Positions 1-64,000 of a DNA stretch of 64,000 bases are shown one piece after another. The stretch comes from Tetraselmis striata (Eukaryota > Chlorophyta > Chlorodendrophyceae > Chlorodendrales > Chlorodendraceae). The first letter of the stretch is position 1. Each line of letters begins with the position of its first letter. The position numbers and the translations under genes are program-made. Where the stretch lies: the NCBI GenBank assembly GCA_006384855.1, contig VCJN01001768.1:282501-346500 (forward strand). Reading direction: 5' to 3'. The notes under the pieces are model-generated. The model saw only the letters and a program-made list of their open reading frames with translations. It did not search any database and was not told the origin of the DNA.

Positions 1-993
1 AGCGCGCCACATGTATGTCAGACGGCTGACCTTTGCCTGTGACTCCCCCCGATGTGCAGCGGCAACGCGGAGAACGACCTGTCAAGCAAGAAGGCGCTGG
101 CGGAGAACATCCTGAAGCTGGCGGAGCTGTGCCGCAAGATGGAGACGGAGCAGGAGAAGGTGATGCCCTTCAAGACCATCACCGCGGTGCCCGTGGGCGT
201 TGAGGACAAAGGTGCGCGACCAGGAAGCCTGCGGGACCGCATGAGCCCGCCGTCATTCTTCTCATGGTATATTATATGCGCTTGTGATGGAGGTCTTGGG
301 CGCTTGGTTCTCTACTGAGCGCACTTCCCCGGCGTTGTGCCCGCAGACCCAGCGGGCGCGGAGTCGGACTCTAACGCGGCAGCCACCAAGAAGCCGCAGA
401 TGAGCTCGTTTGGCCTCGACGAGTCTGGGAAGGTGGTTGAGGAGTGGGATTACCTCAACAAGTTTTTCAAGCGGTACAACAAGGTGAACATTGACGAGAT
501 GGCGATCGCCAAGGAGAAGGGGCGGCTGGAGAAGGAGAACACCGACCTACGCGCCATCCTGAAGCAGTACCTGGACGGCGTGTCGGTCAATGAGGACGTC
601 ATCAACAACCCAACCAACCCGCTCGTCATTGTCAACCAGCGGCTGCAGCACACGCTCAAGGCGCGCAACCGCCAAAAAGGTCCGCCCGCCCGCGTCCTCC
701 CATGCCCTCTTGCCACAGTGGCAAAATGCGGTGCCATTGCTATTATTAATGTCTATGCGGTGCCATTGCCTTGGACTACTCTCCCCCCCCCCCTTGTCTC
801 TCTGGCTGGCTGGCTGGCTGGCTGCCTGTGTATCAATGTTGCTGTTTCCAAGGTGGTATGTCAGGCATTGGCCACGCTGCTGCTCACGCATGTGTTGACT
901 GCTGTCCCTGCTGCCACAGGCATGGCAACGGAGCAGCGGGGCCAGCCTGCAGGGCAGCTTGTGGAGGTCAACGCCGGGCAGGGGCAGATGTGA
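1..993 (+). CDS. DRC2: DRC2/CCDC65-like nexin-dynein regulatory complex subunit, 3' end of gene
   Basis: Three terminal exons are visible: 60-211 (after an acceptor ending TGCAG), 347-679 and 920-993 (stop TGA 991-993). The phases agree across both introns. The protein piece is a charged coiled coil, then residues [20 protein letters not shown] and [14 protein letters not shown], ending in a short Gln/Gly-rich tail. The LKQYLDGxSVN stretch is what I recognise from the C-terminal part of CCDC65/DRC2 (FAP250 in Chlamydomonas). DRC2 pairs with DRC1 to form the base plate that fixes the nexin-dynein regulatory complex to axonemal doublets and restrains dynein activity. The 5' exons lie outside the window. 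Intron 2 holds a C11 tract and a (CTGG)n run. The family call is from memory of the motif, not a search. Confidence 0.72.
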
Positions 994-1018
994 CGGCAAT
1001 GCCTGCGTGCAGCTAATA

Positions 1019-1065
1019 TGTAATCTTTGGTATTCTTTCTCCATGCCGGCGGCCATCAGATGTAA
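1019..1065 (+). terminator. Polyadenylation signals TGTAA of the DRC2-like gene
   Basis: TGTAA occurs at 1019-1023 and again at 1061-1065, 26 and 68 bases after the stop codon. TGTAA is the usual poly(A) signal of chlorophyte nuclear genes. Confidence 0.55.
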
Positions 1066-3554
1066 AGTTTCTCAGCATGCCGTGGAAAGTCATACTCATC
1101 ATTACTGACAAGCGGCTCAATGGAGGCTCCGCCTGTGTATGTGACAGAGTTATACAGCTAACCTGCTACATATGACGTAATTATACACCTAGCCTACTAC
1201 ATATGCTTGCTATGCGATATCACCACGGTACCATGCGGCAAGCGTTATTGTGCTTTGAGGCGGATGTCGCCTCGAATCCACGATTGCTGCATATCATGCA
1301 GCGCTGCATGCATATACGGGTGCCGATGCACTTAGCGTAACCACGCCTTGGGTGCGCGGTCACTATTGTTTTTTAGTTCTACCCCCCCCCCCCCCCCCTC
1401 CCTCCCCTCATCCGCAAGGGAAAAAGTACATTATCTTGAAATACAGCAGCAGAATACAATGCGAATTACAGAACACAGATATTCTGACTTGTGACTGCAT
1501 GTTTAGCAATTTGACATTTTTGGACCCACGACCAAATCAAATGTTACGGTATAATAGGATGATAACCATTATTAACATAAGCTTTAAATTGCTGACCTTG
1601 CTCCCAACCTTTGTGTATATATAAGACCATGCATTCACTATTTATCTGTATTTGACCTCTACAAGGCAGGGCGGGTTCGTCTATGTGCTTCGCAGTGATG
1701 TTCTGATTTTAACTACTGCGTCAGCATCACCCATAGTAGCCGCAGCATAGAATAGCCGTTGCATACAAAAAACCAAAACCTAAGTGTTAAAAAACCTAAA
1801 CCTGAGCGATGACGCCGCACATGGACGCATTCTGCTGTTCGTTGCTGTAACCAAAAGGTGCCCACACCTTCAGCCTCTGATTCATTATCTACTAGATCAT
1901 ACTACATCACACGGTTATACGGCAGGGACGACTACCCTTCTGTACACATGCATCCATACATCGCATTTGTAGCAGAGCGGCAGTTTAAGTATGGACGTCA
2001 CCGGCATGTCCCTGCCGGGTGACCATGTATATAGACAAGTATACATATATACATATATCTATATATCTATATATCTATATATCAATGACATAGATATATA
2101 TGCCATTGACATTCCCATTGACAGTATTCCCTAGCAGGCAGCATGGAAAAATATATTCTACAATGAGATATGGATGTTACAGAGTGGCAAATGATATGTC
2201 AATAAGCGGGGCCAGATGGAAGTCGAGAGGGCAAGAAAGCCAATAAGGGGGGGGGGGGGGGGGGTATCAATTTTCTAAATCTGAAACATGCCCTGACATT
2301 GAATCGGGATAAGGGAACAGCTTGGTGCAAATCACTGTATGTATATCATGTAGACTTGTTTGAAAACATATGTACTTTTATAATGATGATAAGAACACTA
2401 TCTTTTCGTCGATTCCGATTCCCCAGTACTATATCCTTTCCCCGTCCGCGTAGTTATTGGTGTTTATAATGGTAATGTTATGGTAATGAATTTTTACATC
2501 AGAGCTTTAACAAATGCGCACTGCAAACAGAACTAACAGTAACCATGAAGGGTTGGTAATGTTATGGTAATGTTATGGTTACAAACATTGTGATGGTAAT
2601 ATTCCTTTTATCAAATACTATACCGTAGTATGTATCGTTTGCTACTTAGTCGCTATAGCATGACGCGCAGTGTGCTGGAGCGCGCGTGCCACTCGTAAGG
2701 TTACCTGCGCTAGTCGTCGTGCGCTACGGCGGCGGTAGGAGCCGTCGTTTGTGCGTGCTGCTGATGAATAATCACGCTGAGCGTCGTGGCGATGCACCTC
2801 AGGGTACATACACGGATGGCGTATGTACTACGCGGCTAGCTAGTCCAGCGAGAAAAAATACTGGGACAGCATAAATTCCATATATAGCCATGGATCGTCC
2901 GACAGCTGCAGTCGTAGAACATTGGCAGAACGCCGATCTTCAACAGTAAGTGCACAATCCTTAAGGATTACGTGTACTCGAGTAGTATGAAATCAAAATT
3001 CCAGCGACAATCCCCGTATGCATTTCTATTGCCTTTTCGAGTGGTTTCCTGATCGCCTTTTGCAGCTAGCTCGTGTACTATGAACTAAAAATCACCGTAT
3101 GTATCATTGTACCCGCCGTCTGCTACTAACCGCCCGCAAGGGTAAGACAGTAACTGGATTTGCATCAGCGCAGCATTTTCAACTCGAACTCCCAGTAGCG
3201 CTGCACTGGCCAGCTAGATGCCCGGGCCGCGGCACATGCGTCGGTTGGTTACGATATTATGAGCTGTACTCGTTCTCAATACACACCCGTATTTATCATT
3301 GTATTGTATGGTATGATGGTATCCAATCCGCATTTTCTTCCAGATATTTCACGTAAATAGCCCATATTCGACAAGCTAGCTAGATCCGCTATTCGTAAAT
3401 GAGTGGACCTGGCGCGTAGCATAATACAAATAAATTATCACATGCACTGCACGCAGGACGGCGTCGTTCGTACGCGAATTATGCAATGATGTGTTTTTGC
3501 GGCGTCGTCCTTACGACGAACGTTTTCGCGTTTTAGGTAGATTCCTTCTGATAT
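1066..3554. other. Intergenic DNA without a recognisable gene
   Basis: No convincing coding region on either strand. It holds a C17 tract at 1382-1398, a TATATC-type microsatellite around 2040-2100, a G18 tract at 2247-2264, and a degenerate GGTAATGTTAT repeat near 2460-2610. The stretch 3460-3535 (TACGCGAATTATGCAATG, then ACGACGAACGTTTT) resembles 48434-48500, so it is probably an old dispersed repeat. Confidence 0.6.
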
Positions 3555-3775
3555 GTTCTTAACGTGTTTATGGGGTTTCCCAACGATGAAAACTGTCCTA
3601 CTGCGACCCGTACGGTCTTTAGTGCTTTCAAGCGGTTAAGCAGCTGATACCATCGGGTTTTGGTACGGGCTGCCCCATCGCCCGCGAGCCCTACGCTCCC
3701 GGCTGCGGAGCTACAAAGGACAGCCACAAGCATCTCGTCTGCCACCATCTTCCAGCTCGCTGCCTTCGGCAGCGG
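3555..3775 (+). repeat. Split direct repeat A1
   Basis: Matches 5797-6028 in the same orientation. Both copies end in a perfect hairpin CGCTGCC-TTCG-GGCAGCG type sequence (3759-3775 and 6012-6028), whose transcript would have a very stable UUCG loop. Confidence 0.6.
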
Positions 3776-4027
3776 CTTCGCGTACTTATTGTGCGCGCGA
3801 GGGTCACCGAGGCTGAAGAAGTCCGCACCGAGGTTCATCCACCCGGTAGTGTGTCGTCGTGCCGCGCACATGCGTTACAACATCGGGCAGCGACATCCAT
3901 CCCCTTGGTAATGTGGGTTTCCCTACTCTTGCGCCCGAGATCGTTTTCCGTTTTTGCCCTGGCTTTGCAGTAGTTGGGACGTTTTCGGGTAGCGATGCGC
4001 ACGGCAAGATTAGAGCTGGGGGAGGGC

Positions 4028-4051
4028 GGGGGGGGGGGGGGGGGGGGGGGG
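4028..4051. repeat. Poly-G tract (24 G)
   Basis: Uninterrupted run of G, one of about two dozen long G/C homopolymers in the window. Glycine- or proline-rich frames crossing it are artefacts. Confidence 0.9.
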
Positions 4052-4065
4052 TTAAACATGCCGAA

Positions 4066-4305
4066 GTCGAGTCGCAATACATGCCTTCGGGGCTCTCGCA
4101 GTGGAGCCCCCTCTCGCAATAGTCAACTCTTGACGTTTAGGTGAGGTGGACGCGCTAGGCACCATGGCCGCTGCTCGTCAACACCCGGAGTCGAGTCGCA
4201 CTACATGCCTTCGGGGCTCTCGCAGTGGAGCCCCCTCTCGTAGTAGTCAACTCTTGACGTTTAGGTGAGGTGGACGCGCTCGGCGCCATGGCCGCTGCTC
4301 GTCAC
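4066..4305 (+). repeat. Tandem duplication of about 122 bp
   Basis: Two adjacent copies share CATGCCTTCGGGGCTCTCGC, AGTCAACTCTTGACGTTTAG and GCCGCTGCTCGTCA with only a few differences. It lies inside the split-direct-repeat element. Confidence 0.8.
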
Positions 4306-5771
4306 GATTGTCAACGACGACAACTACACCCACCGCAACATATCGGTGCGGACGGAGGAGGACGTCCGTGTCGTCGGGGCGACCACTTGTTGTCCCGCAA
4401 GAATCTACACCGGTCCGCGTGTCCTCGAAGCGAGGCGTCGTGGCATCAACGGTCGATACATGCTGTGGTTTTCCGGAACTACTCGCGTAATTGGTATATT
4501 ACGGGAGTGGCGCCGCTCATGTGCCGGTGTTTTGAGAGGGCTCGTTGCCCTCGCCCAATCATGCTTCAGCAACGTTTGTTGTGGTCGCAGTGGGAGGCGT
4601 TTTGGCGGCTCGTGCCGATGCGTCTCCGACGCCTCCTACTGCAACGTCGTCTTCACAAGGACCACGACAACATGAAGCTGTCCGCCGGGGGGCAGCTCTA
4701 CCACCTGGCGTGCGTGGCGTCTCGTGGTGTACGTAACTACCCTGGCCAACTATGGTTTATGGATTTCGGCGACCGTCGCTGGTGCAGCAGCCGCGGCTGC
4801 GTCGTCGTCACCCTTGCCCCGACATCATTGGCATCGTTACGGGCCGGCATAGGCTACAAGGGCCTCTACGCCGGCCAACCCGCTTCCGACTTCAAGGCAA
4901 CGCATCTGTGACAACACGAGCTGCCCGCCGGGGGACAGCTCCGCCACCTAACGCGACTTGTGTGTTTTGTGACATCATTCTAAGCATGCGCTTTGTGGGG
5001 TGGTGAGCAGCCGTCGCTGGTGCAGCAGCGGCGGCCGGCTCACCGCTCTTCGCAAAGAAAGACCGACGGCGACAGCTTACAGAGTCGGAGGGTCTTCTAT
5101 GAGGTCGCCGACAACCGATCCCGACACACCTAAGAGCCGGTACAACAAGACCACACATGGTCCCATGTTCTCGCGCCCCTCGGCGTTGTGCGTTTCACCC
5201 GCCGCTCTTCGCGCAAGGGGGCGAAACAACCACCGTTGGTGATGGCAGCAGCCTACATCGATGTCATCGCGCGTTGTTGCGTGTCCACCCCTAGTAACGT
5301 GCATCGCCAGTACATGTACAATGTTACCATCGCGCCGGGTACAGCGTACCAATACTTCACCTGGCTGTACGTGTCGCGCTCTCGCGCTCGTGCGCGCAGC
5401 TGTACTCGTCCTACTGGTGCCCGTGCCGCTGCTTTGCTGGGCGCTCGTCGCCAACTTGGCCACCATTACCCATGCTTCTATTGGCATGCAGTTCCGGCTC
5501 GTGCCGCACGCCACCATGGCGCGCGGCCAATGCTATAGGGCGCCGTCGGGAGACTGCGCCTTATTTCCGCGACACGTCCGGCCTATGTCATGCCGCCGTC
5601 AACATCTCCCGTCCGCGTTTGATGCGCCTGCGCCTCGATCGAGGACCTCTTGGCGCGAGATCCCTTCTACAACTTCGACAACTCAAGACATCTCCCGCCT
5701 TCGTCTGGTCGGCACGCATGCCGACTGCCTACGCTCGCAGTCGTAAACGAACCGCGTGTAAACCGGCATAA

Positions 5772-6179
5772 CCAGACTCGCATGCATGATTGAAATGTTC
5801 TAAACGTTTTTAAAGGGTTTCCTAATGGATGAAAACTGTCCTAGTGCGACCCGTACGGTCTTAAGTGGTTTCAAGCGGTTAAGTAGTTGTTACCATCGTG
5901 TTTTGGTACGGGCTGCCCCATCGAACGCGAGCCATGCGCTCCCGGCCGGGGAGCTACTAAGGACAGCCACCGCCAAGCAGCCACCAGCAGCTCGTCTGCC
6001 ATCTTCGAGCTCGCTGCCTTCGGCAGCGCCCTCCCGTTTTCCGCCTCCGCCCTGCGGGCTCCTCCTCCGACATTCCCTACCTTTTCGCTGCACCTTCATA
6101 GCCATGCAATTGCGCTTTTCCGTGTAAAACAGCCTCTGAACTTTTTTGGCAAAACAAGACTCGAATGCATGATTGAAAT
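5772..6179 (+). repeat. B1-A2-B2 end of the split direct repeat element
   Basis: B1 5772-5796, A2 5797 to about 6028 plus tail, B2 6153-6179. B1 and B2 both end ATGCATGATTGAAAT. A2 matches A1 at 3555. Confidence 0.6.
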
Positions 6180-6441
6180 AGTGAGCAGTAATCTTAGTGA
6201 ACCCTATATGCGGGTTCGTGCCGCCGGGCCGTTTATGGACAGCTGACCCGTTTAGCACCAAAGACTAAGCGGGAATGAAGTTGAAAGAAGTTTCAAATTT
6301 CAGCACATGAATAATCCTTAATATAACCTTTGTATACGGTTTTTGCACTACACATGCACATCCTCCTGTGCTGGGAGTGCAACAAGCAGTCTGTTCCGGA
6401 AATTACTGTACATCATATATAATGTATATATATCATATATT

Positions 6442-6498
<57 letters not shown>

Positions 6499-6508
6499 AG
6501 ATGAGACA

Positions 6509-6550
<42 letters not shown>

Positions 6551-6608
6551 GAGAGACAGAGACAGACAGAGACAGACAGAGACAGAGATTGAGAGCGAGA
6601 GCGAGAGA
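6442..6608. repeat. (GA)n microsatellite with GACA variants
   Basis: About 165 bases of GA repeat grading into GACAGA units. The apparent Arg/Glu-rich frame through it is low complexity. Confidence 0.9.
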
Positions 6609-6781
6609 TACTTTTTGTTCCTGAAATTATGCTCTGACGATTCGCTATTGCGCCGCTACCGCCGTCGTCTACCGGTATTCGTACATACCACTATACCGGT
6701 CGAAAAATTTACCAACTTGGCTCCCGGTTTATCGGTTTGGCCGACCACTTCCATTCCCACATTGCTACTCGTTTGCTTTAA

Positions 6782-8240
6782 GTGTGCGGCCGTCGTTTCG
6801 GCCACCTCCTCCTCTCCACGCCTCGGGGCTTGTGTCGCTCTGAGGGGTATGACGACACTATTACGTCCTTCCTTGAAGATGCAGATGCCGCCGCGTTTTC
6901 AACGCTCGCCGGCATTTGGGGTGCTAGCCCCGACCTCTTGGAAACGCCCTCCATGCGCACCCAGCTGTCCCTCCCAGTTCAATTTGGGGGCCTCGGCATC
7001 GGCGATAATGTGGTTATCGCAGATGCCTCCCACATCGGCGATGCCGCCCTTGTGGTTGGCCAAGCTTTGACTTTCCTCCGTGCTCAACACGCCACCCTGA
7101 GCGACGCCGGCGCGTTCCTTTCCAAGCCGCCAGGCGTATCCAGCCATCATAGCCTCTGCCTTGTTGGGGCGTCCTCGATTCACCAGGCTTTGGCCACCCC
7201 AGCGTTGGCGCCCGATGCCGGCGCCAACGTGTCGGCGCCGATGTGGGCTGTCGAGCTTCGCGCTGCTCATACCCGTGTCGTTGACGAGTGCGGAGACGCG
7301 GTGCTGCTCGAGGATCTAGCGGAGCCGTTGGCCTCTGCCCTAAAGTTGCTCCCCTCCAAGCGCTCTCACGTTGCCCGCGCCGGTTGCTCGGCCGCTGGGG
7401 CTGAGCCGGCGTCTGCGTTGCGCTCGGCGGCCGACCTCCAAGCTATCCCGCATCACTCGGACTTCCCCTTGCGCTCCATGCGGAAAGTCCAGGAAACCCT
7501 GAGCCAATACCGCATCGATCCACACAGGTCCGCTTCGCAAAGCTTGTTGCGCGTATGCCTACAAGCAGCGGCCCTAACAGTAACCGCTTCCGGGCCGCCT
7601 CATCTTACGCGCTGGGACAGCGTTCCTGGTGACTGATCCTCCAAGTGAGGGTCGCCTTGGTGAAGTCCGCGAGCGTTCCCCTGAGTACTATTATTGCATG
7701 TTCCGCGTTGCCGCTTGCCGCCCATTAGGCCTTCCGGCGGCTCATGTCCTCTCCCTTGGCGAGCCATGCCCTTGTGCTTTTTGCTCCTTTTCGGTACAAG
7801 GCATGCTGGCCCGTTTTGAGGATGTTGGCGTTGAATTCACTCCTTCAGCTTGGGCGGTCGCGTACGCTGATCACGTCGCACGTTGCTCTGGGGGCGACTC
7901 CAATCACGCCGCACACGAGTGAACAGCACATGGCCTTTCCGACGTTTGCCCCGACGTGAAGTTTGCCGTGGACGTGGGTGTCCAGATTCTCACGGACTCG
8001 TCGGTGCTTGTTTCTCTTCCGAAGGGCAGCGACGGCCGGCCGGCCGATGTTGGGCTTTTTGGGTATGGTATGGTATGGTGGTATCCGCGGGAACACGGTT
8101 GCTGTCGATACCACCATTGCCCCTATCCTCGGCGTGTCAAGCTTGCACATCGCTTCCTGCGGTAACCCATACCGTCGTGCGAAAACTGCCCGAATATGAT
8201 ATATCCAAAATGCCGTTTTCCGCCCACTCAGTTGCACGCG
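6782..8240 (+). pseudogene. LINE ORF2 3' part: RT C-terminus, zinc region, restriction-like endonuclease
   Basis: An open frame 6782-7636 has no proper start and carries QLSLPVQFGGLGIGDNVVIA, typical of the region after the reverse transcriptase of algal and plant L1-type LINEs. The next frame (7629-7922) has a Cys/His pattern (PCPCAFC then ADHVARC). The next (7956-8199) has VDVGVQIL and GRPADVG, then AVDTTIAPILGVS in another frame, as in restriction-like endonuclease domains such as those of Dualen/RandI elements. The frames shift at least twice (near 7630 and 8060), so this is a decayed copy, 5'-truncated near the GA microsatellite. The LINE assignment is fairly firm; the clade is a guess. 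Confidence 0.6.
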
Positions 8241-8759
8241 TGCGGGTGCGGCACAGCGCCATGTACATGCCAACCCACTCGTCCCCCTGCCACATTCTCA
8301 GTCACAGCCACTCACCGCCCCGCAACCAACCGAAGCACCGGCCCCCGCAGGGGCGCAATGGACCCAAAACGGGAATTTCGGCTGCATGGCGCCGCTGCTC
8401 TGGCCTCAGAGGCCAAGCAGCTCGGCATCTCCGTGGCCACCCTCAAGAACCTGTACAGTGCGCGCACGCCCACCCACCCACATCCTCAACTTCGCACCGA
8501 TGCCGCTGCTTTACTACGCCTAGGCAAAGTGCCTTTGACGGTCAGGGGACCTAGCCATGTGTATTACGCAACTTTCTGCCTTAGTGCATTCTCTCCTAGC
8601 GTGTTTTACAGTCCCCTAGTCCAATTTTCGTGGATGGATATTTCTGTGGCAATGGGGCGAGTGGGAGGGTGTCACCGGCGGGGGCGTGGCACCCACCCGC
8701 AGCCAACCCGGCCGCGCAGCCAGGACTAAACCTCGCTACCCGAACCACGACGGCACCAT
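8241..8759. other. No clear gene; probable 3' remnant of the LINE or unrelated repeat
   Basis: A short open stretch near 8340-8530 (starting MDPKREFRLHGAAALASEA) could be the tail of the LINE protein or a chance frame. Nothing else is recognisable. Confidence 0.35.
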
Positions 8760-9424
8760 GTTCCTGGACCTCTCTTCGGATGAGGACTAGGACGTGGGGG
8801 TTAGTGGGTCGGAGTGGGAGTACGAGGGGAGCGACGAGGAGGAGGATTTGGAGCTGTCCCCGACTACCGGGCGCGTCCTGACGGCGGCCCCGGAGCGTCT
8901 CGTCAAGCACGGCACCGTCGAATGCGGTGCCGCTTCCTGCTTGCCCTGCCTCGCCGAGGCGGAGGCCTTCATCATCACGGACGTCGATGGCGGGCAGCCC
9001 ACATGCCTGCTCTACAAGTGAGCGCCGCAACGTGCATGTGCGATGGCAGTGGGGTTGGGTGGTTGATAATTACAATTAACTAGAAATGCCAGTTGTACCG
9101 TCTACATGCCATTCTAACTTTTCTGTAGCCGCCCCTGGCCCGCCCTTCAGGATACCGGCCGGCATGCCCTGCCGGCCGTGCAAGCAGGACGCCGGCAGCC
9201 ACCCGCGCTCTTCCACCCCAAGGCAACCAGACGGTCGGAAGCCCCGGCGTGCCGATGGGACGGTAGACAAGTACGGCGGTATTAGCAACATGGTGTCCCC
9301 TAGCATGCTTAGGGTTGCCGGCATGCTTAAAGATGCCCAGGCCCGCCTTGAGAGAGAGCACCGCAACATAGTGCGTGAGAGAAAGAAGGTGCTCGCTGAC
9401 AGGAAGGCGGCGGCCATGGGCTAG
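8760..9424 (+). CDS. Uncharacterised acidic protein with C-terminal coiled coil, possibly two exons
   Basis: The first block (8794-9017) is strongly acidic (WEYEGSDEEEDLELSP) followed by a Cys-containing stretch (CGAASCLPCLAEAEAF). It ends at a plausible donor (CAAGTGAGC). The second block ends at a stop after 9421 and contains a basic stretch and a heptad-like helix (MLKDAQARLEREHRNIVRER). An acceptor TTTTCTGTAG lies at 9119-9128, but the phase I obtain does not join the two blocks cleanly, so the exon structure is uncertain. I do not recognise the family. It lies among transposon fragments and may belong to one. Confidence 0.3.
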
Positions 9425-9550
9425 CCGCGCGATGTAATATTTCCACTACATCTCTCAAACTTTGGATCGCAAGTGTCATGAAAAAGCTATTACAATGTTT
9501 CTATGGGGGGAAATGGCTGCGGTGCTGCGGCTCCCGTGGGCGCAGCCCGC

Positions 9551-9602
9551 TTGGTGCCCGGGGGGGAGGGGGGGGGGGGAGGGGGCGGGGGGGCGGGGCG
9601 CT
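9551..9602. repeat. G-rich tract
   Basis: Runs of G broken by single A or C. Confidence 0.8.
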
Positions 9603-9868
9603 CTACGTGGGCGTAGCGCGCTTCTTGCCATGTGGGCCACGCTTCGGCCGCTCTGGTGTGGGCAGCTCATGTTGGTGGCTTTCGTGAATTTTCATGTGGC
9701 CAAGGACCTGCCCGTACCCTGAACTCTCGGTGCCCGGCCGCGCTCCTCCGGTAGGCAGTCTTTGTGACGGTCACGCTGAGCAAGTGAGCGTGCTCAGACC
9801 CGTGGCAAGCACAGTTCAGCAGGTCGCCATACTATGTAATCAGGGATATGGCACTGCAGAGTGTGGCA

Positions 9869-11030
9869 CTACACGGTGGCAGCGTCATTCTCACCTGCAA
9901 CATTGACAAATGCCTGCACGAATTTCTCTGCCACCTGCTTGACATGTTGTGCGCGAGCCTCCTGCAGGTGCATAGGTGGCAGTTGGGCGGTGCCAGGTGC
10001 GCGCGTTGGGTCCACGGGCTCCAGCAACAGCTCCCAGAGTTGCTTGCAGATTTCCCAGGCAGTTTGCGCCTTCACATCATCGGGGGCGCTTACCGTTGGG
10101 TAAGTCTCCCGGACGTGCTCCAGCGCCTTGTCGTACTTGGCGATAAGCTTCATGAACTCTGCGCCGATGACAGAAGGACACCTTCTTCTGGGCGATGGAG
10201 ACAGCAACTTGCTTCTTGTTCTTTCTATTCTTGCTGTTGACTGTGATGCCGAGCTCGTCGAAGATCCACTGCCGCAGCGCCTGCAAGTACTCTGGGGTGG
10301 CGCAGTGGCACTGGACTGTGTAGTAGTACATGCCCGCCGTGATGCGGAGGTTGATCGATGTGCATGAGATCATGTATCTTATGCTTGGCTTAGATGTGTA
10401 GCAGTGGGGGCTTGGGGTACCTGCAATGTGCATATAGTTATAATTCAAAATAATTTAATTTTTTTAATTTTAAAACAATTAGCAACATAGTATTACCAAT
10501 CAGCATGAAACATGTTAATACATATGCAAACGCTGCAAAACGATCGAGATAACATACCCCTCGGCAGCATGCAGCCTTGCAAATTCCCTCAGTTCGTTCT
10601 TTATCTCCTTTGGGGGGACATCGGGGATCATCTTATTGCAGCACGGGCACGTGTATGCCTTGTTCACGATGCCCTTTACAAAATTAAGAGACGCGCACGC
10701 CGGCTAGCTCCTTGTCCTTGTCCTATACCGCCCGGGCTGGTTGCTCCGCGCGCTGCACCGCCTCGCCCTCACAGAGCTGCATCACCTCAGCCTGCAGCTC
10801 AGCCAGCTGTTCCTCCACGCTCCGGCGTGCGAGTTGTTGCTCCTGTGCTGTTGATTGGACGGCCGCCAGGTGCGACTCCAACGATGCGACCGCGCCATCG
10901 CGCCCGGCGTGCGGGCGGGCAGCGTATAGCGCCGTGGCCCACGCACAGTGCTGACGAAGGGCCCAGCGCGTGCCGCGTTCGAGGCCTCGTCCTTGCCTTG
11001 GCGGGTAGAGGCCGTCGACAACAATAGCTG
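9869..11030 (-). CDS. Uncharacterised multi-exon protein with coiled coil and CPCC zinc-like motif
   Basis: On the minus strand, a coiled-coil segment (about 10930-10735, with VEEQLAELQAEVMQLCEGEA) is followed by an exon ending near 10558 that contains VNKAYTCPCCNKMIPDVPPK and a strong donor GTATGT. Next comes 10448-10190 (acceptor TTGCAG, ITAGMYYYTVQCHCATPEYL), then a block down to 9869 (EFMKLIAKYDKALEHV to a stop). Between the last two blocks the frame changes, through either a very short intron or a frameshift near 10170. An in-frame stop separates the coiled coil from the CPCC exon unless spliced. The paired cysteines and coiled coil suggest a DNA- or protein-binding function, but I do not recognise the family. 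It may be the remnant of a transposon gene. Confidence 0.35.
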
Positions 11031-11148
11031 GTGCCTTTTTTACTCACGTTTTGCGGGCGACGGGCGGGCGGGCTGTTGCCTCATGCCGCGTCCGCGGGCG
11101 ATTCGGTACTCCAGACAGCACCATCGCGGCCAAACCCTGGAACTACGA

Positions 11149-11183
<35 letters not shown>

Positions 11184-11186
11184 CCC
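11149..11186. repeat. Poly-C tract
   Basis: Long C run broken once or twice. The overlapping proline-rich frames are artefacts. Confidence 0.9.
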
Positions 11187-11502
11187 CCCCGCCGCCCCAC
11201 GGGCCTCTTGCCAGTCTCTTGGACATACCGACGACCGACCTCGGTGGGCCATGTGGCAGGGATGGCATATCATGGCACCACCGCCGGCGGCTGTGCATGA
11301 CGCCTTTGTATTGTCCGTGGTGTATTCGGAATCCGGCTACGGTACGGGTTACCGCGGGAAGCGGCGTGCGGATCTGTTAGGCTCTAGCTTAAGCCTGTTC
11401 TTTAGGCCCTTTAGGATGCAGCGGAAGGATTTAGAAAGTATGGCCAATCTCTTCTGGTTACGGGGGTTCCTGGGTTGTAGTTCTGTCTCTGAATTCTACC
11501 TA

Positions 11503-14067
11503 CACCCCTCCACATAAGTTTGGGTTTTGCAGTTTTGTTCGACATGCGCATGTCATGTAGAAAATACGGCGTGGGCAATTGCATGCAAGTGACTAAGGGC
11601 GAGGTCGACTTGGGAAAAAATGGGGGCGCGCTCTAGGCCTAACCGTGCGACAAGGCATGCGTCGCTCTGCGCCCCTCGAGAAATGGCAAATCAATGCGTG
11701 TAAAACTTGCACTGGAAAATAACAAGTTGCGCCATCCCTTCGTACGCATACATCCAACGCGCAAATCCACGCCGTACTGACATGCTGCCATCTTTAGTGT
11801 AAGTTTCACCTGCAACATGTGTGGGGCACCAAGATTAGGTCACTAAGGGTATTGCACAAGCCCTAAATTACAGTTTCACCACTACATGGCGTGATGTTCG
11901 GCCAAAAATGGTGCTGTTATTGTTGCCTACTCACGCATGAAAGGCTTATTGAGCCCTCCTTGGCTTAGGCGAGAGCGCATCAATGGGGGTCACGTGCACG
12001 CATGGCAATTGCGCCGAATCACAAGTAGAATGCCACATAGCAGCGCGCTATTAAATGCTTGAATATCGGCAAAAATAATATGTTGAAAACAACACAATGT
12101 TGTTGGCCATCGAGGACATGGCTAGAGAGGGAGCATGTGGCAAGTTTGCGCCGCCCGTGTGCATCTACATTCATAACACTGTCACACAAATGCGTATGGA
12201 GTAAGGGGACACACATAGCGCAAAGCTACGCCCCCATGTTGAGGCGAGTGTTGCGAAATGATGCCGTGATTGATGTATTTAATGTTCATCGCTAGAAAGT
12301 GGTCAAAACGTGCAAATTAGGTGCTCAAAAAATCGAAAATCACCTCTCGCGTTTGACGCAAGGATTTTTTTGCGCATTTTTTTAGAATTTTTGGAGCACT
12401 CCCTGAGCCGCTATAAGCGTTTGAAGTCAAGGGGGTGTCGCTTGCAGTTGTGACAGTTATACTATTGTGTAACTTGTCCTGCACTATCTTTGGCATAATA
12501 CTGTACAAGTACCAGTACCGCAGAGTGGTGTAACATTCTACGGGTACAACAGGTACTAGTACGAGGGCGCGCACGACGCGCGCACTAGTACTCGTACCGG
12601 GTATCGACTACCCGAGGTCCGCATATGTCTGCTCGGTATTTGTCAGTACCAGGAAATATACTAAGCAATGCCATACCAGAACGAGGCAGACGTTTAGTCT
12701 TCTGTTCATCTCTCCAAGGTGACGCTCTTCGCAGTGAGCGTGCTGCTATAGGTCGGCATGGTCTGACGACCAGTGCCGGCACCAACCATAGTATATATAG
12801 CGGCGGGTGGTGACAACCTAGTAACCAATTATTGTTGTATTCTCAAAACACAGTAGCCTCTCGGCTTTGCACCACCACAGCACACCACCTTTGTTTGTCC
12901 TTGCAGTCTCTATCCGGCTCCGAAGCACAACGCTTCACAACGCTTACCACACGGCAGCAGTAAACTGTACATATACTCGTAGTCTCAGGTACACATTGTA
13001 CTAGTACACACAGGTACTAACTCGTAGTATATCGTACTCGTATAATTGTCACACTACATTCCGCCCCCCCCTGCGAGAATTCAATTCTCGACATCAGCGG
13101 GTTCGAACTGGTGAACCTTACATCAGGATGCTGGCGCCTTGTAACAATTGAGGCGGTATCTATCCGGCTCCGAAGCCAGTGCGGCAGTCTCAGCCGGATA
13201 GAGACTGCAAGGACAAACAAAGGTGGTGTGCTGTGGTGGTGCAAAGCCGAGAGGCTACTGTGTTTTGAGAATACAACAATAATTGGTTACTGGGTTGTCA
13301 CCACCCGCCGCTATATATACTATGGTTGGTGCCGGCACTGGTCGTCAGACCATGCCGACCTATAGCAGCACGCTCACTGCGAAGAGCGTCACCTTGGAGA
13401 GATGAACAGAAGACTAAACGTCTGCCTCGTTCTGGTATGGAATTGCTTAGTATATTGCCTGGTACTGACAAATACCGAGCAGACATATACGGACCTCGGG
13501 TAGTCGATACCCGGTACGAGTACTAGTGCGCGCGTCGTGCGCGCCCTCGTACTAGCACCTGTTGTACCCGTAGAATGTTACACCACTCTGCGGTACTGGT
13601 ACTTGTACAGTATTATGCCAAAGATAGTGCAGGACAAGTTACACAATAGTATAACTGTCACACAGTGGGCAGAACTGCACTGGTCCTAGCATCGTCACAC
13701 GCACGTGTGCCCACTCTGCCTTACGTGACTATGCCCACCCAAACCCACCCAACCCGCGAGCTACTATGTTTCCTCACACATCTACGGGCATTGCACCATA
13801 CAAGGCTCTATGCATGTGGGCCATCATATATGTGCCAATAACATGTATTGTTGTGCATCACTGCGTCATGCCCTTTGAGCCCCGCGCCAGATCGCAATAT
13901 CCTATTCTTAGGGTAATAGGTTATAATTTAGACCCTATCAAGCAAAAGGTTTTATAACAACCTAAAACATTCCCGGGTTCCAGCCCTAAAGCCCTACGTT
14001 TAGATACCCTAGTATATTTCATTTCATATTCAGCCAAGAAAGGACCCCAAACTTGTGTGGAGGGGTG
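11503..14067. mobile_element. Non-autonomous DNA transposon in the Gypsy LTR (TA-flanked)
   Basis: The ends are inverted repeats: CACCCCTCCACATAAGTTTG at 11503 and, on the other strand from 14067, CACCCCTCCACACAAGTTTG. A TA dinucleotide flanks both sides (11501-11502 and 14068-14069), and the undisturbed LTR at 36174-36586 shows a single TA at this point. The TA target fits Tc1/mariner or a relative. I see no transposase gene. About 1.3 kb is its own DNA; the rest is the fold-back element at 12449-13662. Confidence 0.8.
12449..13662. mobile_element. 1.2-kb fold-back (long inverted repeat) element
   Basis: Two arms of about 470 bp (12449-12918 and 13192-13662) are near-perfect reverse complements, beginning TGTGACAGTTATACTATTGT. 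The four bases CAGT flank it at 12445-12448 and 13663-13666. The centre (12919-13191) has no gene. A transcript would form one giant hairpin. It is inserted in the TA-flanked element, so it is younger than that one. Confidence 0.85.
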
Positions 14068-14439
14068 TAGTAGACTTGTCCGAGGCGGTATTTATACCCG
14101 CCGAGGTCATAGTCATACCTGTGCTATGTTAGCCGGGTGTCATGGGATACCCGTGCTGTGTTAGCCACGTAAGGCTTGAGTCAGAGAACTCTAGAGAATT
14201 CCAGAACAGTCTTCGGCCTTATACTACTAGTATTATACCCGCAATACTAATATATACAGCGACTCCGCGGATGCGTAGTCGTACTACCTTTGCGGGGAGT
14301 TATACCTGCTAGTATAGCAGAACATTATGGCTAAAGGGAAATGGAGTATAACACTCTCTCCCCCTTAAGCACAAGCGTCCTCGCTGTGCAGGTGTCACAG
14401 AACTACAGGAAACTACAGTCTTGGTCTTGATTTTGAAGT

Positions 14440-16317
14440 TCAGGCGGAAGGTACTCGGCTTGGGTAGCGATTCCGGAATCGAATGAAGTCTGGGCTCTCA
14501 GTAAACTGTCGGTATGGTTTAGACAGTAAGAACGACCGGAAAATGTCCAGGTGCTTGACTCCGTGTAGGGGCTCCCAGGTGTCTTCGCTTGGTACGTTAT
14601 ACGGGAACGCCCATCGCACTCGAAACAGTAGTCCAGTGCCATTGTTGTTGAAGGCAACATCGAGTATGTCTTGAACATGGAATCGGTTTGCGTCATGGAC
14701 AATCGGTACTCGTTCAGACTTCGCCGGTTGGTCAGGGTCGTCATACCACTTTTCCCGCATACTCGCGTGCACCACGTCGTGGACTCGTACGCCCGCAGGT
14801 AGTTGCAATCGGAAAGCAACTGGCGAGATCTGCTCTGTAATGACGAAGGGGCCCACGTAGCGATCGCGTAGCTTAGCACAGGGTTGCTGAATAAACTTCA
14901 GATGAGACGCTTTCAGCTTAACTCTGTCGCCGGTCTTGAATGGTACGGGTAGTCGTTTACGATTAGCTGCAGGCTGCATACGAGTTTGCGCCTCCAGTAC
15001 GCAATCATGCGCGAAGCGATGAAGCTCCTGTACATACTTGACGTGTTCCGGAAGAGCTCGAGTTGGCTCGGTTGCGAGTTGAGTAGTAGCAGGTGTAGTC
15101 GGCTCGAATCCCAAAGTCGCCTTGAAAGGGGACATAGTAGTCGAAGTCGACTGAGCAGCGTTGATCGCAAACTCCACGTTGGTGAGGTGGTTGACCCAAT
15201 CATCGTGCAGGGGGTGCACGTAGCAGCGTAGCACTTGCTCCCAAGTTTGGTTAGTCCGTTCCGTCTGGCCATCGGTTGCTGGATGAAAAGCTGTAGAGAT
15301 GTTCAGCTTAGTACCCATGGTCTTGAACATATCTTGCCAGAATTCCGACATAAATCTTGGGTCTCGGTCAGAGATGAGTTTAGCCGGTAGGCCGAAATGA
15401 CGAAAAACTGAGCGATGCATTATCTCCGCCAGGCCTTCAGCAGTAACTGTCTTCGTAGTTGGCTCAACAATTACTCGCTTTGACAGTAGACATACGAAAA
15501 TCACTACTGAGTCATACCCCTGGCACTCCGGAAGATCTGTGATTAAATCCAGGGATATTACCTCAAATGGTCGTGACGGGACGTCATGGGGCTGAAGTAA
15601 GCCGTATGGCTTATGCCGGGTCGCCTTAGTACGTTGACAGGTAGGGCAGCGTCGCACGTAGTTAGTGACAGTCTGTTTCATACGGGGCCACCAGTACAGT
15701 TCCACAGTACGCGCCAGTAGTCGTCGTCCTCCTGGGTGTCCAGCAGTAGGCGCGTCATGTAGTTCGTACAGTGCTCGTTGTCGCAGGTCCGCCACATTTG
15801 GTACGTAAAGTCGTGAGCCGTAGGCGTACAGTAGACCATTACTGTGACGTACTAGCCAGGATGGTAAAGCCTTCCGCGATTTCAGGTACTCGTCGGAGTC
15901 ATATGCGGTCTTGATTTCGTCGTAAAACTTGTTGTCCGCTTGTAGTCGCGACTCCATAGCAAATAAAACTGAATTTATTTCGCAGTCAGCCTCGTCTTCT
16001 GACCAGTTGTTCAGCAGATCTAGCTTCTGTAGCGCATCCTTCAAGTCGGGTCGCCGAGAGAGGGCGTCCGCATGATTGGCAGCTCCTCGCTTGTAGACGA
16101 TGTCCATATGTCGTTGGTAAGGCGCAAACACTTGCAGCCATCGTACTTGCCGCGTCGACAAATCGCGTTGGCGAAAGAAGTGCCGTAGTGTGTCATGGTC
16201 GGTGATGACCGTAAAGCCCGCCGCTCCATCAAGGTAGCATCGGAACTTGATGAGTGCATCACGAACCGCTAACAACTCTTGCTCATGTACCGGGTAGTGA
16301 ACTTCGTGTTTGTTCAT
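14440..16317 (-). CDS. Gypsy fossil: RNase H end, integrase, chromodomain-like end
   Basis: Part of the fossil Gypsy polyprotein. In order it shows the end of RNase H (ITDHDTLRHFF, ANHADALSRRPD), an HHCC zinc finger (YELHDAPTAGHPG, then CPTCQRTK), the integrase core (SLDLITDLP, ISDRDPRF, PATDGQTERTNQ) and a C-terminal segment (FRVRWAFPYNVPSEDTWEPL) that reads as a chromodomain. This order and ending place it among chromoviruses, which target heterochromatin. Confidence 0.85.
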   Translation of the reverse strand: MNKHEVHYPVHEQELLAVRDALIKFRCYLDGAAGFTVITDHDTLRHFFRQRDLSTRQVRWLQVFAPYQRHMDIVYKRGAANHADALSRRPDLKDALQKLDLLNNWSEDEADCEINSVLFAMESRLQADNKFYDEIKTAYDSDEYLKSRKALPSWLVRHSNGLLYAYGSRLYVPNVADLRQRALYELHDAPTAGHPGGRRLLARTVELYWWPRMKQTVTNYVRRCPTCQRTKATRHKPYGLLQPHDVPSRPFEVISLDLITDLPECQGYDSVVIFVCLLSKRVIVEPTTKTVTAEGLAEIMHRSVFRHFGLPAKLISDRDPRFMSEFWQDMFKTMGTKLNISTAFHPATDGQTERTNQTWEQVLRCYVHPLHDDWVNHLTNVEFAINAAQSTSTTMSPFKATLGFEPTTPATTQLATEPTRALPEHVKYVQELHRFAHDCVLEAQTRMQPAANRKRLPVPFKTGDRVKLKASHLKFIQQPCAKLRDRYVGPFVITEQISPVAFRLQLPAGVRVHDVVHASMREKWYDDPDQPAKSERVPIVHDANRFHVQDILDVAFNNNGTGLLFRVRWAFPYNVPSEDTWEPLHGVKHLDIFRSFLLSKPYRQFTESPDFIRFRNRYPSRVPSA

Positions 16318-16347
16318 CTTGAATGCATGGTACGCGACAGGTCGAAG

Positions 16348-17859
16348 TCATGAGCCTTGATCTTGCAGCAGCACAGCTCCCGCTGCAAATCCAGAAGCAT
16401 ATGTATACAATGTGTAACGGGCGTCCGCAGATGTGTCCGGTACACTCAGTACATGTGCTCGTACCATTGCGTCCTTTAATGCACGAAACGCTGCATCAGC
16501 ACGAGGCGTCCACACAAACTCCGGTTGATTCTTCGTCAGGTCATGTAGTGGTGCCGCAATAGCCGCGAAGTTATGGATGAACTTGCGGTAATAGCCAGCA
16601 AGGCCGAGAAAACCTCGTACGTCCTTTACTGTCTTCGGCACGGGCCACTGTTGAACTGCTTCCACCTTCCGGGGGTCCATCTTGATCTGTCCTGCTTCGA
16701 CGATATGACCCAAAAACTCCACGCTAGTACTGCCGAACGAACACTTCGACAGCTTGATATGCAAGTGGTGTCGTTGCAACTCCCGTAGCACCAATCTGAT
16801 GTGCTCGAGATGCTCTTCAGCTGTCTTGCTGTAGATCAGCACGTCGTCCAGGTACACCACGCAGAGTTTGCCGAGATATGGGCTCAAAACACGGTTCATC
16901 ATAGTCTGGAATCCAGCTGGGGCGTTTGTCAAGCCGAAAGGTAACACACAGTACTCGTAGAGTCCATAGTGTGTCCGGAACGCTGTTTTGTGGATGTCTT
17001 CCGGTTTAATTCGTACTTGATGGTAGCCTTTATACATGTCCAGAGTACTGAAAATAGTCGCACCATGCAATGAGTCCAAAATTTCGTCGATACGAGGAAG
17101 CGGGGTCCGGTCTTTCTTCGTAAGGTCATTCAATTTACGGTAGTCCACACACATACGCAGAGTGCCGTCTTTCTTACGCACAAATAAAATTGGGGCGCCG
17201 TAGTTTGACTTGGACGGACGAATCCACCCTTTTGCCAACAATTCCTCCAGTTGTGACCGTACCTCCTGCAACTCCGCTGGTGACATACGGTACGTTCGTT
17301 CTTTGGGGGGTTCATCACTCTCCAGGTTGATCTCAAAGTCGAACTCGCGCTCCGGTGGCAGGTCAGTCGGCTCCGCGATGATGTCTGCAAACTCTATAAG
17401 GGACTCCTTGAGCTCCTTGGTCCACTCGGTCGACTGGTCCGTGCGCAGCTCAGCTACCGCATCGAATACCTCGCGTACCGCAACAGCAAACAGTTCCTCG
17501 CCGCGACTCTTCCTCAGCTCCTTCGCCATCTTAGCCGCATCCAGGTGGTAAACCGTCGTAGGTACTGTATACTGTTCCGCTGTAGCAATGTGTTGTCCAG
17601 TCTTCCGGTGTTTGATAATTTTAGCAGTCCAGTCAATGTCAGGATTAACTGTTTCCAGCCAAGGTTGTCCGAGAATAATGTCGAATTTCTCCAGGTATGT
17701 AACTATAGCGTCCAATTTATAGTCGAAAGCTCCTACGGTAAGTACTTCGCTCCTCAGCCGTTTGGTACTGGTACTCATACTGCCGTTCGCCAGTTTTATA
17801 CGGTATTTTCCTCCGGATACTGTAGGGCACTGATGCAATTGTACCCATTCGGTACTCGC
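16348..17859 (-). CDS. Gypsy fossil: protease end, reverse transcriptase, RNase H start
   Basis: Part of the fossil Gypsy polyprotein. It has the protease remainder (FDIILGQPWLETVNPDIDW), the reverse transcriptase with its canonical blocks (GAPILFVRKKDGTLRMCVDY, STLDMYKGYHQV, LPFGLTNAPAGFQ, VVYLDDVLIYS, FLGHIV) and the start of RNase H. It is bounded on the right by the inserted recombinase element. Confidence 0.88.
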   Translation of the reverse strand, partial: ASTEWVQLHQCPTVSGGKYRIKLANGSMSTSTKRLRSEVLTVGAFDYKLDAIVTYLEKFDIILGQPWLETVNPDIDWTAKIIKHRKTGQHIATAEQYTVPTTVYHLDAAKMAKELRKSRGEELFAVAVREVFDAVAELRTDQSTEWTKELKESLIEFADIIAEPTDLPPEREFDFEINLESDEPPKERTYRMSPAELQEVRSQLEELLAKGWIRPSKSNYGAPILFVRKKDGTLRMCVDYRKLNDLTKKDRTPLPRIDEILDSLHGATIFSTLDMYKGYHQVRIKPEDIHKTAFRTHYGLYEYCVLPFGLTNAPAGFQTMMNRVLSPYLGKLCVVYLDDVLIYSKTAEEHLEHIRLVLRELQRHHLHIKLSKCSFGSTSVEFLGHIVEAGQIKMDPRKVEAVQQWPVPKTVKDVRGFLGLAGYYRKFIHNFAAIAAPLHDLTKNQPEFVWTPRADAAFRALKDAMVRAHVLSVPDTSADARYTLYTYASGFAAGAVLLQDQGS

Positions 17860-17906
17860 ATTTCAAAGTTGAGTCTGGTTGTCAGGGGGGCGGAGTCAGG
17901 GGGGGC

Positions 17907-18090
17907 GCTGCGTGGAACGCAGCGAAAACTGGAAGATGGCAGGCTCAGCTGTTCTGGCTGCTTTTATGTCTACTCGTGCTGCACCCAACAAGGGCGCAAC
18001 AACAGTTACTAGTTCCCGTACCACTGAGCAGCACTTGTAGCTAAAAAGCGGTTAGGTCAAGGATGGAAACCCCATAAACTAGTTTAGATC
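17907..18090 (-). repeat. Split direct repeat A2 of the recombinase element
   Basis: Near-identical to 33717-33900. It contains the hairpin CGCTGCGTGGAACGCAGCG at its inner edge. Confidence 0.85.
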
Positions 18091-18110
18091 ATTTCAAAGT
18101 TGAGTATGGT

Positions 18111-18834
18111 TTTGCCAGTCTTGAGCGAAGGTAGAGAGCGGTGGATTGACGGAGAAGGGGTAGCGCCAAGTCATGAAAGAGGCACTGGGAAGGCCACCGC
18201 TGCGGAGTCCCGTTGGACTTGGAAGTGGCGGAGGGGGGCGATGTGTCCAAAGAAGAACCACGCGCCAGGAGAAGGAAGAACGTTGGGGTCGATGTAGTCC
18301 AGAACGACATCGGAGTTAGTGGCCCAACCGCCCTGGTAGCGGATGTGGGACAGTGGCGCTCCGATGGCGTTTGCTGCAGAGGCTGCGCCCTTGCGTAGAC
18401 TGTGTGAAGTCCAGGAAGTGCCAGCAGGGGGGACAACGTTGACTAGGTTGACTGCTGTGGACAACCAGTCTGACATCGTAGCCGCAGTCCAAGGTTTTGA
18501 CTGCTCAGCCACATTGACAGCCCAGAAGTTGGAGGCAGCCAAGCCAACAGTAACCAGGGGGACAGATTGGACGTTGTCGATGAAGTAGCGCAAGAGACGT
18601 GCCACTCGAGGGTGCTCGGACACTGGAAGGAGGAGTACGCGCAGGTCGTTGGGTCCCTTCCGGCCAGCGCGACCCTTCTCGCGGTAGATCTGCAAGGTGA
18701 TGTTGTAGGTGTCGACATGCACATCTTGCACTCGACAGGAGACGCCAGTAAGGCCCCTGGCAAAGAACAGGAAGTTGACAACCGAGGCCAAGAGGGCTCG
18801 GTAGTCGAGGTGGGACTCTGGGTAAGGAGCAGAC
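18111..18834 (-). CDS. Tyrosine recombinase, catalytic part (fossil element)
   Basis: Minus-strand frame with SWTSHSLRKGAASAANAIG and IRYQGGWATNSDVVLDYID, the HxLR and (H/W)-containing boxes of tyrosine recombinases, followed by the region expected to hold the nucleophile. The N-terminal half of the same protein family lies at 31750-32711, on the other side of the inserted DNA transposon. Such recombinases integrate a circular DNA intermediate without a target duplication. Confidence 0.75.
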
Positions 18835-18857
18835 AACAGTAATGTAACCTATTTTGC
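18835..18857 (+). repeat. Left terminal inverted repeat of the 12.9-kb transposon
   Basis: 23 bp, one mismatch to the right end (31720-31742). Confidence 0.88.
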
Positions 18858-18949
18858 CCCGAGGCACGCGGTGCATTGTGGTTAGGTCTAAATTAGGGTT
18901 TGGGGGCAGCTGTGGGATTGAAAGCTAATATGAATGCCGGTTGATTCAT

Positions 18950-19165
18950 TTTGTGCCAAGTCGGGGAAACCAATTCCGTCCAAGCAGGGACAAATCAAAA
19001 GAGTGAAGGAAACGGGATGGTTACAAGAAGTTTGCGCCATCGCGGGGGCTGAAACTCTGTCCAAACTGGGACAAAAAGAAGTGCGGAGGCCGTGATGGCT
19101 ACAAGCAGTTTGTGCCGTCCGGGGCTGAAACTCTGTCAAAGCCGGGACAAAACATATGAGCGGCT
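18950..19165. repeat. Left subterminal repeats with GTCC/GGACAAA palindromes
   Basis: About three degenerate copies of a 70-75-bp unit (GGCTACAAGCAGTTTGTGCC, then GGGGCTGAAACTCTGTC). Each is followed by GTCCAA-N-GGGACAAA. The same inverted motif recurs at 30805-30880 and 31525-31545. Subterminal repeats of this kind are commonly transposase binding sites. Confidence 0.65.
19021..19025 (-). terminator. Poly(A) signal TGTAA of the methyltransferase-like gene
   Basis: TTACA on the + strand, about 160 bases beyond the stop codon. Confidence 0.4.
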
Positions 19166-19182
19166 AATTTTGCGGAATTGTA

Positions 19183-22100
19183 CTACATATCATCATCTTC
19201 GATCACATAATCCCCTCGGCGCTCTGCCGCCTCTTGCCTCCTCTTCTCCGCCGCTGCACGCTCTTCCCGCTCCTCTAACTCGGTCATTGGAAGGGGTAGA
19301 CCCGGCCACTTCTCGAAGTCACTTGGACGCAGTCTTTGAGTCTCGTCCCATGGCTTCTCTTTGAACCATGAGGTCATCCTGGACTTCATCCCAGCGATTT
19401 GCGTCTTCTGGTTGTCAATGAGGATAATCTTCAAGTTCATGTGCGTGAACGAGTAGGTAGATTCCATATGGTCCCACCACACGGAAAAGGCCGCAGCGAC
19501 CTGGAAAAGGCGTGGCAAACCGCACAAGGCGTTAATTTGTTTATGCTGACCCCATTAAGACACTCACCCGGGTTGCACCCCTCACGCACCGCGGTTGTCC
19601 CGGTTCCGGCTGTGACGTCGACGATTGTTGTCCCGTCTGTTGCCGCCATCTTAAGGTGCTTGGCGAAGAGAGCGATAGGCTTTTGGTACTTGTTCACCGT
19701 CTGTCTGTTCTCGTCCTTCAATTTCGAACTGTCTTTGAAGTGACCCAACATGATGGATGTAGAGAACCTGGAAAGGCACAACCGGCTTAGCGAGTAGAAT
19801 ATACAAGCCGGCTATTTTCCACGGATCAAATCTCACCTTCGGGGATCATTGAAACGGATGTTGTCAGCTATGATGCTTGGCGGGGGCTTCCTGACGTAGA
19901 GGTAGTACTCAGCGTCGTGACGCAGAGAGCTGCCCATCTTCATCCCGCAATCCTTGGCCCAAGTCAAGACGTGATAGATGAGGTCCTCAGCTTGTTTTTG
20001 AACGGCTGTGATTGCGGATCCAAGTTGCTGGTCCGAGAGGTGAATGAAGAAATGGCACCCATCGAGAGCAGTGTGGACGTCAGAAGATCCAGTCAGGATA
20101 TTCAACTGCCTGCGCGGGGGTAAATCGGGAATGAGATAAATGAAAGCACAGTCATCTAGTACGCACCGGGGTTGTTGGGGTTGTCTTGCCTGGCGAAAGC
20201 AAACACGTCGTTGAAGTCGTCCGTACCCCACGCAGCATCCTTCGAGTCCCATGTGTGCGAACCAGCTCCGAAAAGCGCGTCGGCAATGAAGACTGTTGCC
20301 TTTTTGGCACGAACTGCCGACATGGCGTCCGCGGCGAATTGTTTTGTCGCGGGAGCCTTGAAGTTCCCCTCCACAATGCAAGTCTTGCAAAACTCCGTGT
20401 TCAACCACACCTTGTCATCCTTGTCGACCTCGCAGCCCTTGGGCATCACCGGAAGTGCCGCGGCCTGTGTGTGGTAGGAAACAGATTCGGGTTAATAGCT
20501 CACAACGAAAATTCAGAAGAGCATTTGTGGTTGCACAAGATCTTAGTTACCTTCATCGATATCCACAGCTCATTAGAAACATTCGGAGCGGAAACCGCGA
20601 TAAGCTCCGGCGCACATGCCAGAAGAGCAAACTCTGTGAAGAAGGAGATGACCAAGTCCGGCATCTGATTCTTGATGCGATACGCCTCACTCCTGATGGT
20701 GGTGTTGGTGGCCGCGATATGCTCTCGAACCGGTAGTGGTGTGAGACAATCGGCGGATTTCATGTCCCCCCATCTGGCCGGAGGGGTCAGCAAGACCATC
20801 AACGGACCGGAGCGATGAGCACCTTTGAACAAATCCTGGAACTTTCTAGGGAAGCCTGTTGGGCCGAGGTCATCAACCTTGGCTCGGAACTTGGTGATGG
20901 CGTCAAGGCGAGCGGCCGCTTGCTCATCCGACACTTTGTCATCCACATCCATTTCGATGATGTGGTCCGAGAGATATTTCCCCCAGTTCCTGGCCGGTTC
21001 GTCCGGCGTCAGCAGTTGGAGTTCCTGTCCGTGTCCCTTTGCCGTGCCAATAGCATTCATGAGCTTGATGCTTGCTCGACGCAAGAGATCGCGAAACCGC
21101 CAGGTCTCAATCATCGCGAGCCACTCCGCGTTGGTGTGCGTAACAGCCATGGGGCCATTGTTGCCGGCATGCTTTATGTCATCCACCAACTCGTAGAGGC
21201 AAGGGTTCACACTGTGCTCGCCTTGGATGAGCAGTCCAACCACCAGGTACATCTGGCCCACAGGGAGATCCGCGCTGTCGCTCTGCTTGGCAAGAGACGG
21301 CTCGTCTAGCCAGGGCGCATGGGGTCCAAAGCCGACATCCTGGGTCGAAAAACAAACTTCAGTACGGAGAAAGGAATCAATGATAGTATTCCATATGATT
21401 AAGACACTGGGGTCGGTCACAACTTACCTCCATGAGGGCGACTCGGAAGTGAGCTCTGTCTTTCCCGAAGCCGTACTTCTTGTTATCGAGGATTGTATTG
21501 ATAGGCTTCCGAATTGCTTCGTAAACCTTGCTCACTTCCTTCTGGGTGAGTTGCCTGCCGTAATTGAGGCGCTTGACTCTATTGAGTTCTTGCTCGTAGT
21601 ACACCAATAGGTCTCCGAGTTTGGTTCTGGCTTCGTCCCATCCTCGAACCCCGAGGTCCACATGCCGGTAGGCTTCAGAAATCTGCTCAAGTGGCTCAAA
21701 AACACTGCGCAAATCATTTGTCAGAATCTAGCAGCATTAACAACACGATAAATTTTCATCATGTACGCAGCTCACCGTTGTGGGCGCGAGCAGAGGTCAA
21801 TCAAATTTGAGAACTCGCCGCTCTTCTCATCTTTGATGCCGATCTTCTCAAGTTCAACTTGAAGAACTTCAGACTTCTTGAACTCCTTCACTACCCTGAT
21901 TTGCGGAAGTGCCCTAAAGCCGGGGCGATTTGCATCCTGTTCTGCATACCATCTCTCGAAACATCTGCGAAGGTTCTGCAGAAACAATTGCACCGATTTC
22001 AAAATTCCGAACGCTTGTACCTCGATGACAAACCGTTTCGTCCCGCTGATGACAGAACATTTCGTCCCGTTGATGACAGAATGGTTCGTCCCACTGATGA

Positions 22101-25100
22101 CAGACCGTTTCGTCCCACTGATGACAGACCGTTTCGTCCCACTGATGACAGAACGTTTCGTCCCGCTTATGACAGACCGTTTCGTCCCGCTGATGACAAA
22201 CCGTTTCGTCCCACTGATGACACACCGTTTCGTCCCACTGATGACAAACCGTTTCGTCCCACTGATGACAAACCGTTTCGTCCCACTGATGACAGAACGT
22301 TTCGTCCCGCTGATGACCAACCCTTTTGTCCCGCTGATGACAGACCGTTTCGTCCCACTGATGACAGAACGTTTCGTCCCACTGATGACAAACCGTTTCG
22401 TCCCACTGATGACAGACCGTTTCGTCCCGCTGATGACAGAACGTTTCGTCCCACTGATGACATACCGTTTCGTCCCACTGATGACAGACCGTTTCGTCCC
22501 ACTGATGACAGACCGTTTCGTCCCGCTGATGACAGAACGTTTCGTCCCACTGTGACATATTTTTAACCCGCTAACGACAGAACGACTTTTGTCACACTTT
22601 ACGCCTATTTGCTGCCACGGTTAGCTAAATAGTAATTTGGGAGAATGGGTCACTCACCAGGAGTTTGTGCATCGACGTGTCTCCCACGACGGTGTGACCC
22701 GCCTCGTTGAGCTTCATAGACATGTAGCGGCAGACTTCCGGCGAGAGGCCGATGTACATCTTAGTCGACGTGAGGTGGATGCCTTTGTTGGCGTTGTAGA
22801 TTTCCGGGTAGTTTTCTTTCACCATGCGCTTCGCCTCCCGTCTGTGGCTGCCGTCGATGTTGGCTTGACGCGCGGCGTGGGCGCGAAGAAACTCGACGAT
22901 GACGTCGATCTCTGGCTTGTAGGAATTTGAATCCGCCAACCTCGGGTTCTCCCCGCCTTCGTGTGCTGCGACTAGCTCCTTGAAGTTGGCCATGGTCTGA
23001 GCGAGGGGCTCGTACTCATCGGAGAAAAAATCTTGTTTAGGGACTACTGGAAAGGACACCGAGAAATTCTCGGCGGACAGGGAAGGATTTCTCTGAATAA
23101 CAAATGCAAGAAATGGATGTCAGTAAGTTGCATTGTGTATTGATTTATATGTAACTACACATATCTGATCCGGATAGGTACAACAGGTCGCGATAGGCTT
23201 TTACCTTGTAGCTTTGCGCCACCATATTGCAGTCTTGCAGCTTTGGGGAACGGAATTCAAATTCCGGCGGCGGAGCGACGAACTTATCGGATATGAAGCT
23301 GAATATGTAAGGCAGCCCCGTATCCTTGTTGACCACGAGGTTGACTCTGTCGGCGTATAACATGTTGATGTCGCCACCGTGAGATGTCTTCACCTCTGGA
23401 TCAGCAATCTCGACTCTGAGGTGGCCGTAAGAGATCCAGTCGACGGCACCGGTGTTGTGGAAGCCATTCAAGGCCGGCGGGACGGCCAACGTGTTGACGT
23501 ATGGAAGCGCGTTCTTAAAATCCTTGTCAATGTTGGCCAAGTCATCGATGTCAATCTGACCCGACGCGAAACCTGTCAGCGCTTGCGCCAGCACATTGCG
23601 CTCGACCAAAGTCCATGCGTAGTAAGACTGGAACCGCGGTTGGAAGGAGAGTGGCGGTTGGATCGCGTGGAGTAGCAACCTCTCAAAGCTGACATCGATC
23701 CTGAACTCCTTGTGCACTGTCAAGCGATAAGGTTCAAGAGATATCTGCGGTAACAAGCACAAGAATATTAATACTTATTGAAACACGACATTGACACGAA
23801 TTCAGACATCATATAAGCTTTACTCACCTCGTAGTTTCCGGCCGAGTCCAGCTCGACGTCCTTGATCTTTCCGATACACGCGAGAAGTGGCCCCTTCGGA
23901 TCATCGAAAAAGTCCTTGCCAGTCAGCAGGCTCGCCTTGTGCAATTCGATGTACAAATAGATCTCGACCTCAGCACTTGCGTTCTTCAACCAGTGGATAG
24001 TCCAGCTCCTTGAGGTAAAGTCGTTGTAGGAGTCATCTTCTTGGGACCCGTCCCTCTCGTCAAAGAAGTCGTCGTAAGAGGCGACCGTCATCAGCTTTGT
24101 CTTCCTCTCGGGTCCGGGAGTGCCGGTGATGTCGAGAGCTTGCTTACGCTTCTCCGCCGCCCGTTGCCTCTGTTCTTCCTCTGTGCCGAAGACCTCTTCA
24201 TCCGTGCACATACTGAGGAATTCAGGGAACCCTTCTCGGAGCCTCGGCAATAGGGGCTCGAGAACCAGAGGCTCCAGAACCGGACGCTTGCCCGGTAGTC
24301 GGCGCTGGAGTCTCGAGCTCGGCCTCTGGCTCCGGGTCAAGCCGGGTGGGCTCGGGCTCCGGCTCGTGCTCCGGCTCGGGCTCCATCTGAGCGGGCTCAG
24401 TTTCAGGCTCATGCCGAGGCTCTGGCTCGGGCTCATTGGGCTCTGTTTCAGGCTCCGGCTCGGGCTCCGGCTCCGGCTCAGTGTGCTCTATTTCAGGCTC
24501 AGGCTCTGTTTCCGGTACTTGAGGCGGGCCTTTAGACAAAGAAGAGCCTTGATTCGGGGAACCTGTAAAGAATGAGTAGAGAGTACTCAACACACCTGCG
24601 GTGGGCGTCACGATTAACTACTGAACGGTATCGCCATACACCATCAAAGCCAAGCGTAATTTTTCTTACCTGGGGAACCCGATTTACCAGCTGCTTCCGA
24701 CGTGGTTGCCTGCGCCAATTTACGACCTGTTGGAACGTCAGATAACTCATTGACGAGAAAGTATCGAAGGGATTGAGAAGGCAGGGATTGATACTTTCAG
24801 TCACAATTACCTGGAGTCACAATCGTCTCTGAAACCTTTTCTTTTCCCTTGGATTCCTTTGAAGCTTGAGTCGCTACTGGCTCATGTGCACGTCCTTTCG
24901 AACCAGAAACCTTTTCTTTTCCCTTGGATTCCTTTGAAGCTTGAGTCGCTACTGGCTCATGTGCACGTCCTTTCGAACCTGTCAACACACATGATTTTAA
25001 ACAATGTGAATGTGACACAGTGCACTCACAAAGGCAGGGATTGATACTTTCAGTCACAATTACCAAGAGTCACAATTGTCTCTGAAACCTTTTCTTTCCC

Positions 25101-26808
25101 CTTGGATTCCTTTGAAGCTTTAGTCGCTACTGGCTCTTGTGCGCGTCCTTTCGAACCTGTCAACACACATGATTTCAAACAATGTCAATATGACACAGTG
25201 CACACACAAAAATCATGTGATTGGAGAGGCAAGGACCTGATTCATAGTAAGCTTGCATGAGCTTTTCGTAATCCATTAGCCTTCGCGCTGTCTGCATTTG
25301 AGCATCTGAGAGCACCTGACCGCTCTTGATTCGGTCCCTCAAAAGCAAGGCGGCCAATCTTTCTCCTTGCGAATGCGTGCCGTAAGCCGTCACCCTACCT
25401 CCTAAAAGGCTCGGTTTCCAGGGGTTACCTGATGCCTCAGCGCCGGTTCTAGCTGCAGAAGCTGAGGCTGCACTTTTCTTCTTCGCCGCCGGCTGCTCTG
25501 GCACAGAAGATGACGCCTTGTGTTTTCTCCCTACTAGCGCTCCGAGCGCATCGAATTCTTTTGCTTTCTCGGTAGGTTTTGATGTCCGCTTGGACCTTCG
25601 GCCTACAAATATCATACCCTGTCAGATCGTTTCGTCCCGCTGATGACAGACCGTTTCGTCCCACTGATGACAAACCGTTTCGTCCCACTGATGACAAACC
25701 GTTTCGTCCCACTGATGACAAACCGTTTCGTCCCACTGATGACAAACCGTTTCGTCCCACTGACGACAAACCGTTTCGTCCCACTGATGACAGACCGTTT
25801 CGTCCCACTGATGACAAACCGTTTCGTCACACTGATGACAAACCGTTTCGTCCCACTGATGACAAACCGTTTCGTCCCACTGATGACAAACCGTTTCGTC
25901 CCACTGATGACAAACCGTTTCGTCCCACTGATGACAAACCCTTTCGTCCCACTGATGACAGACCGTTTTGTCCCACTGATGACAGACCGTTTCGTCCCAC
26001 TGATGACAAACCGTTTCGTCCCACTGATGACAAACCGTTTCGTCCCACTGATGACAAACCGTTTCGTCCCGCTGATGACAAACCGTTTCGTCCCGCTGAT
26101 GACAAACCGTTTCGTCCCGCTGATGACAAACCGTTTCGTCCCACTGATGACAATCCGTTTCGTCCCACTGATGACAAACCGTTTCGTCCCACTGATGACA
26201 AACCGTTTCGTCCCACTGATGACAAACCGTTTCGTCCCACTGATGACAAAACTATTTTCAATACATTATGTACTGCGGTTTAATAATGTTATGTCTTGAA
26301 GTACTGCGCTTCACACTAATATTAAACCACTCCTTACGGCGGAGTACGGGCAGATGTTCCCCCATGGCCGCTATTCAACCCCACCCGCTCCCACCACCAA
26401 TTAGCATCCTTACTGCTTGCCGCAGCTGCCTCGACGGGACGTAATACTACCCTGCAGGACCCTGACGCCGCTCCTCTCGTTTGGGTTTCTATTCCCACTC
26501 GTCTGCCTACACCTCCAGCGGTCCTAGATTACACCGCTTCTACAGGGAACCCTAACCGAACTCGCTAGATCTGGCCGCATCACGCGTCGAGCAGGCAGGC
26601 GGCTACTGTACGCTGCCACTCGTCTGCCTACACCTCGAGTGGTCCTAGATTACACCGCTTCTACAGTGAACCCTAACCGAACTCGCTAGATCTGGCCGTA
26701 TCACGCGTCGAGCAGGCAGGCAGCTACTGCACGCGCGCGCAACTCACCTGGGGTGGCGTCGTCCTTGTCTTCCTTGTCCTTGGCAGGCTCGTTCTTCTTC
26801 GGCGCCAT
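19183..26808 (-). CDS. Transposon-borne protein with C-terminal DNA amino-methyltransferase-like domain (15 exons)
   Basis: Inferred exons: 26808-26748, 25602-25237, 25156-25064, 24978-24811, 24726-24670, 24563-23828, 23744-23205, 23092-22658, 21975-21776, 21704-21428, 21339-20551, 20464-20163, 20109-19837, 19767-19590, 19500-19183; about 1,600 residues. The start is Lys-rich, followed by repeated [20 protein letters not shown] units, a Glu-Pro-rich stretch, and long unrecognised regions. The last four exons read as a beta-class MTase: [20 protein letters not shown] (catalytic-motif position), [24 protein letters not shown], then [17 protein letters not shown] (SAM motif I) and LIDNQ. That order, catalytic motif before motif I, is typical of N6-adenine/N4-cytosine MTases. 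The canonical DPPF/DPPY is replaced by DALF, so activity is doubtful. All splice phases fit except one frame change in the Glu-Pro-rich exon near 24230-24290. The in-frame TGA at that exon's end implies an indel or an unseen intron. Confidence 0.62.
22022..22560. repeat. 24-bp satellite array 1, in an intron of the methyltransferase-like gene
   Basis: About 22 copies of ACCGTTTCGTCCCACTGATGACAA-type units (given here in two parts: ACCGTTTCGTCCCA + CTGATGACAA). They lie between the donor at 22657 and the acceptor at 21976. Three positions vary repeatedly: CCCACTG or CCCGCTG, ACAAA or ACAGA, and ACCG or AACG. Because 24 is a multiple of three, frames stay open through the array on both strands. 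Confidence 0.9.
24790..25160 (-). repeat. Duplicated exon block (three SKGRA...EKVS units)
   Basis: Exons 25156-25064 and 24978-24811, with their flanking introns, are near-copies. Exon 24978-24811 itself holds two units back to back. The lengths are multiples of three, so the frame survives. Confidence 0.8.
25625..26262. repeat. 24-bp satellite array 2, in intron 1 of the methyltransferase-like gene
   Basis: About 26 copies of the same 24-bp unit, mostly the CCCACTG/ACAAACC form, in the same + orientation as arrays 1 and 3. The flanking splice sites are donor CAG/GTGAGTT at 26748/26747 and acceptor TTTGTAG ending at 25603. Confidence 0.92.
26480..26735. repeat. Tandem duplication of about 120 bp in intron 1
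   Basis: CTACACCTC(C/G)AG(C/T)GGTCCTAGATTACAC... through CACGCGTCGAGCAGGCAGGC occurs twice, at about 26508-26600 and 26630-26720. Confidence 0.8.
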
Positions 26809-27239
26809 TCTGGCGGTAGGTAGGTTGACGCGGTAGATGAGCGGGTTTCTTGGTGGGAAGCGGTGAGGGAGAGGTGGAAATGACGTGGTTTCTGTCTGCC
26901 GCCGCTCTGACCCCTGCTGGACAAACGGCGCGCGTGCGCACACTATAGTGTACCTCGTCGTTGTCATCATGTTCATGTATTTTGCACCGCGACGAATATA
27001 CAGGGCTAACTACTGCGACTATATATTACTATTACTGGAAGATAAAATATTCCCTACTCGAGAGTCATAACGGTACGAGAGTACAGTGGCGTGGCAATAA
27101 TATTCCTTCATGGGATGATATATTCCTTGGATTGGATTCGGGTGTACTTACTAGTATAGAACTATTTCCGACATACGAAAGAAGCACGAAATAACACGGT
27201 ATTTGAGTCATCAATTATTTTGACCCGTAGCTAGATATT
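26809..27239. promoter_or_regulatory. Shared upstream region of the two divergent transposon genes
   Basis: 431 bases separate the two start codons (26808 leftward, 27240 rightward). Each gene has a satellite-filled intron near its 5' end. I see no certain TATA box, though AT-rich stretches such as ATATATTACTATTACTGG occur. The divergent layout suggests coordinated expression. Confidence 0.5.
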
Positions 27240-30200
27240 ATGCCCCCCGGTCAACGGCCCGTCCGAGAACGGTCATCGGCCGTCACTCTTCCTCACCACA
27301 GATCACAGTCCTTCACCCCCCCCCTCCCCACTCGCCCCGCGTTGCATGGCGGCGGTCGAAAGCATGGCCTCTTCTCCAGGATCCGGCGCATCGGACACTA
27401 CACTTACATTACCGACGTGTCGTGCCGCAGCGGGTACTCGTGTGATTGCGACGCGCGTGCGAGTGATCGTAAGGAGCCTGAGAAAAGGAAGTACACGTGG
27501 GGCAAGGGCTCCGATGAGGTCGCCGAAAGCGATAATGGCAAGGTCTCGTCTCTGATCAGCAAGCGCACCTCTCGCGATTGTATCCGCCTCATGCTCGCCA
27601 AGGAGGCTAGCGAGCAGTCGCCATGCTGTTCGCGCAAGTGCGTGCACAAGCTATACACACAGTGCGGAGAGGCCCTCGTTGATGCCGTGTTGGACCGTGC
27701 GTTGACCGTATACTCGGGCAATCAGAACCGCTCCTTTGACCGGCTCGCTCAGGTTCTCAGGGGTGGCTACGAGTCGGCATCCGACAAGTTCGATTACATG
27801 TTCGATCACGGTGGCTACTTGCGATCTTTCGATCATCGCGGCCCCATCTACACGTGTGGGCGTGCGTGGGAGGTCTTGCATCAGGTCTCGAAACACAGAC
27901 GTCTCGTGCTCCAGCGGTCGGTGGTGGATAACGAACCCACGTACATCAGGCAGCGCAAGCAATACGAGAGCAGACAGACCGGACCGAGGGAGCATGTGCG
28001 CATGTTTCTCGAGCACTTCTTCTCGGATGACCTCGGTCACGTCGAGATCATGCCTTTTCATGACGGAAACAGCGAGACCTTCAAGAAGCACCTACCTCCC
28101 TGGATGACCAAGATTTGCGTCTACTACTACTACAAGTCGTGGGCCGAGGACGACAACGCCATTCTCCGTGGTGAGGCCCATTTTGTCCCACTGATGACAT
28201 ACCGTTTCGTCCCGCTGATGACAAACCGTTTCGTCCCGCTGATGACAAACCGTTTTGTCCCGCTGATGACAGACCGTTTTGTCCCACTGATGACAGACCG
28301 TTTCGTCCCGCTAATTACATACCGTTTTTGTCCCGCTGATGACAAACCGTTTCGTCCCACTGATGACAAACCGTTTCGTCCCACTGATGACAAACCGTTT
28401 CGTCCCGCTGATGACAAACCGTTTCGTCCCGCTGATGACAAACCGTTTTGTCCCGCTGATGACAAACCGTTTCGTCCCGCTGATGACAGACCGTTTTGTC
28501 CCACTGATGACAGACCGTTTCGTCCCACTGATGACAAACCGTTTCGTCCCACTGATGACAAACCGTTTCGTCCCACTGATGACAAACCGTTTCGTCCCAC
28601 TGCTGACAAACCGTTTCGTCCCGCTGATGACAAACCGTTTCGTCCCGCTGATGACAAACCGTTTTGTCCCGCTGATGACAGAACGTTTCGTCCCGCTGAT
28701 GACAAACCGTTTTGTCCCACTGATGACAGACCGTTTCGTCCCACTGATGACAAACCGTTTCGTCCCGCTGATGACATACCGTTTCGTGCCGCTGATGACA
28801 AACCGTTTCGTCCCGCTATCGCCAGAACGTTTAGTCCCACCGACGCCGGACCGATTTCGTCCCACTGATGACAGAACGTTTCGCACCGCTCATGGCATAC
28901 CGTTTCGTCCCACCGACCACAAAAGTATTTCTCCCACATAATTAGCCGATATCGTCCCCCTGCAGAGAGAACGTCTTGTCCCACTGCTGAGAGACGGTTT
29001 TGTCCCACCACTGACATACCGTTTCGTCACACTGATGACAGATTGTTTCGCCATGCTGATTACATCATTATTCACCCACTACCGATATAATTATTTCGAC
29101 CCACTTTAGACCGAACTTTTCTGTCTCGCAGTATGAGACCTTATTTGTATACCGACCTATCATGCCCCTGCCCCTTTGTAGATTTGGCTACCGAGAGCGA
29201 AGTGAAGCTCGCATCCTTCGACACTTTCCGCCGGACTTGGAAGGAAGACTTCCCGGATGTCACCACGCCGAAGGTGAAGCGATTCAGCCACTGTCCCATA
29301 TGCGCGGCCGGCAAAGCACTCAGAGACCAAGCTCGCGAGATTTGCACAAAGGACATGACGCCTGAGGAACGTCAAGTGCACCGTCAACATCAACAGCTGG
29401 TGAGGCGTCAGGTCAGAGCTGAGCAGAAGGTACACCTCGAGAGAGTGCGCCAGGAACGAAGGGATCTGAAGAACGCCGTCTTCCAGTCGCGCCTTGGCCA
29501 TGGAAACTTCTTCTTCTTCGAAACTGATAGCATGGACTCCGCGAAGACCCTGCTGCCTCACTGGGTTCGCATCCCCAAGACTGTGAAGCCCGACATGCTC
29601 CTCAAGTACCACCTCACCTGTGTGAAGTACGACGGATACCGCCCGGACGACATCTACTACTACACCAACACCATCCCCCACGATTCGTCCACGACGTGCA
29701 CTCTGATATGGATCACGATCATGAAGGTGAGATCGTTAGCCTCCCGATAGGTTCGCCGTGGTTGTCCGGTAGCCCTGGACTGATGAAATCTGGTCTGCGA
29801 TGCAGGAAATTCAACACCGTGGTAGAAAGATTCCGTACATCAGAATCCAGATGGACAACACCGTCAGGGAGAACAAGAATAGGAACGTGGCGGCCCTCTG
29901 CAATTGGCTTGTGTCTATCGGCATCTGCGACGTCATTCATTTGGTCTTCTTGCCTGTCGGGCACACTCACGAACGGGTTGACCAGATCTTCAGCCGCATC
30001 AGTCTTGCGCTATCTCGCAGCTCCGCCTACACAATCGAGGCCTTTCTTGACTTGGTGGCGAAGGCATTCTCGCCCACTCCGGAGATTGCTGAGCTCTCAT
30101 TCTCCCTCGACTTCTCTGAGTGGTTAAGGCGCCATTTCCAAGACCACATTCAGGACATCAGTAAGCCGCACAAATTCGAGTTCACCCGTGACGACGCCGC

Positions 30201-31453
30201 CGCGTCTGGCGGCTCGTTGCGCACCGCCTTGTGGTCCAACACACCGCTTTCTGAGCCCGTGCAGATCTTGAAGAGCGCGCCAACTGGTACGCCCGAGATT
30301 CGTGCGGGCCGGCCCCTTTTGTACGCTCTCTGCGACAAAAAGAAGCCCGACGCGGTGAAGGTCCAGAGGTACTTGGATGATTTCAAGAAGGTCATGTCGT
30401 ACATCACGGACCTGGCGGTCCAGTGGCACTTCTCCCCAGTCGAGCGCGAGAGCTGGAAGAATCTGCTCGACGACTTGGATGAGATGCAAACTGCTCCTTC
30501 GGCAGCTTTCTCCGGGTTCTGGCCGCAACGGAAAGAGGAAGTTGACGACTTCTTGCGCGGGCACGGGCAGACCGCGCCTGCTGAGGCACGTCACACGATG
30601 GCTACCAACGCAGACCTCAACAATGCCAAAGCCGCTCGCGTGGAAGCCGAGGTTCGTGCTCAAGTGCTTCAAGATGACAGCGCCTTCCGGGGAGTTCACG
30701 CCGGCGCCAAGGAGAGGCTTCATGACAACACATCGCCCTGCGATGCAAAGGGCTCGAACCTCGTTGTCATCGACGTCTCCGATGTGAGTCCCATTGTTTG
30801 TCATTTTTGTCCTTTACGGGACAAAACAATTTGGTTCTTCTACCTTGCTTGTTATTTTGTCCCAGCTGGGACAAAAATGGCGTGGCGTCTCGCTCGGGAC
30901 TAACATAGCTCGCGGTCTTGGTCATCGTTAGGTGCATGAGGAAGACAAGTGTCCTGAAACTCTTGGTGATTGGGAGTCGAGATTCGTCATCGGGCTTGTG
31001 AAGTCGCGCGAGACTACCGAAGACACGTTGACCGTGGCCGTATACGAGCCCTTCCATGCCGATGCAAAGGGCAAACCCCTCATGCCCCTATGGTTGTACG
31101 CGCAGACAAAAGGAGGGAAGAAGCCAGTTGACACAAGCTGGGAGAAGTGCCTGACGCTTCCTTGGAAGCTTGTTGAAGCCGTCCCCCTATCGTACGCGAA
31201 GGCCATCCACGACGCGTCGGGAAGTCGAGAGGTGTTCAACGAGGACGGCACCATGGTCAGAAAGAAGTGGTACGGTAAAAGCGTCCAAGTCGTGAAGACA
31301 TATGCGCAAACTGGGTGGCAAATCAGCCAGCCACGAAACAACTGCGTCCACGTCATGTCAACCACCCCAGCGCAACGCAAACCCGGCGGAGTCGTCAAGT
31401 TTAACGCAGCCACGAAGAAGGACTTGCTTGAGTTGGGGATGCTCAACGAATAA
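27240..31453 (+). CDS. DDE-type transposase-like protein of the 12.9-kb transposon (DUF7869-like), uninterrupted
   Basis: Exons 27240-28170, 29182-29726, 29806-30783 and 30932-31453 join in phase to 991 codons without a stop. Residues 1-310 are basic, with a CC..KC motif. Then come FSHCPIC (Cys 348/351), a helical region rich in Arg and Gln, and FFFFETDSMDS (Asp 426/429). IQMDNTVRENKNR follows (Asp 509), then FLPVGHTHERVDQIFSRIS (Glu 548, Asp 551). The DN...NKN and GHTHE-VDQ blocks are what I know from DUF7869-type proteins; together with the ETD they suggest an RNase H-like DDE nuclease. The C-terminal exon (WESRFVIGLV and onward) is unrecognised. TGTAA lies at 31487-31491. Intron 1 holds satellite array 3; intron 3 holds two GTCC/GGACAAA palindromes. 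The start at 27240 is the first ATG in frame and could be further downstream. This copy may still be functional. Confidence 0.7.
28180..29110. repeat. 24-bp satellite array 3, in intron 1 of the transposase-like gene
   Basis: About 29 good copies to 28875, then progressively degenerate copies to about 29110. They are enclosed by the donor CGTG/GTGAGG (28170/28171) and the acceptor CCCTTTGTAG ending at 29181. Same + orientation as the other arrays although here the gene runs rightward. Confidence 0.92.
30805..30880. repeat. Two GTCC/GGACAAAA palindromes in intron 3
   Basis: TTTGTCCTTTACGGGACAAA and TTTTGTCCCAGCTGGGACAA. They match the subterminal motif at the element ends. Confidence 0.7.
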
Positions 31454-31486
31454 ACTATCAGCAACGTCTTGTGGCTAGCCGATGGA

Positions 31487-31491
31487 TGTAA
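31487..31491 (+). terminator. Poly(A) signal TGTAA of the transposase-like gene
   Basis: Lies 34 bases after the stop codon. Confidence 0.55.
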
Positions 31492-31719
31492 TCATCATAA
31501 TAAATATTGATTTCATTGCCTCATCTTGTCCCATTTTGGACAAAATGCTCCAAAACCAACATTGGATATGCGTCGCGGCTGGCCTGCACGCTGATGAATG
31601 CTGCACTGCACCCAAGGTCTACAAACCCAAGCTACATCACCAGTGAGTCTTAAGTACTGATAGTAGACCCGGGAACTAGGGTATAAACAAACCCTACGGT
31701 GCAAAATGAATTCCACGGC

Positions 31720-31742
31720 GCAAAATAGGTTAAATTACTGTT
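31720..31742 (-). repeat. Right terminal inverted repeat of the 12.9-kb transposon
   Basis: Reverse complement of the left end with one mismatch, followed by the AGAC duplication at 31743-31746. Confidence 0.88.
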
Positions 31743-31749
31743 AGACACA

Positions 31750-32711
31750 ATTAGCTCGGCTTTTGAGACGAAGCGGTAGGCTACATCCGCAGGCAGAGGG
31801 ACACGTAAAGGGGCAGCGTCCAGTCGGCGCTGACGCAACATTAACCCACGTCGTGCCGAAGTGAGGTGTAGGCTGTCCTTGGCGATCGGGACGAGGTTGT
31901 GCAGCTCGAAGAAGGTGTTGATGGCAGACAGGTAGGGCTGCAGCGACTTAGCTGCGATGTGCCCTCGCTCCCCGATCAAGGCAACGTACCGAACAACAGT
32001 AGCAGTAGTCGCTTCCAGCGGGCTGATGTTCTCGGAGTCGCGGCAGAACTCAGCGAACTGAGACAACCTGCCGGCGTAGCTCTTGAGGGTCTGAGCGCTG
32101 AGGGACCTGGAGAGCAGGTCGAGCGTCCGCTGGCCTAGCTCGTCTGAGCCGAACGCGTCCTGCAGTCGAGATCGCAGTGACGCAGCCCATGGAGCGATAG
32201 CTGCGGGCTCGTCAATTACGTAAGTGCGTCGTTTTACTGACAGAGTTCCACCGGCACGGCTACTGTTCGCAAAGTACTCGGCAGCAACAGTTAGGTTCCC
32301 GGCGGTTGGCCGGTAGTTGCTGGACGGGTTTGCAGTAGCTCCAGTACGGGTTTGCGGGGCTAGGTTCAGGTAGGAGGGCCGCCCCGCGCGCCCTTCGCGC
32401 TCATAGCGCCTGTCACGTGCGTAACGTACACGCGCGAAACTTGGTCGTTGCGAACCGGTTGTAACACGTAGTGTAACAACCGACGAACGCAGAGATGGGG
32501 TTGTAAGAAAGGCGGATGGTTGAGCCGCCATGTGCAGGCGTGCGGCGGATGGTTGAGCCGCACTCGGCTGTAGCTGTAAGAAGCGCCGCACCGAGGAAGG
32601 TCTAAATGAAGTCTGTAAGGTGGGGGGGTCAGGTCCTGACACAGGGCGCTCATCCCGCCGTTGAGCTGCAAGGGTGCGTCTTGCGGCGGTCACCGAAAGG
32701 TGGCCTCGCAA
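31750..32711 (-). CDS. Tyrosine recombinase, N-terminal core-binding part (fossil element)
   Basis: The minus-strand frame contains LSAQTLKSYAGRLSQFAEFC, VRYVALIGERGHIAAKSLQ and YLSAINTFFELHNL, the helical SAM-like core-binding domain of tyrosine recombinases, preceded by a low-complexity N-terminus. It ends at the inserted DNA transposon; the catalytic part lies at 18111-18834. Confidence 0.72.
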
Positions 32712-32747
32712 GGCTCCTGCAGCTCCGACGAAAGGCGCCCCACACCG

Positions 32748-33602
32748 TCACTCGTGCTCACCTTCGCGGCCACGTCCACGTCCGCCGCCACGTCCTCGTC
32801 CGCGCCCGCGACCTGCAGCTGCAGCCGCCACTCGAGAAGTAGCGGTCGCCTTGGCGCTGCTGGCAACGGTCGCCTCGAAGACACGACGCTCGTAGTCCCG
32901 CATGAGGTCCCCAAAGATTGCGGAACCCAGATGCGCCGAAGCAGGCTGAAAATGCTGGGCTCGCAGCACATCCAGAACACCTTGGTCACCATGCACACGC
33001 TTGATCTCATTTAGCTTCCGCAGGAAGGCCAAACGAAACCGAAACGCCTTGTCGATGGCCTCGGCGTGGTTCCGAGCTCTCGCGAGGTAGGGGGTGAAGT
33101 CCTGGTTGGTGGAAGGGACGTAGGGCAGTAGCTCGTCGAGCGCCACGAAAAGGGCGGCCATGTGGGCCCCGAAACACGACATCCACAAGTACTCCTCCTG
33201 GGCCGGCAGACGCCGGTCATCCTGCTTGAGGTACTCGTTCGTTAGGTCGGTGCTCAAAGGGAAAAGTCCAGGCACTCGGCTGACCGGTCGAACGGCCTCG
33301 TAACCTGACTCTGCTCTCTGCAGTAGCTCTGGCACCGCGAGGTAATCATCCTCGGCACTCACGGATTTTGCTCCGACACGGCCGCTCTGGGCTAGCTCTA
33401 GCAAGTCGGGGCGCTCTGCGGCTCCCCCGCTGCCTGTCGGCTGTCCCGCGAAGCGCTGCCCTGAGTCGGAGCCATGTGCCCCTTCTCCATCAACAACGCG
33501 ATCACGAGCCGTCAATTGTGCTACAGCTGTAGCCAATGCACGCACTTCTGCTTGCAACGACTTGAGCGTCGGCTCAACGACGGGTTCTTCTCCATCTGAC
33601 AT
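32748..33602 (-). CDS. ORF1 (Gag-like) protein of the tyrosine-recombinase element (fossil)
   Basis: About 284 residues from MSDGEEPVVEPTLKSL. A short N-terminal coiled coil is followed by a helical central domain (EEYLWMSCFGAHMAALFVAL) and a C-terminal Arg/Gly-rich tail (RGRGRGRGGGRGRGRE). An RGG tail on a helical ORF1 suits an RNA-binding Gag-like protein of DIRS elements. Similar ORF1-plus-recombinase pairs occur in volvocine genomes as far as I recall. Confidence 0.55.
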   Translation of the reverse strand: MSDGEEPVVEPTLKSLQAEVRALATAVAQLTARDRVVDGEGAHGSDSGQRFAGQPTGSGGAAERPDLLELAQSGRVGAKSVSAEDDYLAVPELLQRAESGYEAVRPVSRVPGLFPLSTDLTNEYLKQDDRRLPAQEEYLWMSCFGAHMAALFVALDELLPYVPSTNQDFTPYLARARNHAEAIDKAFRFRLAFLRKLNEIKRVHGDQGVLDVLRAQHFQPASAHLGSAIFGDLMRDYERRVFEATVASSAKATATSRVAAAAAGRGRGRGRGGGRGRGREGEHE

Positions 33603-33716
33603 AGTAACGCACGGACGTACGGATGAGAATATCACACTCGGATGGCGAGCCGGGTGTGGTCTTGAACAACCTGGGGTGACCTTGCTCGCAACGGGTTACG
33701 AGACAGTTTTTACATC

Positions 33717-33900
33717 GCTGCGTGGAACGCAGCGAAAACTGGAAGATGGCAGGCTCAGCTGTTCTGGCTGCTTTTATGTCTACTCGTGCTGCACCCAACA
33801 AGGGCGCAACAACAGTTACTAGTTCCCGTACCACTGAGCAGCACTTGAAGCTAAAAAGCGGTTAGGTCAAGGATGGAAACCCCATAAACTAGTTTAGATC
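33717..33900 (-). repeat. Split direct repeat A1 of the recombinase element
   Basis: Near-identical to 17907-18090. The next base to the right resumes the Gypsy coding sequence. Confidence 0.85.
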
Positions 33901-34932
33901 AAAATTGTCGGTTGCACCAGAGTCCACCAGTATTTTACAGTGTCGTCCTCGCAATTCGCCAGTAATAGTCAGTAGTCGGGTACCACTCGGTGAAGATACG
34001 TTGCACAAACGCGATGTGGAGTCTTCGCCAGGTCGTCGGACGTTACGGTTGACATATTCATCAATTTGTTCGCCAAAGCTTTCGTACCGTAGTGGGTAGC
34101 GTACTGTCTCCGTCTCCAGATAACCCGTACTTCGTGCCTCCAATAATTTCTTCCAGGTTGTCCATAGTGCACGGTTCAAAGGGGTCTTCGTAGGCACAAT
34201 ATTACGACGAGCGCGATACATGTATACAGGACACCGGTTGTCTCCCGTCTGCTGAGTGCCGAGGTACCGTAGATTGCTCTCCTGTACCCGGTACCCAGTT
34301 TGCTCGAGTAATCGTCGTACTGCTGTTGTCTCCGGCGTCGCGTCCGTGTCGCCGCGCTTGCCTTCTGGAAACCAAATCAGTCCGCTGTCTTCTACAGTCA
34401 GAAGCACTCGTCTTCCATCGGTTACTAGACCCTTCGAGTGCGTCCACTCAGGCTTCGGTGGGGTTCTCAGGTGCTGCGGTAGAAACCGTACGCCGGCGCC
34501 ATCGTCAGTGTAGATCTGTGTCGCCCATCGAGTGGGGCCAACATCTTGTCTCGCACCTTCTATGCCAGCATCGTTCGTTGGACACGTAAACACAGAAGTC
34601 TCCGCTGGCAACTCATCCACCAGACGAAAATTTCTAAGTAGTCGAAACCACGGCTTACGCGACCATTTTGGGACCACAATAATTGCTCGTAGATGCGGAT
34701 GCAATAACTTCTGTCGAAGGTAGTGGCCCAAAAATTCTTCAATTCGGTCATACGGGGCATTTAGCCAAATACGCCGATATTCTCCGAGATCATGTTCCTG
34801 AAATGGGCGCGTCGGACAGCAAAAACTACCAGAAACTTGAGAATCCAGGCCGTCATTATCGCAAGCTCCGTCCAGGTCGCAGGGTCCGTATTTCTTCGTG
34901 TACTCGTGAAATAATTCGCGATGTACCATCAA
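33901..34932 (-). CDS. Gypsy fossil: methyltransferase-like and Nudix-like module, then protease motif
   Basis: Part of the fossil Gypsy polyprotein. First comes a module with CDLDGACDNDG, IWLNAPYDRIEEFL and AIIVVPKWSRKPW, resembling the Dam-like domains found in many algal and dinoflagellate retroelements. Next is a Nudix-box-like stretch (WFPEGKRGDT, then ETTAVRRLLEQTGY), then the aspartic protease motif LVDSGATDNF. The inserted recombinase element begins right after the protease motif. The Nudix reading rests on the box pattern alone. Confidence 0.6.
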
Positions 34933-35069
34933 ATCGCTGAAATCCTTGTGGAGGAAATCAGGCCTCAGTGTCGTTCGAGGATACGAGGGCTGTACCTATG
35001 TAGTCTCGCGAGCCGTTTTAGGGGACAGTCCTTCACCCTGTCGCGCGCCGCGCGCGGCCGACTCACGTC

Positions 35070-36173
35070 TTAGTTTCCCGGCCGGGTCTTTCTGGGTCGA
35101 TAATCAGAAATCTTCTTCTTCTTGCTCGGGCACGCGGACGCAACATGACCTTTCGCCCTGCAGATAAAGCAGCGTCCCTCCTTCTTAAATCTCTCAAACT
35201 CCTCCTCGGTCAATCGCCGCGCCATCAACATGTCGTCTTCTTGTTCTGTAGCTTCACCCTCAGCACTGCTGTAGTACTGCTCATCGTCGTCGCCATCGTC
35301 GTCCATGATGTTCAGACGCTCGCAACGGATCTCGCGGTGCACATCTGTCTCCCGCTCCGCAGCTGCAACAGCCAGAGCTGCTTGTACAGCTTCTGCCAGG
35401 GTCTTAGGGTTTTTCAGGGCAACTTCCTTTCGAATATGGGGTTTCAGTCCGCTGTGTCGCGCGATCCAGATTGATACGAGCTTGCTTTGCCGGTGTACGT
35501 CCACAGACTTCGGTGATTAGTGCCGCCTCCATGTGCGTAATACCGGTAAAACCGCCGCCAATTTCGTCGTGCGTACTCGCCACTTGCGCGTACCACCACT
35601 TGGATACAGGTCCGTGAAAATAGCCAGATGCCCAGTACACGCTACGAGGTTCCTCCGGGTTTACATTGTGATATTTCAGGTAGCCCCGTGCATGACGAAA
35701 CCAGTTCCGTAGCTCGTCGATATTCGTAGTCGATAGCTTCTCGATCTTCGCTGGTTTCACATCGCTCGGCATGAGTCCATGCATGTCGCTGGTCCGGGCA
35801 GAACGAAGCTGGTCTCGCATCTGCTGCTCTACAATTCGGCTCCGGTTCACTCGGTCGTCGAAATGACTGAAGCCTTGTCGCACGTACTCGTCCAAGCGGC
35901 GAATCTCCGCCGTTGCCGCTGTTGTCGCTTGCGCTACATCTTGCATCTTCGCTTGCTCCGTCGACATAGTCTCGACTCGGTCGGCTAGTCGTTGAAGCAT
36001 GCTCATCATGTTTGCGAGGGTCGGTTGCGTGCCCTCTTGACCTCCTTCAAGCGGAATCGGCTGTGCTTCGCCGGCAGTGGCCGCTACCGGAAAGCTTCCG
36101 TTGTCCTCAGGTGGTGCCTCTCCTTGTGTAGCCACCTTACGTCGCTTACCGTTGTCTAAGCTCCGAAACCAAG
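35070..36173 (-). CDS. Gypsy fossil: Gag with CCHC zinc knuckle
   Basis: Part of the fossil Gypsy element. It has an N-terminal basic and Glu-rich stretch, a coiled coil (LQRLADRVETMSTEQAKM), a capsid-like helical region (LRNWFRHARGYLKYHNVNPE), an acidic linker and a zinc knuckle CFICRAKGHVASAC. It looks broken at about one place. Confidence 0.75.
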
Positions 36174-36586
36174 TGTTAGGCTCTAGCTTAAGCCTGTTCT
36201 TTAGGCCCTTTAGGATGCAGCGGAAGGATTTAGAAAGTATGGCCAATCTCTTCTGGTTACAGGGGTTCCTGGGTTATAGTTCTGTCTCTGAATTCTACCT
36301 AGTAGACTTGTCCGAGGCGGTATTTATACCCGCCGAGGTCATAGTCATACATGTGCTATGTTAGCCGGGCGTCATGGGATACCCGTGCTGTGTTAGCCAC
36401 GTAAGGCTTGAGTCAGAGAACTCTAGAGAATTCCAGAACAGTCTTCGGACTTATACTACTAGTATTTATACCCGCAATTCTAATATATACAGCGACTCCG
36501 CGGATGCGTAGTCGTACTACCTTTGCGGGGAGTTATACCTGCTAGTATAGCAGAACATTATGGCTAAAGGGAAATGGAGTATAACA
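36174..36586 (-). repeat. Gypsy LTR (upstream in coding sense), 413 bp
   Basis: TGTTA...TAACA. Just inside it the minus strand reads TTGGTTTCGGAGC, close to the TGGTATCAGAGC primer-binding site complementary to initiator tRNA-Met. Confidence 0.85.
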
Positions 36587-36754
36587 GGATCCAACGACTG
36601 CAATGCGGGCTGCAGAGCGCCACAAAATGCAAAAGTATGAGGAGGGTGTCCGAAACGCCGCCGGCATGCTTCGCTTTGTTCCTTTCACCGTCTCCGAGTT
36701 CGGCTCGCTGGCCCCGCACGCCGAGGCCTTCTCGGTGTAGCTCGCGAAAGCTAG

Positions 36755-36799
<45 letters not shown>

Positions 36800-39700
36800 G
36801 GCCAGAAAATCGGCCAGCTCTTGTCTGCGTGGCGCCGCTGTTTCTCCTTGCTCATCAACATGGCACATGTAGACAACGTTCTGGGCGGGGTCGCGGCGGC
36901 GCGCGCAGCACGTGATGGTGCTCCCGCGGCTGCGTAGCGTCGCTCGTTGGCGTGTGTTGCTATGACCCGGGTCATTGGCTGCAAGCGTACTCGCCGCGGC
37001 TGATGGCCTACCCCGGGGCGGTGGTCCCCATTGGTTTCACGTTCCCCTTTCGGTCTTTCTGGTCGTTCCTTGGCTTCGGTCCTTCCCTTGACCCTTTGGT
37101 TCCTGGCAGTTTGGCGATTTCGTGGTTCCCTTGGCTCTTCTTTGTTTCTTGGCTCCCTGGCCTCTTGCTCGACGTTGGTTTCAGGCTTATGTCTCTCTTT
37201 TGGTGGCAACCTTTCATGGTTGCTTTTAGTTCTGTTTGCAGGCATATGTTCAAGCACTGATGTAAAAAGAATCCACTATACTAGTATTAAGAGTTGAGGA
37301 TATTTCGCGGCTCTCTACGAGTAGGTAGTGGTGCGGGCCCCTTACTATTTTAATTAAGCGGCTTTTGTTTATCTCTGGGTGCCGGCACACCTTTTATTAT
37401 TAGATTTGGATAGTCAGTGCTGCTCGTGCCTCATATGAGGCGGCTTAGATTCGTCTTGCATCCGCCCTTTGCCGAAGCTGCTCAAGAGGCAAGAATAACC
37501 CTCGCGCGCACGTGCACGCGCGCGTGTGTGGCCCACTGACCCGCCCGAACTTTCTATCACCGGGCGCGCATCGCTCATCCGTCCCGTCCTTTCATTCGGG
37601 CTGCATGTCGCTTTAAAACGGCTTGTGTTCAGTGTTGCTGCTTTAACCGGTGGATTTCTCACTTGCGCTTTTATTATTCACAGCACGTGTTATGGTAATT
37701 GTATTTGACAATCGTCGTCCTCCAGACAACCGCGGCATTCATATCCGAGCCTCACGCCCTCGCCGCCTTTCTTGCTTGTACTCGGAGCGACTAAGGTGCT
37801 GTATAATTATGATGCCTTGTTGTATGTCGTGCAACATCCGTCTTTGGTGGCATTCGTACGAGAATAAACCGATTCCGAACGATATGGCTGCTACTGCAGT
37901 GGAGTTTGTACGCAAATTAGCTCAATTGTACAGCATAACGTAAATTAGCTCAAGCCTCTCACATGCATAAAATGTGAGGCTAAAATTAAGCTTAATTCTG
38001 TGATGCTTCAGATCAATGCCGGATTGAGCGGCGTGCCTGCGATTTTTTCGGAGCGTGCGCACGAGTCCGACAATATTGTATCAAGATCCCGGCAGCTCCT
38101 ATCGAACGAGCTCAAGTGCATGCAGTTTGCGGAGGGATGACTTACTAATCCGGAGTGAAGAAGTCGGCTCATCGTTTTCTCACCGAGGAGAAGTGCAAGG
38201 CTGTCGACGTGTCCCTCGGCAGTTTGATCGATCATTGTAATGTTCTTGGCAGTGGCAACCCGTCTCTCGGCGTGAAGTCCAAGAACGGCCGTACCCGTGA
38301 CGACAACAACAAGTAGTCCCGACCTGACGACGGCGCTTCATGGAGCGAGTGTCCATCGCTGGAGGCGCAAGCCCAAAGACGGCAAGAAAAGACCGGGCGA
38401 TGATGAGCCGATCGCCAAGACCAAGACCAAGAAGGGCAAGCCGACCGGCGGGGACGGCAAGCCGCTTATTACCGGCGAGGCACTGAAGCGCATGGAAGAG
38501 CGTCCGCCTGAATATGGGTGTTTGAGTAGTTCCGAGGGATCGAACTCGGACTCCGTGAGGTAGATGACGATATTGCAGAGGCGGACCGCCCGCAGTATAT
38601 GGCGAGGGGGAGGTGAGGGCCACGGCCAGTCGCCGGGTGGCCGCGAACTCCTCGTCCTCTTTTTCGAGGTGTTGGCCCTAAAGGCGTATGGTGTCAGCAA
38701 AACGCGAATCCCTGATGGAGGTGGTGAATCGGGCGGCAGCCGCGAGGGTTGACCTCTTGGCCGCCGTCCCGGGACACAAACGCGCCCTGAGCCAGCCATG
38801 ATCGCCATGTGTCCTCCAAAGGGCAAGAGGTGGGGCTACGCGTGGGCGGGAACTGGTGGGCTGGACGGGGGTGTGCTAGTGGATGCATGATTCGCCGCCC
38901 GCAATGCCGGGCGGGTACTTCGGGCGGCGCGACGCGGATCCCGCGGCGCTGGAGCGCGGCGCGCGCGGACACCGGATGTTTCGTACCGTATTCGGATCGC
39001 GAAATGTCGTACCGGTTACCGCGGGAAGACAGTGTTGTGATGGTCCACCGCCGCTTAGACGGTTGGGGCTGGTCAAACGCCGGGAGGAGGCCCTCCTCTT
39101 GGGGCTGCTACGTCTGTGTGGCCCCGGAACGAGAGGAAGTGGAGCCACCCATGATGTATCGGTCGCTTGATGTCGTCGAGGTGCGGCGCACCAAGCAGGC
39201 GGGTGGAGCAGCGACGGCCATGTCGGTCGAGGATCGTTGTGCCCTCTCCATTCCATTGGGTATGCGGAACACTAGCGGCGGTTTCCCGGCGGGTTAGTTG
39301 CAGGATGGCGGACCCAGTGGTTGTCGTGGGGAGCCTGATGCCACTCAATCCGGCTGGGTCGGCGGCGGCGGGTTTGGGGGGGGGGGGGGGGGAGGGGGGG
39401 GGGGGGGGGGGAGTCACTACCCGGACGTCTGCTAGTAGGATTTGGACTCTGATTTTGGGGCTGAGGGTGCGGAGCATGTTCATCACGGTGTGGACGCGCG
39501 AATCTTCGTCCATCACTTCATGTTGGGCAATGTCGCCGAACACTAGGGCCACGTGGGCGGCATCGTCCGTGCCGGCGGAGAGACCGCTTAGGAGCAAGTG
39601 GGATGGGAGCTTCAGCACATGCATGTGGCGGCGGCAGGGTGGCGGGTAGCATGTGCTGGGAGTTAACCAGTTAACCAATTGGGTGCCCGCGAATTGTTTT

Positions 39701-41940
39701 GCAGTTGTCACAGCGTACAACGTTTCAACGTACGCATGCGCGCGTACGAGGACTTGCTTACTTGGCATACCGTGCGTCGAATACTCGTCGCCTGTCATAC
39801 GGGTATCACTTTTAGTACTGACAGTACCGCTTTGTATGTGCATGCCTGATGTCCAAGCAAGCAGTCACCCGTGGCGCAACAACCAATTGTCTGTCGCAAC
39901 TCAGCTCTCACACCTAGAACCACCGACAGACCTAGAGCCTGTACCAACGGCTAACTGCTGCCAACCACGGTGCCCGTGCATACCAATAACGCGTGAGAGG
40001 GCCTCGGGGCTGAGTCGGCTCGCGCGCCCGCGGGATGCTTTTAGCATCATGTCGGCGCGCTGCCCGCCCACTCTTTGGCTTTCCAAACGTCTCATGCCCA
40101 CCCATCTTGTAACCACGCTACTAGACCACAAACACCTCGGCTCTGTGCACATCATACCTGCACGTGCCTCGTCCATTGTTGTCCTTTAGGGGCAGTACAA
40201 CATGCTGTCGAGTTGCGACTGGTATCGCGTAGCAAGCAACGATGGTGAGTCGCGGTTACGCATGTATTGTTATTTGTGTCGTGACGCATGTCTTGCTTTT
40301 ACCTCCTGTGAACCCATCGTACCTACTGCCTGGACTTATGGACCGACCGACCGACCGATTAGCGTACCAAACGTGCTTGATCAGCACTGGCTTGCTTGTT
40401 GCCATACGCGAGGAGTCGGTTATGCGCGTCGTCGTCGAGTCGTGTCGTGATACCGTACGTGTGCGCATATGCGCGCTTGTGGGCACTCATAGTCCATTCG
40501 CGAGAGACATGTCGAGGCACGCCGACAGTTTACCATCACCATTTCATTTCTCTTTTTCCTACGACACAGCTGCGACCGCCGTGCGGATCGCTTGATGTCG
40601 TACTGTGCCGCTCCACGGTGCGGTCAGAAAGCTGCCGGCCCCGGCGTCCCGTTGCTCCTCTGGTTTGTCAGTGTCCATGGTGGTTGTACTGTTGTCCTCT
40701 TGGGGGGGCTGCTCTTCATTGGGCGCTGGCCGGCAGTTGACATGTTGGTGCCTTGTCTAGTCGTCGGACGGTCCACCCTCTCGCATGAGGATTACACTAC
40801 CAGTACCAGTAGGCGGCGTGCCGGCTCACCCGGATTTAGTACATACGCAGTAATGTGTCCGGTGTTAAGGGCCGGCGGGAAAGTTAGAAGCTGTACTCCG
40901 ATTACACTAGGCACACCTCGGGCCTTCCCCGGCTTATTTGGGCCATCATACTATGGAATGTTGACACATCAGTACATGCGCTAGATACGTGTCTTCTTGC
41001 TAGGGGTTGTCTTGCTGGCCATATGATGTTGATGCCTTCTTGGATGCGTGATGAGAGACAATCATGCCGCATCTTATTTTCACCATTACATCGAAACTGG
41101 TTTACCAACGTCTTAACGTCTTCGTGCCTATTGCTCTAGTGCTCTTTACACATAGCACATCGGCAGAAATGTCGTGGAGATGATGTCCAACGCCTCTTCT
41201 ACCACGCTAGGCTCGTAGCAATTGACCCGCCCGCGCAGTGCGCACAGACATCATGGTAATCACTCTTCGCAGAGTAGTTGTCTATCTCAGTCGGCAATCA
41301 AACAATAATGTCCGCTCATCACGCGCATATGAAGACATCCTCGCCAAGGATATGGCATATGCCAAGTGGATGCATTCTTCGCAAAAGTTGTCTACGGTGA
41401 GTTTGGCCGCTGCAATCCGATAGCTAGGGTTCTTCGACTCGTTTTTGCGAGCTAGGGCGACGTTCGCATTAACGAGTTCGGATCTCAGCACATGTCGAGG
41501 TCGAGGACATTGGCGGGTGGGTGGGTGAGAATGGCGGCGCGCATCGGGGCTGCGGCCGCCCATGTTGATTTCTGTGCATTGCGCGTGCGTAAACCCCTTA
41601 CCGCTAGCTACGGTTAGTGTATTGCATCCCGAGTAGACGAACCGCCACGGGCGATCCCGGTACTGCGCAATATACTGAAAGCCGACTTACAAAATATTCC
41701 CCACTTTCATTTTGCCTCCCCCCTCCCATTTCTCCCAAGAAATGACCCGTGGTACTAAGAGCGCGGTCAACGGTCAACGTAGTCTTGGTCAACGGGGGTC
41801 TGGGAGATGTGGCCCCCAAATTTGGCCAAGCGCTTATACATGCATTTCTCATTACAAATCAACATAAAATGTGCGCTGTGTGTATGCATCAATAGTGATG
41901 CTACTATCTACACTCAATTGTGTGCTAATGTTTTGGCAGA
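36587..41940. other. Gene-poor region with repeats
   Basis: It contains a (CA)n run at about 36756-36798 and G tracts around 39376-39411. A small + strand frame at 38297-38575 (Lys-rich, with KTKTKKGKPTGGDGKPLITG) follows a decayed frame (37990-38130), perhaps one old gene. Frames on both strands at 38.8-39.8 kb lack clear protein character; the minus-strand piece with LSPKIRVQILLADVRVV is the most protein-like. Nothing is recognised at 40.2-41.9 kb. The pattern suggests old, decayed mobile DNA. Confidence 0.5.
38297..38575 (+). CDS. Small Lys-rich hypothetical frame
   Basis: About 90 residues, strongly basic centre (RRKPKDGKKRPGDDEPIAKT) and Ser-rich end. An upstream frame with LSGVPAIFSERAHESDNIVS could be part of the same decayed gene. 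Not recognised. Confidence 0.25.
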
Positions 41941-41949
41941 AATCTAAAT

Positions 41950-42942
41950 TTACTCTGCACCAGCATCATCCACAACTGCTATATCCTCATCCTCATTGTC
42001 CAAGAGGTCATGCAAGCTAGCTGCCAAATTATTTTTCTTTATCACCGTCTGCCATTTGCTAACAAATGCTTGCTTTTGCCCAGAAAACCATGTCCGGAAA
42101 GACCAGTGCTCCAGCAATTCCGGAGCACGGAACTTGCACTTGCCAGATGTGCTGGGTGTCCACAGACACTCTTTGCGCGACACATGGCGGTTGATGACAG
42201 AAGGGCATCGACAAGCTACGCCAATGGTCCCCACACTGCTGCCGGACGGGGCAACTCTATTCCGTCCGCACCTATAAACAACATACCCATGGGCAGTGCT
42301 AGACGATTTCATGGCATTTGCTACCTCTCTCGATGTCATTTTAGCGCCCTTATGCGCCACACCGCGCGAGTACGCGTAGTCAAGGAAATCCAACTGCATT
42401 TGAGTGTATTTTGCTTTCCCACGACTACCCTTCTTCATGCATGCGCCAGGCGGCACTACTGCGGGAGTGAAGGACTTGCCAGAGCTAAGTAAAACAGCGC
42501 CAGGTCGTCCATGATCTGGTGAAGGTCCCTCTCCAGCATTGCAATCAGCGCGGTCTTGACGCGGCTGTGCAGTAGTGCCCTCGGATGACAGGGCTTGCTC
42601 ACCTACAGTCTCGGCATGCAAGTCTAGAAGCTGTTGCAACTGTTGTGATGCATAATCCCCGGAGCCAACGCTGACATCACGTTGGACCATCTGGCGAAGC
42701 CTGCTGCCAGGAGCCCCGATGACCATCTTGATCATGTCATCTGCTTTGACATATGGAGGGGTGACCACTTTCTTCCCGCTCTTCAAGCGGTGCGTGCTGC
42801 ACCGAAATGCATTGGTGCCTGCGTCAGGGCACCCCTCACCCTCCATGTGCTTTTGCAGCCATAATGTAGACCTAGACAAAGCGAGCATCACGCGCAAACT
42901 ATCAGCGCCATGCATGATGTAGTAAGATGCACAAGTACCCAT
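41950..42942 (-). CDS. C-terminal 330-residue open block of the transposase-like gene
   Basis: Longest intact block of the gene above, ending at a stop at 41950-41952. It has a zinc-finger remnant (STLWLQKHMEGEGCPDAG), a basic linker, and a C-terminal fold with FLDYAYSRG...LLEHWSFRTWFSGQ. I recall that last part as a recurrent ending of algal, oomycete and sponge transposon proteins. Confidence 0.45.
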   Translation of the reverse strand: MGTCASYYIMHGADSLRVMLALSRSTLWLQKHMEGEGCPDAGTNAFRCSTHRLKSGKKVVTPPYVKADDMIKMVIGAPGSRLRQMVQRDVSVGSGDYASQQLQQLLDLHAETVGEQALSSEGTTAQPRQDRADCNAGEGPSPDHGRPGAVLLSSGKSFTPAVVPPGACMKKGSRGKAKYTQMQLDFLDYAYSRGVAHKGAKMTSREVANAMKSSSTAHGYVVYRCGRNRVAPSGSSVGTIGVACRCPSVINRHVSRKECLWTPSTSGKCKFRAPELLEHWSFRTWFSGQKQAFVSKWQTVIKKNNLAASLHDLLDNEDEDIAVVDDAGAE

Positions 42943-45900
42943 GCAATTTGAGGCAAAAATACGTTATAATGTATTGTCACCTGCTGAAGAAGCGCCTGCA
43001 ACCTTTCACATGGCACCAATGCCCTTTGCTGCTGACTTGGCGGTCGAGGATAGCGTTCTGCTCAGCAGCATTCCGATCTTGGGCCCTTTTCAAGCGTTGC
43101 TGCTTCTCTTGCTCCTGCTTGGCTGATTTGCGCTTTGTGCACTGACCAACACGGGCATGGGGCTGAACATGCGCGGCTGCAGTGCCCAGGACGAAATCAC
43201 GTGCACCTCCGCATGTCGGGCGAGTAGCAGCATCATGATGGGGCTGCGCCCCCTCCACAGCTGCTCCGGGTGCTGGTAAAATGGCAGTGACTGGCGTCCG
43301 TTTGAACTTCTTCTCAGCCTCTCAAAAGACGCGACCTTGGATTTTGACCCCGGTCGGCCCTTGCGGCTTGTCGTCCACCCAGTTCTTGGCCAGCATGTCT
43401 ACACCAATGAAGCGCCCCTCGCCACAGATGGCATGCTTGAAGAACCTGATGCCAAGCCATGTTCCGTTTGGGGCGTATTCGAAGCGCCGATACGCCATAA
43501 GGCGAATAGGCAATCCAGACAGTGCGCCAGGCTTCAACTTCTTTTGATGCTCTCGAGAAATGATTACCTCGCGGCGCACACACAGCCAACCCTCGTACAG
43601 AAAAATGTAAGCGGGAATGCGATTCAATAATTAGCTCAAGCGAGTGCCGCGACTACTTAAGTGGCTCCTCTAACTAATGGGCCGCTGCCAGTAGTGCTCC
43701 CGGTGCCGCTCAATTAGGGATTGTTACTAGATACCCGTAATACGACGGGTACCATATCCTACGGCGGGCCGCGGGCACGTCGTCGCGTCGCCAGACACTA
43801 GCCCTTACATACTTACTGCCAGATATGTGACAGCCATGCTGTACAAAATGACGTGCGAGGGGGTGCGAGGGGAGGGGAGGGGGTGGTCGACGGGGGCGGA
43901 CGGCGCCTCGCGCGGGCTGATGGTGAGCTGCGCCGAGCGCTGATCCGCAGCTGCAGGATGCCCGCCGGGGGCCGAGGAGGGGCTGTAACAACAAGGTTAT
44001 TGTGACGCCCCTGACCGGTGTGACGCCCCGCTTGTTGTTAGCTGTTGCCCCAGCCACGGCCAAACCTCGTGCGCGCCGAGCAGGCGCGCGACTGTTCGCT
44101 GATCGCAGACCGGTCAAACATCGTACGCATGTCTAGCGCAGAAGCGCCAGGCTGGCGATGACCGGCTGACCGGCCGGCTGAAGCGTGCAGCGCGCGCTGA
44201 TGGAGGGCGAGTACAAGGTACTGAAATCATCCGAGTTTTTCTTACAGGGCAGTCGTAGTGGTGCTCATATCATCGTCATTTAGGCATACCGGCGCGTAGT
44301 GTTGAAGTACTGCGCCGCGCCGCGGAGGATAGCGCGATAAATACGAGTGTCGGCTGTGCAGTGTTTCTCATACCACTGCCCGAGTGCATGCAGTCCACCA
44401 CCTCTGATGCATGGGACGCATCGGATGCTCCGGCTGCGACCTGAGCTCGTACATGGGGATCTGCGCACACATCAGGTTAACCAAGCGTCAAGTGATGCGC
44501 GTTTTCTATTTGAAATGAACATCACAAATGTAAAGCAAGCAATGTAATACACACCAATGAGCAATTAGTGTCGCCTGCAGTCCCAAAGTGCCCGTCCAGG
44601 AAACTTTTGTTCATGCCAGCTTCCCCAATCGCATGGTCAAGCATCTTCACGCGAGTTATGGGGCTCAAGCCAGGCACACAATGATCCAAATATCTCCCTG
44701 AGTAGCACTCAGCACCGTCTGAAATGACGTGAGACTCTGTTACATCAGGGCTGTCTGTGCTGACTGTAGGCGCATTGTTGTGCGCAAGTTCTTCAACCGC
44801 CGTTTTGCCTCCTCGCGGCTCCTTTCGGCAATGGCAGTGCTTGCCTTCAGCTCCGCTATGCGCTCCTCACATGTGGTGAGATTGATGCGCTCTTCAGCCA
44901 GGGCGACTCGAAGCTGCTCATTCTTAGTGCACGCATCCTGGAGTTTGCGCACATTTGCAGCGTGATGGGCCATGGCACCACTAGCTGCTTTGGCCCACTG
45001 AGCATCGTGGGCACTCTTACAGCTGGCATGAACCTGCGCCTCCTATGCTGAGCGCTGTGCCGCGAGCAAAGCTGACGACAGCTCTGCTGCCTCAGCTTTC
45101 GCGCTCGATAAGTCATACTGCATAGTAAACAGCTTGCCTTCAAGGACTGTGACCATAGTCTGCTTGCATGGTCCACTAGAAGGTCTCTTGGTATGATGAT
45201 TGGACCACTGTCTACGCTGGTACGCGTTGAAGACGTAGCCCACAACGTCCTCTCCAGGCGTTGCCTATGCAACATGCAGACACGCATCACGTGAACACTT
45301 TTAATAAATACGTATATTCATTGGTATTCGTAGCATACATACATTTGCACTCTTATCCAAACAAAAAAGGGCTTGCACCTACCATATCATGCCCGACGGT
45401 CAGCCCTGGGGGCCGCTCAACCAAGTAGGTGCTGCTCTTAATCCCACCATCGCGGATCTTGAACGTTCTCATGCCATGGCTTGGTCCCACCCAAACAAGC
45501 CGCAACGCCGTCTTGGCGACGGTCTTCCCGTGCGTGCAGTTGCAGATGCAGCAGCTCCAACTCATCCCTCCTTCTGCCGTACACACCCTGCATGTGGGAT
45601 GGGAGCAGAGGGCCAGAGCGCCAGACTTAGCCCTAAAGCAGTAGGGTGCGGGGCCGACTGTGCCCGGGGTAGCCGCATGGGGCCGGTAGCGCCCCCAACA
45701 CATAGATACGTGCGTTTACATACAATACACCACGCGCTTGCACACCGCCCGTCGCTCATGCGGCCGCAAGCCAAGCAATGCAAGTCAGGTTCGGATTGGG
45801 ACGGGTACTCGTCACTCGCAAAGGCTCGGAGGAGCGGAAAGGGCGCCGCATACGTACCTCCTGGGCGCGGGAACGCACACGCAGCGGCGGTAGCGGCCAT

Positions 45901-45949
45901 GGAAGGGCGGAACGGGCCGTGGGATGGCCCGATATGGAAGTCCCCGCCC

Positions 45950-45951
45950 GC

Positions 45952-45981
<30 letters not shown>
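45950..45981. repeat. Poly-C tract
   Basis: About 30 C. Frames through it are artefacts. Confidence 0.9.
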
Positions 45982-45983
<2 letters not shown>

Positions 45984-46675
45984 CACCAGCAACCACTAGA
46001 TAAGGGTTGGGTCTCCGGCAAGGGCGTACTCTGAGCAATTCGGGGGCGGCGAATCGCGCTGTGCTATCATGTTGGACCATGCCCGGCGGGAACAGCTCGG
46101 TCAAGCGGTGCTATCGGGTGATGCGCGGCGGTGCCTGGACGGGGCGGCCTGGCCGCGTCCGCGCCTTCGAAATACTATACGTAAAGTACAGCTGCGCGGT
46201 ATCCGGTACCGGGTACGTTTTTCTCATCCCCGGTCTTTGAGTCCCACACGATACGATTACTGACTCTTAAACCATACTACCTGTACTAAGGTTTAATTGG
46301 TAAGGCCTTAGGTCTGGAAGATTTTATCCGTTGTCTTTGGTGGCCCCCCCCTTTTTGGGGGGCCCCCCTTGGGAAAATACTTCCTTCCTCTGCAGTCTTG
46401 CTAAAGTACTGCTATCAAACAAATAACAAGGAAACATGATGTTTGTGCCTTGTAAGCATGCAGGAACAGCCAGGGCAACTAAAAACATGTTATAGATGAA
46501 ATTCTATGGGTATTGGGCACCCCCACCTTCAGGTGAAAAGGGGGACTGTGACAGTACTTTTGTGCAGTATTGTAGACAAGGCTGGGGCAGCAAATAGGCC
46601 GTTAATATAGATGCAGGAGGATGCATAGAAGACCACGGCACATAGATGAATATGGCACATAGATGAATGTAATAA

Positions 46676-46916
46676 ATGACAATGTTGTTTACATTGTCAA
46701 CCCCAGACCCGCTCGACTGTATGAGACAGCATAGACGGGGGTGTCCAGCAGCCGGTGGCTAAGAGAGCGCATGTCGGTTGGGAAATCGCGGTTGGTGGCC
46801 AACGCTTTCAGTGCCTCGATGGTCTCCACATGCGACGCCGTCTCGGCCGACCGTACCGGCTCCTCCATCAGTTGACTTAAGATCATAGTCGCGCTGCTTG
46901 CCGAGCCGCTCCTCAT
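46676..46916 (-). other. Open frame of unknown nature downstream of the above
   Basis: MRSGSASSATMILSQLMEEP and ETIEALKALATNRDFPTDMR. Helical in character, possibly the tail of the same decayed protein. Confidence 0.2.
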
Positions 46917-46919
46917 ACC

Positions 46920-47752
46920 GAAATAGCGAGAGCTCTAGGGCTTTTAGCAACGCGATGATATGCCCGGCTAGTTGCCTTTATGGACCCAATTACCGTTGCC
47001 GGGCAGCGCGTAATGAGGTACTCCAATGACTTCGGAACGCTCGGCCGATCTGCCTTATGTCCAAGTTTCTTCCCAAAGAACTGCGTAAAACGTTTGTCCG
47101 GCGAGGCGGGCCCTTTGCAGAGCTGCTCCCATACCTCAGATACAACGCCAGTCTTGGAACGAGAGATGAGAGGGAACAAGGCGCGATGGAGGGCGAAGAC
47201 GAAGTCGAAGCCGACCGATTTAGCCATGTCCGCCGACCAACCGACGCCCTCTAACTCTTGCCAGTCTCTCAGGGAGTTGTATTGCTGGTTTTTGGCAGAC
47301 AACGGGGCGGCGCTAGCCACTTTGTGAGTAGGGAGGCGGTGGTGACTCTTAGGGCTCGGCGCGGCGCGGCGCTGGCCATCATCATCGTCGGGAACGGGTT
47401 GTGCAGTGCTTGCCGAGACCTAGCGGGGCGCTGGCAATCGACCGTAATCGTAACCGTTCTCGTCTCAAGGAACGCCAGGGTGTCTGTGACTGCCTCTAGC
47501 AGGAACGCTTTGTAGTCTCGCGAAAGGCCACGGTCGTGCCGGGTGCCGGCCAGGCGCACCATCTTGATATTGGTGTCAGCAGGCAGGGGGTGGTAGTCGG
47601 GGGCGTGGGCCTCGATTGCCTCATTCAGCTGGTCTGTAGAGTTCTTGTCGCCCCACTTTTGAGCGCCTAGCTTTATCCATACGTTCCGCAAGGCGGTCCT
47701 GCCGTCAACGGAAATGCTGACGCACGCCGCCAGTGACGCCAGGAGGGACATT
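46920..47752 (-). CDS. Uncharacterised protein next to a split-direct-repeat copy (probable fossil element ORF)
   Basis: Two minus-strand blocks: 47752 to about 47400 (MSLLASLAACVSISVDGRTA, VWIKLGAQKWGDKNS) and 47310-46920 (LRDWQELEGVGWSADMAKSV, FTQFFGKKLGHKADRPSVPK). They look like one protein with a break between them. The block follows directly after the A-type repeat at 47846-48020, in the position of ORF1 in the recombinase elements, so a Gag-like role is an inference. Confidence 0.35.
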
Positions 47753-47845
47753 ACAGTGGTGCTGCCTGGTGTGGGCGGCGGGTGCTGGTGGTGGTGGGAT
47801 AGGGTGGAGGGATATCGGATATATGGAAGGCAATGAGTGGGCAGA

Positions 47846-48020
47846 TGAGATGCGGGTGGCTGTCCTAAGTAGCTCCCCGGCCAGGCCCGGCGCAAGGCTC
47901 GCGGGCGATAAGGCAGCCCGCAGGGTACCGGTAAAAATCGTTTGAAACCCGAAACAGATTGTACGGGTCGCACTAGGACAGTTGACTAGTTCTTGAAACC
48001 CCATAAACAGAGTTTAGAGG
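47846..48020 (-). repeat. Third copy of the A-type split direct repeat
   Basis: The reverse complement reads CTCTAAACTCTGTTTATGGG, GTCCTAGTGCGACCCGTAC, GGGAGCTACTTAGGACAGCC. This matches A1/A2 of the 3.5-6.2 kb element and the opening of the recombinase-element repeat. Confidence 0.65.
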
Positions 48021-48269
48021 ATGCATTGCGGCGGTTTGTCTCCCCATCAACCGCTACTGTAATGTGCCGGTGTCGAGTCAGCTGCGCCGGCGCTGTCGCC
48101 TACGACATCGGGAGCATCGACGAGTACTGTTCAAAGTACTATTAGACTAAAAGTTTTTTTCCCGGAAAGGAAGATCCCCCCCCCCCCCCCCCCCCCCCCC
48201 CCACCCTTTTCCCGAGCAAAATCGCCACCAAAGACAACGGATAAAATCTTCCAGGCCTTATACAAGTTG

Positions 48270-51210
48270 TACTTATTATTACTATTATTTCTATACTATT
48301 TTGTATTACACAATCCGCGCACTTTTTGATATATTTCATGATCATGGTGACGTTAAAAACTTAATATACGATGGATGTAAATATGAGTAAACAACCAAGC
48401 ACAACCAATCACGTGCCCTACATGTGCGTCGTCGTTGGTACGCGAAATATGCAATTATTCGTGTTTGCGTCGTCTTTACTACGAACGTTTTTACGATACG
48501 AACCTTTCAAACATGTTATGAATCACTGGATATACGAATTTGGCATACCGCCTACAGTAGTACAGGTACTGGTGTGAATTACAAAAAGGGCAGTTCCCCA
48601 GAATTAGAAAATCAACACAGCAAGCCGCCTGGTACCTTTTCTCTCTCTTATTCCTGAAATCATTGTGCGCCTTTGATGCTCTGCGCCTTTGATGCTCTCG
48701 TCGTCGGCCGGTATTTGTACATATCAGTAAGGATTACTCGTGCCTCTGCTACGAGTATGATATTAATCGCCGTCCGCGCCCTTCATATGTCCGCCTCGCC
48801 GCCTGTAGCGACTACTGCTCGCGGCGTACTCCTCTGACGAGCGACCGCTAGTCTCTGACTAGTCGTCGCTATGTCGACTAATCCTTACATCATCCCGAGG
48901 CAGCAGCGACTACGTCAGCCGGCTCGTGCATAGCGACTGTTAGTACCGCCGGTGTGAATTACAAAAAGGGCAGTTCCCCAGAATTAGAAAACCAACACAG
49001 CAAGCCGCCTAAAAGCGGCCCGCATCCCGCATAAGGCGGGATGGATGAGTGAACGATGCGCACACGGTTCAGAGTCCGGGCCACGCGAGCACGTGTGTGT
49101 GTGGGTGATCCTCGGACGTGCTGTGCAGCTTTAGCAACGGGATGGCAGACGAATCTGCGCCGTCCGATGAGGCAGCGAGCGCATAGCGACTGTTAGTACC
49201 GGTAGTCGATACAGTTCACACCTTTCATCAGGACAACCGTCTCAACTATATAATGTAGTCGCTACGCTCGAGCTGCCTCTCACTCTCGCGCTCATCACCG
49301 CCTTTCCTGCGAGTAGTCGCTAGACAGATGACGCTGTCGGTATATTGCCTCCTGCTGCTGCTGTATATTGCTTTTTGATTTAGAATACCGGCCCGCGGCG
49401 GGGGGACGGGGCTTCAATTTGTGCCAATGGGGGGGGGGGGGGGGGGGGGGGGGGGTCAATTTGCACTACTTGTATTAAACTGACATTATTAAATAAATAT
49501 ATATATATAGTATAATATCAGAATTAATATATAATATAATGCATTACATTTGCGACCCCGGACGGCAACAGTTTGTACGTATCCAGGGTTGCGACAGCAT
49601 TACGTATATATTGGAACTGCCTACACATAATAATTCGAAGGTCGCCCACAGTGTGCACATGCGCAGGTCACCCATAATGATTTCCACGCAGCCACCCGCG
49701 CGTGCTGAACGGCCGCGAATGCGCGCGCGGCGGGCGGGCTGGGGCAATAATCACATCATTAACTGGCGCCAGTACTGCACGATTTGACGGTCGCCAGTAG
49801 TATTCTACCTCAGCGATTTGATGATCGCCAGTAAAACTTTATCTTCATCCGACTCTTCCCCGTGCTACCAACCCACAGTGGCACAGTGGCACATCCGCAC
49901 TAAAGCATGTATGAATGAGTGACCCATCGCACCGCCCAGGCTGCGGTAGTACGAATACAGTGATTGCGACAAATACCCCCCTCCCATATCGGTCGTTATG
50001 TGAGTGCGTACATACATATTTGTATACATATACCAATATACTGATATGCATGTATGACATGCAGCATGTATGCCCTATGAATATATATACGTATGTACGT
50101 AGTGTACGCTTTGCATATACGTTTTATATATATACACATGTGTTGTGTATATACGTATGTACGTATATATACACATATGCATCGAAAACATTTATGAACT
50201 GTGTCGCTTTATATGAGTATTTATATGTATGTATTGGTATATTGCTGGCGCAGGGACTCTCTCATAAACAACTGCTAAAATCATTCACCACTGTGGGACA
50301 ACGCCATTACTGTGCGCCACTGTAGCTTCATCACCGATGGGCCACTATATGCCAGTGAAATGCACGTTCATCTCATTGCCGGGAGCTGAGTAGTGCTCGC
50401 CTATAGTGCGGAATGTATGCTGATGCCGGTGATGAGACCAGCGTGTATTGGATGGGTGACTGTAGTCCCACAGGAACCGCCCACACGTGATGTTGGATCT
50501 GCATGGATATATTTATTGACATACATCTCGGCATAGCTGTATTGACACTACATCACTACTACCTGCTCTCGTAGTGTCCTAATTGACGAGCAATAGCCGT
50601 ATGTAAGCACATTGTAAATAGTACTTTCAAGAACACCACACGCGTGACATATCCCGGGTGGTATTACTCCGTGTTCTAACACTAGTTTCACAGTGAATCA
50701 TAAGCTGACCATACTGCTTGCGGCAGCACAACAGCCCATTCAATAGTATGATTACAGCATGATTAAGACATATCAACGCGCACATGCGTAACTCTGCTGG
50801 TCATTCACTGCCTGTCACAAAGAAGTCCAGTATTATGCAGATGTTGCCTAGTTGAGGGCGGTTTGAAAAGTTGTGCAATTGTTGAGGGTTTTGGAGCTTG
50901 AGTATTAGGGTTCTTAAGCCCTAAGACCCGATTCGGCATGTATCAGCCAATCATGTGTCATACCCACTGTGGGGATGGGCCTTGGTTTAGGTTACATTAA
51001 ATGTTAGGTTTTTCAAAACCTGATACCCGCCAGGGCACGCATCAGCCATGTGTCATATCCACTGCGGGGGATGGGCCTGGTCCCATCGAAGGACACGCCG
51101 ACACTCAAGGGTGAGGGCGCGAGGCATCACGACGCATTCCTTGTCCCTCACCATGGATGTCTGACGCAATGCTGTGTTGTTTTCCCGAGGTGGTGACTGC
51201 GATAGTAGGG
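48270..51210. other. Gene-poor spacer with short repeats and microsatellites
   Basis: A 58-bp unit (TGTGAATTACAAAAAGGGCA, GTTCCCCAGAATTAGAAAA) occurs at about 48574-48631 and 48951-49008. Short stretches with AGTCGCTACGCGAG/TAGCGACT and GTATATTGCTGCTGCTG are shared with 59849-60031. There is a G tract at about 49430-49455 and TA-rich microsatellites at about 49495-49540 and 50000-50190. A roughly 100-bp tandem duplication (CATGTGTCATA(C/T)CCACTG) lies at 50930-51085. No gene is supported. Confidence 0.6.
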
Positions 51211-51227
51211 GCGCCAATGGCTGTGTC

Positions 51228-51232
51228 TTACA
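51228..51232 (-). terminator. Poly(A) signal TGTAA of SEC24
   Basis: TTACA on the + strand, about 141 bases beyond the SEC24 stop codon. Confidence 0.5.
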
Positions 51233-51372
51233 GTAACTGTGGAATCCCAGTGACAGTCGAGCAACGCTATGAAGTCGCGGGGACTGGGCGGCTACGCTAC
51301 TCCGCGGTGCCAGACGTGGCGGCGGCGGGGGGGGGGGGGGGGGGGGAGGGGGGGGGGGTGGAGGCTGCGGGG

Positions 51373-52438
51373 TCAGTGCTTGGAGATGACTCCCTTGTGG
51401 ATGGTACACAAAAAGTCCATGTAGCTCTGCGTGCCGTGGCCGCGGTCCTCCACAAAGTAGGGGATGACGTGCGCCTCCATCGACGAGCCCTGCGTGTCAA
51501 GCGGGGCGCGGAAGTTTAGAGGGGGCCGGCCGCCCTCCAGGCATACTCCAAATCGCACCCACCCACCCACACAACCACACACACACATGAGAGCGCGCAC
51601 TATGTAAGTCCGCATCCTCATGGGCCCGCCTTCTTCATCCTACTAGGGTAATCTGCATTTTGTTTTGCGATTGATATAATCCTGAAACACCCTACATATC
51701 GCATGTCGGCGATGTGATCGTGTGTATCTCTACTATTTTAGTCATGGGATGACTGTAGGACGCCCGTGTGCCCATACGGGTACCGGCGCCGACGACTATC
51801 AGGGCTATTTTGTAACAAACGCGCGCCGCCCCACCCGCATGCACCTCTACCCGATGCCCAGCCCAGTCGCTAGATACGGACTTGAATCATGCTGTGAGTT
51901 CTTGTGACAGGCCATCACTTCATCTTAGTAATAACACCCCCGCGGGCTCCGTGCATGTCACACTCATGAGAACAACTTGCTAGCACCCCCTCTCCCAGAG
52001 CCGAAATAGGTGTTCTTATAGTCGCGTTGGGACCTGCAGTGCATCGGCACGCGCACCGAGGCACCTCGTTCGGTAACCGATGGATCACAGGGATGCAGCA
52101 TGGATTGATACCGATGCAGTATCGGCAGGTACACCATCCTGCAAGGGCTGATACCGATAGGTTTGAGAATGCGGCGCGGGTGTGCGGATGCAGGCAAACA
52201 TTTCGCGCGAGCGGACGGTGACAGTACTCTACGACGTTTCTGTATCACGCGACAGGCAACAGCTCCACTTGCAGATGACATACATCCGAACGCCGGATGT
52301 ACACTTACCTGCGTTCTATGGCACTTCATTCACGACACAGCTTACCAGACAGAAACACGCCCGTCAGTAATACCCGGACAACAGATGGCGAGGTTGGAAT
52401 GCCAACAAGGGCGAAGGGATGCGGAAAAGTGACATCAT

Positions 52439-52474
<36 letters not shown>

Positions 52475-53061
52475 ATCGGCACCTGGCGCACGACAAAGCA
52501 CTGCTGGTACACGCCGGGACTCCGCCGGCGCAGCTTCTGCATGAGCGCGATGAGGCGGCGCGACACGTTGGTGGGGCGCTCCGGCTCGACGCTGAGGCCG
52601 GCGAGGTCGGGCGGCAGGCTGGCGGGGTCCTGCGCAAAGAGCTCGCCCACGTAGCCGGGCGGGATGTTGCGGCCCAGCCACAGGATGAACAGCCGGCCGT
52701 TGTCCATCAGGTACGCGCCCGCGCCGTTGAGCTGCTCCATGCTGAGCGCCACCGTGGGGGGCGCCACCACGCCGCCCTCCTTCTCGGTGCCCCAGTCGCC
52801 TGCGACGCACACCAGCAGGCACACGCCGCAGGGCGCTCAGAGGCTGGTGCGGCCGGGGCCCAAGGAGGTGAGGCGCAGCTCATTCTCAGTCAGCAAAAGG
52901 TGGTGGTGTCCATTGACTATATGCCCCGTGTGCTGCAAGGGAACACCTATGTAAACCGGCGTGGCGCCAATGTGTTTTATCTACAACAACACACCCGGTC
53001 GATTATGATCACTCCGCAATTATATCTGAGTGGAGCAATCCGACCCCTCACCGTGACGCAT

Positions 53062-53108
<47 letters not shown>

Positions 53109-56100
53109 CAGCCGGGGAGCCACTCCCGGTGGTATCAGGGTGGCCATGCTGGTGCTGCTTGAGTGGAGGTAGCCGGCGAATGTGTCCCTTGTGGCAGACA
53201 GCCGGTGTGGTCAGGGAAGAGGGGGGGGGGGGGGTCTGGGGCGCACCGTTCATCTCAAAGACGGGGTAGAGGTCGGGGTAGATGAGCTTGGCCGTCAGCT
53301 CGGGCGAGGCCGCCATCATCTCAAAGCCCACGGCGATGCGCTCGTCCGCGTTGACGTCGCGCGCCGAGCCGCGCAGCGCGGCCACCTTGGTGAGCGCGAG
53401 CGTGTAGAGCGGCAGCATGCGCGCGGGGTCGGGCAGCATCATCTTGTTGGGCGCGCGGAAGTGCTGCGCGTGCATCAGCCGGAACTCCTTCAGCAGCGAC
53501 ACCGTCTTGTGCGCCAGCGCCTGGCGCGTGTCGTCCAGCCGCGACCCGTAGCTCTTCTCCACGCCCAGCTTGCCCAGCACGCACGCCAGCGCGCCGCAGT
53601 CCGTGGCCTTGTACATCTCGCCCAGGTCGCCCACGATGGGGACCGACATGGTGTGCACGCGGATGCGGCGCTCGCCGGTGGAGCTGGTGAAGAGCAGGGC
53701 GCACTGCAACCAAGGGGGGGGGGGGGGGGGGGGGGTGACATGAGGGGCTACTGAGCGACCTGGCAAACGGCACCCACAGCGCGGCGTAGTCGCAGACCGA
53801 CATGCAGCGATGCCAAAAAAAACGAACCGCACTACGCCCTACGGAAACGTGCGAGTGGGCAACACCCGCGTGGGACATCGTCATCATCCGGGAGCGTCGG
53901 AATGCGCCGGGGGAGGGGGGGGGGGGGGGGGGGGGGGGGAATGGGCAGATAGCATGGGATGCAGAGAGGGTGGCATGGGGGAAGGCGCAGAGGTGTCTGA
54001 TAACTTCATGATGAATTGCTTGTTGGTCCCATATGGGGGAAGAGGGCCGGGGGGGGGGGTCCAGGTGTGTGCGATGTGTACGTGGCACATTTGACGCGAG
54101 AGGCGTCATCACGCATCCCGCACAAGCATGCCCCGCCTCCCTGGTTTGTTTTCATGGGGCGCCACCTGCACGTAGCCCACGCTGCCGGTGACGATCGCCT
54201 CCTCGTGGCTGATCTGCACCGCGAAGCACTTGTCGGGGTCGATGGTGGGCAGCGCTAGCAGGTCGGAGGAGCGGATGAAAAAGTGGCCGTGGAAGGAGGA
54301 GATCTTGAGGCCCTTGGAGCAGCGGATGCGCATGACGGCCTCCCAGCCGGTGAGGCGCGTCAGGTTGTGGCCCAGCTCCGCTGCCAGCTTGGGGGCGTCC
54401 CGCTGCGCGGTGAAGCCCGGGTAGTAGTACACCTGCCCACAGGGGGGGGCACGCCTCCGTCAGTTGCCCGCCGTGCCGGCTCACTTCCGCCACCCAGGCG
54501 GGTCTCAGGCCTCCAACAGGGGGGCGCACCTGGCCGCAGGTGTACTTGGGCATGGCGGAGATGGAGGCGAGGTCGCAGTAGGCGTTGCAGAAGACAAAGG
54601 TGTCCACCGTGATCTGCACGCGGCTGCACTCGGCGGAAAACTTCTTGAAGAAGGGGTCCTCCGGCACCCTGCGGCCGCACGATGCGCATTGCTGTGTTAC
54701 TAGGGGGTTCCTGGGGTGTGGCGGACGGCATCGCGGCCCAGGAATTCGCTCGCGTCAGACCCCCAGAGGGGGCGGGCGGCGCACCGGAGGGTGGCTTCCC
54801 GGTCGGTGCCGTACAGCGCGGCGTTCTCCCGGTTCTTCACCTTGCCGGCGCCGATGGAGGGCACCGCCGACTGGAAGAGCAGCATCTTGCCGCCGATGTG
54901 GCTGACGACCATGAAGGCCGCCTGCAACGCCGGGCCCATGCAGGACTCCACCTGCGTGGCGCCGAGCGGAGCCGAGAAGGGGGAAGCAAAGGACCGGGCG
55001 AGGGGGCGGGGTCAGCCCTCCGGCACGGCTCGTCTCGGAACGAACTCGCGGTGGTAATGCCTCGAGGGAGGCGGGGGGGGGGGCACCTGCTGCGTGCCGG
55101 CAAACGTGGAGGGCAGCGAGTCCAGCAACGCGTCCACGACGCCGCGCGACTCGGAGAGGTTCACGAGCAGGTCCTCCGGGATGGGCACAAAGGGCTCCTC
55201 GATCTCGGGCACCACCATCTGCTGGGGCTGGCTCAGGCTGGACTTCAGGTTGTAGAAGTGCAGCACGCTGCGGGCAGCAGGGGAACGGGGGGGGGGGGGG
55301 GGGGGGGGGAGAGGCTCAGGTAAGTCATGTCCAGTACCCAGAGTCCAGGGCAGGGCAGGGCAGAGGGGGGGGGGGGGGGGGGGGGGCTCGCGCACCTGTC
55401 AAAGGTGAGGAAGCCGATCTGGGTGCGCTCCCCGCCGGGCAGCGCGTCTAGCTTGCCCTTGATGGTCGCGCACACCTCCGCCAGCATGCCCGACTGCACA
55501 GCGCTGAAGGAGACGTCGATGACGAAGAAAAAGACGGGCGGCATCGGCGGCCGGACCTGCGACGCGCCACCACGCAGGCAAAAATAAAAAACTAAAAATA
55601 GATAGTAATAAATTGGCCAAAACAGAAAGAATAGCCGCAAATAATAATATTGATAATAAAAATAATAACAACAATAGTAACAATAATAACAGTAATAGCA
55701 ATAGCAATAGCAATAGTAATAATAATAATGAAAATATTAATATAAAAATCACGTGGCATGTCAGCATTGCAACGTTTAGTTGGGCGCACGGGAGAGGGGG
55801 GGGGGGGGGGGGGGGGGGCGGCGCGGGCACTAAGACGGGGTGGTGGGGTGGGCACCATGTACTCTGCCGGCGCGATGTACTCGGCGCTGCCCTTGGCGAG
55901 CTCCGGCCGCTCGTCGGCGTCACGCCGGCGGCCGTTGTTGTCGAGCGTGCAGAAGTAGTCCACGGGCACCTCGTTGATCATGCCGCACACGTTGCAGCGG
56001 AAGCGGCGGCCGCCATCGCTCCACTGCACAAAGGGGTTGATGTAGGTGCGGCAGCGCCGGCAGCGCACGATGCCCGAGGTGTCGGGGTTCACCACCGGCA

Positions 56101-56891
56101 CGTCGTCCTGGGCGGAGCAAAGGGAGCGGCCAAAGCGCGGCCGGTGGGAGGTCAGCCCCAGCAGGTGTCAATTGGGGGGGGGGGGGGGGGCAATCCTGAC
56201 CAGAAAGGAAAGCGTCGGCGTCCTGTGTGTGTGTGGGGGGGGGGGGGGGGGGGGGTCTCCCCACTTGTGACCCCCCTTTTTGGCAACGACCCCGCGCGGT
56301 CGATAGGGTGCTGCCCAACGCGAAGCACCAGCAGTCAGCATGTGCCCAACTTCCCTCCGGCGCCCAGGAATTCCCTCCATTCCCGGGGAATAGGCACTGC
56401 CCCGCCCCCTTCCCGACCCCCACAAACCGCTCCAGCGGTATGCTCGCCTGCCAGCTAGGCACCAATACGATCACTAGAACGATCCGGACCATTGCCCTAC
56501 CCGTCCATTTCATCTGTTGCCATTCTCTGCTTTGTGTGGGGAATGCCGCCAGCATCGCCGACAAGGGCGCCGTGCGGTAGTGAAAGCTTTGAGGGGGCGG
56601 GGGAGCGCCGCGGGGGCTGGCACCTGGTCACCGGCCAGCGGGTGCACCACCACGCCCAGCGGCATGGCCCAGCGCCCGCGCAGCTGGGAAGAGTTGGGCA
56701 CGGCGTTGCAGGTGAGGCGCATGAACTTGGGGTCGCAGTTTGCGGCGTCCTGGGCGCGCAGGGGAAGGTTGGGGGGGGGGGGGGGGGGGGGGGGGGGGTC
56801 AGGGCACACGTAGCAGCAGCAGAGGTGACAGGGGAAGAGGCAGCGCGAGCAGCCGCGGCGTGCACGCCAGGACAGCCCGACCACAAAGGCG

Positions 56892-56969
<78 letters not shown>

Positions 56970-59395
56970 GGCAAATCGTGCCGTTGTTACAGCGCGTGCC
57001 CCGGATGGAAGTGGCGGCGAGAGCGCTCGGCTGTGGTCGCCTGCTTGTGGTTAGCCGTTGCAGGGGCTGCGCTGCGCTGGCATGCTCAACGCAGGGAGGG
57101 GGGGGGAAGCGCACCACGAGGGGCGGCGGCTGCGCGGCGGCAGCTGGGTCCGGGCCGCAGGGGCGCGGGAAGCCGGCGGGGTCGACGCCCACGTCGGTGG
57201 CCTGCCCTGGGCCGGCGGGCCCCAGCGTGAGCGTCTGGAACTGGTCCATCAGGCCGGCGGCGCCGCCCATGCCGCCGCCCATGCTCCCGGCGGGCGCCAT
57301 GCCCATGCCCATGCCCGGCGGCGGCGGCGCACCAAAGCCGGGCGCACCGCCAGGGGGGGGCGGGCCCCCGTAAGGGGGCGGCGGGGCCATGGCGCCGGGC
57401 ATGCTGCGCTGGGAGCCGCCGGTGGAGGTGGGCGGCGGCGGAGCGAGCGCGTTGGGCTGGAAGGGGACGCCGCCGCCGCCGGAGGAGGGCGGGCCGCCTG
57501 AGCGCGGGGGTGGCGGCCCGCCCATGGGAGGCCGCGGCATGCCGTACCCCGGGCCGGGTGGGCCGCCGGAGCCAGGCGGCTGGGGCAGGGCGCCCATTCC
57601 CGGGGGGGCACCCATGCCGGGGGGCCCACCCATGCCGGGGGGCCCACCCATGCCGGGGGGGCCACCCATGCCGGGGGGGCCACCCATGCCGGGGGGGCCA
57701 CCCATGCCAGGGGGGCCACCCATGCCGGGGGGGCCACCCATGCCAGGGGGGCCACCCATTCCCGGCGGGGCACCCATGCCGGGGGGTCCACCCATTCCCG
57801 GCGGGGCACCCATGCCGTGGGGTCCACTCATGCCCGGGGGGCCACCCGGCGGAGGCATGCCGGGTCGGGGCGGGCCAGCTCCAGGGGGCGGCGGCATGCC
57901 TCCGGCAGGCGGGCCGCCAAAGCCACCTGGCGGGGGGCCTGGGCGCGGCAACGGGGCGAGGCCGGGGGGGGGGGGGGGGGGGGGGCGGGTGTCAGGGCAG
58001 CTCCTGCGGTCCCCTAAATGCCAACCTGGGCTGCCCCAAATGAAGCCAGCCGGGGAAAAGGAGGGGGGGGGGGGGGGGGGGGGGGGGGGCGGGGGCAGAC
58101 TACCCTCGGTAATTCAAGAGCCAAAACCGGCTGACCCTACGAACGCCCTTCCCCGCTTACGTAGCATGAAGGGACGCAGCACACGTGTCTCGCTCGCCAT
58201 CAGCGGGGCAAGTGATTGTCTACACGATCCCCAACATGTGACCAAACCCGCTACATCAGCCCACACGGGCGCCGTATTATGGTTTGGGGGGGGGGGGTCC
58301 TTTCGGGCGCATCCCTGGCCGCTGGGCGACCCGCTCCAGAGGTACTCACGGACGCTACCAGTCCGGATACCGAGGATGCCATGAGACACCGCCACCCGCC
58401 CCGCAGTGCTCCATGTACCCTTCTATGAGGTTGTCCACAGTTGGCGATTGGGCTGGGGCGGGGGGGCGCACCTGCCGGGCGGGGTGGCCCTCCCTGGGGA
58501 GGCGGGGCAAACCCCCCGGGCGGAGGCCCCCCAGGAGGGCCTCCGGGGCCGCCGGGGCGGGGACCGGGGCCAGGTGGGGGCGGCATCCCTGGGCCCGGGG
58601 GCGGGCCGGGAGCAAAGCCGCCTGCATCGGTCACAGCGCGTCAGCGCATGTCGCAGGGCTGCCCCTAATTCGGCAGACCAGGAGGCGGGACTGGGTGTGG
58701 GGCAGAGGCGGGGTGGGGGACCTGCTGGCGGGCCCCCAAAGGGCATGCCCGCCGGTGGACCCTGCTGGCCGGGCGGGGCCCCGAGGGGTGCGCCGAAACC
58801 TCCGGGCGCGCCGCCTGCCGCCCCAAAGGGTCCCAGAGGAGGATGGGGGTGGGTTTGGGGGGGGGGGGGGGGGGGGGGGGGAAGCGGAGACGGGTCGCAG
58901 TGGTGAGGGGTGTCAGCATCGTGGCAGCATCGAGGCATTGTGCCCGATCGGGCTGCCTCCCTGCTGTGCCTTCCCTACCATGTTGGGGTGGAGGACCTCC
59001 GCCGCAGCCGCACCTGCTCCTCCCCCCCCTCCCCCCCCCCCCCCAACCTTTCCCCAGCCCGCTGTCATTCGCAGAACAGCTGCCCGCCCGCACAACTGTG
59101 GGGTCCTCAGCCAGTACGAGCGGGGCTGCGAGCAACGAAACTGCCGTGCGAGCGCGCGCTGCAGCAAGTTGCGAAGGGTTGGAAGGGGGCTGTAGGGCTG
59201 GGGGATGTTGAGGGGGGTGACGGGGCTTTGCGCGCCGAACGCGCACGTGTAGATCTGGCCGGCGCCGGAGGAGCTGGCGCAGATCGCCGAGGGGGCGGCC
59301 CGGGGTAGGGTAGGGAGGTGGAGGTGGGAGGGGATCGCCGCACCTGGAGGCGGGGCGTTGCCCCCCTGCGGACGCTGCGGTGGCGGGAAGGACAT
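51373..59395 (-). CDS. SEC24: SEC24, COPII coat cargo-binding subunit (about 14 exons)
   Basis: Inferred exons: 59395-59344, 58814-58720, 58621-58472, 57938-~57106, 56749-56624, 56107-55856, 55556-55396, 55267-55087, 54951-~54766, 54668-54530, 54432-54166, 53703-53247, 52799-52483, 51489-51373; about 1,110 residues, normal for the family. The start MSFPPPQRPQGG leads a long Pro/Gly/Met-rich region with tandem PPGMGG repeats. Then come FMRLTCNAVPNSSQLRGRW and a zinc finger (CRRC...CNVC, 56107-55856). The trunk follows (FFFVIDVSFSAVQSGMLAEV, LLFQSAVPSIGAGKVKNREN, ALYGTDRE). After it are the beta-sandwich (FIRSSDLLALPTIDPDKCFA), the helical domain, and a gelsolin-like domain (LFILWLGRNIPPGYVGELFA). 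It ends with EDRGHGTQSYMDFLCTIHKG. With SEC23 it forms the inner COPII coat on the ER and selects cargo for export to the Golgi. Exon ends at 57106 and 54766 are the least certain. Confidence 0.93.
52439..52472. repeat. G34 homopolymer in the last SEC24 intron
   Basis: Longest pure homopolymer in the window. It is C on the SEC24 sense strand, close to the donor at 52483. Confidence 0.92.
53066..53106. repeat. (CA)n microsatellite in a SEC24 intron
   Basis: About 20 CA units (GT on the sense strand), in the intron between 53247 and 52799. Confidence 0.95.
55583..55752. repeat. AT-rich trinucleotide-type repeat in a SEC24 intron
   Basis: AATAAT/AGCAAT-like units form an AT island inside an otherwise GC-rich gene. 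It is T-rich on the sense strand just upstream of the acceptor at 55556. Confidence 0.9.
56891..56969. repeat. (CA)n microsatellite in a SEC24 intron
   Basis: Nearly 40 CA units, GT on the sense strand. The Val-Cys repeat frame through it is an artefact. Confidence 0.95.
57560..57850 (-). repeat. Coding PPGMGG-type tandem repeat in the SEC24 N-terminus
   Basis: 18-bp units encode PPGMGG or PPGMGA about 14-15 times. They are nearly identical, so they probably expand and contract. They belong to the disordered N-terminal region of SEC24. Confidence 0.88.
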
Positions 59396-60801
59396 GCTGA
59401 AGAGCGAAGCTGCGGGCGGCCGCCGAGTGAATTCAGAGCAGAAACAATATCCGAGTCGCGCGCGCGGGAAAACGCTGCCCCTTCGGTCGCCTGGCCCTGA
59501 CCGGCGCGGCGCCTTCGAGCCCGGCCCCGGCAGAATGCACCCTTGCTGACTGAAATCCGCAAGCGGGACTGGCGCCCTGGCTGCACTCTCCGGGCCAGTG
59601 CTGGCGGACAGAGCACTCACACGGCGGCGGTGCTGGCGCAGGGGGGACGCGCGCGCCAGCCGTTGATCGTCGCACCCTTCACTTGCCGGTGGTGAGCCCG
59701 CGGCTGATGCTGCTGGCTGCTGATGCTGCCCCTGAGCATTGATGGCGCACCACCGCGCGCCATCACTGCCCTCTCCGCGATGCGCCGCGTTTTCGGCGGG
59801 GCATTTATATTGAAACACTTGAAAACAGACTGTTGAGACTATGATGCGAAGTCGCTACGCGAGTATATAGGGTAGCGACTAAGGATTACCGGTACTGTAG
59901 GTGCGATGAATATACTGCTGCTGCTGAATAATGATGACAGCAAAACCTACTACTGAAATAAAAACCTCGAACGACCGCCGGTACAGGTACAGGTACAGGT
60001 ACCCTGTAATCCTTACCGGCAGTCGCTACCGTCTCGCATAGCACATCCAGACATCGATAACCGAACGATATATGAAGGCGGGTATACGAGGTTTCACCGA
60101 GACACAGAGTAAGCTTTGTTAGCTTTACCTCGCCGGCACGCAAGCTGGCGCAAGAATGACCGGTGAAACCGCGGGCCAGCAGTGTTGCTGCTGCCCCGGG
60201 AATGAGAGCAGTGCGCCCAGGTGCGACGATGCCAGCCGGGTCGCTATCGTTCTGCAACATCCACCCTAACTGCCCAGCGACCCACTCACTGCCGTCCCCG
60301 GCCGCCGCTGCTTGCTTGGGCGCGGAGTTTGCCAAGATCCGGCCAGACTCACCGCGAGGTGTGCCTGCCGTGAAACCACTTTTGGGACACCGGAGGCGTG
60401 CTGCGCGTGGCCCGCTACACCGGCTCGGAGTGACCGAGGCTGAAACTATCGTCTCCGCCGCTGTACCGCACAGCTAGCAAGAAATCTAGCTCGCGGGCAC
60501 GGCACGGTGCCGCGGCGCGGTCAGCCCTTCCGGCCCAGGACGACAGCCGGCGCAGAACCACGGTGGCCAAAGTCCGCGGTATCGGCCCGGTTGGTGCTCA
60601 ATCTCCTAGCGGCGGCTGGTGACAGCGGGAGGGCGTCCCTCGCCATCTGCTCTGCCCCTTCCGGACCGACATCTGGAAACATCCGGGTTGTAGATTACCA
60701 ACGGGGCAGGTGGAGAACCCTGACACCGGACGCTGGGAAAGTGTCCATCTACGGAGCCGCGTGCACCACCCGTCTCTACCCATAGCAAGAAGGCTCGCAG
60801 C
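59396..60801. other. Intergenic region between divergent SEC24 and AP2 genes, with a short inverted-repeat element
   Basis: This is the upstream region of both genes. At about 59849-60031 it holds a small element bordered by GTCGCTAC...TAGCGACTAAGGATTACC and TAATCCTTACCGGCAGTCGC. It contains GTACAG(GTACAG)n and TACTGCTGCTGCTGAATAAT, with relatives at 48.7-49.3 kb. Open frames at 59900-60780 on both strands show no protein family I recognise. Confidence 0.5.
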
Positions 60802-62044
60802 ATGGCCAATCCGGACGGCGAGCCGTTGTCTTTCGACGGGGCGCCCGCGCCGAGCGAGCATGGGAAGCCGGCCGCGGCGGCGAGGAGTTGCTTCGGTCTC
60901 GCGGGGCCGGCGGCCAGCGCGGAGCAGCAGACGTCGACGCCCCCTCCGTCGCGCCTGCCACCGGCCCTCAGGCTTCGCAAGGCATCGCAGACCTTCAGCT
61001 CGCTGCCTGCGATATACAAGCGACGCAAGCCGGGTGCGCGCCGTCCCCGCTGCCCCCACATCTCTGCGGCGAACGACACCGCTCCGGATTAATCGCCGGC
61101 GTGCAACCATCCATCCAACCATACTGGCACACGTGCAGTGAGTGGCCCTTCTTGCGACTGGTATAACGTCTGAATAATCCGGGTCCCCGTCTGCGCTGCC
61201 GCTGCAGGGGTGCCGGAGGACGAGGCGCTGCGCAAGGTGCAGGTGCCCGACTGGCAGAGCCTGAAGCAGGTGCGGCCCGCATGATGCCCCCCCCCCCCCC
61301 CCCCCCCCCCCCCTCTTCCCATGAATCTGCTATTACCGCCCCTTGCCCTGCGATGCGGTAAGTGGAAGTCGCTGCAGCATCCGCCAGTCAGCGCTGCGGC
61401 ATGGCGCGGGAGGCCAGTGGTTGGCTGACGAGGGGGGACGCGCTGCGGTGCGCCACCCGCAGGGGAAGGCGCACACCCCGCGCCCCTCCCAGGACGGCAG
61501 CTCCCGAGGCGAGGCGAGCCTGCGGCAGTCGGTGCAGAAGGTGACCAAGGTGGTGAAGCAGAAAGGCGCGCACGCGGGGCGCACCTTCACCTCCAAGTAC
61601 CGCGGCGTGCACCAGACCTTCCCCACGCGGCGCTGGGAGGCGCAGTTCCGCCGCGCCGGGAAGCCCACCTCACTGGGCTGCTTCGACCACGAGACGGAGG
61701 CGGCGCGCGCGTACGACAAGATGATGATCTGGTGCGAGCTGCACCAGAGCGCGTCCGTCAAGGGCGGCATCACCAACTTTGACGTCTCGGAGTACCAGGA
61801 CGTCATCCCCACGCTGCGCGCCCTGGAGCAGGACGACCTGGTGATGATGCTGCGCCGCGACGGGCGCACGCAGGCGGCGCACGGCAGCCTCGCCGTCAAG
61901 GCCGCCAACCTGCGCAGCGGCCCGCGCGCCGAGCCGGGCGCCAGCCGGCGCACCGCCTCGCTGTCGGTCGCCACCACGGCGCACAGCGGCGACGAGGGCG
62001 CGGACTCGCGCTACCAGGACGCGCGCGGCGAGTCGCCGCCGTAG
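60802..62044 (+). CDS. AP2/ERF-domain DNA-binding protein (three exons)
   Basis: Exons 60802-61033, 61208-61269 and 61463-62044 join in phase to 291 residues. The ATG lies in GCAGCATGGCC, a good start context. The N-terminal 80 residues are Ala/Pro-rich, with a basic patch (YKRRKP). The AP2 domain follows in exon 3: SKYRGVHQTFPTRRWEAQFR, SLGCFDHETEAARAYDKM, ITNFDVSEY. Those are the strands and helix that bind the DNA major groove, with the conserved YRGV, RW, EAARAYD and NFD elements. The C-terminal tail is low complexity. There is a single AP2 domain. In green algae such genes act as transcription factors in stress and development; the specific role is unknown. Intron 2 holds a C tract. Confidence 0.85.
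61288..61312. repeat. Poly-C tract in intron 2 of the AP2 gene
   Basis: About 25 C on the sense strand. Confidence 0.92.
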
Positions 62045-62264
62045 GGGCGGGAAGCCAGACCGGCATGCCCCGCTGTACATACGCACGCGCCCCCGACTAG
62101 ATCCCGCCCCGCAGGAGGGCGGCGTCGTCACAACCCCGCCGGCAGCCAGCTAGGCGCACAGGCCTGGCTCGGCGCCCCTCCCGGCAGTAGTTCCTTCATC
62201 CCTTTATGCGTGGTAGGCGCGAGGCTGCTGCGCGTGCGACCCCTTCTGCGCACCTCCGGCATAC

Positions 62265-62290
62265 TTGCCCCCCCCCCCCCCCCCCCCCCC
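62265..62290. repeat. Poly-C tract in the probable 3' UTR of the AP2 gene
   Basis: About 25 C, between the AP2 stop codon and the TGTAA at 62395. Confidence 0.9.
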
Positions 62291-62394
62291 GCCCCCGCCC
62301 AATTGCGCCCAGGGCGCGACGGAAGGGGTTAATTCACTCCTAGCAGTATTTCCTGCCTTTTGGCGGCTGGTCCCAGGGGCCCGGCTGCCCGTTT

Positions 62395-62399
62395 TGTAA
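62395..62399 (+). terminator. Possible poly(A) signal TGTAA of the AP2 gene
   Basis: First TGTAA downstream of the AP2 stop codon (351 bases after it). Confidence 0.4.
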
Positions 62400-63500
62400 T
62401 ACAGCATATGTATTCTCACGCACGTGGTTCCGGGCGGGGAAGGCATGCCATGCTGCCCAATGCTGCCGGGGCGGCATCACCCCGGATGTACCACAGCAAT
62501 CGGGTGTCTTGTTCTCTGACCTGCGACGCATGGCCAGCCCCTTGGTATCTACGTGATCATTTGATTGAGCTCGAGTGGCGCAGATGTAGTAAATTGGTTC
62601 GTTGGTTCAGATATGCTGCTCTGCAAAGCGTACGGAATCGGCATACCGGCGTACCTTCCATGCTTACACACCCAATAAGGATCCGAAACCAGTACAAACT
62701 GAGCTCCCCACGCAAAACGGGGAGGCTAAACCTGGAATGAAAATATGAGGGCGGGCGATGTCGTTTGGGACTGCATTCAATGCCTATGATTGTCAGCATT
62801 CGGTGGAAACACTATGCCCTTTTAAATGTTCATTACCTTTCCAGGTAGAAATTACCACTACCAGATAGTGGATGGGCTGGCACGCTACTCACCTAATCGT
62901 TTCCATGTAGAGTGCCGGTAATTTTCAGTGCAGCCTTCTCACTGACGCCATATATTCCTTGCAGTCCGCCGGGTTTCTTAGTAAGTAAGGAGCATCAGAA
63001 AACTTTTGAGCTTTTTTCTTTAATACACCCTGTCGGCCTTGGATGCCAGCCGCGGTGCGCATCTCTCACTACTTCCACGACTGCTAGTACTTAAAGCTCC
63101 GATGACGGTCCGCGGCAATTACTGCTGATAATTCAAATGATAATTAACAGCCTGTAGTGTTAATTCATATTTAAGTACCGAGGCGGCTCTGGACCCGGCT
63201 CGTAATTATCATTTTGATTGTCAGGTGGTAACTATAGGAGGTAGTAAAAGCTAAATATTAATACGAAAGTTTCCACAAAACTTTCGTAAGTCTACGGCAT
63301 ATCGGCACAACAATAATTTTCTATTATTCACATACACGGACAATGCACGAATGTATCCTGGAAGTGTATCTGAAATGTACAGCAGCACCTATCTGCCCGG
63401 TGCGTGCGCTGTGTGTGAGGCGTTTTGACAGTAGATTCCCCAAGCGATGTAGCTTTGCTTCTTCGCCAGTGGGGCAATGACATGTTGCGCTGACCCAAAC
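62400..63500. other. Intergenic DNA, no gene seen
   Basis: AT-richer sequence with no convincing coding frame, no long repeat and no homopolymer. Confidence 0.55.
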
Positions 63501-63533
63501 TGTGGTCAGGCTGACTGATGTTTGCATTACACT

Positions 63534-63838
63534 TTCCGGGCGGAAGTCATGACCGCCGCCGCCGCCACGTGGAGCGGCGCCATCTTGGCCCAGCGACCGC
63601 ATGCCCGGTCCGGGTGTCACGGCTCGCAGGACGCCGTGCGCTTTGCGCGCCTCCACCGGCAGCTGGCCGCTGCCGCCTCCTCGCCGCCTGGCTACGGGGC
63701 ACCTACGTGCGTGGCAATGCGCTCTACGAGGCCCCGGGTGCGACCCCTGCGGCGGCGCGCGGCGGCACTGCCGCGCCCACTGAGGGTCGCCGGCCCTTTG
63801 CCTTCTTCTTCAGCGAAGTGAGGCTCGTCCACACCTGC
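63534..63838 (+). CDS. Possible exon(s) of an unrecognised gene at the window edge
   Basis: Two overlapping + strand frames look protein-like: one with QDAVRFARLHRQLAAAASSP (possibly after an acceptor CGGCTCGCAG), another with WLRGTYVRGNALYEAPG and RRPFAFFFSE ending at a donor GAA/GTGAGG. They are in different frames, so an intron, a frameshift or chance separates them. The family is not recognised and the gene would continue beyond the window. Confidence 0.3.
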
Positions 63839-64000
63839 GGAGCGCGGGGCCCGGTTGCCAAGTTACTCTACACGAGGGGCAGGGGGCGCGGGCGCTCTCC
63901 TCCCCCCCCCCTCCTGTGCTGCTTCCCACTCGCAGTACTGGTAGTTGGCATTGAATGTTGCTGATACATGTGATGTTCAAATTAATACCGCTTGCAGATA

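Follow-up and report, generated by a model that had tools for sequence, protein, structure and literature searches.

To our knowledge, self-defense of transposons against silencing is understood in detail for few systems. In the VANDAL transposons of Arabidopsis, the element-encoded VANC protein targets tandem repeats that lie in introns and other noncoding DNA and diverge between related elements (PMC5735166, PMC10398659). The general idea of an algal transposon carrying an N4/N6 methyltransferase (MTase) gene is already in print for Sola1-1_Ec32, whose authors suggest that the protein binds and modifies its own element (PMC12477816). The transposon described here lies in a 64,000-nucleotide stretch of Tetraselmis striata DNA (the window), and shares with Sola1-1_Ec32 that it is a large algal DNA transposon with an N4/N6-type MTase domain, whose gene and that of the transposase are on opposite strands. 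It differs from Sola1-1_Ec32 in the lack of a ParB match, in a transposase that matches DUF7869 only, in an altered motif IV, and in intronic word arrays, of which those parts of PMC12477816 drawn on here make no mention. Fungal DNA transposons with TET/JBP dioxygenase genes (PMC12730594) likewise carry a DNA-modification-type protein, although of another enzyme class.

The element (12.9 kb, positions 18835..31742) comprises terminal inverted repeats (TIRs), a target site duplication (TSD), and two divergent genes. As anticipated by the original prediction, the TIRs (left, 18835..18857, plus strand; right, 31720..31742, minus strand) are 23 bp long and agree at all positions but one (G/T). With the mismatch base left free, the 23-mer occurred 248 times in the 224-Mb genome (128 forward, 120 reverse), compared to 0 occurrences of the reversed 23-mer used as a control. 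The same ends, allowing up to 3 mismatches, were present in all 11 further whole copies that were fetched. Both copies of the proposed AGAC duplication were in place (18831..18834 and 31743..31746), and a perfect 4-bp TSD was found in 10 of 12 whole copies, window included, with no two alike (AGAC, AAAT, CCTA, CTGC, AGTA, ACAC, ATTT, GTTC, GTTA, and TCAC); among the 12 copies checked, only C200 and C226 lacked one. When 40 places out of 1382 first-look candidates were scored against the joined flanks with a single AGAC (240 bp), all 40 matched end to end at 98-99% identity. The element thus interrupts one copy of a different, likewise abundant repeat, and its empty site is visible. TIRs, a TSD of fixed length, and empty sites identify it as a cut-and-paste DNA transposon that has reached high copy number in a green alga; its mobility is evident from the DNA. 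A chance inverted repeat around unrelated genes, for which we found no supporting point, is refuted by the 248 TIRs, the TSDs, and the empty sites and can practically be dismissed. A 4-bp TSD is also known from Sola2, where it is AT-rich (PMC3627910). The comparison with Sola covered the TSD, and in contrast to Sola2, the TSDs found here were mostly not AT-rich (AGAC, CTGC, TCAC), only AAAT and ATTT of the 10 consisting entirely of A and T.

The DUF7869 exons occurred together with at least part of the MTase domain in 8 of the 11 other copies. The remaining 3 had lost most of both genes; they retained TIR ends and arrays and therefore look like nonautonomous offspring of the element. Copies lacking a gene, which the original prediction had named as counting against it, thus occur in part, with the same ends and arrays kept.

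The rightward gene consists of four exons on the plus strand and encodes a predicted product of 991 amino acids; splice sites of both genes are predictions, assigned by reading of the sequence. Exons 1 (27240..28170) and 4 (30932..31453, TAA at its end) were predicted from the sequence, while exon 2 (29182..29726) is also seen in the copies and exon 3 (29806..30783) in the copies and by profile. The protein matched DUF7869 (PF25273) with 147.8 bits (cut-off 26; E 3.7e-43) over the end of exon 2 and exon 3, and both blocks named with the earlier DUF7869-like assignment, MDNTVRENKN and GHTHERVDQ, are located in exon 3. The first proposed catalytic Asp lies in exon 2, within ETDSMDS in the window copy versus EIDSMDS in the 8 other copies holding this exon. 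A homologue search yielded 55 proteins, 50 Tetstr1 and 5 from other contigs, and positions compatible with D-D-E were kept in DUF7869 homologues from other contigs. A profile of the protein had no match among solved structures up to E 10, a Pfam scan detected no KDZ (PF18758) match, and no mention of DUF7869 was found in the literature searched. Pooled pN/pS between copies was 0.31. The conserved D-D-E-like pattern suggests that the DUF7869 protein is catalytic; it would be the transposase that acts on the 23-bp TIRs and generates the 4-bp target duplications, which, if true, suggests a function for orphan DUF7869.

The leftward gene extends on the minus strand from 26808 down to about 19183. 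Upstream of the MTase-like domain, its exons were assigned from the sequence and annotated homologues to 20551-21339, 21428-21704, 21776-21975, 22658-23092, 23205-23744, and 23828-24562, and further to 24670-24726, 24811-24978, 25064-25156, 25237-25602, and 26748-26808. Exons on both strands and the profile matches agree with the proposed pair of divergent multi-exon genes, with one correction, a single frame break in leftward exon 24562-23828 of the window copy. Near its N terminus, the protein has a Glu-Pro-rich and peptide-repeat part, and tandem repeats are also present within the coding part of the gene. No Pfam family scored above cut-off in the scanned parts of the upstream exons, and Pfam scans revealed no known DNA-binding domain. 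A ParB match was likewise absent from Pfam at permissive E, in a scan that covered small exons 1 and 3-5 partly; a very divergent domain is possible. Homologues numbered 63, all Tetstr1, among the best 8000 word-sharing candidates scored in one search, and 114 (113 Tetstr1 and one JGI sequence, P0124) among the best 8000 candidates scored in another. Pooled pN/pS between copies was 0.55. The pN/pS counts leave out locus xL005, which repeats copy C1001, as well as 14 exon-copy pairs with gaps or <75% identity; the copy queries were without leftward exons 1 and 3-5 and contained only the second half of exon 6 (M6b). The gene as a whole and most of its exons are under purifying selection. Exons M8 (1.01) and M12 (1.67), the latter holding the DALF motif, show none when taken as a whole.

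The last four exons (19186-19500, 19590-19767, 19837-20109, and 20167-20464, minus strand) encode a beta-class, CcrM/RsrI-like MTase domain, identified by sequence, profile, and homologues. It matched PF01555 (N6/N4 methylase) with 30.6 bits (cut-off 26.7; E 4.2e-7). All 8 matches that a profile of the domain had in the PDB up to E 1 were MTases (CcrM, RsrI twice, DpnA twice, EcoP15I, and two named only as methyltransferase), albeit weak (E 0.076-0.54), while a single-sequence PDB search with the C-terminal half of the protein returned no MTase and only ETS proteins (E 0.4-1.2). Profiles, copies, and selection support the initial proposal that one TIR element combines a DDE-like transposase and an amino-methyltransferase-like protein. 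As in bacterial CcrM, RsrI, and DpnA, motif IV precedes motif I, and motif I is surrounded by QKP and GTT. The ancestor of the domain was probably a beta-class adenine/cytosine-N4 DNA methyltransferase of bacterial type. Unlike in these enzymes, DALF replaces DPPY, and the domain is part of a eukaryotic multi-exon gene within a transposon.

In active N6/N4 methyltransferases, motif IV reads (D/N/S)PP(Y/F/W). Here, ADALFG stands in its place. DALFG was present in 61 of the 67 homologues covering this place, the remaining 6 also lacked (D/N/S)PP(Y/F/W), and the pattern was absent from any part of the 113 fetched homologues. Three relatives in the same genome likewise did not have it at the motif IV place. 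In four family members, motif I was kept and PP(Y/F/W) was missing at this place; since all four retain the Asp, and two of them the aromatic residue, some activity would be compatible with the sequence. Judged by its motifs, the domain keeps the SAM-binding motif I and appears to have lost the catalytic DPPY, and its activity has probably been lost as well. Because motif IV reads DALF instead of DPPY and none of the 113 homologues has (D/N/S)PP(Y/F/W), writing of 6mA or 4mC is doubtful. That the protein is nevertheless an active writer, whose mark on its own element would lead to permissive chromatin or nuclease protection, is unlikely in the face of these substitutions, which extend to the three relatives, despite the PF01555 match above cut-off, the retained motif I, and purifying selection over most exons. 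Such a writer would have a counterpart in the comparable ParB-MTase of Sola1-1_Ec32, predicted by its authors to produce 4mC or 6mA (PMC12477816). Moreover, in Chlamydomonas 5mC is restricted to transposons and 6mA is found on expressed genes (PMC12695648), and a self-written 6mA mark would therefore make sense. Of the earlier suggestion that the element marks or reads methylation on its own DNA or escapes silencing, marking is weakened by the altered motif, while reading and escape stand and gain from arrays specific to the element.

These arrays, which the original prediction did not include, are three 24-bp minisatellites detected by repeat search and core sites: two in introns of the leftward gene (22024..22557, 22.3 units; 25628..26250, in intron 1, 26 units) and one in intron 1 of the transposase gene (28181..28911, 30.4 units). 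Within the element, 82 occurrences of the word TTTYGTCC were counted, of which 75 fall in the arrays and 7 in other noncoding DNA (3077 bases), compared to a mean of 0.2 and a maximum of 4 in 1000 shuffles of the latter. Elsewhere in the window (51 kb), it was found once; the exons of the element have none, the latter not being significant alone (0 in 151 of 300 exon shuffles). Isolated core sites comprise two in the left subterminal region (GGACAAAA at 19069 and 19145; 19069..19152, minus strand), four in the last transposase intron (30805..30876) that include a TTTTGTCCC-AGCT-GGGACAAAA palindrome, and one in the right subterminal region (31538..31545, minus strand). The left pair, the cluster at the matching place, and the right site each recurred in 12/12 copies. 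Arrays and isolated sites were together present in all 12, including the 3 without most of both genes.

The minisatellites might be neutral products of slippage in introns and the MTase-like gene an unlinked, captured passenger. Unit number indeed differs widely between copies (in the 8 copies with both arrays apart, window included, the first array has 6 to 21 core sites and the second 14 to 34), the coding part has tandem repeats as well, and two leftward exons show no purifying selection. However, single sites with this 8-bp core, in either orientation, are also found at the two ends and in the last intron of the transposase gene, a second MTase-like family has arrays of a different word, and purifying selection acts on the leftward gene taken as a whole, which makes this explanation quite improbable. 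It is also somewhat unlikely that the leftward protein is purely structural and assists the transposase as TnpA does in En/Spm; it would then pair the ends via repeated subterminal sites and have no role in silencing. Isolated sites <0.35 kb from both ends in 12/12 copies, and deletion derivatives that retain ends and arrays, would fit such a role. Sites of the TnpA type are subterminal, though, whereas most core sites here lie in introns, several kilobases away from either end.

We tentatively favor, at a little less than an even chance, a DUF7869 transposon with a MTase-derived accessory protein that reads TTTYGTCCC for anti-silencing or complex assembly. The accessory protein would recognize this core word, present in tens of intronic repeats and singly near the ends, and might cover or remodel its own copies, leading to protection from silencing or to assembly of the transposition complex, as VANC does for VANDAL. 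Together, MTase-like protein and word arrays look like a system for self-recognition and perhaps escape from silencing. As in VANC, a second element-encoded protein is accompanied by a short tandem-repeat motif in introns and noncoding DNA, here a candidate binding target, repeats differ between related families, and protein regions are variable and internally repeated. Unlike VANC, the host belongs to another kingdom, and the VANC domains (DUF1985/DUF287; PMC5735166) were not among the Pfam matches; the resemblance to VANC anti-silencing would be one of convergence. We infer word binding and anti-silencing by the leftward protein. If true, a second, unrelated system would follow the same logic of own protein and own intronic repeated word, pointing to a general route, and beta-class methyltransferases without PPY might function as DNA readers. 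The element family in question numbers some hundred copies or more, in an alga that can be cultured.

In the sister MTase-like family (27% identity), the arrays lie between the exons and consist of another word, 25 bp long (GCATGCGTCC-type). At locus L071, this word had no isolated copies beyond its two arrays, and among the first 100 sister-word places listed, a scored sister MTase match was found on only 6 of 20 contigs. A partner transposase was not evident: at the 12 best sister places, the sole contig with a scored DUF7869 match was C2865, 236 kb away (150 of 548 candidates scored), no hAT dimer-domain match was scored near L071 or the contigs C401, C144, C536, C611, and C761 (150 of 327 candidates scored), and minus-strand open reading frame pieces of L075 had no Pfam match. 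It is conceivable, if doubtful, that transposons of green algae independently built sequence-specific anti-silencing from a catalytically dead DNA methyltransferase, a SAM-holding pseudo-enzyme addressed by family-specific intronic word arrays, with word (TTTYGTCCC here, GCATGCGTCC-type in the sister) and protein changing together as families split.

A viral origin of the MTase was considered and rejected, as the MTase profile confirmed none of 165 pattern-matching stretches of viral contigs; homologue P0005 had no match among phage records. The sister-family stretch ADSNYG was aligned by phmmer on ADPPYN of CcrM, in a stretch scoring 2.5 bits only, and DLPYG is the motif IV sequence of two MTases from virus-like loci of this genome. 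Exon 20551-21339 contains a PP-like stretch that could pass for a PP motif; it is located ∼140 residues before the domain and varied among the 17 compared (TPPA, TPFA, TPLA, APPA, TSPA, and, once, DPPA).

The 12.9-kb transposon (18835..31742) was originally described with 23-bp inverted ends with one mismatch and an AGAC duplication, and both were confirmed at the window copy. Further copies with the same ends were also found: the terminal inverted repeats (TIRs) were present in all 12 whole copies (the window copy and 11 others). A pattern count returned 248 TIRs in the 224-Mb genome and none for the reversed control. Perfect 4-bp target site duplications (TSDs) flanked 10 of the 12 copies, each of a different sequence. 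When the flanks of the window copy were joined over one AGAC, end-to-end matches were obtained at 40 of 40 scored places (40 scored of 1382 candidates). The different perfect TSDs and the uninterrupted target site therefore showed that the element inserts precisely with a 4-bp duplication. The surrounding sequence (flanks 18715-18834 and 31747-31866) belongs to another very abundant repeat, with 98-99% identity among the 40 places scored of 1382 first-look candidates.

Copies were surveyed with 15 exon queries (leftward exons 1 and 3-5 left out). In 8 of the 11 other copies, transposase exons 2-4 were accompanied by some or all of the methyltransferase domain, and all 15 queries matched in six (C821, C140, C154, C54, C226, and C48). 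In C140, the match to transposase exon 1 covered only 59 of 310 residues, C226 and C48 carried stops, and internal deletions were seen in C753, C140, and C1001. It had been considered that other copies might lack one gene or have different ends: of the two genes, C470, C586, and C200 still held the final transposase exon and a portion of the final leftward exon, and their ends were unchanged. In the deletion derivative C470 (loci L047 and L048), a unit of ∼1.5 kb was repeated three times in tandem; no long frames of this unit were seen in the 7-kb relatives C586 and C200. Public gene numbers also adjoin as MTase/transposase pairs (e.g., TSEL_018301/018302, 021276/021275, and 023705/023706). 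The transposase of the last of these pairs was 77% identical to the commonest form in a multiple alignment, while the same comparison by search gave 60-65%, partly owing to exons missing in gene models.

The rightward gene comprised four exons, with 991 codons ahead of the stop, and its presumed likeness to DUF7869 was substantiated by a Pfam profile match (E 3.7e-43). In DUF7869 homologues from other contigs (20-21% identity), an Asp within ID(G/S) was retained, as were the DN block and GHTHE..DQ. Among the eight other whole copies holding the relevant exons, the ID(G/S) Asp and the DN block were retained in all, and GHTHERVDQ was present in seven, the exception being C140. As judged from sequence, these conserved residues are in a D-D-E-like arrangement; no solved structure matched the transposase by sequence.

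The leftward gene was read from the DNA as ∼15 exons, the last four of which matched PF01555 (E 4.2e-7), in agreement with the methyltransferase-like end proposed for it. Profile searches of the PDB with this domain returned methyltransferases only, including CcrM, RsrI, DpnA, and EcoP15I, at weak E values of 0.076-0.54; with a single leftward sequence, no methyltransferase was matched in the PDB. A second MTase-like family of the same genome (sister family; 27% identity) on its own matched CcrM with E 3.6e-4. All 63 of the nearest annotated homologues of the leftward protein were named jgi/Tetstr1. The window copy had one frame break, in exon 24562-23828, and annotated models of other copies stay in frame past this break. 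The 34-residue stretch that opens exon 19837-20109 was absent from all 168 fetched proteins (public gene models); the sister family aligns over part of this stretch, which suggests at the sequence level that it is coding. Within the leftward coding part, a perfect 75-bp direct duplication (24831-24979) doubles a 25-residue peptide. Repeated variable regions are also reported for VANC, the anti-silencing protein of Arabidopsis VANDAL transposons (PMC5735166 and PMC10398659).

Pooled pN/pS came to 0.31 in the transposase gene and to 0.55 in the leftward one, and 2 of the 15 exons were without purifying selection, M8 (1.01) and M12 (1.67), both of the leftward gene. In exon 20167-20464, the fastest of the 15 tested (pN/pS 1.67), changes fell mostly in the first 25 residues, ahead of the methyltransferase motifs; these residues are a possible candidate for a specificity region.

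Motif I and the QKP ahead of it were both retained in the leftward domain, and motif I was kept in all four family members compared (the element, the sister family, and two further relatives). In beta-class methyltransferases, the DPPY motif is catalytic. The motif IV place of the leftward protein reads ADALFG. Fetched homologues covered this place in 67 of 113 cases; 61 had DALFG, and the remaining 6 had variants such as DALLG or gene models in which the motif was missing or fell outside the frame. (D/N/S)PP(Y/F/W) occurred nowhere in any of the 113, and DALF was identical throughout the alignable element copies. The sister family had ADSNYG, which phmmer aligned to the ADPPYN of CcrM in a stretch worth just 2.5 bits, and the two further relatives had ADCPRAPPAG and ADARPG. 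The leftward protein (METHYLTRANSFERASE) is probably no such enzyme. A rival model, in which it would methylate its own element, has to be weighed with both the retained motif I and the altered motif IV. An upstream 11-residue stretch could pass for a PP motif, but it was variable among 17 homologues, with DPPA in one. Other distant relatives with the MTase-like domain were present at L072 (C1117), L073 (C2214), and L074 (C1590); no PP(Y/F/W) was found at the motif IV place of L072 and L073, and the L074 sequence misses that place.

Three introns of the element contained 24-bp minisatellites of 22, 26, and 30 units. Their core, TTTYGTCC, also occurred in isolation at seven sites: two close to the left end, four in the final intron of the transposase gene, and one close to the right end. 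In total, the core was found 82 times in the element, 0 times in its 7761 exon bases, and once in the rest of the window (51 kb). Outside the arrays, the element's 3077 noncoding bases held 7 cores versus a mean of 0.2 and a maximum of 4 in 1000 dinucleotide shuffles; absence from exons was not significant alone, since 151 of 300 exon shuffles also had none. A 19-mer of the array unit was counted 6224 times genome-wide (control, 0). Its first 100 listed places lay on three contigs (C18, C24, and C30), all of which also had a match to the TIR, MTase, or DUF7869 of the element family. Arrays and isolated sites were retained in 12 of 12 copies, among them the three gene-poor derivatives, one with an inverted array, and unit numbers varied widely between copies. 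A further rival model takes the arrays for neutral repeats. The isolated sites near the two ends bear on another alternative, in which the leftward protein would pair the element ends.

Arrays were also present in the sister MTase gene: two, located between open frames and built from a clearly different 25-bp word. This word had 333 genomic occurrences (control, 0). The first 100 of these listed were spread over 20 contigs, 6 of which had a scored sister MTase match. No isolated words were found outside the arrays in the sister locus L071 (G000:C2208:346500-355500). The sister family (L071 and L065) comprised at least 12 near-intact exon copies and had an acidic C-terminal tail.

The nearest logic that we found for a second protein combined with intronic word arrays is that of VANC. 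This second element-encoded protein is described as binding short motifs in tandem repeats of introns and noncoding DNA, upon which silent marks are removed; the motifs diverge among related elements (PMC5735166 and PMC10398659). By analogy, we propose that the algal element converged on this logic, with the pseudo-methyltransferase as the binder: the leftward protein would bind the word arrays of its own element, with a comparable effect. An algal transposon with an MTase gene is a kind already known, given the published Sola1-1_Ec32 (PMC12477816). The MTase protein of Sola1-1_Ec32 has a ParB domain, whereas Pfam scans found none in the leftward protein. As far as the literature was searched, the novelty lies in a transposase of the DUF7869 type, a changed motif IV, and the arrays of the core word.

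Other methyltransferases were encountered in the same genome. Loci L062 (C803) and L063 and L061 (C1597), which may resemble polinton-like viruses, carried an N6/N4 methyltransferase, with DLPYG in the two enzymes of L062 and L063. In these two loci, it adjoined a C5-type-looking methyltransferase open reading frame (ORF) and a tyrosine-recombinase-like ORF. L059 (C1010), with a type-III-like modification methylase, and L060 (C2009) had a bacterial look by eye, and their contigs are possibly assembly contamination.
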